Assembly: GCA_910574345.1 (NCBI GenBank)
Contig: CAJSZV010000034.1
Coordinates: 1 to 44,423, forward strand
Source of the DNA: Clostridiaceae bacterium
GTDB lineage: Bacteria > Bacillota > Clostridia > Lachnospirales > Lachnospiraceae
Length of the DNA: 44,423 nt
Direction: 5' to 3'
Part shown: positions 1 to 44,423 of the stretch, piece after piece
Numbering within the stretch: position 1 is the stretch's first letter
How the letters are laid out: every line of letters begins with the position of its first letter
Program-made: the position numbers and the translations under genes
The notes under the pieces: model-generated
Told to the model about the DNA's origin: nothing
Seen by the model: only the letters and a program-made list of their open reading frames with translations
Database searches by the model: none

Positions 1-60
1 TATTTATCTGAAAAAGAAGTAGACAATCTCTTCAAAAACCGTATACTACTTGACTCCTGA
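1..60 (+). CDS. Possible 3' end of a gene entering from the left
   Basis: Frame 1 is open from the first base to a TGA at 58-60 and gives 19 residues starting YLSEKEVDNL. This could be the C-terminus of a gene that begins before the window. The fragment is too short for family assignment, and an open frame of this length in AT-rich DNA can arise by chance. Confidence 0.25.
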   Translation, partial: YLSEKEVDNLFKNRILLDS

Positions 61-480
61 GTACTAGGTTTTGAGAGAAACGACGGAAGTCAGGTAGTAT
101 AATTATAAAATAATTTTTGTCAATAGAATATCATTATAATTATCTAACTTGTGCGATTCATAAATATGTGGTAGAATATAGAAGTAAAGAAAACATATGA
201 TATTGCCTTAGAGGATGAAGGTTTAATCGCATAATGCCAGATTGGCTTAGTAGTAAGAATTGATATTTTAAGAATTTTATATTTGTAAAAGGTGTAGTTA
301 AAATTATCCTGGTAAGCATAGGATAGTAAAATGATCATAGAATGTAACTGCTTTGCACCATAGTAGAGGCTGATAAGGGATATATTGGACTCAGGATGTC
401 AAATAGGTACTAAGACAGATATTTTGATTCGTATGTTTTAGAGTAAATTTTTATATAGTTTTACATATGTTAATACAATG
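61..480. other. AT-rich intergenic stretch without a convincing gene
   Basis: No frame on either strand looks like a real gene here; the only longer frame, on the minus strand at 144-338, has no ribosome site and no recognisable content. The start of the stretch holds two overlapping imperfect inverted repeats. Bases 28-40 can pair with 68-78, and 43-57 with 85-100, so the two hairpins exclude each other. Nothing else stands out. Confidence 0.4.
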
Positions 481-535
481 AGAGGAAATCTTTGCGTTTG
501 ATAGAAAAATAGATAAATTTACTGAATTTGATAAC

Positions 536-898
536 ATGCTTTCTGAGTTAAGAACTGATAAATTAGAATATTTGAAGAAAATTGACATATTAGACGAAAA
601 AATTAGTAATACAGTTGAAGAAAAACGCAATTATGGCTTGAGATATTTTTTAGATAGGGAAAAAAGAGAGAATTTGTTAGAGCAGGCAGCTAAATATGGG
701 TATTCACCATTGAAAATAAATGAACTGCAACCCTATATTGATAATTGGAATCAGGATATAATAACTAATGAAGTAGTGAATAGTTTTAGAATAGTTGAAC
801 AGTTTGTCAATGACAATCAAGAAAAATATAAAGGGCATTTCATGTATAAAGTCTCGAAATTATTTCAGAGCCAAGGGGGTAATGAGAATGAAAATTAA
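536..898 (+). CDS. Unknown small helical protein, first gene of AT-rich cassette
   Basis: This is a 120-residue, Lys/Glu/Asn-rich protein that looks mostly alpha-helical, with heptad-like segments in residues 1-45. I do not recognise the family. The ATG at 536 has no upstream ribosome site. The frame stays open back to about 482 and reads FAFDRKIDKF without any ATG, GTG or TTG, although a good AGAGGAAA purine run sits at 481-488. That suggests the original start was lost, or the gene is a 5'-truncated remnant. Its 3' end overlaps the next gene by 11 bases, consistent with translational coupling. Codon use is strongly AT-biased, unlike the element genes after 2400. Confidence 0.5.
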   Translation: MLSELRTDKLEYLKKIDILDEKISNTVEEKRNYGLRYFLDREKRENLLEQAAKYGYSPLKINELQPYIDNWNQDIITNEVVNSFRIVEQFVNDNQEKYKGHFMYKVSKLFQSQGGNENEN

Positions 899-1199
899 CG
901 TTACACCTCCAAAGAATTATTCGCTCTTTTTATTACGTCAAAAAACAAAAAGATATATGGAAGGAGATTATAACAGAATAAAAGCAAAAAATGTTTTTGA
1001 AGGAAAAAGGAAACGGTACTACTTGATCATTCAGAAGCGAAATATACAGATTGAGTTAATTGATTATGAAGTGGAGACATTAAATGATATCAAAAGATAT
1101 TTGGAATATTTATTTAATAATCAGTATGTAGGACTAACTTTCGAAGGAATGGAAAAAGTACAATTTAAATTAGAAAATGTACATTGCTTTTATTTATGA
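888..1199 (+). CDS. Unknown basic small protein, second gene of AT-rich cassette
   Basis: This is a 103-residue protein, rich in Lys, Arg, Tyr and Phe, beginning MKINVTPPKN. The start at 888 is preferred over 882 because the AAGGGGG run at 874-879 is then correctly spaced. It overlaps the stop of the previous gene. The pattern of short alternating hydrophobic stretches (for example YYLIIQKRNIQIELIDYEVE) suggests a small beta-sheet domain followed by a helix. No family is recognised. The basic character would suit nucleic-acid binding or a membrane-surface role, but that is only a guess. Confidence 0.5.
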   Translation: MKINVTPPKNYSLFLLRQKTKRYMEGDYNRIKAKNVFEGKRKRYYLIIQKRNIQIELIDYEVETLNDIKRYLEYLFNNQYVGLTFEGMEKVQFKLENVHCFYL

Positions 1200-1205
1200 T
1201 GAATT

Positions 1206-1589
1206 ATGAGGGAACAAAACGAAATTAATATAATTAAAGAAATATTTGTTATAATATTATTGTTTGGAATGATAATTGTTAGATTTTTTCCAGTAGGAGA
1301 AGACAATATATTAATTAAATCAGCAGGTTATATTGGTGTGCTAGTTTCTTTGGCTGATTTGTATGTTGACGCTGGAAGATTATATTCTGAATATGATAAG
1401 TTCCATATTATAAGGGGAACAGCATATGTTTTGTCAATTTTTCTGGCAGCATTGCTATTGTTATTACTAACGGGTGTAATTCCAATTAACTCTACTTGGA
1501 GTGATGTATTTACGTTATTGGCTTTATTAGTTTCACTTCCTGAGAAATTATATCTATTTTGGATTGGGAAATACATAAAAGGAGAATGA
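1206..1589 (+). CDS. Unknown small integral membrane protein, third gene of cassette
   Basis: This is a 127-residue protein with about three or four predicted membrane segments: residues 10-27, 38-56, 74-93 and perhaps 98-117. A short soluble loop contains DAGRLYSEYDKF. There is no signal peptide cleavage motif and no catalytic motif. It begins 6 bases after the stop of the preceding gene and ends 7 bases before the next start, so the four genes look co-transcribed. A small multi-pass protein beside small soluble partners is an arrangement seen in toxin-immunity and abortive-infection cassettes, but no homology supports a specific role. Confidence 0.55.
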   Translation: MREQNEINIIKEIFVIILLFGMIIVRFFPVGEDNILIKSAGYIGVLVSLADLYVDAGRLYSEYDKFHIIRGTAYVLSIFLAALLLLLLTGVIPINSTWSDVFTLLALLVSLPEKLYLFWIGKYIKGE

Positions 1590-1596
1590 TAATAAA

Positions 1597-2277
1597 ATGA
1601 GTGAAAAGATAGTAAAGATACTTAATACCTATGCAGGGGAAGATATAGATTTATGCTATACTGTATTAGAAACAATAAAAAAGGATGTTAATCCAGAGAA
1701 TGGGCTACAAACTTTTTTTGAAAATATAAGAGGAAATAAGACTGATTCAAGCTATGTTTTGGAAAAAAATTTTCAGATGGAACAATTACAGCAATGGGAT
1801 AAGTTGTATTCCAGATATATTAATGAGTTTTTATTAGCAATGGTAAGTAAAGCACATATGGATGGTTGGAATAAACAAAGGTTTTATTCATCGCTTTGGA
1901 ATGGAATCAATAATGATTTGATTTTTGAAAATGATAAAGTTAAAACTTTTGTTATTTTTAAATGTGCTCAAAATGTGTTAATGCCTTTTTTTGAAATTAG
2001 TCAGCCATTAAAAATGGAAAATGAAAGATTTATAGAAATCTTAAATCGTAATCAGGAATCCATTCAAAAGATACAACATATTTTAGCAATGAATTTTACG
2101 CAAAAAACGGAAGTATCTTCGCTAATTCTTAATGAATTATTAGATAAAAAGACATTTGAAGATCAAAGTGTAATTTTAGCAATTACTCTGGATAATTTTG
2201 TACAAAGTAAAATGAATATGTTTGCACAAGCAATAAGCACTGGTGGTGTGCAGCTTGAACAAATGAAAAGGCAATAA
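1597..2277 (+). CDS. Unknown 226-residue helical protein, last gene of cassette
   Basis: This is a predicted all-helical soluble protein starting MSEKIVKILN, with an AAGGAGAA ribosome site about 10 bases upstream. No signal peptide, membrane segment or catalytic motif is visible. The composition is rich in Asn, Gln, Glu and Lys. The C-terminal part (about residues 150-226) is amphipathic and could form a bundle or oligomerise. I recognise no family. It closes the four-gene AT-rich cassette; after it the base composition shifts abruptly to that of the element core. Confidence 0.55.
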   Translation: MSEKIVKILNTYAGEDIDLCYTVLETIKKDVNPENGLQTFFENIRGNKTDSSYVLEKNFQMEQLQQWDKLYSRYINEFLLAMVSKAHMDGWNKQRFYSSLWNGINNDLIFENDKVKTFVIFKCAQNVLMPFFEISQPLKMENERFIEILNRNQESIQKIQHILAMNFTQKTEVSSLILNELLDKKTFEDQSVILAITLDNFVQSKMNMFAQAISTGGVQLEQMKRQ

Positions 2278-2359
2278 ATCAATATCCGATAAAATATTGT
2301 GTCGCCATGGTCAATTAGTATTTATTTAATAGAAAATCTATATATATACATTAATAACA

Positions 2360-2388
2360 TTGACAACCACAACATATAGTGTTAAAAT
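2360..2388 (+). promoter_or_regulatory. Consensus sigma-A promoter of the element operon
   Basis: TTGACA at 2360-2365 and TAAAAT at 2383-2388 are separated by 17 bases. This is close to consensus and lies just upstream of a structured leader and the long + strand gene run. Transcription would begin near 2395. Confidence 0.7.
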
Positions 2389-2406
2389 AACCATGAGAGT
2401 TGATTT

Positions 2407-2481
2407 ATGCAGTCCACAGACCGCACACACTTTTTGTTCTGGTTCAAACACCAGAAGCACAGGGCAGGGAAAACTCCCTAA
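2407..2481 (+). CDS. Putative 24-residue leader peptide
   Basis: ATG at 2407 opens a frame of 24 codons ending with TAA at 2479-2481. The peptide starts MQSTDRTHFLFWF and has a C-terminal basic stretch, KHQKHRAGKTP. The ribosome site is weak (GAGAG about 8 bases upstream). The aromatic run, followed by basic residues and terminal prolines, would suit a ribosome-stalling leader. This is inferred from position and structure only. Confidence 0.35.
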   Translation: MQSTDRTHFLFWFKHQKHRAGKTP

Positions 2482-2576
2482 GCCAAGATATCCCATTTCA
2501 GCCAGAGACACGTTTGTTTCTGCCTGATAAAAATTCAAGAAAACCAAATAACAGCGGCTATTTTGCTGCAGATCAG

Positions 2577-2617
2577 AGAGACATCCCATACAAAGAATGG
2601 AACGATGTCTCTTTTTT
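2577..2617 (+). terminator. Intrinsic terminator within the leader
   Basis: A 9-bp perfect stem (2577-2585 with 2604-2612, arms AGAGACATC and GATGTCTCT) is followed by an uninterrupted T run to 2617. It sits between the element promoter and the first full-length genes, so read-through would have to be regulated or partial. Confidence 0.7.
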
Positions 2618-2978
2618 GCGTGCAAAATCCGCCGGAAAGGAGGAGACAAAAAAGACCAATGAAAAAAGTTCAGGGACAAAGGGATATGATACGGATGGCT
2701 GTTTCTGCCTGTTCATCGCCATTTTAAACGGTGTCGGCGCCAGCGCAGCCCGAAGGCTTTATGACAAAGGCCCAGGACAACAAAAGCCCGGCAGCCCTTT
2801 GCCAAGAGGCAGGCCGCCGGACCAGACAGCAGTGCCGAAAAGCGCAGAAAGAAACCGAAAGATTTATGCACTAAGGAAAAAGGGATACAGCCTGGAAGCG
2901 ATTTCCGATATTCTTGGCTGTGACAGTTCTACTGTAAAGAGAAATCTAAAAAAGCGAAGGAGGAAACGTGAATCATGA
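2616..2978 (+). CDS. Small helix-turn-helix DNA-binding protein, start uncertain
   Basis: The C-terminal half is a clear Hin/resolvase-type HTH: RNRKIYALRKKGYSLEAISD is followed by ILGCDSSTVKRNLKKRRRKR (about the last 50 residues). It would bind DNA, perhaps to control the downstream operon. The start is problematic. This frame has only TTG codons at 2616 and 2797. The one strong ribosome site (AAAGGAGG near 2636-2643) precedes an ATG at 2659 in another frame, which reads 22 codons and stops. The gene may therefore need a frameshift, be damaged, or use a rare start. Its stop overlaps the next ATG (ATGA), showing coupling to the DUF5688 gene. Confidence 0.55.
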   Translation: MRAKSAGKEETKKTNEKSSGTKGYDTDGCFCLFIAILNGVGASAARRLYDKGPGQQKPGSPLPRGRPPDQTAVPKSAERNRKIYALRKKGYSLEAISDILGCDSSTVKRNLKKRRRKRES

Positions 2979-3916
2979 CATTGAAAACATTTGCGGAGAA
3001 GATGAGAGTCAGGGTTCAGGAAAAGGCAGGGGATCATTATGAGGTGAACTTGGAACACAGTTTGGGAAACAATGGGACAGAGAATATCAGGCTGACTGTA
3101 AAAACGGACAGCGACAGCAACACTGCCCCGGCAGCGCTGTTAAATGGATATTATGACCAGATGACAGATAAGGAATCGGAAGATCTGTTGGAGAAGATAG
3201 CTGACGAAATTGTAAGGCTGTGCTGTTTTTCCGATTATGTGGAAAACTATGGGGAAACGCTGGCAAGACAGGTTATGGATTATGACTTCTGTAAAGAAAA
3301 ACTCCTGTTTAAGCTGGTCAATACCGGTTTGAACCAGGAACTGCTCCTCAATACGCCCCATATTCCATTCCTTGACCTTTCCATTATCTTTTACGTGAGG
3401 CTGGAAGAAAAGGATGGAATGGAGATGGGGGTTACGGTCAACGAATATCTAAGGGAGGCATGGAAGGTGACAGCGCAGGAGTTATACCAGCAGGCATTAA
3501 GGAATGCTCCTGAAAAAATGCCGGCCAGGTTTGTCGAGATGGATGAGACTGCTGTGTCCTTATTAGTAATGGATGGAGAAATCACACCGGAGCTCTTAAA
3601 CATTCTGCCGCCTGTGGAGAACATGAAGGATAATACCCTGTACTGCCTGACAAATCGTCTGATCAGAAATGGGGCTTCTGTTTTGTTATATCCCGGAGTG
3701 TTAAAGGAATGTGCCGCAACATGCGGAAAAAACTTAGTGATTCTTCCAAGCAGTGTAGATGAGGTCCTTATCATGTCCCTCAGTGATGAGAACAGGCTGG
3801 GTGATCTGACGGAAATGGTCCGGGGTATCAACCAGTCGGTATTGGAGCTGGCTAAGGTGCTTTCCGACCACATTTACCGCTATGACTGCCAAAATGACCA
3901 GATTGTGATGGCGTAA
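2975..3916 (+). CDS. DUF5688 family protein
   Basis: This 313-residue protein matches the DUF5688 pattern I know from Lachnospiraceae elements. The central block IFYVRLEEKDGMEMGVTVNE is followed by AWKVTAQELYQQALRN, and the C-terminal block LYCLTNRLIRNGASVLLYPG is followed by NLVILPSSVDEVLI. The function is unknown. The protein is soluble, has no signal peptide and has an acidic N-terminal half. It starts with an ATGA overlap on the HTH gene, so the two are probably translated together. The last residues are IVMA. It is a standard passenger of integrative elements and often occurs with the other families listed here. Confidence 0.85.
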   Translation: MTLKTFAEKMRVRVQEKAGDHYEVNLEHSLGNNGTENIRLTVKTDSDSNTAPAALLNGYYDQMTDKESEDLLEKIADEIVRLCCFSDYVENYGETLARQVMDYDFCKEKLLFKLVNTGLNQELLLNTPHIPFLDLSIIFYVRLEEKDGMEMGVTVNEYLREAWKVTAQELYQQALRNAPEKMPARFVEMDETAVSLLVMDGEITPELLNILPPVENMKDNTLYCLTNRLIRNGASVLLYPGVLKECAATCGKNLVILPSSVDEVLIMSLSDENRLGDLTEMVRGINQSVLELAKVLSDHIYRYDCQNDQIVMA

Positions 3917-3937
3917 CCCATAAGGAAAGGAGCAGTC

Positions 3938-4306
3938 ATGCATATTCATAAGTATGCGGATTTAGCTTGTTTTCAGGAGATTGGAGTGGGAGGCATGCTG
4001 CCGGCTACAGAAGAGTACCGGGAGCTCATCAAAAGACTCCACCCGTCCCAGTTTCTCTCTGGAGGCGTTCGGGCCACGCTCTATGAGATTTCCTATTCCT
4101 ACACCACCATAAGGGGGAACGGGAGGACGGCAAAGAAATACACGCTGCTGAACCCGGATCACGAGGAGGCAGACATAGAAATTGAAATGAAGCTAAGAGA
4201 CTGGGTAAGCAGTCATAACGCAAAACGGCCGTACCGGATAATTTCCAACGTGACCATTCTGGAGATAAAACCAATGGCTTTTGCGAATATCCGATTTGAG
4301 AGTTAG
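3938..4306 (+). CDS. Hypothetical element protein, 122 aa
   Basis: The protein starts MHIHKYADLA after an AAAGGAG site 7 bases upstream, 22 bases behind the DUF5688 gene. It has a mixed alpha/beta look. A Tyr-rich segment (EISYSYTTIRGNGRTAKKYT) is followed by an acidic run, and the C-terminus is IKPMAFANIRFES. No signal peptide, zinc site or catalytic motif is evident. I do not recognise the family. Position and spacing place it in the element operon. Confidence 0.65.
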   Translation: MHIHKYADLACFQEIGVGGMLPATEEYRELIKRLHPSQFLSGGVRATLYEISYSYTTIRGNGRTAKKYTLLNPDHEEADIEIEMKLRDWVSSHNAKRPYRIISNVTILEIKPMAFANIRFES

Positions 4307-4475
4307 GACCGTTTCATTCCCTCATTTCCTGGAGAAAACTCCGGGTTGTCCCTTAGAGGCAGGGCTGCTGTGAGCTTTGGCCTTGAAAAAGAACGGTAAG
4401 GGGCGTAAAAAGACACACCGGGCAAAGAATGGCTTTTCCGTCAAGAGCAGACTATTATGCAAAGGACGGGAGAGA

Positions 4476-5363
4476 ATGGAACAATATACATTTATAGACG
4501 AACTGCCAAAAAAGATTGCCAGGGCCATAAGTTTCTTCCAGATGTTTGAGAAGGCAGCGCTGGGATACCGGCCGGAGGGATATTACCTGGCATTCAGCGG
4601 AGGAAAGGACAGCGTGGCAATTTACGGGCTGGCAAAGATGGCTGGGGTAAGATTCACGGCCCACTACCATTTGACAACCGTGGACCCGCCGGAATTAGTC
4701 CGGTTTATCCGAAAGGATTACCCGGAGGTACAGGTGGAAAAGCCGGAGCTTACCATGTGGGAGCTGATTGTAAAAAAACAGATCCCGCCTTTGAGGAGAG
4801 CCCGCTACTGTTGCGAGGCATTGAAGGAACATGGCGGCGAGGGAGCGTTTACCGTAACCGGAGTCCGCTGGCAGGAAAGCAGGAAACGACAAAAACGAAC
4901 CAATCTGGAAATTCTGACTTCTAAAGATCCCATTTACCTAAACTGTGATAATCAAGAATCCCGCCGCCAGGTGGAAACCTGCGCCTTGAAGGGAAAACGT
5001 GTGCTGAATCCTATCATTGACTGGACGGAAGAGGAAGTGTGGCGGTTTATCCGTACCTATGGTCTCCCTTACTGTGTCCTGTATGACCAGGGATTTAAAA
5101 GGCTTGGCTGTCTGGGCTGTCCCCTTGCAGGCACGAAAAACCGGGAACGGGAATTTGCCCGTTATCCCCAGTATGCCAGGGCCTATATCCGTGCCTTTGA
5201 CCGGATGGTGGAGGCACGCGGGGCTTCGGGCAAACCCAAGGGCAGCTGGAAGGACGGGGAGAGCGTGTTCCGGTGGTGGATGTGCGGAAATGGAAAAATG
5301 GAGAAGCAGGTGGAAGGGCAGATAAAATTAGAGTTTGAAGATGACGCCGGAACAGCGGCATAG
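4476..5363 (+). CDS. PAPS-reductase-like PP-loop ATPase (DndC-like superfamily)
   Basis: This is an adenine-nucleotide alpha-hydrolase of the phosphoadenosine phosphosulfate reductase family. The PP-loop SGGKDS is at residues 41-46 and is followed by HYHLTTVDPPEL. A Cys pair occurs at RARYCCEALKEH, the internal motif VTGVRWQESRKR is present, and the C-terminal Cys cluster is LGCLGCPLAG. Such proteins activate a substrate with ATP or move sulfur, as in cysteine biosynthesis or DndC of DNA phosphorothioation. No dnd, cys or ibr partner is nearby, so the substrate is unknown. The ATG at 4476 is chosen because GGGAGAG precedes it; a TTG at 4377 is in frame but has no good ribosome site. The protein ends DAGTAA. 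Confidence 0.85.
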   Translation: MEQYTFIDELPKKIARAISFFQMFEKAALGYRPEGYYLAFSGGKDSVAIYGLAKMAGVRFTAHYHLTTVDPPELVRFIRKDYPEVQVEKPELTMWELIVKKQIPPLRRARYCCEALKEHGGEGAFTVTGVRWQESRKRQKRTNLEILTSKDPIYLNCDNQESRRQVETCALKGKRVLNPIIDWTEEEVWRFIRTYGLPYCVLYDQGFKRLGCLGCPLAGTKNREREFARYPQYARAYIRAFDRMVEARGASGKPKGSWKDGESVFRWWMCGNGKMEKQVEGQIKLEFEDDAGTAA

Positions 5364-5382
5364 GAAGGAGGCACTGATTTTT

Positions 5383-6174
5383 GTGGAGAAACATTCATGC
5401 AGGAGCTGCAGGAATCTGGAAAAAGAAAGGAAAGAGGTGATGGGAGGCCGTCTGAAAGGGCGGTACCGCTATGGGTGCAGCAGACAGGGCAGTGGATTTG
5501 TCTGTGGTTTTTTGGCTGGAGATGAGGATTTGGAGACACTGTCCTGCAGGTTGTGGCAGGGACAGTCTGAGAGGAAGACGGAGAAAGAGGTACAAAAACT
5601 GGAGAAAGAGCTGGACGCGAACCTTCAGGGGCTGTTTGACCGCTGGAATGAGTGGCACATTATGGGCTGTCCGGAGGCAAAGGAGACGGATGGGGTGTAT
5701 TTAAACCGCCTCCGCCTTGCCATAAAGGGGCTTATGGAACGGATTGAGGAGACGCTTGAAGAGTCCCGGTATCCGGAAAGCTATTATTCCCCGCTGCCGC
5801 CGGAGATTGCGGAAGATTACATGGCGGATATGGATGGTTTGGCAAAGAGTGCAGAGAGGGCTTTACACCGCTACAGAAACTCTCCGGATTATCTCTGGCT
5901 GGAATCCTATGTGAAGGAGCAGAGTAAGAAACGGAAGGAAGACGAGAGAGCGGCGGTATTTCTTGACCATGTGAAGGTTTTGGAGGAGGCGGTCAGCCAG
6001 AATCAGTTTCTTCTTATGAAGCAGGCGGTACAGCAGGCAGGGATTCTGGCAGAACTGGAAAAATATAGGAGAGCTGTTTTGCAGAAGGAACATAAGGCGC
6101 CCAGAAGAACGGTCAGGAAAGGCAAAAAAGAAATGTCCGGACAGTTTGCGCTGTTTGAGGAGAAGGCGTCCTGA
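5383..6174 (+). CDS. Cys-rich element protein with C-terminal clamp-binding-like motif
   Basis: A GTG start at 5383 is favoured because GGAAGGAGG lies at 5363-5371; an in-frame ATG at 5341 would overlap the previous gene. The N-terminus carries CRSCRN, then two further Cys (YGCSR, FVCGF), a likely zinc-binding head. The long remainder is charged and helical with coiled-coil-like stretches. The C-terminus reads GQFALFEEKAS, in which QFALF resembles the bacterial sliding-clamp-binding consensus QLxLF. No enzymatic motif is visible. Its position directly after the PP-loop gene may mean a shared pathway. Family not recognised. Confidence 0.65.
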   Translation: MEKHSCRSCRNLEKERKEVMGGRLKGRYRYGCSRQGSGFVCGFLAGDEDLETLSCRLWQGQSERKTEKEVQKLEKELDANLQGLFDRWNEWHIMGCPEAKETDGVYLNRLRLAIKGLMERIEETLEESRYPESYYSPLPPEIAEDYMADMDGLAKSAERALHRYRNSPDYLWLESYVKEQSKKRKEDERAAVFLDHVKVLEEAVSQNQFLLMKQAVQQAGILAELEKYRRAVLQKEHKAPRRTVRKGKKEMSGQFALFEEKAS

Positions 6175-6251
6175 CGGGGGAAAAGCTTTGGAGGGCATGT
6201 AAGCATTGTGAGGCAGCTAAAAATGAAAGACGGTATGGAAAGGAGACAGGA

Positions 6252-6791
6252 ATGGATGATCAGATGTTGGTAAAGAACCTGTTCAATGACATGTTTGTAT
6301 TTTTAAACGGGACCCAGCCTCTGGGACTGGAGCCGTTGATTGACGTGTATCAGGACGAACCGCTGCTCATGGCATTTATCGGCAGGCTGGATGAGGCGGT
6401 AAAGGTTCCCTACAACCAGGTGATGAAAGAGTGTTACGCCTTTTTTAAGCAGTATGCAGGGGGAGGCTACACGGATGAAGTCTGGGAGAGGATTGTGAAG
6501 GACATCCGGGACTTTGACCAGAAGTGGCAGAATCCCTGGTGCCGGGGAATTATCCTGGCGCTGCTGGAACTGCTGGAACGGGAGGACAAGGAGAGACAGG
6601 GGCTTGAAAACCAGGACGGTTTAGCAGAAAACGGAGTACAGGAGCCGGGGCTTCAGGAAACAGAAGAACCCTATGAACAGGAGCCTGGACAGGAAGGTAT
6701 GGAGTTTATTCAGGAGGCAGACGGAGAAATGCCCTTGACGGAAATGGAATATGGAGAGGACGGGCAGCAGGAAGGCAGTCTTGCGGCCTGA
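6252..6791 (+). CDS. Hypothetical element protein with acidic tail, 179 aa
   Basis: ATG at 6252 follows AAAGGAGA. Residues 1-110 are predicted helical and compact, with conserved-looking aromatic and hydrophobic positions (KQYAGGGYTDEVWERIVKDI). Residues 115-175 are low-complexity, rich in Glu, Gln and Gly, and probably disordered. The protein ends EGSLAA, an Ala-Ala terminus shared with neighbouring element proteins and similar to ClpXP-recognised tails. A terminator follows immediately. No family recognised. Confidence 0.6.
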   Translation: MDDQMLVKNLFNDMFVFLNGTQPLGLEPLIDVYQDEPLLMAFIGRLDEAVKVPYNQVMKECYAFFKQYAGGGYTDEVWERIVKDIRDFDQKWQNPWCRGIILALLELLEREDKERQGLENQDGLAENGVQEPGLQETEEPYEQEPGQEGMEFIQEADGEMPLTEMEYGEDGQQEGSLAA

Positions 6792-6796
6792 GCTGC

Positions 6797-6833
6797 AAAA
6801 AGGCTGGGAAGAGATCACATTCCCGGCCTTTTT
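6797..6833 (+). terminator. Intrinsic terminator after the first element gene block
   Basis: The arm GGCTGGGAA pairs with TTCCCGGCC (one wobble) around a 9-base loop. An A run precedes the stem and a T run follows it. It separates the gene block ending at 6791 from the PcfK-like gene. The A-rich 5' side could also let it work in reverse. Confidence 0.75.
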
Positions 6834-6954
6834 GGCCTTTGCCTCCCCGGCGAAAGCCTGCTGTGCCAGACAGGCGTTTGACTGAGCAGCAGGCATTTGT
6901 GAGTGGTGAAGGCAGAGAATCATCAGGGGCGAAATTCTATAAACAGTAGGGAGA

Positions 6955-7794
6955 ATGAACATGGCCAAAAGTATTTTTGAAAAAATGGAGAACATCCATG
7001 AAGTCAACCGCATGGCAGCAGAGCTACGGCGGCTGGGAATGAGGGGGAAGCTAAAGGAACTGGCAGGAAAAAACCAGGTAATGGATGAGGATTTTGAGGC
7101 GTTCTTTCTGGGAAAGCGGTATTTTCTTGTAGACGCGGGAGAGACCCGGAAGACCTATGACACAGCCAGGGCAAAACTGATGGATGAAATGCTTGCCCTG
7201 AACGATCCTCTTTTTGGAAACGTAATCTGCGGTTATCTGCTCCGGTGCTGCGTTGAACCGGAATTTCAGGAATCCGTGCTCCAGGCCCATAAGACGCTGC
7301 AGCGGTGTATCGAATATGTGATGGAGCAGGCTTACGGACTGCTGGATGAAAACCAGAAAGAGGCCAGAAGGAACACGGCAGTGGCTGTGGTATCAGACCA
7401 GGTATTTCAGTGGGCAAAGAACTATTATACTCTGGACGATAAAGCTGCCCTGGACAAAAAGTGGAAAAAGGCAGAAAAGGAGTTCCTGGACCGGAATAAG
7501 CCAAAGGAAAATAGAGCAACAGGCAGGGGGACATCGAAAAAGAAGACTTCCAAAACGTCAAAAACCTCTAAGACATCGAAAAAGAGTTCCGGCACAGGGG
7601 ATTCTGTGAAATCAGGCGCCAGCAGTGGTCCAGCAGTTTTGGATAAGAGTCTGGCACAGAAAACGGCGACCAGTAACAACAGGCTTCCGGAAAATATCCA
7701 GACCGAAGATTTGCCTTTGGCAGAGTCGCAAGCTGCACAGAAAGGACAGATTGAAGGACAGGTCTCCATGTTTGGCATGGGACCGGCGGCATAA
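6955..7794 (+). CDS. PcfK-like / AcrIIA9-family protein
   Basis: This 279-residue protein resembles the PcfK-like family, some members of which were found to inhibit Cas9 (AcrIIA9). Supporting blocks are the helical core around residues 95-150 (LQRCIEYVMEQAYGLL, then AVVSDQVFQWAKNYYTLDD). It lies two genes upstream of a PcfJ gene, the usual PcfK-PcfJ association. From about residue 180 the tail is low-complexity, with repeated KTS triplets (KTSKTSKTSKTSKK), probably disordered and DNA- or protein-binding. The end QVSMFGMGPAA contains a clamp-binding-like Q-V-S-M-F and an Ala-Ala terminus. Whether this copy inhibits Cas9 is not shown. A second ATG at 6961 is possible. Confidence 0.7.
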   Translation: MNMAKSIFEKMENIHEVNRMAAELRRLGMRGKLKELAGKNQVMDEDFEAFFLGKRYFLVDAGETRKTYDTARAKLMDEMLALNDPLFGNVICGYLLRCCVEPEFQESVLQAHKTLQRCIEYVMEQAYGLLDENQKEARRNTAVAVVSDQVFQWAKNYYTLDDKAALDKKWKKAEKEFLDRNKPKENRATGRGTSKKKTSKTSKTSKTSKKSSGTGDSVKSGASSGPAVLDKSLAQKTATSNNRLPENIQTEDLPLAESQAAQKGQIEGQVSMFGMGPAA

Positions 7795-7908
7795 AGAAAG
7801 TTTATGCCGTGACCAGTTGATGAAAGCATAATCATTTAAGAGAGCAGCTGACATAGGGCAAACTTTTGAATGAAGCATGAAAAGGCGAAGATAGAGGAGA
7901 GTAGAGAA

Positions 7909-8493
7909 ATGATACTTGCCTACAAAGGATTTAACCCGGATTTGTCCTGTACATCAGGGGGAAACCGTTTCCAGTACGTCCTTGATCGCTGGAATGAGGA
8001 GCCTAAGGCCAACTGCGGCCAGAACGGTTTCCACTGTGCGGAGAATCCCCTGGACTGTCTGGCGTATTACCCCCATATGGAGAAATCCGTCTACTATCTG
8101 GTAGCAGCAGCCGGGGACATCAATGATGATCAAAATGGCAGCAGGATCTCCTGTACCAGGCTGCGGCTGGTGAAGCGGCTGAACCGGGAGGAATTTGTGG
8201 CCCACAGTCTGAACTACATCTGGAATCATCCCCTTCGGGAGAATAACCGGCGGGTGTGCATAGAAAGCGGGGAAGGGAAGGACGGCTTTGTGATCGTCAG
8301 AGGAAAAATGCCAAGAGCCTGCGGGAAACTGGGGGACGTTCTTGGAATGGTTAAGGAAAAAAGAGGAAGCAGAGAGGGCATGGAGATGGGACTTTACGTG
8401 GTTGACGGCAAAGAGATTCTGCCAGATATATGGTATAACGTCCACGGAAATCCGGTGGAAAGCATGAAGAAAGGAGCAGCTGTTCCAGCATGA
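7909..8493 (+). CDS. DUF7666-like element/phage protein
   Basis: Start ATG at 7909 is preferred over 7870 because AGGAGAG lies about 9 bases upstream. The N-terminus MILAYKGFNPDLSC is followed by CGQNGFHCAENPLDCLAYYP. This pattern of YKGFN, a Cys-containing turn, GFHxxENPLD and then YYP matches a small domain I associate with phage and element proteins (DUF7666, name from memory). The function is unknown. The C-terminal half holds a GLYVVDGKEI strand-like segment and ends GAAVPA. The stop overlaps the PcfJ start (ATGA), so the two are coupled. Confidence 0.6.
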   Translation: MILAYKGFNPDLSCTSGGNRFQYVLDRWNEEPKANCGQNGFHCAENPLDCLAYYPHMEKSVYYLVAAAGDINDDQNGSRISCTRLRLVKRLNREEFVAHSLNYIWNHPLRENNRRVCIESGEGKDGFVIVRGKMPRACGKLGDVLGMVKEKRGSREGMEMGLYVVDGKEILPDIWYNVHGNPVESMKKGAAVPA

Positions 8494-10754
8494 AAAAATC
8501 ACAGCTAAAGAAATTGAAAATCCTGTACGCAACAAAGCAGATGATTGAGATGGCAAAAAAGGAAGTGCCAAAGAAGCATGAATATGACAACCAGGAATCC
8601 TTCGGCCTAAGCCTTTTTATGAGGTGCCAGGTGGAGAAGGGAATCTTAAACGTGTCACTGTTTTTCACAAGGGACCTGCGCATAGGCAGCCATAAGCCGG
8701 CGTATCAGGTATTTGTAGACAGAGAGTCCGGAAATTTTGTGACCTGGGACTCTGTTCTGGGGAAATGGAGAGAGGCAAAGGTGGATTCTCTGGAGTGGCC
8801 GCGGGCATTCTGGTGGACACAAAAATATATCAGTCCCAAAGATAACAAGACCCTGCAAAATTATCTGGGTGTTTCAGAAGACGGCTATGACGGGCTTTTG
8901 GAATATCAGAGAAAGATAAGGGAAGAGCAGCTTGTGAAAAGGCACAAAAAGGAGACAGACGCCTGGGACCAGTATCTGGCCCAGGTTCCTAAACTGCCAG
9001 CGGACTGGGACCGATGGGTCGATAAGGAGGGGATTGAGCAGAATTACATCTTTTACGATTATTCCCGAAAAAAGAACCAGAAGGGCTACTGCAGCTGGTG
9101 CGAAAAGGAAGTCCCCATTGAAAAGCCCAGGCACAATAAAGAAGGTGTGTGTCCGGCCTGCGGCAGAAAGATCCAGTTCAAAGCCAGAGGACGGGCCGGA
9201 AGATTCTGGACGGATCAGTGGTACGTCTATCTGCTCCAGGACTGTAAAGACGGAATGGTGGCGCGGAGGTTTTCTGCATGGCGTTATTATAGGAAGGGAG
9301 AATACGAAACCCCGGAATATACCTGCAGGGAGGAACGGAGGGTCATCTATGGAGACGGCCTGACATCCAGAACCTTCTGCTATGGGTTATACAAAAAAAG
9401 AGATTTCCGGTGGATGGAAGCCAACAGTCAGAGCTATAACCGTTCCGGTTTTTACTGGCATTATTTTAAAGAAAAATATGAGGGACGGTTATACGGCATT
9501 TCCTTGTCGGACCCGGAATGCAGGGGGCTTGAACGGACGGGACTGCTCCAGTTTGCCCAGCAGAACGAACAGGTTGATCCGGAGCAGTATTTTTATCAGT
9601 TAAGGAAAAAGCCCTATCTGGAGCGGCTGGTAAAATGCGGCCTGTTCCGGCTGTCCGGGGAGGTTTACGATGGAAAGGCAGATCTGGAGATTAAGGAGTC
9701 TTCAGATTTTGCGAAATCCATTGGCATAGACCGGCACCGGCTGAAGCGGCTGAGGGAGCATAACGGAGGGAGCCGGTATCTGAGATGGCTGATCTTAGAG
9801 AAAAGCCAGGGAAAGGAGATTCCGGATTCGGTCATCGACTATTTTTCCAGCCATAGCATAGAAGCCAATGACCTGGATTTTATATTGGGCCAAATGAGCG
9901 TGATACGGATTAAGAATTTCCTGGAAAAACAACATAAATTGTCCGGCCGGCCGCCAAAGGAGCTTCTTTCCACCTGGAGGGACTATCTTTCCATGTCTGT
10001 AAGACTGAAACGGGACATTACCAGGGAGCTGTTTTTCAAACCCAGAAACCTGTTGGAGAGCCATGATGAGGCTGTGGCGCTGTGCGGGAATAAAGAGATT
10101 GCCATGCGTGCGGCGGAAGTGACAGGGAAGTATCCGGATGTTGACAAACTATGCCAGTCCATGAAAGAAAAGTTTGAATTTGCAGATAAGAAATACTGCA
10201 TTGTGGCGCCGGAGAAGGTGGAGGACATCTTATATGAAGGGCAGGCTTTAGGGCACTGCGCCAATTCCAGCGATATCTACTATGAACGGATTCAGAACCG
10301 GGAGTCCTACATCTTGTTTCTTCGGAAGGCAGAGGAACCGGACAAGCCCTACTATACCCTGGAAGTGGAGCCGGACGGAACAATCCGGCAGAAACGGACG
10401 GTGGGAGACAGGCAGAATAAGGACCTGGAGGACGCTGTGGAATTTTTGAGGAAATGGCAGGAGGAGATCCAGAAACGGCTTACCCTGGAGGACTACAGGC
10501 TTGCAGAGGAAAGCTCCAGGCTCCGGGCAGAGGAATTTAAGAAGCTGCGGGAGGAAAAGGCCAAAATCTGGCACGGGCATTTGCAGGGACAGCTGCTGGC
10601 GGACGTGCTGGAGAGAGACCTGATGGAAGCGGTGAGAAGCGCCAAGGTGAAAGACAGAAACTTTGAACCGTCCGATGAAAGTGAGGAGTGCATAAAGGAA
10701 GGGGACCAGGAGGCAGAGCAGAAAGAGGAAATGACTCTGTCTGCGGCCGCCTGA
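8490..10754 (+). CDS. PcfJ domain-containing protein
   Basis: This 754-residue protein has the PcfJ arrangement. A four-Cys zinc site (C201, C204, C221, C224; CSWC then CPAC) lies in the N-terminal third and a long helical middle follows. The hallmark block at about residues 580-650 reads ALGHCANSSDIYYERI, ESYILFLRK and PYYTLEVEPDGTIRQKRT, with H589 in the core. PcfJ was named from the conjugative plasmid pCF10 of Enterococcus; its biochemical role is unclear, and it is common in Gram-positive conjugative and phage-like elements. It starts by ATGA overlap with the preceding gene. The C-terminal 100 residues are charged coiled coil ending TLSAAA. Confidence 0.88.
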   Translation: MKKSQLKKLKILYATKQMIEMAKKEVPKKHEYDNQESFGLSLFMRCQVEKGILNVSLFFTRDLRIGSHKPAYQVFVDRESGNFVTWDSVLGKWREAKVDSLEWPRAFWWTQKYISPKDNKTLQNYLGVSEDGYDGLLEYQRKIREEQLVKRHKKETDAWDQYLAQVPKLPADWDRWVDKEGIEQNYIFYDYSRKKNQKGYCSWCEKEVPIEKPRHNKEGVCPACGRKIQFKARGRAGRFWTDQWYVYLLQDCKDGMVARRFSAWRYYRKGEYETPEYTCREERRVIYGDGLTSRTFCYGLYKKRDFRWMEANSQSYNRSGFYWHYFKEKYEGRLYGISLSDPECRGLERTGLLQFAQQNEQVDPEQYFYQLRKKPYLERLVKCGLFRLSGEVYDGKADLEIKESSDFAKSIGIDRHRLKRLREHNGGSRYLRWLILEKSQGKEIPDSVIDYFSSHSIEANDLDFILGQMSVIRIKNFLEKQHKLSGRPPKELLSTWRDYLSMSVRLKRDITRELFFKPRNLLESHDEAVALCGNKEIAMRAAEVTGKYPDVDKLCQSMKEKFEFADKKYCIVAPEKVEDILYEGQALGHCANSSDIYYERIQNRESYILFLRKAEEPDKPYYTLEVEPDGTIRQKRTVGDRQNKDLEDAVEFLRKWQEEIQKRLTLEDYRLAEESSRLRAEEFKKLREEKAKIWHGHLQGQLLADVLERDLMEAVRSAKVKDRNFEPSDESEECIKEGDQEAEQKEEMTLSAAA

Positions 10755-10825
10755 TTTTCTCAGAGGATATGAAAACATTGCGGATTGCAAAGCAGATGAG
10801 AAAAGGAACAGAGAGGAGAGGCGTC

Positions 10826-11236
10826 ATGGAATTTTATCAGACAAATGCAGGAAAGAATTTTTTTGAGGGCCAGCTTCCGTTATTGATTCGGGCGCTGGAA
10901 GGTATGACAGAGGCTTTGAACCGGAGACAGACGCCGGTGGCGCTGCCGGCGAAAGTAGGAGATGATTTCTTAAGAGAGCTTTATTACGGAAATATAGGCA
11001 TTGGGGTAAGTTCCATGGAAGGCTTTGACAATGAGAAGCTGAAAGAGATCACAATCCTTCAGGAGGAATTAAGAAAGGAACTGAATGAGGAGCAGTGGAA
11101 GCTGTTTGAACAGTGCAGCTGTAAGATGACTGGATATACTTCATCGGAGAGCTGCCGAATGTTTCAGCATGGCTTCCGGCTGGCGGTGAATCTGATTGCG
11201 GCTGGGCTTGGCGTGCCGGGAGACGGTGATGGATGA
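10826..11236 (+). CDS. DUF6809-type small element protein
   Basis: Start ATG at 10826 follows GAGGAGAG; the longer frame from 10688 overlaps PcfJ and is less likely. The segment DDFLRELYYGNIGIG, then a helical hairpin and MFQHGFRLAVNLIAAGLG, match the small DUF6809 pattern (EELYYGNI ... F..GFRLG.RL). The function is unknown. It is a frequent small gene in Lachnospiraceae elements. The N-terminal 45 residues are extra compared with the short family members I know. Confidence 0.7.
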   Translation: MEFYQTNAGKNFFEGQLPLLIRALEGMTEALNRRQTPVALPAKVGDDFLRELYYGNIGIGVSSMEGFDNEKLKEITILQEELRKELNEEQWKLFEQCSCKMTGYTSSESCRMFQHGFRLAVNLIAAGLGVPGDGDG

Positions 11237-11501
11237 CAGACGGATAGACAGCTGTTAATAATTGAACCTGGCATTCCAGGTGAACATAAGCAGGGAAGCC
11301 GGGATTCATCTTTGATAGAAGGGTTCAGGAAAAAGATTTTTCCATTTCTCCCTAAAATATTGGTAGGAATCCCGGTATTTTTTGGTATAATGAAAGTAGT
11401 ACAGCGATTGGACAGCAGCGGTCGAACTGGCGGCAAACAGGCGAAAGCGGAATTGTTTAAGCTTAAGACAGGGAAAAACAGCAGTAGGAGGTGCGGTTCC
11501 C
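11237..11501 (+). promoter_or_regulatory. Intergenic stretch with extended -10 promoter for the ATPase gene
   Basis: TGGTATAAT at 11383-11391 is an extended -10 element (TGn directly before TATAAT). A TTGGTA at 11360 is too far upstream (20-base spacer) to be a good -35, as expected for extended -10 promoters. The gene starts about 100 bases downstream, behind an AGTAGGAGG site. The rest of the stretch shows nothing coding. Confidence 0.6.
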
Positions 11502-12935
11502 ATGTATTTGAAACGAAAAATATATGACCGACTGATGGAATGGAAGAACGATAAGAGCCACAGCACGTTGGAGGTAAACGGTGCCAGACAGACCGGAAAG
11601 ACTTACATCATCAATAAATTTGCAGATGAAAATTTCAAGCATAAAATCTACATTAATTTGTTTGACCTTTCCGGAAAGCAGTTTATGGAATGCTATCAGA
11701 AAGCAACGGAATGGGTTCCGGGAAGCAGACGGCCGGATTTTCCGCTTCATGAGGCGGTCCGCCTGTATGAGCCTTCCTTTCGGGATTGCGGGGATACGGT
11801 GATCATCATTGATGAGATTCAGGAATCTTCGGAGATTTATAACCGGATCAGAGAGTTTACCAGACAGTTTCAGGCACGGTTTATCGTCACGGGAAGCTAC
11901 CTTGGACGGGTGCTGGAACCGGAGTTTCACTATGCCAGCGGGGATATTACAAAGCTGCGGATCTATACCCTTTCCTTTGAGGAATTTCTGGAGGCACTGG
12001 ACGGGGAACTTTACCAGACATGGAGAAGCCTTCCTTTGCTTGAGGCAGATGACAACTGTCCGGAGGTGTATGACCGGCTGAGGCTGGCCTATGACCAGTA
12101 TTGCCAGATTGGCGGCTATCCGAAGGTAGTGGAAGCATATCTGGAAAGACGGGACATTCTGGCAGCCCGGAAGGAGCTGGTGCGGATTATCCAGATTTTC
12201 TTGGAAGAATCCATGCGGTATTTTAAGGATATTACGGATATCAGCGTGTTTACTAATATCTTCTTAAGTATCTGCCGTATCCTTTTGCGGGAAAAGAAGG
12301 GACTGGAGGAGGACAGTGTCAGTGAGGAGCTGAAAAAGCTGGTGACGAAGAATTATTCCAGCAACTTGTCAAAAGAAACCTGCAATCGGGCGATTAGCTG
12401 GCTGTACCATTCGGGGATTATCGGATTCTGCGGAAAGTTGTCACCAAACGGAACGAAGTGGAGTTTGATGACCTGCGCACGCCTCAGCGTGCTTCCTTGT
12501 GACAAGATTATTGAAATGGACTTTCTGGATTTTAAGCCGGGAAGACGGTGCTTTTTTATGGACCCAGGGGTTGCGGCCTACTATTTAAACAGGGTAGGAA
12601 CTACGGAAGCGGCTGTCTGCGGAACGCTGAATGAGAATTATGTGTTCATCAATCTTTTAAAGCGCCAGGACTTTCCTGAGGAGATCACTTTTGAAATGCC
12701 TGCATTTGCCACATATAAAGGCGGAGAGATCGACTATGTGGTGCAGACAATCCAGGGCCATAGGAGATATCTGGTGGAGGTGAAATCAGGAAAAGGAAAG
12801 GCGGCTACCGCTCTTAAAGCCCTGGAGGCTGGAAAAGCGGATTGGCTGCTGTATCTGAAAGGCAATACAAAGGGCGGTAAGGAAGGAAAAATTCTTACAC
12901 TGCCTCTCTATATGCTGGAACGGTTTGCGTTTTAG
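11502..12935 (+). CDS. AAA family ATPase with DUF4143 / nuclease-like C-terminal domain
   Basis: This 477-residue protein has a Walker A GARQTGKT at residues 27-34 and a Walker B DTVIIIDEIQ at about 98-107, with sensor-like IVTGSYLG after it. This is the AAA_14 plus DUF4143 architecture. Near the C-terminus GGEIDYVV followed by YLVEVKSG places D411, E426 and K428 in a PD-(D/E)xK-nuclease-like spacing, as often seen in this family. Members are common in anaerobes and are poorly characterised. The gene has its own extended -10 promoter and a terminator after it, so it is an independent unit among the element operons. A defence or maintenance role is plausible but unproven. Confidence 0.85.
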   Translation: MYLKRKIYDRLMEWKNDKSHSTLEVNGARQTGKTYIINKFADENFKHKIYINLFDLSGKQFMECYQKATEWVPGSRRPDFPLHEAVRLYEPSFRDCGDTVIIIDEIQESSEIYNRIREFTRQFQARFIVTGSYLGRVLEPEFHYASGDITKLRIYTLSFEEFLEALDGELYQTWRSLPLLEADDNCPEVYDRLRLAYDQYCQIGGYPKVVEAYLERRDILAARKELVRIIQIFLEESMRYFKDITDISVFTNIFLSICRILLREKKGLEEDSVSEELKKLVTKNYSSNLSKETCNRAISWLYHSGIIGFCGKLSPNGTKWSLMTCARLSVLPCDKIIEMDFLDFKPGRRCFFMDPGVAAYYLNRVGTTEAAVCGTLNENYVFINLLKRQDFPEEITFEMPAFATYKGGEIDYVVQTIQGHRRYLVEVKSGKGKAATALKALEAGKADWLLYLKGNTKGGKEGKILTLPLYMLERFAF

Positions 12936-12966
12936 AAATATAAGAAAGAATAAAGATACTGTAAAG

Positions 12967-12993
12967 AAAGGCCGTGGGAAACTGCGGCCTTTT
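12967..12993 (+). terminator. Intrinsic terminator after the ATPase gene
   Basis: Arms AAAGGCCG and CGGCCTTT are perfectly complementary around a 10-base loop and end in a T run. It lies 31 bases behind the ATPase stop. Confidence 0.8.
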
Positions 12994-13038
12994 GTGATAT
13001 CTCAACAGGTGGAATCTTGGGAAAAGAAGGAGGAATCT

Positions 13039-13245
13039 ATGGAGACAAAGGGAAAATGGCTTGACGAATACTGCAATAGCTGCGGCAGGCAGATCAATAC
13101 CTGGGATAAGCGGATATCAAAGGTACTGGCTTACAAATATTCCTGCTGTGAGGACTGTATCGCAAAGGAGTATGACATGGAGCCGGAGGACTTGCGAAGA
13201 CGCATGGAAAATGTATTTGGCATGCGGCCCTGTCTAGGATTGTAG
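13039..13245 (+). CDS. Small zinc-binding-type protein, 68 aa
   Basis: ATG at 13039 sits 6 bases behind AGGAGG. The protein has two Cys pairs, CNSCG and CCEDC, about 25 residues apart, the layout of a single zinc ribbon. After it come AKEYDMEPEDLRRRM and a C-terminal RPCLGL. Related tiny Cys-rich proteins accompany element genes of this type, with no known function. It ends 9 bases before the next ATG, so the two are probably co-translated. Confidence 0.65.
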   Translation: METKGKWLDEYCNSCGRQINTWDKRISKVLAYKYSCCEDCIAKEYDMEPEDLRRRMENVFGMRPCLGL

Positions 13246-13254
13246 GTGTCTGCT

Positions 13255-14436
13255 ATGAGAGAATACAACCGGTTTACAAAGAAGCTCTTTGAACAGGGCT
13301 ATACCTTTGAGAACTATCCTGCCTATGCCAGAATGCCAAACCCGGTTTGTGACAGGAAATTATTTGACATTATGGGAGGCTTCCGATATGAGAACTGGTA
13401 TCAGAACCAGAAGGTCTATTCCACCGGCTGCGGGCTTCTGTGCCGTGGGTCGGATTTCTCAAACGGATCTATGTCTTATATGGGGATTGACTGGAAGCCG
13501 GAAAATAATAATCCGGTGATTCCCTGTCCTTACAAAAAGGAACATTGTACACTCCGAAGCCCCTTGCTGGACCATATTGAAGGCGGTGGTATCTGCAAGA
13601 TCAGCCAGTGCGACTGTCATGAGGTGGAGGTGCCCTATGACTACGAATACAGCAGAGATCGAGTCCGGGATGAACGTCATAGGAGAATGCGGGAAAACTA
13701 TGAGGAATTAAAGAGGCAGAAGAAAGGCCATGTCTGCTACTGGCAGACTAGCTATAACGAATGGACGGAGCAGTGGGAGCAGAGGTATGACCCGGTGGAA
13801 TGTGCCAGGATGTGTCTGAATATAGGAGGAATCTGTGATCTGAAGCACACGTTGATTTCCAAAAAACGGGGGAATGTATTCTATGATGTGAAGATTACAA
13901 GAATCCGCCGTGACAGTACGCTGTTTGACGGCCAGAAGGAGATCACGATTCAGAAGGGCTGCCGGTTACTGGAAACCAGCAAATCCATGACAATCTGTGA
14001 GAACATTGTGCGGTATGGGAGAAAACAGATTATCAGCCATGAGCAGATGAAGTACCACAGTGAGATTTTCATTTACGGCTGGAACGTGGAGGTGCTAAAC
14101 ATCCGGGCTGAATACAGGGAAAGCCGTGATCTGCTTCAGGATTTGCAGGATATTCGGGAGGGTATTACCATTGTCCACGCTTCGGACCAGGAGAAGCGGA
14201 ACAAAGAACTGAAAAGGCAGAACCGTGCGAAACAAAAAGAAAAGCGGGAGAAAAGGCTGGAGCAGAAGATTGTGAAAAATGGCTGGGACAGCCTGGAGCC
14301 GTTTTCTCTGGATTATCACCATGCCTTAAAGTGGTTCGGTCAGGAGAAAATAAAGGCTTTGGAAAAGCGCCACCAGAAGTATGTGGAGGAGGAGCGGAAT
14401 AAGCCGCGGCAGATGAGTCTGTTTGAATTTCTGTAG
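13255..14436 (+). CDS. Cys/His-rich element protein ending in QMSLF
   Basis: This is a protein of about 393 residues; a GTG at 13246 is an alternative start adding three residues. Residues 55-135 are Cys-rich (GCGLLCRG, CPYKKEHC, CKISQCDCHEVEV), suggesting one or two metal sites. The middle is mixed alpha/beta, and residues 310-380 form a very basic helix (KRQNRAKQKEKREKR). The C-terminus reads RQMSLFEFL, close to the clamp-binding consensus QLSLF. A replication- or repair-linked role is inferred from that motif only. Family not recognised. Confidence 0.65.
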   Translation: MREYNRFTKKLFEQGYTFENYPAYARMPNPVCDRKLFDIMGGFRYENWYQNQKVYSTGCGLLCRGSDFSNGSMSYMGIDWKPENNNPVIPCPYKKEHCTLRSPLLDHIEGGGICKISQCDCHEVEVPYDYEYSRDRVRDERHRRMRENYEELKRQKKGHVCYWQTSYNEWTEQWEQRYDPVECARMCLNIGGICDLKHTLISKKRGNVFYDVKITRIRRDSTLFDGQKEITIQKGCRLLETSKSMTICENIVRYGRKQIISHEQMKYHSEIFIYGWNVEVLNIRAEYRESRDLLQDLQDIREGITIVHASDQEKRNKELKRQNRAKQKEKREKRLEQKIVKNGWDSLEPFSLDYHHALKWFGQEKIKALEKRHQKYVEEERNKPRQMSLFEFL

Positions 14437-15054
14437 GATGTATGATCGGGATGGCAGCTTTTCAATAGGAAAATTACCTTCTGATCGTAAATGAATCTGA
14501 AATTATCTGAGAAATATTCCAAAAAAGTCTTATAAGAATCCTATTTATTTTATGAAAGGCTATAAAGGCCAATGCACTTTGACAGCAGAATAGGTTCAGT
14601 TGTCTTGTAACGCAGGCAGATTCTGAGCATGCGGGGGATACGCTATGGCAAGATTAGATTGCCGCGATGAAGATCCACTCAAAATAGGCCCTGGCAAGGG
14701 TCTGATGGCTTTGGCAGGTATCTGGCAGAATGTATCAAATATGTCAATAACACTCTTAACCGGATTTGCCTTCAAAGCTGTGCGAAGAAAAGAATCTGCC
14801 GGAGACTTGTGGGGACTGCCCCTCACCGAAGGAGGGGAGGCGAAGCCGTGATGGCGAGATCCGGCTTGGTTTAAGCCGTTTTGCAGACGGGCAGGACAAC
14901 TCCGGTGCCGGGGGACGGGAAAATACGGCACAGAGATTTGCTTTGGAGAGAATAGGACAAAGCGCTGTTTGTATATATTTAAAGAAAACAGGCTTCCTAT
15001 ATTCAGATATATGACACAAACGTGTGCTTATAGATAGTCTAAGGGAGGAATGCT
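14437..15054 (+). promoter_or_regulatory. Leader/intergenic stretch upstream of recombinase operon with competing hairpins
   Basis: No convincing gene is seen; short frames at 14645-14851 and 14766-15014 overlap each other and lack family features. The stretch holds a hairpin CCCCTC/GAGGGG near 14819-14837. It then holds three copies of a complementary 6-mer: AAGCCG at 14843, CGGCTT at 14862 and AAGCCG at 14873 followed by TTTT. Pairing of the last two forms a terminator-like hairpin, and pairing of the first two would prevent it. A good AGGGAGGA ribosome site ends the stretch. Confidence 0.35.
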
Positions 15055-15312
15055 ATGGTAGCAGTAGCTCATACAGCGGATTTGAAAAATTTAGATATTA
15101 GGACGATTCAACCGGATACATTAGAACATATAGAGAACGTGAAAATAAATACTGATTTACCAGTCGAAGAACGAATGATGGAATTTGTGAGGCAGATTAA
15201 GAATCCCTATTTTTTCCGTTGTGGGAAGCTGATTGTCCAGGTTGAATACAGCGATACTGATAAAACCATTAACGATTGCCTGAAAGAATTTATTGAAAGC
15301 CAGATAAGTTAA
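15055..15312 (+). CDS. DUF6870-type small protein preceding recombinases
   Basis: This 85-residue protein starts MVAVAHTADLKNLDIRTI. It contains DLPVEERMMEFVRQIKNPYF followed by FRCGKLIVQVEYSDTDKTIN, a pattern I associate with a small family (DUF6870, name from memory) commonly encoded in Lachnospiraceae integrative elements, often next to recombinases. It is probably a compact alpha/beta protein. Biochemical function is unknown; a role as recombination accessory factor or regulator is only suggested by position. AGGGAGGA stands 7 bases before the ATG. Confidence 0.7.
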   Translation: MVAVAHTADLKNLDIRTIQPDTLEHIENVKINTDLPVEERMMEFVRQIKNPYFFRCGKLIVQVEYSDTDKTINDCLKEFIESQIS

Positions 15313-15432
15313 AAGTATATGGACAAATCCTTCAAAAATTGTTACAATAGTTTCAGGAATAAAATCAGAAAAGCTTATCAACCAGGCAATCAGTTTTCTG
15401 ACTTAATTGATTATGTCAGGAGAGTGAGTTTT

Positions 15433-17136
15433 TTGCGTGGTAATTCAGAAGGTGTTTTTTACGCCACTCCATATTATCGCATTTCCAATGACGATGGAGA
15501 TCTTGCCGTTTCAGGCAAAGGGGAAAGCAACAGTATCAGCAATCAGAGAAGCTTAATAGAGGATTATGTAAAGGACAAACCGGAGATCATTCTTTGTGAG
15601 GAGAGGGTGGATGACGGTTTTAGCGGCGTGGATTTTGAACGTCCTGCCTTTAAACAGATGATGGAAGATGTAAAGGCGAGGAAGACAAACTGTATTATTG
15701 TCAAGGATTTATCACGCTTCGGAAGGAATTACATTGAGGTGGGAAGGTTTATTCAAAAAATCTTCCCTTATTTGGGTGTGCGCTTTATTGCGGTAAATGA
15801 CAATTATGACAGCGCAAAAGGAAATAATGTGGAGGACAGTATTATGCTGCCCTTCAAGAACCTGATGAATGATTCCTACAGCAGAGACCTTTCTGTAAAG
15901 GTAAGGAGCCAGTTTGAAATAAAGCGGAAGAGAGGAGAATTTATCGGATCTTTTGCTGTATACGGATACAAAAAGAATCCTGAAAATAAAAATCAGTTAG
16001 TGGTGGATGAATATGCGGCTGCTGTGGTGAGAGATATTTTTAAATGGCGGCTCTCTGGTATGAGCAATGAAAAAATAGCAGAGAGACTCAATGAACAGGG
16101 AGTCTTATCGCCGGCAGAGTATAAACGGTCTCTTGGCCTTCGGTATCAAAGTGGATTTCATGTGGAGAAACAAGCTATGTGGAGTCCGGTTGCTATAGGC
16201 CGGATTTTATCGAATCAGACTTATCTGGGGTGGGTGGTCCAGGGGAAAAGGACCACCCCCAACCACAAAGTAAAAAAGGTGATTGAAAAGAATCCGGATG
16301 AGTGGGTGATTGTGAGGGATATGCATGAAGCAATTATCACAGAGGAAGACTTTCAGACCGTACAGAACCTGATGAAAATGGATACCAGGATTTCTCCGGG
16401 AAAAGCAAGGGTGTATTTATTTTCGGGGATGTTGGAATGTGGAGATTGCAGGGCCGCCATGGTTCGGAAGCTGGTAAGTGCCGGAAAGGATTCGGAGGGA
16501 AAACCAAGAAAATATCCTTATTATGTGTGTTCTGGTTATAAGAAGGACAAATGCTGTACCAGTCATATGATTCGTGAAGGAGAGCTGGAAAAGGTGGTCC
16601 TGATTGCTTTAAATAACCATATTTCCGCATTAATCAATTTAAAGCAGGTGCTGACAATTCTGGAAAATACGCCTCATTTCAGACAGGAGACGAAGAAACT
16701 TGACATCCAGATGTTAAAAATGAATGAGGAGATTGTCCGGGTACAAAACTTAAAGGTTTCTTTATATGAGGATTTGACGGATGGCGTCATTGATAAGGAG
16801 GAGTATTTTGAACTGAAACAAATCTATACAAAGCAGATTGGTGAACTGGAGAAAAAGAAGGCCCGCCTGAAGGAAGAGCAGGAATTGTGCAAAATAGAAA
16901 ATATCCGAAAGAATGAATGGATGGAATCCTTTTTACAGTACCAGAATCTCCATTCTCTGTCCAGAGACATTGTTTTAAAGCTGGTGGAGAAGATAAAGGT
17001 TTTTGAAAAAGGCCGGATAAAGATCGTGTTTCGATTCCAATACGATTATGAAATGGCTTTGCAGACCGCAGCAATATATCAGGAGTATCAAAATCGTGAG
17101 TGTAAAGGGGAGGACCAGGATGGCCAGAAAAAGTAG
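15433..17136 (+). CDS. Large serine recombinase 1
   Basis: This is a site-specific DNA integrase/excisionase of the large serine family. The resolvase domain begins at PYYRIS, with catalytic Ser18 counted from the TTG at 15433. It continues ESNSISNQRSLIEDYV, DDGFSGVDFERPAF and IVKDLSRFGRNYIE, which supplies the active-site Arg residues. A recombinase domain, a zinc ribbon (LECGDCRAAM ... YVCSGYKKDKCC) and a coiled coil follow. The TTG at 15433 has AGGAG 10 bases upstream and gives 567 aa; an in-frame ATG at 15319 has no ribosome site and would add 38 unusual residues. The gene overlaps recombinase 2 by 17 bases. Confidence 0.9.
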   Translation: MRGNSEGVFYATPYYRISNDDGDLAVSGKGESNSISNQRSLIEDYVKDKPEIILCEERVDDGFSGVDFERPAFKQMMEDVKARKTNCIIVKDLSRFGRNYIEVGRFIQKIFPYLGVRFIAVNDNYDSAKGNNVEDSIMLPFKNLMNDSYSRDLSVKVRSQFEIKRKRGEFIGSFAVYGYKKNPENKNQLVVDEYAAAVVRDIFKWRLSGMSNEKIAERLNEQGVLSPAEYKRSLGLRYQSGFHVEKQAMWSPVAIGRILSNQTYLGWVVQGKRTTPNHKVKKVIEKNPDEWVIVRDMHEAIITEEDFQTVQNLMKMDTRISPGKARVYLFSGMLECGDCRAAMVRKLVSAGKDSEGKPRKYPYYVCSGYKKDKCCTSHMIREGELEKVVLIALNNHISALINLKQVLTILENTPHFRQETKKLDIQMLKMNEEIVRVQNLKVSLYEDLTDGVIDKEEYFELKQIYTKQIGELEKKKARLKEEQELCKIENIRKNEWMESFLQYQNLHSLSRDIVLKLVEKIKVFEKGRIKIVFRFQYDYEMALQTAAIYQEYQNRECKGEDQDGQKK

Positions 17137-18823
17137 AAAGGAAAGCAGCGTTCAAACAAGCGAAAGCTTTAGTAAAACCATTGGTTATCAGGTGGGATTC
17201 TATTTGAGATTATCGGATAAAGAGGCGAAGGACAGGGATAGTGAATCCATTGAGAATCAGTTTGTTTTGTTAAAGGATTTTATTAAAAACAAGCCTGATT
17301 TCCGCCTGATTTCCACGTTTACGGATGATGGAAAGACGGGGACGAATTTTAGGAGAAGTGGATTTGAGCAGATGATGGATGCGGTAAGAAATGGGCGGAT
17401 CAACTGTATTATAGTAAAAGATCTGTCACGCTTCGGAAGAAATTATCTGGAAGCAGGGCATTATATTGAGCATGTGTTTCCTTTTCTCAATGTTCGGTTT
17501 ATTGCGGTTACAGATGGCTTTGATACACTGACAGCTACTCCAGCTCAGTTGTCCTACCTGATTCCTCTTAAGAATATCATGAATGAGAACTATGCCAGGG
17601 ATATTTCTAAAAAGGAGCGTTCCGCAAAAAAGGTATTGAGGAAAAAGGGATATTTTTTGGGCGCCTATGCCATGTACGGATATGAAAAAACATCGGATAA
17701 ACATGTGATTGGAGTGGACCCGGAGGCAGCGGTTCATGTGAAAACCATTTTTGATTTGTGTGAGAAGGGATACAGCGATTCTGCCATAGCAAAATACCTC
17801 AATGAACGTAAGATTCTCTGTCCGGCCAGGTATAAATATGAGAAGGGAATTGTAAAAGACGCCAAGTATGCCAACAAATCTGGCTGGTATCCGCAGACCA
17901 TAGGGGGGATTTTGACCAGCCGTGTTTACATAGGGGACATGGTTCAGGGAGCAAGGAGAAGTAAGGAAATAAAAGGAAAGAAAGAAGTGGTTCCTATGAG
18001 TGAGTGGGATATTGTTTCAGGAACTCATGAAGCAATCATATCGAAAGAGCAGTTTGACAGAGTGCAGGAAATCCGTATGGACAGGCATAGGCGGTATGAG
18101 AAAATGATACAAGAGAATCGGAGACTGGCTGGGAAATCAGAAGACAGTGGTATTTTGAAGGGAAAAGTGTTTTGTGGTGATTGTAAAAGGGCTATGGTAA
18201 GGAAGCATATCAAGTCATGTAAAGATAAGTATCGGTATGTCTGTGATATACATGAAAAAACAGGACAGTGCAGCCGCAAGTTTTTACCGGAGCAGGAACT
18301 GTTTGAGATGCTTGGCTGTCTGATCCGGAGACAGATTGAGGCGGCCTGCCAGGTCAAAGAATGGCTCCATAGCAGGAAGCAGGAGGAAGCAAGGGAGTTG
18401 CTCCGATTTGAACAGACGTTTAGAGAAACAGAGGATAAACGGAGCCGTCTTGTGCAGAAAATGGCAGCGCTCTATCAGGATTGGAAAGAAGGGATTCTTG
18501 ACCAGGACGAATATTTCTATATGAAGAAGCGATATGAGGAGGAATTGACCGGGTGTGAAGGGGAAAGAGAGGAACTGATGGGCAGGAAACAGGAATATGT
18601 TATGGCCTATACATCGGAGAATCCTGCATTGAAAGCAGTATCGGAGATCCCATATGATTTTGTGTTGTCAAGGGAATTGGTTGACAGGTTGATCGAGAAG
18701 ATTGAAATTTATGAGGGAAACAGAGTCAGAGTTTCTTTTAAATTTCAGGATGAAATGCAGAGACTGCTTAGAGCAAAGGAGGCAGGGGTTATCAGTGAAG
18801 AGAGAGGAGAGACTGCTGGTTAA
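17120..18823 (+). CDS. Large serine recombinase 2
   Basis: A second full-length large serine recombinase of 567 aa. Ser32 lies in FYLRLSDKEA, then ESIENQFVLLKDFI, DDGKTGTNFRRSGF and IVKDLSRFGRNYLE. Zinc ribbon Cys are in VFCGDCKRAMV and YVCDIHEKTGQC, followed by a long coiled coil. Start ATG at 17120 is supported by GGGGAGG. It overlaps both neighbouring recombinases, so the three are translated from one transcript. It is clearly divergent from recombinase 1, so this is not a recent duplication. Which of the three performs integration cannot be told from sequence. Confidence 0.9.
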   Translation: MARKSRKESSVQTSESFSKTIGYQVGFYLRLSDKEAKDRDSESIENQFVLLKDFIKNKPDFRLISTFTDDGKTGTNFRRSGFEQMMDAVRNGRINCIIVKDLSRFGRNYLEAGHYIEHVFPFLNVRFIAVTDGFDTLTATPAQLSYLIPLKNIMNENYARDISKKERSAKKVLRKKGYFLGAYAMYGYEKTSDKHVIGVDPEAAVHVKTIFDLCEKGYSDSAIAKYLNERKILCPARYKYEKGIVKDAKYANKSGWYPQTIGGILTSRVYIGDMVQGARRSKEIKGKKEVVPMSEWDIVSGTHEAIISKEQFDRVQEIRMDRHRRYEKMIQENRRLAGKSEDSGILKGKVFCGDCKRAMVRKHIKSCKDKYRYVCDIHEKTGQCSRKFLPEQELFEMLGCLIRRQIEAACQVKEWLHSRKQEEARELLRFEQTFRETEDKRSRLVQKMAALYQDWKEGILDQDEYFYMKKRYEEELTGCEGEREELMGRKQEYVMAYTSENPALKAVSEIPYDFVLSRELVDRLIEKIEIYEGNRVRVSFKFQDEMQRLLRAKEAGVISEERGETAG

Positions 18824-20351
18824 GTATTACCGCCTTTCCCTGGAAGATGAGGCAGACGGGGAAAGTAACAGTATCAGAAACCAGAGAAAGCTTATTGAAG
18901 ATTATGTGGAGGAAAGGGAGGATTTAAGAGAACTTGGCAGTCTGGAACTGTCTGATGACGGATATACAGGAACCAACTTCAATCGTCCGGGAATCAAAAG
19001 ATTCCTGGATCTTCTTAAAAAGAACCAGGTGGCATGTTTGGTTGTGAAGGATTTTTCACGATTTACCAGGGATTATATTGAACTAGGGAATTATGCGGAG
19101 CAGATCTTTCCGTTTATGGACGTTCGTTTTATTTCTGTAAATGACAGATATGACAGCAGTTTTCAGAGCAGCCATGACGGCCTGGAGATTCCGTTTAAGG
19201 GGATTTTAAACGATTTATACAGTAAGGATATCTCCACGAAAGTAAAAGCGGCGAAACGGCAGATGATTAAGAACGGAAAGCTGTGCAGCGGCTCCTATCC
19301 CTTTGGATATAGAAAGAGGGAGCAGGGAGAGATTAACCGGGATGGGATACCCTATAGGATTGATGAGGAGGCAGCTAAGGTGGTACGGCTGATTTTTCAT
19401 CTGGCTCTTCAGGGAAAGAAAAATATTGAGATCGCGAGAGTGCTGAATGAACAAGGCTGCCTTACACCAGGTATGGCGAAGCGGAAAAACGGAAGCTTTG
19501 GATATGGCTTAAAAGAGGGGGAGAGATCGGTCTGGGATTCTACTAAGGTGCTGAATATTTTGCGGGATGAACGATATACAGGGACGCTGATCATCGGCCG
19601 TTACCGGGGAAAAGGCGTAGGAAGCGGAAAGGTAGAGGAGACGCCGGAGCATATGTGGTTCCGTAAAGAAATGGGGATGCCGGCCATTATTCTTAGGGAA
19701 GATTTTGAACGGGTACAGAGTTTGAGGCCTAGAGGAAAACGTGGGGCATATAAAAAGGAACACCATATTCTGTATCGGAAGGTTCGGTGTGCAAACTGCG
19801 GACATTTTTTATATTATAAGCCTTCAGAATATGGAGTGCAGTATCATTCATTTTTTTGCAAACAGCCTCATTTAAGACCGGACAGTGAATGTTTTCGGGG
19901 ATATATAAAAGAAGGGGAGATTCTGGAGGCTCTTTTAAGTATGATCCGGGTCCAGGTGCGGCTGGCTGAAACTATAAAGGCAGAGTCAAAAAGAAAAGGG
20001 AAGGGAGAGGAAAGGCAGCAGGCCAAAAAGCGTATAGAAAGGCTGGAAAAAGAGATTGAGCGAAAGAAAGACTTAAAGGCGCAGTGTTACAGCGAATATA
20101 AACATGGGGAACTTACGAAGGAGGAGTTTCTGCGGAAAAAGGAAAATATACAGGCCGAAATTCAGGTATGCCAGCAGGAGATCCAGATAATCCGGGAATC
20201 TATGGAGGATATGCAGGAGGATGAAAAGGAACTTATGGAGAGATATGGTGGTTATGAGGATGATATTAAATTGGACCGGGATATGGTAGAGAGACTTGTG
20301 GAGGTGATATGGGTGTATGATGTGGGGAGGGTGAAGATTGAATTGAAGTAA
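18795..20351 (+). CDS. Large serine recombinase 3
   Basis: This is the third member of the overlapping trio, 518 aa from a GTG at 18795 with AAAGGAGG upstream. Ser15 is in KYYRLSLEDE; ESNSIRNQRKLIEDYV, DDGYTGTNFNRPGI and VVKDFSRFTRDYIE complete the catalytic domain. The ribbon is VRCANCGHFLYYK with later Cys in FFCKQ and SECF. The C-terminal half has a strongly charged coiled coil (EKEIERKKDLKAQC). It ends about 90 bases before the element boundary, the usual position of an integrase next to its attachment site. Loss of any catalytic residue is not seen. Confidence 0.9.
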   Translation: MKREERLLVKYYRLSLEDEADGESNSIRNQRKLIEDYVEEREDLRELGSLELSDDGYTGTNFNRPGIKRFLDLLKKNQVACLVVKDFSRFTRDYIELGNYAEQIFPFMDVRFISVNDRYDSSFQSSHDGLEIPFKGILNDLYSKDISTKVKAAKRQMIKNGKLCSGSYPFGYRKREQGEINRDGIPYRIDEEAAKVVRLIFHLALQGKKNIEIARVLNEQGCLTPGMAKRKNGSFGYGLKEGERSVWDSTKVLNILRDERYTGTLIIGRYRGKGVGSGKVEETPEHMWFRKEMGMPAIILREDFERVQSLRPRGKRGAYKKEHHILYRKVRCANCGHFLYYKPSEYGVQYHSFFCKQPHLRPDSECFRGYIKEGEILEALLSMIRVQVRLAETIKAESKRKGKGEERQQAKKRIERLEKEIERKKDLKAQCYSEYKHGELTKEEFLRKKENIQAEIQVCQQEIQIIRESMEDMQEDEKELMERYGGYEDDIKLDRDMVERLVEVIWVYDVGRVKIELK

Positions 20352-20359
20352 GGGGGAAC

Positions 20360-20421
20360 CCCAAACTCCGTTTGGGTAGCGAATCCTTTCACGAAAAGAG
20401 CCAGTGAAAGGATTCTTTATT
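20360..20421 (+). terminator. Double hairpin at the element right end; second is a terminator
   Basis: Two perfect inverted repeats stand between recombinase 3 and the boundary: CCCAAAC/GTTTGGG with a 3-base loop (20360-20376), then 12-bp arms GAATCCTTTCAC and GTGAAAGGATTC (20381-20392, 20404-20415) followed by TTTATT. The second would end the recombinase transcript. Either repeat could also serve as a recombinase binding arm. Confidence 0.65.
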
Positions 20422-20424
20422 CCC

Positions 20425-21285
20425 TTACTTGACACCAGCCGGCATAGCCATCCCCGTAAGCACCCCATAGACGCTGAATGCCTCCGCCGAAGACAGCCCG
20501 AAGCTTACCAGGCTGCCGGGAATCCAGATGGCCTCGGCGCTGGAGAGGATGTTTAGTACCAGCCGGTTGCCCATGAGAGGAAGGGCCAGGGTCATAAGAG
20601 ACGGGGCTGTGGAACAAAAGGCAGTGAAAAAGGCAGTCCGGCCCTCTGAGGAGGAGGGGGTGAAAAAGCAGAAACAAAAAACAGAGAAAAAGCAGGCGGT
20701 CAGTTCCCCGATAAGATGTCCGATGACAGCTAGTTCCACGGTGATCTCCCGTCCGCTTTCCACAAGAATATCAGCAATGAGAAATACTGCAGCCATGCGG
20801 ACGATTTGCTCCATGATCTGGGCCATGGCCGGTATTTTTGTTTTCTGAATGCCGTAGTAATAGCCGTTGATGCAGGCGTGGACCGCAGAAAAGGGTACGG
20901 ACACAGCCAAAAAGGGCAGCAGAGAGGCACAGCGGTCCTCCATGAGAATATAGTGGGCAATGGGAACGGAAAAGCGGACAATAAGAGCCGCCAGTGCTGT
21001 ACCGAGGCCAAGGGAGATCACAAGGCCGGTCCGGAAGATCTGTTTTCCCTTTTGAACATTGGCAGCCACAAAGCGGGAGATGGCAGTCTGGATAGAACCG
21101 GCACACAGGGCAAAACAAATTCCGTAGATGGGATGTACCATATTGAAGATGCCAAGTCCCTCGGCGCCGATGGTGCGGGACAAAAAGATCCGGTAGAAAA
21201 AACCGAGGATTCGGGTGGCAAAGCCAGTGACAGTGAGAAGGAGAGTTCCGGTAATCAGGGTATGTTTTTTGAAGAAATCGGTCAT
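20425..21285 (-). pseudogene. SpoVB-type polysaccharide flippase, truncated by element insertion
   Basis: This is an integral membrane protein of the MATE-like oligosaccharide flippase superfamily related to stage V sporulation protein B. It starts MTDFFKKHTLITGTLLLTVT and has the family's GFYRIFLSRTIGAEGLGIFN-like segment, with about seven membrane helices. Full-length relatives have roughly 430-540 residues. This copy ends at 286, of which the last four residues come from the element. The lipid-linked precursor flipping role of the family (cortex or wall polymers) would be lost unless the element excises. The gene diverges from the nifS-like operon. The missing 3' part should lie at the other end of the element, outside the window. 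Confidence 0.8.
20428..20446. other. Element-chromosome junction (attR), inferred
   Basis: The flippase reading frame (minus strand) keeps its family sequence up to YGVLTGMAMP and then reads AGVK and stops. In SpoVB-type proteins a hydrophobic FLLFP-like stretch would follow that motif. The crossover must lie near the proline codon at 20440-20442. Serine integrases exchange a 2-base core, which cannot be identified without the left junction. Confidence 0.55.
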
Positions 21286-21363
21286 GACAGCTCCGATGCC
21301 AAAGGGAATTATTACAAAATATGTAAAGAGAAGATATGGTAGAACGAAAATATATAATCCCTA

Positions 21364-21391
21364 TTGCAATGCTAGGAATATACTATATAAT
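21364..21391 (+). promoter_or_regulatory. Promoter of the nifS-nifU-mnmA operon
   Basis: TTGCAA at 21364 and TATAAT at 21386-21391 are separated by 16 bases, about 55 bases before the nifS-like start. No clear Fe-S regulator site is visible. Confidence 0.6.
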
Positions 21392-21446
21392 AGAAAACGT
21401 AGATGAAGCTTTTAACTTTAATACTACAGAAAGGCGGATCACATAC

Positions 21447-22628
21447 ATGAAACAAACGATTTATCTGGACAATGCAGCGACTACCAGGACCAGACCGGAG
21501 GTGGTGGAAGTCATGATTCCTTATTTTACGGAGAATTACGGCAATCCCTCTTCGGTATATGAATTTTCCGCTCCCTGCAAGCAGGCCATCGCCCATACCA
21601 GGGAGACCATAGCGAAAAGTCTTGGTGCAAAAACCAATGAAATATATTTTACGGCGGGCGGAACCGAATCCGACAACTGGGCCATCAAAGCCACGGCAGA
21701 GGCATACGCCTCAAAAGGAAAGCACATTATCACCAGCAAGATCGAGCATCATGCAGTGCTTCATACCTGCGAATATCTGGAAAAGAGAGGATTTGAAGTC
21801 ACTTATCTGGATGTAGACGAATACGGAACGGTGAAGCTGGATGAACTGAAAAAAGCTATTCGGCCCGATACTATTTTGATCTCAATTATGTTTGCCAACA
21901 ACGAGATCGGTACAGTGGAGCCCATTAAGGAGATTGGAAAAATTGCCGGAGCTCACGGAATTCTTTTCCATACAGACGCCGTTCAGGCCTATGGCCATAT
22001 ACCCATCAATGTGGACGAATATGGTATTGATATGCTCAGTTCCAGCAGCCATAAGCTGAATGGGCCGAAAGGCGTGGGATTCTTATATATCCGCACCGGA
22101 TTAAAGACGAGATCGTTCGTTCACGGCGGGGCTCAGGAGAGAAAACGCCGGGGCGGCACGGAAAATGTACCGGGTATCGCAGGTTACGGCAAGGCGGTGG
22201 AGATAGCTATGGCTTCCATGGAGGAGCGCGCCAAAAAGGAGACAGAACTCAGGGATTACCTGATCGAGAGGGTAATATCTGAGGTGCCCTATACCCGCCT
22301 CAATGGACACAGAACCAACCGGTTAAGCAACAATGCCAACTTTGCCTTCCAGTTTATCGAGGGAGAATCACTGCTGATTATGCTTGATTCCAACGGAATC
22401 TGCGGTTCCAGCGGCTCTGCATGTACATCGGGTTCCTTAGATCCCTCCCATGTGCTGCTGGCCATCGGCCTGCCTCACGAGATCGCTCACGGTTCCCTGC
22501 GTCTCACTCTCAGCGAGGAGAATACAAAGGAGGAGATTGATTTTGTGGTGGAGAAGATCAAGGAGATCGTGGCCAGATTGAGATCCATGTCGCCGCTTTA
22601 TGAGGATTTTATGAAGCAGACAAGATGA
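21447..22628 (+). CDS. Cysteine desulfurase, NifS/IscS type
   Basis: This PLP enzyme converts cysteine to alanine and a protein-bound persulfide, the sulfur source for Fe-S clusters and tRNA thiolation. Seen are the N-terminal YLDNAATT, the HHAVLH motif, FHTDAVQ, the PLP lysine K203 in SSSHKLNGPKG, and catalytic C326 in GSACTSGSLDPSHV. The long flexible Cys loop places it in the NifS/IscS rather than the SufS group. ATG at 21447 gives MKQTIYLDNA, the usual family start; upstream in-frame codons have no ribosome site. It is followed by a NifU-like scaffold and MnmA, which fits supply of sulfur to both. Confidence 0.93.
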   Translation: MKQTIYLDNAATTRTRPEVVEVMIPYFTENYGNPSSVYEFSAPCKQAIAHTRETIAKSLGAKTNEIYFTAGGTESDNWAIKATAEAYASKGKHIITSKIEHHAVLHTCEYLEKRGFEVTYLDVDEYGTVKLDELKKAIRPDTILISIMFANNEIGTVEPIKEIGKIAGAHGILFHTDAVQAYGHIPINVDEYGIDMLSSSSHKLNGPKGVGFLYIRTGLKTRSFVHGGAQERKRRGGTENVPGIAGYGKAVEIAMASMEERAKKETELRDYLIERVISEVPYTRLNGHRTNRLSNNANFAFQFIEGESLLIMLDSNGICGSSGSACTSGSLDPSHVLLAIGLPHEIAHGSLRLTLSEENTKEEIDFVVEKIKEIVARLRSMSPLYEDFMKQTR

Positions 22629-22675
22629 TCCTTTCCGGCTCTGCTTGAAAATACACACTGAAAAGGAGATATTTT

Positions 22676-23113
22676 ATGTATACAGAAAAAGTAATGGACC
22701 ATTTTCAAAACCCAAGAAACGTAGGAGAGATTGAAAATGCCAGCGGTACAGGAACAGTGGGCAATGCCAAATGCGGAGATATCATGCGGATTTACCTGGA
22801 TATTGATAAGAACCAGGTAATCCGCGACGTGAAATTCAAGACTTTTGGCTGCGGCGCGGCAGTGGCTACCAGCAGTATGGCTACAGAGATGGTAAAGGGA
22901 AAGACCGTACAGGAGGCCATGGAAGTTACCAATAAGGCTGTCATGGAAGCTCTTGACGGACTGCCGCCGGTTAAAGTACACTGTTCGCTGCTGGCGGAAG
23001 AGGCGATTCATGCAGCTCTTTGGGATTATGCCGAGAAAAACGGCATTACCATCGAAGGCCTGGAAAAGCCTAAGTCTGATATCAGCGAGCATGATGAGGA
23101 CGAGGAGTATTAA
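22676..23113 (+). CDS. NifU/IscU-like Fe-S cluster scaffold
   Basis: This 145-residue protein carries three cluster-ligating Cys: C33 and D35 in NAKCGD, C59 in FGCGAAVATSS, and C103 in VHCSLLAEEA. MYTEKVMDHFQNPRNVG is the family's standard N-terminus. It builds and passes on [2Fe-2S]/[4Fe-4S] clusters using sulfur from the upstream desulfurase. The C-terminal extension EHDEDEEY is acidic. The start is backed by AAAAGGAGA. It is a stand-alone N-terminal NifU domain, as usual in Clostridia. Confidence 0.93.
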   Translation: MYTEKVMDHFQNPRNVGEIENASGTGTVGNAKCGDIMRIYLDIDKNQVIRDVKFKTFGCGAAVATSSMATEMVKGKTVQEAMEVTNKAVMEALDGLPPVKVHCSLLAEEAIHAALWDYAEKNGITIEGLEKPKSDISEHDEDEEY

Positions 23114-23122
23114 GAGGAGTCT

Positions 23123-24205
23123 ATGAATAATAAGAAAAAAGTAGTGGTTGGTATGTCAGGCGGGGTAGACTCTTCCGTAGCCGCGTATCTTTTGAAAGAA
23201 CAGGGTTATGAAGTCATTGGTGTTACCATGCAGATCTGGCAGGAAGAAGATCGGGCCCTTCAGGAGGAAAACGGTGGATGCTGCGGTTTAAGCGCGGTGG
23301 AGGATGCCCGGCAGGTGGCATGGAAACTTAAGATTCCCCATTATGTCATGAATTTCAGACAGGAATTCAGGGACCGTGTGATTGAATACTTTATGAACGA
23401 GTATATACACGGCAGAACTCCGAATCCCTGTATCGCCTGCAACCGGTATGTCAAATGGGAATCCCTTTTAAAAAGAAGCATGGATATAGGAGCGCAGTAT
23501 ATTGCCACAGGCCACTACGCCCGGATCGAGAGACTGCCCAATGGCCGGTATACAATAAAAAAGTCCGTGACCGCGGCCAAAGACCAGACCTATGCTCTGT
23601 ATAATCTGACTCAGCACCAGCTGTCCCATACTCTCATGCCTGTGGGCTGCTACAGCAAGGACGAGATACGCGCCATGGCAGACCGGATCCAGCTCTCTGT
23701 GGCGGCCAAACCAGACAGTCAGGAGATTTGTTTTATTCCGGATCATGATCATGCCCGGTTTATCAGAGAGAATTCCGGTGTCCAGGTGGCGGAGGGGAAT
23801 TTTGTAGATAAAGAAGGCCGTATCCTTGGAAAACATCAGGGGATTACTCACTATACCATAGGCCAGAGAAAAGGCCTGAACCTTTCTTTGGGGCGACCGG
23901 TATTCGTGACAGCCATTCGGCCTGAGACTAATGAAGTGGTTATCGGCGATTCCGGTGATGTATTTTCCGATTATCTTACCTGCAGCGGTTTAAACTGGAT
24001 GGCAGTGGAGAGCCTTGGCGGCAGGGAGATGGAAGTGACGGCTAAGATTCGCTACAGTCATAAAGGCGCTAAGTGCAGAATCAGAGAGGCGGGAGCGGAT
24101 TTGGTTGAATGCCGGTTTGACGAGCCTCAGAGGGCGATTACTCCGGGACAGGCTGTAGTGTTCTATGACGGAGATTATGTAGTGGGAGGAGGAGTGATTC
24201 GATGA
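23123..24205 (+). CDS. mnmA: tRNA-specific 2-thiouridylase MnmA
   Basis: This is an ATP-dependent enzyme that puts sulfur on C2 of the wobble uridine of Lys, Glu and Gln tRNAs. The PP-loop GMSGGVDSS is at residues 10-18. The catalytic pair fits C106 in [12 protein letters not shown] and C203 in [17 protein letters not shown] and [12 protein letters not shown] are further family blocks. At 360 residues it has normal length. It begins 9 bases after the scaffold gene, and its stop overlaps the next ATG. Pairing with a NifS-type desulfurase implies direct persulfide transfer without the Tus relay. Confidence 0.95.
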
Positions 24206-25443
24206 GAAAAAAAGTGCCCGGCGTGTTGGCGCTGCTGATGATTTTGGCGCTGACAATGGCATGCGGAAAAAAATATGAGGAAATCACGCCGGAAGGTTCC
24301 CCTGGCAGCCATGAAACGGTATCATCAGAAGATGAGAACCCTGTTTTATATATCCGGCAGTCAGAGGGAGAAAACTATGAACAGGCCCAGTCCAGCAGCC
24401 GGGAGACGGTGGTAGTGGGAGAGACGGCACTGTCTATGGAAGACCGGGACGAGACAGTCTATGTGACAGGAAGTGATGTCAACGGAAGGGCATCAGCCAC
24501 TACTTCGTCCCAGGTTATGGCAGTATTTCAAAAAGGTCAGAAACTGCACCGCACGGGATATGATGACACATGGAGCAAAGTGGATTATAACGGGACGGCC
24601 TGTTATATTGCAAGCAGATATCTTTCTGTGACAGAGCCCAGGACGGATGCTATGGAAACAGCGTCAGGTTCAGGAGAGACGGCAGGGGACGGAAGCGGGA
24701 TTGCTTTTGATTCTTCCTGGAAATACGGAGAATTTTCAAAGATTAATTCAGGGCAGGCCATTCTGTACAAGGCGCCAGGCGATAACCGGAAAGGGATCAC
24801 GGTCTGTGTCAATGCAGGCCATGGGACGAAGGGCGGATCCAATGTTAAGACTTTATGCCACCCGGACGGGACGCCTAAAGTTACAGGCGGCACTACGGGA
24901 GCAGGGGCCACATCGGCGGTGGCTGTATCAGGCGGCATGACATTTTCCGACGGAACGCCGGAGTCAAAAGTGACTCTTGCCATGGCGAAAAAACTGAAGG
25001 GAAAACTTCTGGCAGCAGGATATGATGTACTTATGATCCGGGAAGGGGATGATGTGCAGCTTGACAATATAGCCAGGACTGTGATTGCCAACAACAAGGC
25101 GGACTGTCACATTGCCCTTCACTGGGATTCCACAACCAATAATAAAGGGGCATTCTACATGAGTGTTCCCAATGTCTCATCTTACCGGGCTATGGAGCCG
25201 GTGAAATCCAACTGGGAGAAACACAATGCTCTTGGAGAATGCCTGGTGGCCGGGCTGAGAGAGGCAGAGGTCAAGATCTTCTCCAGCGGTTCTATGGAGA
25301 TGGATTTAACCCAGACTTCCTATTCTACGGTTCCTTCCATTGATATCGAACTGGGAGACAAGGCTTCCGACCACTCAGATGCCGCTTTGGATAAGCTGGC
25401 GGACGGACTTTTGGCAGGTGTGAATCAGTATTTTGGGAAATAA
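24202..25443 (+). CDS. Lipoprotein N-acetylmuramoyl-L-alanine amidase with SH3 domain
   Basis: This is a cell-wall hydrolase that cuts the bond between muramic acid and the stem peptide. The signal peptide with lipobox LTMAC (Cys21) anchors it to the membrane surface. A bacterial SH3-like domain spans about residues 93-145 ([20 protein letters not shown]). The Amidase_3 catalytic domain starts near residue 198 with VCVNAGHG. The zinc and catalytic residues fit [22 protein letters not shown] and [16 protein letters not shown]. The gene is coupled to mnmA by ATGA overlap, an odd partnership that may only reflect read-through. Confidence 0.9.
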
Positions 25444-25452
25444 TTGAAAAAA

Positions 25453-25512
25453 GTTATGCTGACCACTGGTCAAAAGAGGTTTTATCGTGTATAATTTAGT
25501 GGTCGGCATAAC
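25453..25512 (+). promoter_or_regulatory. Promoter for tRNA-Ser framed by a 15-bp inverted repeat
   Basis: Arms 25453-25467 and 25498-25512 are complementary at 14 of 15 positions. The 30 bases between them hold TATAAT at 25490-25495 with TGGTCA 17 bases upstream. A separate 13-base palindrome, TGACCA-C-TGGTCA (25460-25472), overlaps the left arm and the -35. The tRNA starts 38 bases after the -10. Confidence 0.5.
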
Positions 25513-25532
25513 AAAAGATTATGTGACAAGAT

Positions 25533-25622
25533 GGAGACGTAGCGAAGCGGCCGTAACGCGGCGCACTCGAAATGCGTTTGTCGGTTCATCCCGGCACGAG
25601 GGTTCGAATCCCTCCGTCTCCG
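25533..25622 (+). tRNA. tRNA-Ser (anticodon CGA)
   Basis: The acceptor stem GGAGACG pairs with CGTCTCC at 25615-25621. The anticodon loop CTCGAAA has anticodon CGA at 25568-25570, on a GCGCA/TGCGT stem. A long variable arm (class II) is present, then GAGGG-TTCGAAT-CCCTC as T arm. CCA is not encoded. It reads UCG serine codons. Confidence 0.93.
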
Positions 25623-25627
25623 GTTTG

Positions 25628-25687
25628 AAAAAACCCCTGGAAATGCTGGCTTTTACCGATAAGTCAGGCATTTTCAAGGGGTTTTTT
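25628..25687. terminator. Bidirectional terminator between tRNA-Ser and the minus-strand gene
   Basis: A long imperfect stem starts with AAAAAACCCC and ends with GGGGTTTTTT, so both strands carry a T run. It lies between a + strand tRNA and a convergent minus-strand gene. Confidence 0.85.
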
Positions 25688-25699
25688 ATTCTATTGCAT

Positions 25700-26428
25700 T
25701 TACACTGAAATATCCACCGACAACCCTTCCGCAGCCGCCAGTCCCCCCGCAAGGTCTCCGCCTGCCATCATCTGGCCCGGCGCTCCCCCTGCAGTCATGG
25801 ACGGCAAAGAGAGAGCTCCGGCGCCTGTCAGAGAGGACATTAACTCCTGATTGGCTTCCTTGGCATCCTGGGCTATCTCCTTGTTGGCATACTCCCGCTC
25901 ATCTCTGCGGCGCCTTTTCTTTCGGGCTTTGATCTCTTCCCGAATCTCCTTTTCCTTCGCCGCCTGCTGCTGTTTTTCGGCTTTCTTTCTCCTGTTTTCC
26001 AGCTGTTCTTCCTTGCTTAAATGCTTTAATTTCTTTTGGATACGCTTAATAAGCTTTTCCATACGCTTCACCATCTGGGCTGTCTTTTTGGCATCCTTGC
26101 CGTCGCTGGACAGAGCAGCCATCTTTAAGCTGGCCAGAGCCCTCATGGCTTTGGAGTAAACCTGCTGAACATCCAGCCGGGTCTCCGCCCGTGCAAGTTC
26201 GGAGGCCAGCTGCCCCACGGAATCATCAGGCGTGGAGGCCTTCATTTTAAAATTCCCGCCGGAATCGCCTGAGGATTTCTCCGAGACCTTCCGAGACGAA
26301 ATATTACCTGTATCAGAACCCGAACTGATGTTATTATCAGCATTTCTCTTGTTATCTTCTGACCGGGCGGCTGCTTTATATCCATAGGCATTGGTCGCCG
26401 ATTCCCAGCTTCTTTCGCCGACTCTCAT
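25700..26428 (-). CDS. Coiled-coil, Lys/Ala-rich protein of unknown function
   Basis: This 242-residue protein starts MRVGERSWESATNAYGYKAA, with GAAAGGAG 6 bases upstream. Residues 1-70 are Ser/Asn/Gly-rich and probably disordered. Residues about 75-190 form a long, very basic helical or coiled-coil stretch (KRMEKLIKRIQKKLKHLSKE and a later KKRRRRDE). The tail is Gly/Ala/Met-rich. It has no signal peptide or catalytic motif. The family is not recognised beyond being a plausible Clostridia-specific protein. It could bind nucleic acid or an anionic polymer. Confidence 0.6.
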   Translation of the reverse strand: MRVGERSWESATNAYGYKAAARSEDNKRNADNNISSGSDTGNISSRKVSEKSSGDSGGNFKMKASTPDDSVGQLASELARAETRLDVQQVYSKAMRALASLKMAALSSDGKDAKKTAQMVKRMEKLIKRIQKKLKHLSKEEQLENRRKKAEKQQQAAKEKEIREEIKARKKRRRRDEREYANKEIAQDAKEANQELMSSLTGAGALSLPSMTAGGAPGQMMAGGDLAGGLAAAEGLSVDISV

Positions 26429-26547
26429 GACAAGCTCCTTTCATACTGGTATGCCGATTCTGCGGCACACAAAAGCAAACAACATACTCTCCATATTTAG
26501 TATATCGGCATGATTTTGGAAAATAAAACCATACTTTCTTTAAGAAA

Positions 26548-27465
26548 CTACAAATTCTTCCAATGCTCCTCTGCATAGTTTTTCGCCAATTCAAAGAGAT
26601 ACTTGTGATGGGGGCCCAGAACCAGATCCTTCCGGTACAAAATTGAGTGAATCCGGTGAATCTTAGGTTCCAGGGAAAAACAGGTGATCTTAGGCGAGTC
26701 AATGGCGTAGCCCGTAGGGATAAAACCGCTTCCGATATTGCTTGCCACCATATCGCAGATGGAGTGGGCGTTGCTGGTGTTGCAGGCAATGATAGGATTA
26801 AAATTCTGGTCAGCCAAAAAGTCTTCCAACAGATAGCGGATACAGGACCCTTTCAGCTGAAGGATAAAGGGGGAGGATCCAAAATAGGTTATGAGCTGAC
26901 TGCTGTTCAACGTATGGGGGGTATGAGGAGCCAGCTGCCGGCAGTAGGGGTGACTGCTTGGCGCGGCAAAGACCACTTCCTCCTTTTTTAACTCAATACT
27001 CTGTCCCTTCCACTGTTCCAGAGAGGGAGCCGTGACAAAAGCCACATCCATCTCTCCCTTGGAGATGGCTCCGCTCATGATCCGCAGGCTTCCGTCGGAG
27101 AGCGTCAGTTCCACCTGAGGATAGTACTTGCAGAAGTCCACGAGAATAAAGGTCAGCATCTGTAAAGCACGGGAAGCGGAGGTGCCGATCTTAATGCGGC
27201 TTGTGTTGGAAATTCTTTGAATGTCCTTTTCCAGAGTATCCGTCAGGGACAAGACCTTGCGGGCATATTCCGCATAGAGTTCCCCCACAGGAGTCAGGAC
27301 ATAGGCGCCGCTTATGCGCTTAAAAAGGGGAGCTCCGATCTCCGATTCCTGCTTTGAGAGAAACTGGCTCAGAGTGGGCTGGGAGACGTAAAGTTTCCTG
27401 GCGGCCTTTGTCATATTGCCTGTCTCTGCCAGGGCAAGAATATATTCCAGATAGCGCTTATCCAT
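26548..27465 (-). CDS. LysR-family transcriptional regulator
   Basis: This is a DNA-binding regulator with an N-terminal winged HTH (MDKRYLEYILALAETGNMTK, then AARKLYVSQPTLSQFLSKQE) and a substrate-binding domain from about residue 90 (KIGTSASRALQMLTFIL). The ATG at 27465 is chosen because its AAAGGAG site overlaps an upstream in-frame ATG at 27483. It is transcribed away from the GH28-led operon, with a T-N11-A box between them, so it is the likely controller. The inducer is probably a small metabolite of the sugar pathway. It probably represses its own gene, as usual in the family. Confidence 0.9.
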   Translation of the reverse strand: MDKRYLEYILALAETGNMTKAARKLYVSQPTLSQFLSKQESEIGAPLFKRISGAYVLTPVGELYAEYARKVLSLTDTLEKDIQRISNTSRIKIGTSASRALQMLTFILVDFCKYYPQVELTLSDGSLRIMSGAISKGEMDVAFVTAPSLEQWKGQSIELKKEEVVFAAPSSHPYCRQLAPHTPHTLNSSQLITYFGSSPFILQLKGSCIRYLLEDFLADQNFNPIIACNTSNAHSICDMVASNIGSGFIPTGYAIDSPKITCFSLEPKIHRIHSILYRKDLVLGPHHKYLFELAKNYAEEHWKNL

Positions 27466-27501
27466 AAAATAGGCTCCTTTCATAGAGAAATCCTTGTTAT
27501 T

Positions 27502-27516
27502 ATAGGCAATGCTTAT
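27502..27516. promoter_or_regulatory. LysR-type T-N11-A operator
   Basis: ATAGGCAATGCTTAT is an imperfect palindrome with the T-N11-A core typical of LysR regulators. It lies 37 bases upstream of the LysR start and 22 bases upstream of the -35 of the divergent operon, the classical activator position. Confidence 0.5.
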
Positions 27517-27537
27517 AAGAATGATAGGAAAGGGTCA

Positions 27538-27567
27538 TTGGAAAAAATGCATAAAATAAAGTATAAT
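27538..27567 (+). promoter_or_regulatory. Promoter of the uronate-oligomer operon
   Basis: TTGGAA at 27538-27543 and TATAAT at 27562-27567 have an 18-base spacer. About 160 bases of AT-rich untranslated leader follow, in which I see no catabolite (cre) box or riboswitch. Confidence 0.55.
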
Positions 27568-27734
27568 AAAGATACAAAAACAGCGATTCTATATAGTTTT
27601 TAAAAAAAATCCCAAAGAAGCAGGGAGAAAATCACCAGATTTATTCATTATAACAGAGAAAAAGGCGAATGGAAATAGCATAAAAGGGCAAAAAAGAATT
27701 ATTTGTATTAATTATAATTTGGAGGGAAATGAAA

Positions 27735-29033
27735 ATGGAATATAATGTACTTTCCTATGGGGCTGCGGGAGACGGAAAAGCCCTGGATACAAAGGCGATC
27801 CAGAAAGCGATTGATCAGTGTGCGGAAGACGGCGGGGGAAGAGTGGTGCTTCCGGGAGGCCATACCTACTGTTCCGGTTCCCTTATTCTGAGATCCAATG
27901 TAGAGTTCCATATAGAAAGCGGTGCCATCTTAAAGGCCAGTTTAAACAGCGAAGATTATGAAGTCTACGGAGAAAATGTACATAATAAAGAAAAAACAGA
28001 ACATATTCCTTCCTATATAAATTGTGAATTTGACGGGCGGCCCAGACATTATTTCATTTATGCAAAAGGCGGAGAGAATATAAGGATCACCGGATTCGGC
28101 ACCATCGACGGTTCGGAGGAACTGTATTATGGGGTACAGAGCCAGTATCATATAGAGGGAGCCTATTATCCCAGGATTCCGTTAATACTTATTGAGGATG
28201 TCAGGCATTTGACCATAAAAGAAGTTACGCTGGCCAGAAGCGCTTTCTGGACACTGCACATGGCAGGGTGCAGAGATGTGCTGGTTGATGCCATCCGTAT
28301 TCTCAATAATCTGAAGATGGCCAACGCAGACGGAATTGACCCGGACCACTGTCAGGATGTGCGGATTGTCAACTGCCATATTCAGTGCGCAGACGATTGT
28401 ATCTGCCTGAAAAATACGGCGGGACATGAGGCCTATGGTCCCTGCAGAAACATCTATATATCGGGGTGTACCTTAGTATCTACCAGTTCCGCTATAAAAA
28501 TCGGCACAGAGAGCGAAGATGATTTTGAGAATATGATTATAGAAAACTGTAATATCAGCCGCAGCAACCGGGGGGTGTCTTTCCAGCTCAGGGACAAAGG
28601 AAGCATACAGAATGTATTGATCTCCGATCTGAATATTGAGACAAGGCGGTTTTCCAAGGAGTGGTGGGGGAGGGCGGAGCCCATCTATATTACGGTATGT
28701 GACCGGAAAGAAGGAGTGAGATCCGGACAGATCGAACACGTCCGTCTCCAGAATATTAACTGCCGCGGTGAAAACGGAATTTTTATCTATGGCAGCGAGG
28801 GCCACGAGATAAATGGCCTGGAATTGAAAGATATTCATGTGGTTTTGGAAAAAAGTTCAAAATGGCCCTGCGACAGTTATGATCTGCGTCCCTGTGAGGG
28901 AGAGGGCATCCGTCCGTCGGAACTTTTCGGACTTTATGCAGAGGGGACGAAGAACCTTAAGCTTTCCGGTATAACCATTGAATATAGAGAAAATATGAAA
29001 GAATATGTAGGAGGGGAGAGGAAAATCTTATGA
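27735..29033 (+). CDS. Glycoside hydrolase family 28 (polygalacturonase-like)
   Basis: This right-handed beta-helix enzyme hydrolyses alpha-1,4-galacturonide or related uronide links. N-terminal YGAAGDGKALDTKAIQKAID is typical. The catalytic Asp residues fit D199 in NADGIDPD, and D220 and D221 in CADDCICLKN; SAIKIGTESEDDF covers the fourth conserved block. No signal peptide is present, so it acts in the cytoplasm on imported oligomers. ATG at 27735 is preferred over 27729 because GGAGGG then sits 8 bases away. First gene of the operon; its stop overlaps the permease start. Confidence 0.88.
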   Translation: MEYNVLSYGAAGDGKALDTKAIQKAIDQCAEDGGGRVVLPGGHTYCSGSLILRSNVEFHIESGAILKASLNSEDYEVYGENVHNKEKTEHIPSYINCEFDGRPRHYFIYAKGGENIRITGFGTIDGSEELYYGVQSQYHIEGAYYPRIPLILIEDVRHLTIKEVTLARSAFWTLHMAGCRDVLVDAIRILNNLKMANADGIDPDHCQDVRIVNCHIQCADDCICLKNTAGHEAYGPCRNIYISGCTLVSTSSAIKIGTESEDDFENMIIENCNISRSNRGVSFQLRDKGSIQNVLISDLNIETRRFSKEWWGRAEPIYITVCDRKEGVRSGQIEHVRLQNINCRGENGIFIYGSEGHEINGLELKDIHVVLEKSSKWPCDSYDLRPCEGEGIRPSELFGLYAEGTKNLKLSGITIEYRENMKEYVGGERKIL

Positions 29034-29974
29034 CAACCTATGTAGCAAAACGTACCGGCCAGATGATATTAATTATCTTCTTAATATCCATATTCACGTT
29101 TCTGCTGGTATCCATGATTCCCGGCGATCCCGTCTATGCCATGCTTGGCAGCGAGATCTCCCAGGAAGAGTATGACAGGGTGTTCTACGAACTGAAACTG
29201 GACCAGCCTGTGATTCAGCGGTATTTCAGTTGGCTTTTCGGCGCCATGAGGGGCGACTGGGGCCAGTCTACTCAGTTTCATATGCCCACACTGGATGTGC
29301 TTATGGAGCGGGTGCCTATTACCCTGTTCTTTTCCTTAAGCGCTTTTGTGATCAGCATCCCTTTGGGAATTCTCTTCGGTGTCATCAGTGCGGTGCACAG
29401 AGGGAAGACTGCGGATACGGTGGTAACCCTGATCGCCAACATCACAGCCTGTCTGCCTCAGTTCTGGATCGCCCTTTTGGTTATGTACATCTTTGCCATG
29501 AAGCTTGGGTGGCTGCCATCTTACGGTTTTACCTGGTTCTCCCAGGATCCTGTGCTGGCAGTTAAACAGACCATTATGCCTCTGTTCTGCCTGGCCCTTG
29601 GAGGCATCGCCACCACCACAAGACAGACCCGTTCCAGCATGCTTGAGGTAATCCGCCAGGACTATGTGAGAACCGCCAGGAGCAAGGGACTTTCCCAGAA
29701 AAAGGTGATCTACCTCCACGCCCTGAAAAATGCCCTGATTCCTGTTATTACCATCCTGGGCATGCGCCTTGGCTCCATGCTGGCAGGCTCCATGTTTGTG
29801 GAATCGGTCTTCAACATTCCGGGTATGGGCTCCCTGTTTGTCAAAGCTATCCAGTCCAGGGATATTCCCGTAGTCCAGGCCTGCGTGCTGGTGACCGCCC
29901 TGGTATCCTGTATTATCAACCTCTTGACGGATATCCTGTACGCAGTGGTAGATCCGAGAGTCCGTTTTGAGTAA
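29030..29974 (+). CDS. ABC transporter permease, DppB/OppB type
   Basis: This inner-membrane subunit has six membrane segments and the family N-terminus YVAKRTGQMILIIFLISIFT with SMIPGDP. The EAA loop is DYVRTARSKGLSQKKVIYLH. It dimerises with the following permease to form the pore. Although annotated as peptide-type by family, its surroundings point to oligosaccharide uptake. It starts by ATGA overlap with the GH28 gene. Confidence 0.92.
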   Translation: MTTYVAKRTGQMILIIFLISIFTFLLVSMIPGDPVYAMLGSEISQEEYDRVFYELKLDQPVIQRYFSWLFGAMRGDWGQSTQFHMPTLDVLMERVPITLFFSLSAFVISIPLGILFGVISAVHRGKTADTVVTLIANITACLPQFWIALLVMYIFAMKLGWLPSYGFTWFSQDPVLAVKQTIMPLFCLALGGIATTTRQTRSSMLEVIRQDYVRTARSKGLSQKKVIYLHALKNALIPVITILGMRLGSMLAGSMFVESVFNIPGMGSLFVKAIQSRDIPVVQACVLVTALVSCIINLLTDILYAVVDPRVRFE

Positions 29975-29985
29975 GGAGGCGCCCT

Positions 29986-30840
29986 ATGAAAAACAACGAC
30001 AGATGGAAAAAAACAATAAAAACCTTATTTGCCAGGAAAGTGGCAATGTTCAGCGCGGTGGTGGTAGTGCTTTTCATTCTCCTTGCCGTGTTTGCACCGG
30101 TGATTGCCCCCTATGACCCCAACTACGCGGACTTTGCATCCTTTCTCCAGGGCCCCAGCGGCACACACCTTTTGGGAACGGATAACTACGGAAGGGACGT
30201 ACTGAGCCGTATCATCTACGGAACCAGGGTCAGTCTGATTATCGGTGTGCTGGCCGTCATGATCGCCTGTGTCATCGGAACCTTCTTCGGCATGGTGGCC
30301 GGATACTTTGGGGGAATCGTGGACGATGTGATCAGCCGTCTCATGGAAGCCATTCGGGCCATTCCTCAGATCATTTTGGCCATGGCTCTTACCGCGGTAT
30401 TCGGAAGCGGAATCCGCAACCTGGCCATTATCCTTGGCATCTCTTCCATGGCAGGTTATGTGCGGATGATGCGGGGACAGGTGCTGACCATCAAGGAGGC
30501 TGATTACATTATGGCAGGGAAGCTTCAGGGAAACAAGGATTTCCGGTTAATGTTTAAGCACATTCTTCCCAACAGCATTTCCCCCATTATCGTTATGATG
30601 ACCCAGCAGGTAGGCTCCACCATTCTGTCAGAGGCGGGCTTAAGCTTTTTAGGGCTTGGAATCAGTGCGCCTACGGCATCCTGGGGAAGCATGGTAAGTG
30701 AAGGGAGACTGTTCCTTATGCAGAATCCGGTCTTTGCCCTGACCCCCGGTATCTGTGTAGCAGTCCTGGTAATCTGCCTGAATATGTTCGGCGACGGTGT
30801 CCGTGATGCCCTGGACCCAAGGCTTCGGGGCGAAGTCTAA
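29986..30840 (+). CDS. ABC transporter permease, DppC/OppC type
   Basis: This is the second permease, 284 aa. It has a cytoplasmic N-terminus, then FSAVVVVLFILLAVFAPVIA, LGTDNYGRDVLSRIIYGTRV and the EAA loop DYIMAGKLQGNKDFRLMFKH. It lies 11 bases behind the first permease and has an AAGGAGG site. Length and topology are normal for the OppC group. Confidence 0.92.
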   Translation: MKNNDRWKKTIKTLFARKVAMFSAVVVVLFILLAVFAPVIAPYDPNYADFASFLQGPSGTHLLGTDNYGRDVLSRIIYGTRVSLIIGVLAVMIACVIGTFFGMVAGYFGGIVDDVISRLMEAIRAIPQIILAMALTAVFGSGIRNLAIILGISSMAGYVRMMRGQVLTIKEADYIMAGKLQGNKDFRLMFKHILPNSISPIIVMMTQQVGSTILSEAGLSFLGLGISAPTASWGSMVSEGRLFLMQNPVFALTPGICVAVLVICLNMFGDGVRDALDPRLRGEV

Positions 30841-30856
30841 AGGAGGAACGATCAGA

Positions 30857-32884
30857 ATGGAACATCTGTTAGAGATAAAAAATATAGAGACTTGTTTTAA
30901 GACAGACGGCCAGCTGGTAAAGGCAGTGGACAAGGTGTCCATGTACATTAATCCCGGTGAGATCGTGGGAATCGTGGGAGAGTCGGGAAGCGGAAAGTCC
31001 GTAACCATGATGAGCAGCCTTCAGCTCATAAGCTCTCCGGGAAAAGTGACCGGCGGGGAAGTATATATCCAGGGAAATGAAAACAATATGCTGGAATACG
31101 GGCCGGAGAGCGAAGAGATGCGCCACATGCGGGGCGGGAAGGTGAGTATGATCTTCCAGGAGCCTATGACTTCCTTAAACCCTGTGCTGACCATCGGCTA
31201 CCAAATTCAGGAAAATATTATGGAACACCTCCATCTTGGCAAGGAAGAAGCCAAGAAGCGTACCATAGAGATGCTGAAAATGGTCAACATCCCTGACGCA
31301 GAGCAGCGGTTTGACTACTATCCCCAGCAGTTCTCCGGCGGCATGCGCCAGAGAATCATGATCGCCATGGCCATGTCGTCAGAGCCTACGATTCTGGTGG
31401 CCGACGAGGCTACTACGGCTCTTGATGTGACGACTCAGGCCCAGCTTCTTGAGATGATCCGGGATATTGCCAAGAAGACCAACACGGCAGTGTTTATCGT
31501 CACCCATAATCTGGGAATCGTGGCCCGGTTTGCGGAGCGGATCTACGTGATGTACTCCGGCAGTGTGGTGGAGATGACCGATGCGGGGCGCCTTTTTGCC
31601 AATCCTGAACACCCATATACCAGGGCGCTGTTGCGGGCAATCCCAAGGCTTGACGATCCAAGAGACAGAATCCTTATTCCCATCGACGGGCTTCCGCCCA
31701 ACCCTGCCACCCGTCCTGAATACTGCCCCTTCTATGAGCGGTGCGAGTACCGGATGGATAAGTGCAAGGGTATGAAGAAACCGGAGCTTTTCGAACTGGA
31801 GCCGGGACATTTTGCGGCCTGCCATCTGACGGAGGAGGAAAAAGCTCTTAAGGCGGCGGAGATTGCAGGAAAGGAACTGAAGAAAGCGCCCAGGATTGAG
31901 GCCGGCGAAGAACTGTGCCTGGAAGTGAAAAACGTAAGGAAATATTTCCCTATCTACAAGGGCATGATGCGCAAGAAGGTGGGGGAAGTGAAAGCCATAG
32001 AGGATATTAACTTTAAGGTCAGGAAGGGAGAGACCTTAGGCATTGTGGGAGAGTCCGGATGCGGAAAGACCACTCTGGCCCGCTGCATCATGCGGGTGTA
32101 CCGGCCGGAGGAAGGGGAAATCTTCTTCGGGGGAACGGATATTGCGAACTTTAGCGACAAGCAGCTCTACCCCTACAGGAAGCGGATTGCCATGATCTTC
32201 CAGGATCCCTTTTCATCCTTAGACCCCAGGCAGACGGCGGAGTCCATCGTAGGAGAATCTCTGCTTCTGCATAAGCTGGTGAAGAACCGAGAAGAATATG
32301 AGAAAAAAGTGGATGAATTGTTCCGCATCGTAGGACTGGACCCGGCCTTAAAATACCGGGTGCCCCATGAGTTTTCCGGCGGTCAGCGCCAGAGAATCGG
32401 AATTGCAAGGGCTCTGTCCTCCAACCCGGACATGATCATCTGTGACGAGCCCATCTCGGCCCTGGACGTATCCATCCAGGCCCAGATCATTAACCTGCTG
32501 GAAGAACTCCAGGCCAAGCTTGGTCTTGCCTACCTGTTCATCGCCCATGACCTGGCAGTGGTAAAGCATATCAGCAACCGGATATTGGTTATGTACTTAG
32601 GCCGGGTGGTGGAGATCGCCGAGTGTGAAGAATTGTATCGGAATACCCTCCATCCCTACACAAAGACACTGCTCAGCGCGGTGCCTGTAGCGGATCCGGT
32701 GGTGGAGGCCCAGAGGGAACGGGTGCCTATCCGCGGCGAAGTGCCAAGCCTTACCAACCGTCCGTCAGGCTGTCCTTTCCATGACCGGTGCCCCCATGCA
32801 TTAGACCGGTGCAAAAAAGAAGTTCCCATGCTGAAAGATACCGGGAACGGCCATGAAGTGGCCTGTTTCCTGTATGATAAATGA
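30857..32884 (+). CDS. Fused double ATP-binding protein of the Dpp/Opp-type transporter
   Basis: This 675-residue protein joins the two ATPases usually encoded separately (DppD and DppF). Domain 1: Walker A GESGSGKS at 41-48, signature FSGGMRQR, Walker B ILVADEAT, and the Cys-containing oligo_HPY tail (CPFYERCEYRMDKC), which in DppD/OppD-like ATPases can bind an Fe-S cluster. Domain 2: GESGCGKT at 398-405, FSGGQRQR, MIICDEPIS, and a second tail with CPFHDRCPHALDRC. It would supply both ATP sites of the importer. ATG at 30857 follows AAAGGAGGA. Confidence 0.92.
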   Translation: MEHLLEIKNIETCFKTDGQLVKAVDKVSMYINPGEIVGIVGESGSGKSVTMMSSLQLISSPGKVTGGEVYIQGNENNMLEYGPESEEMRHMRGGKVSMIFQEPMTSLNPVLTIGYQIQENIMEHLHLGKEEAKKRTIEMLKMVNIPDAEQRFDYYPQQFSGGMRQRIMIAMAMSSEPTILVADEATTALDVTTQAQLLEMIRDIAKKTNTAVFIVTHNLGIVARFAERIYVMYSGSVVEMTDAGRLFANPEHPYTRALLRAIPRLDDPRDRILIPIDGLPPNPATRPEYCPFYERCEYRMDKCKGMKKPELFELEPGHFAACHLTEEEKALKAAEIAGKELKKAPRIEAGEELCLEVKNVRKYFPIYKGMMRKKVGEVKAIEDINFKVRKGETLGIVGESGCGKTTLARCIMRVYRPEEGEIFFGGTDIANFSDKQLYPYRKRIAMIFQDPFSSLDPRQTAESIVGESLLLHKLVKNREEYEKKVDELFRIVGLDPALKYRVPHEFSGGQRQRIGIARALSSNPDMIICDEPISALDVSIQAQIINLLEELQAKLGLAYLFIAHDLAVVKHISNRILVMYLGRVVEIAECEELYRNTLHPYTKTLLSAVPVADPVVEAQRERVPIRGEVPSLTNRPSGCPFHDRCPHALDRCKKEVPMLKDTGNGHEVACFLYDK

Positions 32885-32909
32885 CAATCATAAAAGGAGG
32901 AAGTAAGTT

Positions 32910-34565
32910 ATGAAGTTAACAAAGAAAATCTTGTCCATGACGTTGGCGGCAGCCATGACAGCAGGAGCCCTTGCCGGGTGCGGCGGCAGTCAGTCTGCGC
33001 CTACAACGGCAGCCCCGACTCAGGCGGCGGCAGGCGAGGCGGCAACAGAGGCTTCCGGCAGCAAAGACACTCAGCCCGCAGCCACAGAGGCCGCAAAAGA
33101 AGCGCCGGGCGCGGCGGAGGCCGGAGGAAGCCTTGTCATCGCCATTCCCCAGACCCACGGCACCTTCTTTATGCCTCAGTCCACCAGCACTGCCGACCGT
33201 TTCGGCGCCCAGCCTGTTCTGGAATCCTTAGGCCGGGCAGATTCCGAGGGAAATTATTATCCATGGCTGGCGGAAGAATTTATCACGGATGCAGACAAAC
33301 TTACCTTTACCATCAAGCTGAGAGAGGGCGTAACCTTCACAGACGGTTCCGACTGCAATGCGGAGGTGGTAGCCTGGAACATTCAGCAGTATATTGACAA
33401 CGGCAAGGCCAGTGAGATCGGAACGCCCAAGAGCATCAATGTGGTGGATGATCTGACTGTGGAGATCCAGTATGACAGCTGGGCTAACAACTGGGACAAC
33501 GTAATCGGCGACATCTATATCTGCTCCAAGGCAGCTTACGATGCCAACGGCGAGGAGTGGTGCAAGACCCATGCCGTAGGTACAGGCCCGTTCCTTTTAG
33601 AGTCCTTTATTGCCGACAACAAGATTACCTACACCAAGAATGAAAATTACCGTCTGGAGGGACTTCCCTATCTTGACAAACTGGAGATTGACATGATCAC
33701 GGATACCAATACCATGATGTCCGCCCTCTTAAACAAAGAAGTAGGTGTGGCCATGAAGTTTGAGAACGAGGCTGTGATCAATGCCATCAAGCAGGCAGGT
33801 TTTGAGAGTATCGGCCAGAGAAATGCAAACTGTGCGGATATCAAGCACATTATCTGGAACAGCAAGAATCCCGACCATCCTATGGGAGACTTAAAAGTCC
33901 GTCAGGCTATTATGCATGCCATCCAGTGGGATGATGTGGCAAAAGCCCTGTCCGGCGGCATGGGAGAGGCCACACCTCTGTTCTGTACATCAGACTCCTG
34001 GGCTTACTCTCCTGACGCAGAGTTTTATGAGTACAACCTGGATACTGCAAAGCAGCTGTTAGCGGAGGCAGGATATCCCAACGGCTTTGAGACTACCATT
34101 TACACAAAGTCTGCTGATAACGACACTTCAACTGCATTCCAGGCCATCTTAGCTCAGATCGGGATTCAGGCCAAAGTGGAAGTGCTGGATAAGTCTGCGC
34201 TGGATGCTATGCAGAAGGAAGATGACATCGACGGATTCATCGCCAACCGCGGTTCCAGCAAGATGGACTTTACCAACAACTACATCCGTCTGTACTCTTC
34301 CGAGGGAATTAAGAATCACGGCATTATGCTTCGACCGGCCGAATTTGAAGAGCCTTTGTTTGCGGCAAGGGCAGCCAAGACCATTGACGAGAAGAAAGAG
34401 AATCTTCAGAAGGCAGCCATGGCTCTGGTTCATGACTATGTGATGATCACACCTCTGGCTGTGGTATATTATCAGTCCTTTGCAGTTCCGGGTCTGGCGG
34501 ACAGCGGAATCTATGAGGTGAGCCTGGAGCAGTGGACACCAGAGGCCGTTCACTGGACAAAGTAA
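32910..34565 (+). CDS. Family 5 extracellular solute-binding lipoprotein
   Basis: This is the substrate receptor of the adjacent transporter. The signal peptide with lipobox LAGC (Cys24) is followed by an Ala/Thr-rich linker to about residue 70, then the SBP_bac_5 fold (EEFITDADKLTFTIKLREGV and VGTGPFLLESF are standard blocks). Family 5 proteins bind peptides, nickel or, in several bacteria, oligosaccharides. Genome context here favours an oligosaccharide. 551 residues is normal length. AAAGGAGGAAG precedes the ATG. Confidence 0.93.
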   Translation: MKLTKKILSMTLAAAMTAGALAGCGGSQSAPTTAAPTQAAAGEAATEASGSKDTQPAATEAAKEAPGAAEAGGSLVIAIPQTHGTFFMPQSTSTADRFGAQPVLESLGRADSEGNYYPWLAEEFITDADKLTFTIKLREGVTFTDGSDCNAEVVAWNIQQYIDNGKASEIGTPKSINVVDDLTVEIQYDSWANNWDNVIGDIYICSKAAYDANGEEWCKTHAVGTGPFLLESFIADNKITYTKNENYRLEGLPYLDKLEIDMITDTNTMMSALLNKEVGVAMKFENEAVINAIKQAGFESIGQRNANCADIKHIIWNSKNPDHPMGDLKVRQAIMHAIQWDDVAKALSGGMGEATPLFCTSDSWAYSPDAEFYEYNLDTAKQLLAEAGYPNGFETTIYTKSADNDTSTAFQAILAQIGIQAKVEVLDKSALDAMQKEDDIDGFIANRGSSKMDFTNNYIRLYSSEGIKNHGIMLRPAEFEEPLFAARAAKTIDEKKENLQKAAMALVHDYVMITPLAVVYYQSFAVPGLADSGIYEVSLEQWTPEAVHWTK

Positions 34566-34595
34566 CAGAGTAATCAATGAAAGGGGAACAAGAGT

Positions 34596-35579
34596 ATGCT
34601 GGGAGATAAGATCAAGGTCCAGTCCAAAGTCGTATCAGACTACACAGATGAACAGCTTTTATTTATCAAGCAAATGGGTGTGAAATACGTGTATGTTATC
34701 TTTAAGGATGAACATACCGATTATGATTCCGTTATGAGGACAAAAGAACGCCTGGACAAACTGGGCCTTACCATTACAGATGCAGGCAATGTGCATCTCT
34801 ATAAGAGCGATAAGATTCATCTGGGACTTCCCGGACGGGATGAGGCCATTGAGGCATACAATGATTTTAACCGGATTCTTGGAAAAGCAGGAATTCCCGT
34901 TGTGTACATGACCTGGGAGCCCAATCAGGTTTTGACCACCAAATTCGCAGTGAGTACCTGCACGAGAGGCGGTGTGGGACGCCTGGTAGACATCGAAGAA
35001 TTAAAGACCCATCCATACTCCCACGGACGGTTATTTACAAAGGAAGAGATATGGGAGAACTTCAAGTATTTCCTTGACCGGACCCTTCCCGTATGTGAGG
35101 AGGCCAATGTAAAGATTGCCCTTCATCCCAACGACCCGCCGGTGGCCTGCCTAAAGGGAATCTCCAACCTGATCACCTCGGCAGAGGATTACAAACATGC
35201 CTTTGAACTGTCCGGCAACAGCCCGTATCTGGGAATGAAGATGTGTATCGGCTGCTGGCTGGAAGGCGGCGATGAGTTCGGCAATGTGCTTGAGGACATC
35301 AAATACTTTGTGGAGAATAAGAAAGTATTTGTGGTTCATTTCAGAAATGTAAGCGCCACGATTCCGTATTTTGAGGAAACTCTTCTGGAAGACGGATACA
35401 TGGATATGTATGAGGTGATGAAGCAGTTTGTCCGCTGCGACTATGACGGAGCCATCCATGTAGACCATGTTCCCGTGTGGGGCGAGAGCATAGGCGGGGA
35501 GAATTCGGCCTGGGCTTACAGCACCGGATATATGAAAGCTCTCCTCAACTGTGCAAAAGCAGAGCTTAACAGACAGTAA
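34596..35579 (+). CDS. Mannonate dehydratase-like enzyme (UxuA family)
   Basis: This TIM-barrel enzyme of 327 aa has the UxuA blocks IALHPNDPPVACLKG, MKMCIGCWLEGGDEF, VVHFRNVSATIPYFEETLLE and GAIHVDHVPVWGE, with Cys, His and Asp residues that could hold the divalent metal. UxuA dehydrates D-mannonate to 2-keto-3-deoxygluconate in hexuronate breakdown. It is somewhat shorter than the usual 345-395 residues, so another acid sugar could be the substrate. It follows the binding protein by 30 bases in the same operon. Confidence 0.8.
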   Translation: MLGDKIKVQSKVVSDYTDEQLLFIKQMGVKYVYVIFKDEHTDYDSVMRTKERLDKLGLTITDAGNVHLYKSDKIHLGLPGRDEAIEAYNDFNRILGKAGIPVVYMTWEPNQVLTTKFAVSTCTRGGVGRLVDIEELKTHPYSHGRLFTKEEIWENFKYFLDRTLPVCEEANVKIALHPNDPPVACLKGISNLITSAEDYKHAFELSGNSPYLGMKMCIGCWLEGGDEFGNVLEDIKYFVENKKVFVVHFRNVSATIPYFEETLLEDGYMDMYEVMKQFVRCDYDGAIHVDHVPVWGESIGGENSAWAYSTGYMKALLNCAKAELNRQ

Positions 35580-35610
35580 CCATTGACTTGAGACCCAAAC
35601 AGGTGATGCT

Positions 35611-36726
35611 ATGATTACATACAAAAAACAATATAAGATTCAGCCGGAATGGAGGAATCAGGACTGGGTGATAGAGAAAGCGCAGGCGGCCTTAAAGGCC
35701 CCTGTGCTCCATATAACGGATATTGCCAGCCAGAGAAGTGCCGGCGGTCCCCATGATTATTATTCCAACGGAGATTACTGGTGGCCCAACCCTGATACAA
35801 AGGACGGGCTCCCCTATATCCAGAGAGACGGCCAGACTAACCCGGATAATTTTAACGGGCACAGGATTATCATGCGTCAGATGCGCACCAATGTGGTATT
35901 TCTCACATCAGCCTATGTGCTGACCGGGGAAGAACAGTACGCAGACAGGGCAGTCACGCATCTGAAAGAGTTTTTCCTGGATGAAGATACCTATATGTCG
36001 CCCCACCTTCAATATGCTCAGGCTATCTTAGGGCTCTGTGCCGGACGGGGAATCGGCATTATCGACACCCTTCACCTGGTGGACGTGGTATTCTGTATCG
36101 AGCATCTCAAGGGCTGCAGGGCAATGACAGAGGAGATTTATACGGGATTAAAGACATGGTTCTGTAGGTATTTAGGCTGGATGTTAACGGACCCCAACGG
36201 TATCCAGGAGATGAACAAGGATAATAACCACGGCGTGTGTTTCTTTGTTCAGGCTGCAGCCTTCGCTCTCTTCACGGACAATGAGCGGATTGTGGATTTC
36301 TGCAGGGAATATTATAAGAAGGGGCTGTTAAAGCAGGAGGCAGAGGACGGTTCCTTCCCAAGAGAGACGGGAAGAACCAAGCCTTACAATTATTCTATCT
36401 TTGTAGTGGACAATATGGTGTCTCTGTGCCATCTTCTCTCCAAACCGGAGGAAAACCTGTGGGAGTATGAGTCTCCATCGGGGAGAAGTATAAAGAAAGC
36501 TCTGGATTTTATTACGCCCTATGTGCTTGACAAATCTTCCTGGCCTTATGAGCCGGATGTGATGCACTATGAAGCCTTCCCTGCCAGAACCGGGTATATG
36601 ATGCTTGCCGGCTGCACCCTGGGGAGAGAGGAACTGCTGAAACTCTATGACAGCCTTCCCGTGGAGTCCACGGACGAGGAGGCACGAAGAAATATTGCCA
36701 CAAGACAGCCTATGCTTTGGATGTAA
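35611..36726 (+). CDS. Alginate-lyase-family protein (uronide lyase-like)
   Basis: This 371-residue alpha/alpha-barrel protein of the Alginate_lyase family (PF05426 type) has GPHDYYSNGDYWWPNPDT near residue 48, NNHGVCFFVQ at about 205 and GSFPRETGRTKPYNYSIF at about 250, the blocks that hold the Asn/His/Tyr catalytic residues. It cleaves uronide-containing chains by beta-elimination if the family role holds. No signal peptide, so it is intracellular. The substrate in this operon may be a plant or host uronide rather than alginate. Last gene before a terminator. Confidence 0.82.
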   Translation: MITYKKQYKIQPEWRNQDWVIEKAQAALKAPVLHITDIASQRSAGGPHDYYSNGDYWWPNPDTKDGLPYIQRDGQTNPDNFNGHRIIMRQMRTNVVFLTSAYVLTGEEQYADRAVTHLKEFFLDEDTYMSPHLQYAQAILGLCAGRGIGIIDTLHLVDVVFCIEHLKGCRAMTEEIYTGLKTWFCRYLGWMLTDPNGIQEMNKDNNHGVCFFVQAAAFALFTDNERIVDFCREYYKKGLLKQEAEDGSFPRETGRTKPYNYSIFVVDNMVSLCHLLSKPEENLWEYESPSGRSIKKALDFITPYVLDKSSWPYEPDVMHYEAFPARTGYMMLAGCTLGREELLKLYDSLPVESTDEEARRNIATRQPMLWM

Positions 36727-36760
36727 GGTATAAGTTTGTTGTATAGAAGCTGCATGTAAG

Positions 36761-36794
36761 AAAAGAAGTCTGACCAACTGCCGGACTTCTTTTT
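36761..36794 (+). terminator. Intrinsic terminator ending the uronate operon
   Basis: Arms AAGAAGTCTG and CGGACTTCTT (one wobble) close a 9-base loop, with a T run after. It lies 35 bases behind the lyase-family gene. Confidence 0.8.
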
Positions 36795-36881
36795 GTTCCC
36801 AGGAGATCTATGGTCTTAAATGTCTGGGGGATTGTTTGGGACGGATGATAACACGTAAATGAAACAAGGAGATATAAAATA

Positions 36882-39299
36882 ATGGAAAGTCAAATGGACG
36901 TAAGGGTGCAGGGACAGGACAAGCGGGTTTATTATAAAGAGCCGTGCCCCGATAGGATCCGTATGTATTATGAGTACACGGAGGATCATTTCCGCAAGGG
37001 AAAAGATTATAACCTAAAGCTGATGAAATTTGCAAGAATCACAGGTTGGAAGCAGGATGAGAAGGGAATTCTTATGACAGTTGAGGGTGACTGTATCTAT
37101 AACACCCAGATCGACTGCGACGGGGAATTAAGGCCTGTTATAGACAAGAGCCGGGGGGAGGAACATTTCCCTGCATTTATAAGGCTGGAAATATATGAAA
37201 AGGGAATTTTCAGACTCTTGTCAGGAGTGGGAGAAGAGGAGCGGGAACATCATACGGTCATGTTGGAGGACGTCCCGCCTCTTGTGCCGGAGAAGTTTAC
37301 GGTCCGTGAGAAAGAGAGGAAACTGTGGATTGAGACTTCTGAATGTGACGGAATTGTGGGACTGGATGAGTTTGGATTCTCAATTCTGGGAAAAGACGGA
37401 AGGGTAATTTATCGACAGGAGAACCATGACTGTGTTCTGGATTTTACTCATGAAAGTTTTCCTTTCGGATTTGTGGAAAATCCGAAGACAGGGGAGCGCA
37501 TTGCAGTATGTTCTAGCAGGCTGGAACATAATGAGAGCTTTTTCGGCTTTGGAGAACAATATTCCCCGGTGGATAAAAGGATGCAGGAGATAGATGTGTT
37601 CATTACAGACCCTCTGTCAGTGGGAAGTTCCAGGACATATGTATCTCTTCCCTTTTATTTCAGCAGCAGGGGATACGGAATGTATGTTAATACCCATTAT
37701 CGAAGCAAATTTTTTATGGGAAACCGTTCTAACCGAAGCACAAGCTGTCATGTGTATGGAGAATCTTTGCTGGATATTTTTTACATTTACGGCAAGGAGC
37801 CAAAAGAGATTCTAAAGCGCTACACAGATATTACGGGCAAAAGCCCTCTGATTCCTAAATGGTCTTTGGGACTCTGGATGAGCCGGTGCTCTTATAAAAC
37901 AGAGGATGAAGTATTGTCTGTTGCAAGGGAAATGAGAAAGCGGGATCTTCCCTGTGATGTGATCAATATTGATACGGACTGGTTTGAGATTCCCTGGGCC
38001 TGTGACTGGAAATTCGGCAGTCATAATTTCCCTCATGCCCAGGCTATGATTCAGGAGCTTGACCGTATGGGAATCAAATTGAGTTTGTGGCAGAAGCCCT
38101 ATATCACTTCAGAATTTCTTCCTGAAATGAAGGAAGAGATGGAGAAAAGGGGCTGGCTTCCCAAGAATCAGTATGGTGAGATCGCCAGGGCCAATCCGGT
38201 CATGGATTTATCAAATCCTGACTGTCTGCTGTGGTATCAAAAACAGCTTAAGAATCTTCATGATATGGGTGTGAAGGTGATCAAAACCGATATGGGAGAA
38301 GGCGTCCCCATAGAAGGAAGCTACTACAAGTACAGTGGAGAGGAAATTCACAATATATACCCCTACCTCTATTCCCGCGCCGCATATGAAGCGGCCAGTC
38401 AGTCTTTACAAGAGCCTATGCTGTGGGGAAGATCGACTTATGCCGGCGGGCAGAAATATCCCATCCACTGGGGAGGTGATCCATTTACGGATTTTGACGG
38501 ACTGCGCTACAGTATCAGAGCCGGACTGTCCATGGGAATGTCCGGGTTTACCTACTGGAGCCATGACATAGGAGGCTTCTTAGGACGGCCCACAGAAGAA
38601 GTGTATATCCGGTGGATGCAGGCGGGAATGTTCTGTTCCCATACCAGGTGTCATGGAGCCAATAACCCAAGGGAGCCATGGTCTTTCGGAGAAAGGGCCG
38701 AGACTATATTCAGGAAATTCGACAGATTAAGATATGCGCTGATCCCTTACATCTATTCAACTGCCTATGCAAGAGGAAGAGAAGGGCTTCCTGTGATGGA
38801 ACATTTGTATCTGTCCGATCCCCATGACAGGAACTGCCTGTCTGTTGATGATCAATGGATGTTTGGAGATGCATTTTTAGTTGCCCCTATATTGAATGAA
38901 GGGGGGACAAGGGAAGTGTATTACCCGGAAGGCGGCTGGTATCACTGGTTTTCCAACGATTATGTGGAAGGAAAGCAGTTTTCCGTGATATCTATGGATA
39001 TGGATGATATGCCGCTTTATGTAAAGGCAGGAAGTATTGTACCAATGACGGAAGCAGTGGATTATATATCAGATGAGACTGCAGCTCCTTTGACCATCTG
39101 TGTGTATGAAAAGGAGGAGGGAAAAAGTTCATTTATCTACTATGACAAGAAGGAATATGAGATTACGGCGGAGTTTAAGGGCCAGGAGGTTGTGGTGAAT
39201 TTGGGAGGCCTAGAGAGTGAAGCTGGCGTGTGGCTAATAAGGAAATCCGGCACGGAGAAAAAACAAGGGGTTATAGGAAGCTGCCGATTCGGTGTTTAG
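36882..39299 (+). CDS. Glycoside hydrolase family 31 (alpha-xylosidase/alpha-glucosidase-like)
   Basis: This 805-residue retaining alpha-glycosidase has nucleophile D470 in VIKTDMGEGVP and acid/base D533 in HWGGDPFTDF. The N-terminal beta-sandwich contains FFGFGEQYSPVDKR, and the barrel contains WMSRCSYKTEDEV. The KTDxGE form resembles YicI-type alpha-xylosidases more than starch enzymes, but substrate cannot be fixed. No signal peptide. AAGGAGA precedes ATG 36882. No good promoter was found in the 85-base gap after the previous terminator, so partial read-through is possible. Confidence 0.9.
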   Translation: MESQMDVRVQGQDKRVYYKEPCPDRIRMYYEYTEDHFRKGKDYNLKLMKFARITGWKQDEKGILMTVEGDCIYNTQIDCDGELRPVIDKSRGEEHFPAFIRLEIYEKGIFRLLSGVGEEEREHHTVMLEDVPPLVPEKFTVREKERKLWIETSECDGIVGLDEFGFSILGKDGRVIYRQENHDCVLDFTHESFPFGFVENPKTGERIAVCSSRLEHNESFFGFGEQYSPVDKRMQEIDVFITDPLSVGSSRTYVSLPFYFSSRGYGMYVNTHYRSKFFMGNRSNRSTSCHVYGESLLDIFYIYGKEPKEILKRYTDITGKSPLIPKWSLGLWMSRCSYKTEDEVLSVAREMRKRDLPCDVINIDTDWFEIPWACDWKFGSHNFPHAQAMIQELDRMGIKLSLWQKPYITSEFLPEMKEEMEKRGWLPKNQYGEIARANPVMDLSNPDCLLWYQKQLKNLHDMGVKVIKTDMGEGVPIEGSYYKYSGEEIHNIYPYLYSRAAYEAASQSLQEPMLWGRSTYAGGQKYPIHWGGDPFTDFDGLRYSIRAGLSMGMSGFTYWSHDIGGFLGRPTEEVYIRWMQAGMFCSHTRCHGANNPREPWSFGERAETIFRKFDRLRYALIPYIYSTAYARGREGLPVMEHLYLSDPHDRNCLSVDDQWMFGDAFLVAPILNEGGTREVYYPEGGWYHWFSNDYVEGKQFSVISMDMDDMPLYVKAGSIVPMTEAVDYISDETAAPLTICVYEKEEGKSSFIYYDKKEYEITAEFKGQEVVVNLGGLESEAGVWLIRKSGTEKKQGVIGSCRFGV

Positions 39300-39335
39300 A
39301 TAGAGCTGTAATTGTACGGCTTTAAGTCATAGCAG

Positions 39336-39376
39336 TCAGCCCCCCTGCAGTATAGCAGGGGGGCTGATAATTATTC
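39336..39376. terminator. Strong bidirectional terminator after GH31
   Basis: Perfect 13-bp arms TCAGCCCCCCTGC and GCAGGGGGGCTGA (39336-39348, 39355-39367) enclose a 6-base loop. It lies between the convergent GH31 gene and the small minus-strand gene. Confidence 0.85.
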
Positions 39377-39386
39377 TTTTATGTGA

Positions 39387-39554
39387 TCAAGTTCGGTCCA
39401 AGTTAATGCCGGATACCGTTAAAAAGATCTTAAGTTCTATATATCGCTCTTTCATCTCAGCATATGCTTCCGAATTTTTATCAGATAGTCTCATATAGCG
39501 CTGGACTCTGGAAAATGCTTTGATTGAAATTTTCAGCATTTCTTTTTCTGACAT
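39387..39554 (-). CDS. Small unknown protein, 55 aa
   Basis: The protein begins MSEKEMLKISIKAFSRVQRY and is a charged single- or double-helix protein. AAGGGGATGAG lies before the ATG at 39554; an ATG 27 bases further upstream is less well placed. Heptad-like Leu/Ile/Met spacing suggests a helical hairpin, possibly a dimer. Family not recognised. It stands alone, convergent to GH31 and divergent from the GH1 leader. Confidence 0.55.
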   Translation of the reverse strand: MSEKEMLKISIKAFSRVQRYMRLSDKNSEAYAEMKERYIELKIFLTVSGINLDRT

Positions 39555-39630
39555 ATTCTCATCCCCTTTTAAAACAGCCACAATATGGTTACTGTTTTAT
39601 GTAATCGGAGAAAGAAAGGATTTAAAGCCC

Positions 39631-39659
39631 TTTTCAAATGCCTGGAAAGCTAGTATAAT
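39631..39659 (+). promoter_or_regulatory. Promoter upstream of the GH1 gene leader
   Basis: TTTTCA at 39631 and TATAAT at 39654-39659 have a 17-base spacer. A second TATAAT at 39836-39841, directly before the gene, lacks a clear -35. Confidence 0.5.
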
Positions 39660-39687
39660 AGAACGTGTTACAGTTTGCGGGGCGGGG

Positions 39688-39744
39688 AAAAATGGATGAA
39701 AGCAGTCGTCAAGCTTGCTTGTAAGACTGTTTTCATCCGTTTTT
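39688..39744 (+). terminator. Terminator-like hairpin in the GH1 gene leader
   Basis: Two 20-base arms (39688-39707 and 39725-39744) pair with only two wobble positions. The left arm begins with an A run and the right arm ends in TTTTT. It follows the upstream promoter by about 30 bases and would stop most transcripts before the gene. A smaller CCCGCC/GGCGGG hairpin follows near 39774-39788. Confidence 0.6.
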
Positions 39745-39840
39745 CCACATCGGGCGAACGCACGATGCTTCCTGCCCGCCTCCGGCGGGTAAGAAGACGT
39801 CCTTCATGAATAGTAATACAAAACCTGCAAGCTACTATAA

Positions 39841-41280
<1,440 letters not shown>

Positions 41281-41300
41281 TGATGTGACAAGCTGAGAGG

Positions 41301-41353
41301 AAGAAAAGGAGCCTTCGCCCGCCGGTGATTCGGAGGGCGGGGGCTTCTTTTTG
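41301..41353 (+). terminator. Intrinsic terminator after the GH1 gene
   Basis: A GC-rich imperfect stem (CGCCCGCC with GGGCGGGG, extended by GGAGCC and GGCTTC) is followed by TTTTT. Confidence 0.75.
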
Positions 41354-41374
41354 CCGGGTTTATACCTGAATTCA

Positions 41375-41431
41375 TTGACAAAAAAACCGGAAGTGCTATA
41401 ATGAATATAGCTACTGATTAATAAACAGTAG
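41375..41431 (+). promoter_or_regulatory. Strong promoter with overlapping palindromic operator
   Basis: TTGACA at 41375 and an extended -10, TGCTATAAT (TATAAT at 41397-41402), are 16 bases apart. CTACTG (41411-41416) and CAGTAG (41426-41431) form an inverted repeat right at the expected start of transcription. The PadR regulator encoded downstream is the obvious candidate to bind it. Confidence 0.6.
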
Positions 41432-41473
41432 TTGCAGCAGAATACGATTTAAGAAGAGAGGGGAGAGTCAGGC

Positions 41474-42328
41474 ATGGATATCAGTAAGTGGAACAAGGGT
41501 ACCGTAATATCTACGAATCAGGAATACTTACATTGGCTGGGAAAGTATTTGCTGTTCTTTTTTCCGACGAATCAGGTTCTGGAAATTCTGAAGGATTATC
41601 AGGAATATATTTCAGCCGGGAAAGAAAAAGAATCTGTGGAAGATACGGTTAAGCAGTGGGGGACGCCGGGACAGGTAGTGAGGGCTATGCTTGAAGAGAA
41701 TCCTCAGGCGAAACGGTATTGTTATCAATGGTCCGCTTTTTGGGGGGTGGCCATGATTTTGTCATTTGTTTTTTCATATTCTGTCAGTCAGGACATTGAC
41801 TGGGGGCTGATTCTGATGCCTGTCTGTGTTTTTGGCTTCCTTCATGGGCGGGGGCAGCTTGCCGTTGAACACTATCTTTTCATCAAGGCGGGCAGCGCTA
41901 AAAAGATTTTTGCGGTCTATTTTTTTCTTACAGTGACGGTTATTTTTCTGGAGGCAGAAATCCAATGGCTTGTGGAAAATGTGGAAAGGATGCCGACTCA
42001 TGTGGGAGGGATTTCCATAGGATTAGCCATTGACAGAGAATACGCTTTCTTTCAGGTTATCCTATTGCTTTTGATTCTGTGGATGGTGAAAAAGGCGGTA
42101 ACAGTCTCTATACGATATCTGCCGGACACGGCGTATCCGTTGGGAGTGATGCTGTTTATCGCAAGTGTAAGAAACTGCCTGCACAGCCTGAACATTCTTA
42201 CGACAAACGAGGTGAGAAGGGAGTTTTTATTTCCTGTGATATACTGTGCAGGGGGGATGGGAATTGCCGTCATATGGAAATGGCTGGCGGGCCGGATGGG
42301 AAGGTGCGGTTTATGGATGCGCAGATAA
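41474..42328 (+). CDS. HAAS/DUF1700-like membrane protein
   Basis: The cytoplasmic N-terminal domain (residues 20-75; FFPTNQVLEILKDYQEYISA, then a WGTPGQVVRAML turn) resembles the HAAS helical domain found with PadR regulators. It is followed by about six membrane segments (residues 88-280). The function is probably sensing or modulating an envelope state; details are unknown. GAGGGGAGAG precedes the ATG. Its 3' end overlaps the PadR gene by 16 bases. Confidence 0.75.
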   Translation: MDISKWNKGTVISTNQEYLHWLGKYLLFFFPTNQVLEILKDYQEYISAGKEKESVEDTVKQWGTPGQVVRAMLEENPQAKRYCYQWSAFWGVAMILSFVFSYSVSQDIDWGLILMPVCVFGFLHGRGQLAVEHYLFIKAGSAKKIFAVYFFLTVTVIFLEAEIQWLVENVERMPTHVGGISIGLAIDREYAFFQVILLLLILWMVKKAVTVSIRYLPDTAYPLGVMLFIASVRNCLHSLNILTTNEVRREFLFPVIYCAGGMGIAVIWKWLAGRMGRCGLWMRR

Positions 42329-42621
42329 AAAAGGGGATCCTGGAAATGTGTATCCTTAACTATATTGAAAAGGAAAGTCTGTATGGGTATGATATTATAC
42401 AGAGTATGCATGAGTTTTTCCCGGAAGTGACGGAAAGTACCTTTTATGCTATTTTGAGGCGGCTTTATAAGGAAGGAGCCGCCGTTCTATATGAGGGGCA
42501 GGTGTCTAAGGGACCTGTCCGTAAGTATTATAGAATCACGGAACAGGGGAGAGAGAAACTTAGGCGGATGAAGGAGGAGTGGAGGTATCTTCAGAGTGTG
42601 ATGGCGAAGATGGGGATTTGA
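42313..42621 (+). CDS. PadR-family transcriptional regulator
   Basis: This 102-residue winged-helix repressor has KKGILEMCILNYIEKESLYG, GYDIIQSM, EVTESTFYAILRRLYKEG and KYYRITEQGREKL. ATG at 42313 gives the compact MDAQIKKG start typical of the family. It normally precedes its HAAS membrane partner; here it follows and overlaps it. It probably represses the shared promoter through the palindrome at 41411-41431. Confidence 0.9.
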   Translation: MDAQIKKGILEMCILNYIEKESLYGYDIIQSMHEFFPEVTESTFYAILRRLYKEGAAVLYEGQVSKGPVRKYYRITEQGREKLRRMKEEWRYLQSVMAKMGI

Positions 42622-42660
42622 TTATCTTGTCTTATTGGTTCCAAACTAACACATGGTGTC

Positions 42661-42706
42661 AGCCGTCACTATTTGCAGTAGTGGCGGCTATTTCTGTTTG
42701 TTTTTG
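42661..42706 (+). terminator. Intrinsic terminator after padR-type gene
   Basis: Arms AGCCGTCACTA and TAGTGGCGGCT pair with one wobble around a 7-base loop, followed by a T-rich tract. Confidence 0.65.
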
Positions 42707-42783
42707 ATTTCCTTGTGCAAAATATTGTTTTTTTGGTGCGGACAGCATATGCTGTAATCATCAACAGGAAAGGAGACGGTTAT

Positions 42784-43062
42784 ATGGCTGGCTTCACTAC
42801 AAACATCACCATCTGCATGGATTCAGACTTGAAAGCGCAAAGTGACAGGCTATTCGGAGAACTCGGTATGAACCTGACAACGGCATTCAATATTTTTGTC
42901 CGCCAATCTCTGCGTGAGGGGCGGATTCCCTTTGACATTTCCCTTAACCAGCCAAGTAGCGAAACGGTTGTCGCTATGCTGGAAGCAGAAGGGATTGCAA
43001 AAGACCCGGCAGTAAAAGGGTATACCGACCTGGACGAACTGTTCACAGACCTGAAAGTATGA
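42784..43062 (+). CDS. RelB/DinJ-family antitoxin
   Basis: This 92-residue protein, MAGFTTNITICMDSDLKAQS and then DRLFGELGMNLTTAFNIFVR, has the ribbon-helix-helix DNA-binding motif of DinJ/RelB. The C-terminal part (DLDELFTDLKV) would wrap a RelE/YafQ-type mRNA interferase. ATG at 42784 is preceded by AAAGGAGA. No intact toxin gene follows; only a 37-codon frame overlaps its end. It may therefore be an orphan antitoxin acting as repressor, or the remains of a decayed system. Confidence 0.88.
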   Translation: MAGFTTNITICMDSDLKAQSDRLFGELGMNLTTAFNIFVRQSLREGRIPFDISLNQPSSETVVAMLEAEGIAKDPAVKGYTDLDELFTDLKV

Positions 43063-43172
43063 GGAACACAAAATTTGCCTTTATCTATGATAGCAAACCG
43101 GAGACAGCCCATGATTGCTTCCATAGGTATTATAGATGCTGTCAAAAGTCCCTCCTGGAGCTAAAGCGATAA
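43059..43172 (+). pseudogene. Possible remnant of a YafQ/RelE-type toxin gene
   Basis: ATG at 43059 overlaps the antitoxin stop (ATGA), the usual layout for the toxin of such a pair. The frame starts MRNTKF, then diverges into 31 residues unlike any toxin. After about 43080 the sequence belongs to the convergent L,D-transpeptidase gene. Only the first few codons could be toxin-derived. Confidence 0.3.
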
Positions 43173-43938
43173 AACAGCTGCCTTCGTCCCATGTTCCGTA
43201 AAGTTTCATGATCTCTGCCATCTGCTCTCTGGGGATGGCCACACAGCCGGAGGAAGACGTCCAATGATCCCCCTCACAGTGGATAAACAGGGCGGAACCC
43301 TGGTCGGCAATCCCTTCAGGATTAAACCCCATATCAAGAACATAGTCATAGTAGTCGGTATAAGCCGAGGTTCCGACTTTTTCGCCGGCTGTCTGGGTAT
43401 CCTTTTCCAGTTTGTTGGTGTCATCGCTCCACACGTAGGAAGAGTCCACCTGAATATAATCTTTGGGGAAACCTTCTAACGGCTGTGCCTGACCAAAGGG
43501 CGTGTTGAGCCGAAAGACGCCTATAGGAGTCGTCTTGTCCCCCACTCTGCGGCTGCCGTTCATGCCATTAAGCCCCAGATGGCCGGGAGTGTCAAGAACC
43601 TGCTTCCATCCCTCAGGTTCTTTTTCATAGACATAGACATCACAGGCAGACCCTTCTGTTCCCTCAACCACAACGAGAACCTTTGCTTCCTCAGGCAGTA
43701 CAAACCGGTTTACGTCAAAGGTGAGGACAGGAAGAGTGCCGGCCGCGAAAGCCAGGAATGCCTGATAATCAGGGGTCTGTCTTCTGGCCTGCTCTTTTTG
43801 AGATTTCCCGGCTTCTGCCTGGGCTGCTGCGCCGGGCCCGTAAGATGAGGTCTGGGCGAAAGCCTGGCCGGGAACGGCAAGTGACATGGAAAGAGATAAT
43901 AGGGCTGCTGCAGGAGCAGCAGAAAATAAACGTGTCAT
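43081..43938 (-). CDS. Secreted L,D-transpeptidase (YkuD-type)
   Basis: This peptidoglycan cross-linking enzyme has 285 aa. The signal peptide runs to about AFAQ at residue 29. The catalytic region has H220 in FIHCEGDHW and nucleophile C232 in SSSGCVAIP, with TPIGVFRLNTPFG upstream, as in YkuD-like enzymes of the COG3786 group. It acts outside the membrane, making 3-3 cross-links or attaching proteins. The GTG/TTG alternatives are not needed, since the ATG at 43938 has GAAAGGAT before it. Confidence 0.85.
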   Translation of the reverse strand: MTRLFSAAPAAALLSLSMSLAVPGQAFAQTSSYGPGAAAQAEAGKSQKEQARRQTPDYQAFLAFAAGTLPVLTFDVNRFVLPEEAKVLVVVEGTEGSACDVYVYEKEPEGWKQVLDTPGHLGLNGMNGSRRVGDKTTPIGVFRLNTPFGQAQPLEGFPKDYIQVDSSYVWSDDTNKLEKDTQTAGEKVGTSAYTDYYDYVLDMGFNPEGIADQGSALFIHCEGDHWTSSSGCVAIPREQMAEIMKLYGTWDEGSCFIALAPGGTFDSIYNTYGSNHGLSPVCYHR

Positions 43939-43973
43939 AAAAAATCCTTTCTGTTGTTTTATAAGCTGATTTA

Positions 43974-44002
43974 ACTATAATGCTTTTTATGTAAAATGGC
44001 AA
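43974..44002 (-). promoter_or_regulatory. Promoter of the L,D-transpeptidase gene
   Basis: On the minus strand, TTGCCA (43997-44002) and TATAGT (43974-43979) are 17 bases apart, about 36 bases before the start codon. Confidence 0.6.
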
Positions 44003-44116
44003 GAAAAACAACATTTTTTTGAGGTTCTTATATGCTGAAACAGTTCCTAACACATTTCCGTATAAGAGCAAAAATAGCGAAAAATACAGAAAATGCAAAA
44101 AAAGTAAAAAAATATG

Positions 44117-44145
44117 TTGACAAAAGGAAATACATGTGGTAATCT
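44117..44145 (+). promoter_or_regulatory. rRNA operon promoter
   Basis: TTGACA at 44117-44122 and TAATCT at 44140-44145 are separated by 17 bases, with TGG just before the -10 (extended). It is AT-rich upstream, as expected for rRNA promoters. Confidence 0.65.
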
Positions 44146-44359
44146 ATCAAAGCTGTCGCTGAGATGCACAGCACAACGGACCTTGATAATCAAAGATTGA
44201 ACAGTATGTAAGACCCTGAAAATTCCAAAAGAAAAGGCTTTATTGGAAGGCCTTGAATTTGAGAAAATTCAGAATGATTACGAGAGTAAACGAACCAAAA
44301 CAACAGTAAGAACGGGAAAAGAATTAGCCAAGAGTTGATTCTGACCCAAGGAGAACTTT
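44146..44359 (+). other. 16S rRNA leader region
   Basis: This is the untranslated leader of the rRNA precursor. It contains small palindromes (TTGATAATCAA near 44193) and purine-rich stretches that would hold antitermination and processing signals. A boxA could not be assigned with certainty. Confidence 0.5.

Positions 44360-44423
<64 letters not shown>

Follow-up and report, generated by a model that had tools for sequence, protein, structure and literature searches.

A probable ICE-like element with three serine recombinases recurrently splits a SpoVB-family flippase gene at a single site

Organization of the locus

The window (the whole stretch of DNA that was analysed, 44,423 nucleotides, on contig C34 of genome G000) carries the 5′ half of a flippase gene of the SpoVB family, abutted by one end of an element with three serine recombinase genes. 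The features are listed with coordinates and strand.

1–20440, no strand: right-hand part of the element; the left-hand part is G000 contig C18, 74640–80842, and the middle is unassembled
6955–7794, + strand: PcfK-like protein (domain search)
8490–10754, + strand: PcfJ-like protein (domain search)
11502–12935, + strand: AAA_14/DUF4143 ATPase, cargo (domain search), matching PADLOC candidate PDC-S01
15055–15312, + strand: small DUF6870 protein of 85 aa, directly in front of the recombinases and kept in three elements
15320–15348, + strand: sigma-A-like promoter (TGGACA-17-TACAAT, the second hexamer preceded by TG) that three elements share without change
15424–17136, + strand: serine recombinase 1, with a conserved GTG start (the mechanical ORF begins at 15319)
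17120–18823, + strand: serine recombinase 2 (Pfam), start inferred from relatives
18795–20351, + strand: serine recombinase 3, nearest the junction (Pfam Resolvase and Recombinase)
20441–20442, no strand: attR crossover core, GG on the + strand and CC on the gene strand
20441–21285, − strand: flippase 5′ half, SpoVB family, 281 codons plus the two-base core
21316–21345, − strand: candidate flippase promoter, GTTCTA-16-CATATTTT, with a mother-cell-type −10
21447–22628, + strand: cysteine desulfurase of the host flank, followed by nifU-like and mnmA-like genes (names by reading)

The cut flippase ORF (20425–21285, − strand) aligns in a profile search with positions 2–279 of the 488 positions of TIGR02900 (SpoVB), scores 187.9 bits and extends to 20425 only by way of an AGVK-stop supplied by the element. 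An earlier note on this DNA had described a flippase that keeps its family sequence to GMAMP and then stops within four codons, and the AGVK-stop after profile position 279 bears this out. The three recombinases do adjoin the junction as it described, and all of them have Resolvase and Recombinase domains. The element is larger than the extent it gave and takes in window 1–20440 together with C18 74640–80842.

The missing 3′ part of the gene (TIGR02900 positions 279–465) was located by a profile search of the same genome at C18 74085–74639, − strand, where it adjoins the opposite end of the element; a fragment at this far end was what the proposed insertion called for. The pieces on the two contigs abut at one and the same TIGR02900 position, and the break point in the window is 20441–20442. 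On the gene strand, attR passes from host ATGGCTATGCC into element GGCTGGTGTCAAGTAAGGG, and attL on C18 passes from element TATTATAACTCCTTCCCC into host CTTTATCTTC, with CC likewise at the junction; the exact crossover base within the attR core is a presumed one. When the halves are rejoined at the common CC, they form a single frame of 504 aa in which GMAMP-FIFFPSAITNS spans the join, in agreement with the GMAMP-FI.FPSA motif of intact relatives. Rejoining gives one frame in five of the six genomes tried (a set without G443), the failure being G008; the earlier note had asked whether the two parts would make one frame. The cut ORF takes its four C-terminal residues from the element, and GGCTGGTGTCAAG follows the core in G000, G003, G005, G026, G027 and G443. 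The ends of C18 and C34 both have matches elsewhere in the genome; no bridge was found, and the link between the two contigs is one of complementarity only.

Insertions at the same site in other genomes

Among 49 genomes with the gene, from two genera, six are certain carriers of an insertion at this site (G000, G003, G005, G026, G027 and G443) and G008 is a possible seventh. The other 42 orthologues, in relatives without the element, have full-length frames, so the short gene is not a shared trait, as the earlier note had proposed to check. These numbers give a biased carrier frequency, as G000 was the starting point and a recombinase search led to G026 and G027.

In the genus of G000, the orthologue is present in 25 of 26 genomes (G000 included); G002, which is 78% complete, has only a distant paralogue. 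The open frames are 515–617 aa long in 21 of the 25, and the remaining four (G000, G003, G005 and G008) have 309–329 aa and an identical cut codon. An identical element end follows the core in G000, G003 and G005, and the 3′ half was found next to the same element end in all four. In the second genus, all 24 genomes have the gene, 21 of them with frames of 510–583 aa, and its third carrier, G443, was identified by the attR end. The element is attached to the flippase 5′ half with the same attR end in six genomes, and a near-identical attL end is present in six genomes, G008 included, in a search that covered genomes other than G443.

A contig search with recombinase 3 returned four loci (L066–L069). 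The L066 recombinase is 98% identical to that of G005, and L066 is most likely the G005 genome itself. L067 (bacterium D16-56) and L068 (an uncultured Lachnospiraceae genome) share the cut codon of the flippase (GMALP) and the element end that follows it; they also have a near-identical 3′ junction and, by reading, the same host neighbours in the flanks. The flank of L069, whose recombinase has 33% identity to recombinase 3, contains no such junction. The attR junction pattern matched in three of 397 family genomes, and the match is real only in the own genome; those in L074 and L075 proved on reading to be unrelated sequence. Contig C34 of G005 (L055 2898–3323) holds a second, shorter flippase 5′ copy, cut after about 100 codons, besides the element-split copy elsewhere in that genome.

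G008 differs from the certain carriers. Its 5′ contig (C82) ends exactly at the core (L048 3818) with no element sequence attached, and its 3′ contig (C35; L080) has an element end next to a flippase 3′ half that has decayed. One C of the other genomes is missing from the left junction, part of the 3′ half has been replaced or deleted and contains stop codons, and the joined frame breaks. C82 matches the uninterrupted gene region of G024 at about 92% identity, C35 at only 80–84%; the corresponding dS values between G008 and G024 are 0.25 for the N half and 0.97 for the C piece. The two contigs probably come from different genomes, and the bin may mix genomes. Because C82 and C35 differ in relatedness, G008 is not counted as a certain carrier and its frame break is no firm evidence. 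Whichever genome holds C35, the contig shows that at least one element-bearing flippase 3′ half has decayed.

The recombinase genes of G000 and G005 differ by a dS of 0.03–0.05, in contrast to 1.2–1.4 for the flippase genes; the recombinase dS relative to D16-56 is 0.09–0.23. The element ends are near-identical and the host flanks have diverged. Near-identical elements in diverged hosts imply that the element moved between species, and site-specific integration at this site has occurred repeatedly. We also compared dN/dS of the flippase halves pairwise in 11 genomes (six carriers with G008 and five others). The N halves and complete C halves of the carriers have no raised dN/dS; a slight rise is seen in the C piece of G008, 68 codons long (0.10–0.18 within the genus versus 0.05–0.14 for the rest). 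As the insertions are young, low dN/dS values cannot separate restored function from recent insertion.

Contents of the element

The assembled parts of the element total about 26.6 kb, which is a minimum span. The three serine recombinases are adjacent and in the same orientation at one element end, also in G005 and D16-56 but not in G027. In the G027 element (L068 1–8283), recombinase 3 is intact, recombinase 1 is absent and recombinase 2 is missing its N-terminal part. ParA/ParB-like genes on the opposite strand (names by reading) adjoin the recombinase break. The best segments of recombinase 3 are 87–98% identical in three other genomes, and the Zn_ribbon_recom domain is above the Pfam cut-off in two recombinases and just below it in recombinase 3 (24.6 versus 25.3 bits). 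We found no mention of DUF6870 in the literature searched.

Other recognised genes of the element encode ParA, ParB, HicA, HicB, DUF6075, DUF5688 and DUF6809. A protein with a PAPS reductase domain (window 4377–5363) has a weak match to BrxP, and the BrxP-like and PDC-S01-matching proteins are possible defence cargo. The C18 end encodes a protein with a weak, below-cut-off match to a pilin-like conjugal transfer family; downstream of its 94% identical counterpart on C32 are genes for an 886-aa protein that matches no Pfam family and for a transglycosylase/C39 peptidase protein. Among the scanned proteins of the assembled parts (some small ORFs lay outside the scan), there is no relaxase, coupling ATPase or VirB4; of a possible conjugation module, these parts yielded PcfJ, PcfK and the weak pilin-like match. 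No phage gene, structural genes included, was recognised with Pfam and NCBIfam among the scanned element proteins of these parts. Viral contigs contain no relative of recombinase 3, and the 129 plasmid records with a match to it are all below 60% identity. The element is probably ICE-like, of the kind with a triplet of serine integrases, and may be capable of conjugation. A second, different serine recombinase triplet lies elsewhere in the genome (G000 contig C33, 38700–43550; L015 2701–7551, − strand), with a T4SS-DNA_transf coupling-protein gene nearby.

Identity of the flippase and its link to sporulation

Three intact orthologues of the split flippase score 287–302 bits on TIGR02900, below the equivalog cut-off of 372.3. 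A flippase on contig C3 of the same genome scores 207 bits and also matches MurJ; on account of the lower score and the MurJ match, it is less likely to be the real SpoVB. All 26 genomes of the genus have this other, SpoVB/MurJ-like flippase, which shows about 30% identity. Upstream of this other flippase, the strict mother-cell −10 was found in none of seven loci read (eight tried, in six genomes) and a loose form in two, a weak test, as three of the windows lie wholly inside a long ORF.

Of 44 readable loci in the two genera, 37 have the −10 CATANNNT upstream of the split flippase or its orthologues, compared with a mean of 8.2 and a maximum of 15 in dinucleotide shuffles, which ignore relatedness; 45 loci were tried, and four further genomes of the second genus gave no locus. 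The stricter CATANNNTNTA is found in 25 of the 44 (shuffles 0.7, maximum 3). The six certain carriers have both forms, as does G008, and GTTCTA lies some 15–16 bases upstream of the −10 in many loci. The same −10, GCATATA(T/C)T, precedes spoIVA in 20 of 21 loci of the own genus, the start of the remaining one not being recognised by the pattern used, whereas the −35 of the flippase differs from that of spoIVA. In Bacillus subtilis, cortex formation requires a set of sigma-E genes that includes spoIVA, spoVB and ykvUV (PMC517825), and deletion of spoVB leaves fewer than 1e-5 spores (PMC12096821).

SpoIVA was found in 24 of the 26 genomes of the genus, 23 of them above the cut-off, and G003 has two pieces below it; in the second genus, it was found in two of three carriers and not in G443. 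Judged from gene presence, the carrier hosts appear to be spore formers. Because the flippase belongs to the SpoVB family and has a conserved −10 like that of spoIVA, it is probably a mother-cell sporulation gene.

Proposed mechanism of integration and excision

The element integrates site-specifically at the two-base CC core, within the codons for the GMA(M/L)P-FI motif of the flippase. In the integrated state, the flippase is split and presumably inactive, and precise excision by the recombinases of the element would rejoin its full-length frame. By analogy to gin, one recombinase would integrate the element and, together with a small directionality factor, excise it. Recombinase 3 is the candidate integrase because it is kept intact in L068, and excision would most likely be brought about by this enzyme with such a factor, for which DUF6870 is a candidate. 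That a triplet-serine-integrase element splits a SpoVB-family flippase at a CC core, and that excision would restore the gene, we consider very probable. Excision itself, the recombinase that acts and its timing are what we infer here. The circular attP junction was not found in the own assembly when up to three mismatches were allowed.

The region of the sigma-A-like promoter contains two such sites, compared with 2.6 in shuffles. No mother-cell promoter precedes the recombinases or DUF6870 in a scan of window 1–20430 and L013 2691–8843; the same scan gave three strict −10 matches and five looser −35/−10 pairs elsewhere in the element. One loose pair (L013 6930) is situated upstream of a 195-aa ORF. 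SP-beta and the Clostridioides difficile skin element combine a constitutive recombinase with a timed directionality factor, whereas for B. subtilis skin, vfbin and gin it is the recombinase that is tied to sporulation (PMC5595907). Since known systems use both timings, the sigma-A-like promoter neither excludes nor supports timed excision. The timing could come from a directionality factor in the missing middle of the element, and regulated excision, which the earlier note had suggested, seems plausible.

Comparison with known systems

Most known elements that interrupt sporulation genes have been described as prophage-like (PMC5595907, PMC10747680). The closest parallels are gin in gerE and the ICEs with triplet serine integrases. 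The gin element of Bacillus cereus ATCC10987, 28.6 kb in length, encodes three serine recombinases and lacks phage genes; during sporulation, GirC and the 42-aa GirX bring about its exit from gerE (PMC5595907). The element described here is likewise non-phage and of similar size, has three serine recombinases, splits a mother-cell sporulation gene (probably so here) and has a short core and one rejoined frame. It differs in its target, a flippase rather than gerE, and in gene order, with girA and girB forming an operon and girC lying apart in gin, whereas all three recombinases are adjacent here. In addition, girC is expressed in sporulation while the recombinases here have a sigma-A-like promoter, the gin core has 9 bp rather than 2 bp, and timed excision is proven for gin but a prediction here.

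Streptococcal ICEs likewise carry, at one end and within the gene that they disrupt, a contiguous set of three serine integrases with Resolvase and Recombinase domains, and their repeats of 2–8 bp resemble the very small CC core; however, they target mutT, traG and hsdM, and the target here is a SpoVB-family gene in genomes with spoIVA (PMC4701971). Skin in sigK, SP-beta in spsM, vfbin in spoVFB and yin in yabG share with the present element a split sporulation gene, a probable one here, and a recombinase near the junction (PMC10747680, PMC5595907). These four are described as prophages or prophage-like, whereas no phage gene was recognised among the scanned proteins here, and prophage-like intervening elements have a single recombinase gene (PMC5595907) where we find three. 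A parallel with sigK, spsM and gerE is reasonable because the flippase has a conserved mother-cell-type −10. The hosts of the streptococcal ICEs are not known to form spores.

Is the insertion a developmental switch?

The arrangement may be a switch of the skin or gin type, in which excision in the mother cell during sporulation restores the flippase for the cortex and the forespore keeps the element. We regard this as quite possible, with slightly more doubt than belief. The role of spoVB as a sigma-E cortex gene in B. subtilis (PMC517825) and the severity of its mutant phenotype (PMC12096821) argue for a switch, as does gin, a non-phage element with three serine recombinases that does likewise in gerE (PMC5595907). 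It is further favoured by the CATANNNT −10 that the flippase, also in the six certain carriers and G008, has in common with spoIVA, and by the presence of SpoIVA in five of the six certain carriers and in G008. A constitutive recombinase with a timed directionality factor, as in SP-beta and the C. difficile skin element, would fit the sigma-A-like promoter; on the other hand, the recombinases and DUF6870 are not preceded by a mother-cell promoter, unlike the timed recombinases of gin, vfbin and B. subtilis skin. The truncated recombinase module of G027 also speaks against a switch, as does the broken joined frame of G008, though the contigs of the latter are doubtful, and since the insertions are young, intact halves are no sign of selection.

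That same truncated module in a carrier agrees better with an ordinary ICE, whose excision is tied to conjugation only. The flippase would be off while the element is integrated, and sporulation would be impaired or covered by the other flippase. Our judgement on ordinary ICE-type excision, with the flippase off in most cells, is evenly balanced. The streptococcal triplet serine integrases, which disrupt mutT, traG and hsdM with repeats of 2–8 bp (PMC4701971), set a precedent, and the SpoVB/MurJ-like flippase present in all 26 genomes could provide cover. Against such cover stands the lack of a strict mother-cell −10 in the seven loci read for that flippase, a weak point given the loose form in two, and recurrence in spore formers would presumably be costly if sporulation were abolished. 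An assembly artefact, in which unrelated contigs merely end within a repeated element, is hardly credible: several genomes do have contig breaks within the element or at its border, and the two contigs of G008 probably do not belong together, but the same attR and attL ends lie beside diverged host halves in separately assembled genomes and meet at the same base. What is well supported by this evidence is a recurrent, site-specific and reversible-looking ICE-like insertion in a probable mother-cell flippase gene.

Implications

A search of mainly open-access literature found no paper on insertion of an element in spoVB. The present element would join the intervening elements of sporulation genes, nearest to gin, with a new target gene. 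A probable cortex gene is struck repeatedly at one site by a young, moving ICE-like element, and the occupied and empty sites form a natural series in which three forms of tolerance can be compared: timed excision, redundancy and loss of sporulation. The carriers are relatives of gut bacteria in which sporulation is regarded as the means of spread between hosts. With more reserve than for the switch as such, we suggest a transmissible conjugative element that resides in a cortex-flippase gene and is excised from it in the mother cell alone, so that the element stays in the spore lineage. If this is true, a developmental switch would have been spread by horizontal transfer among gut spore formers, and it is the dying mother cell that would receive the repaired gene.
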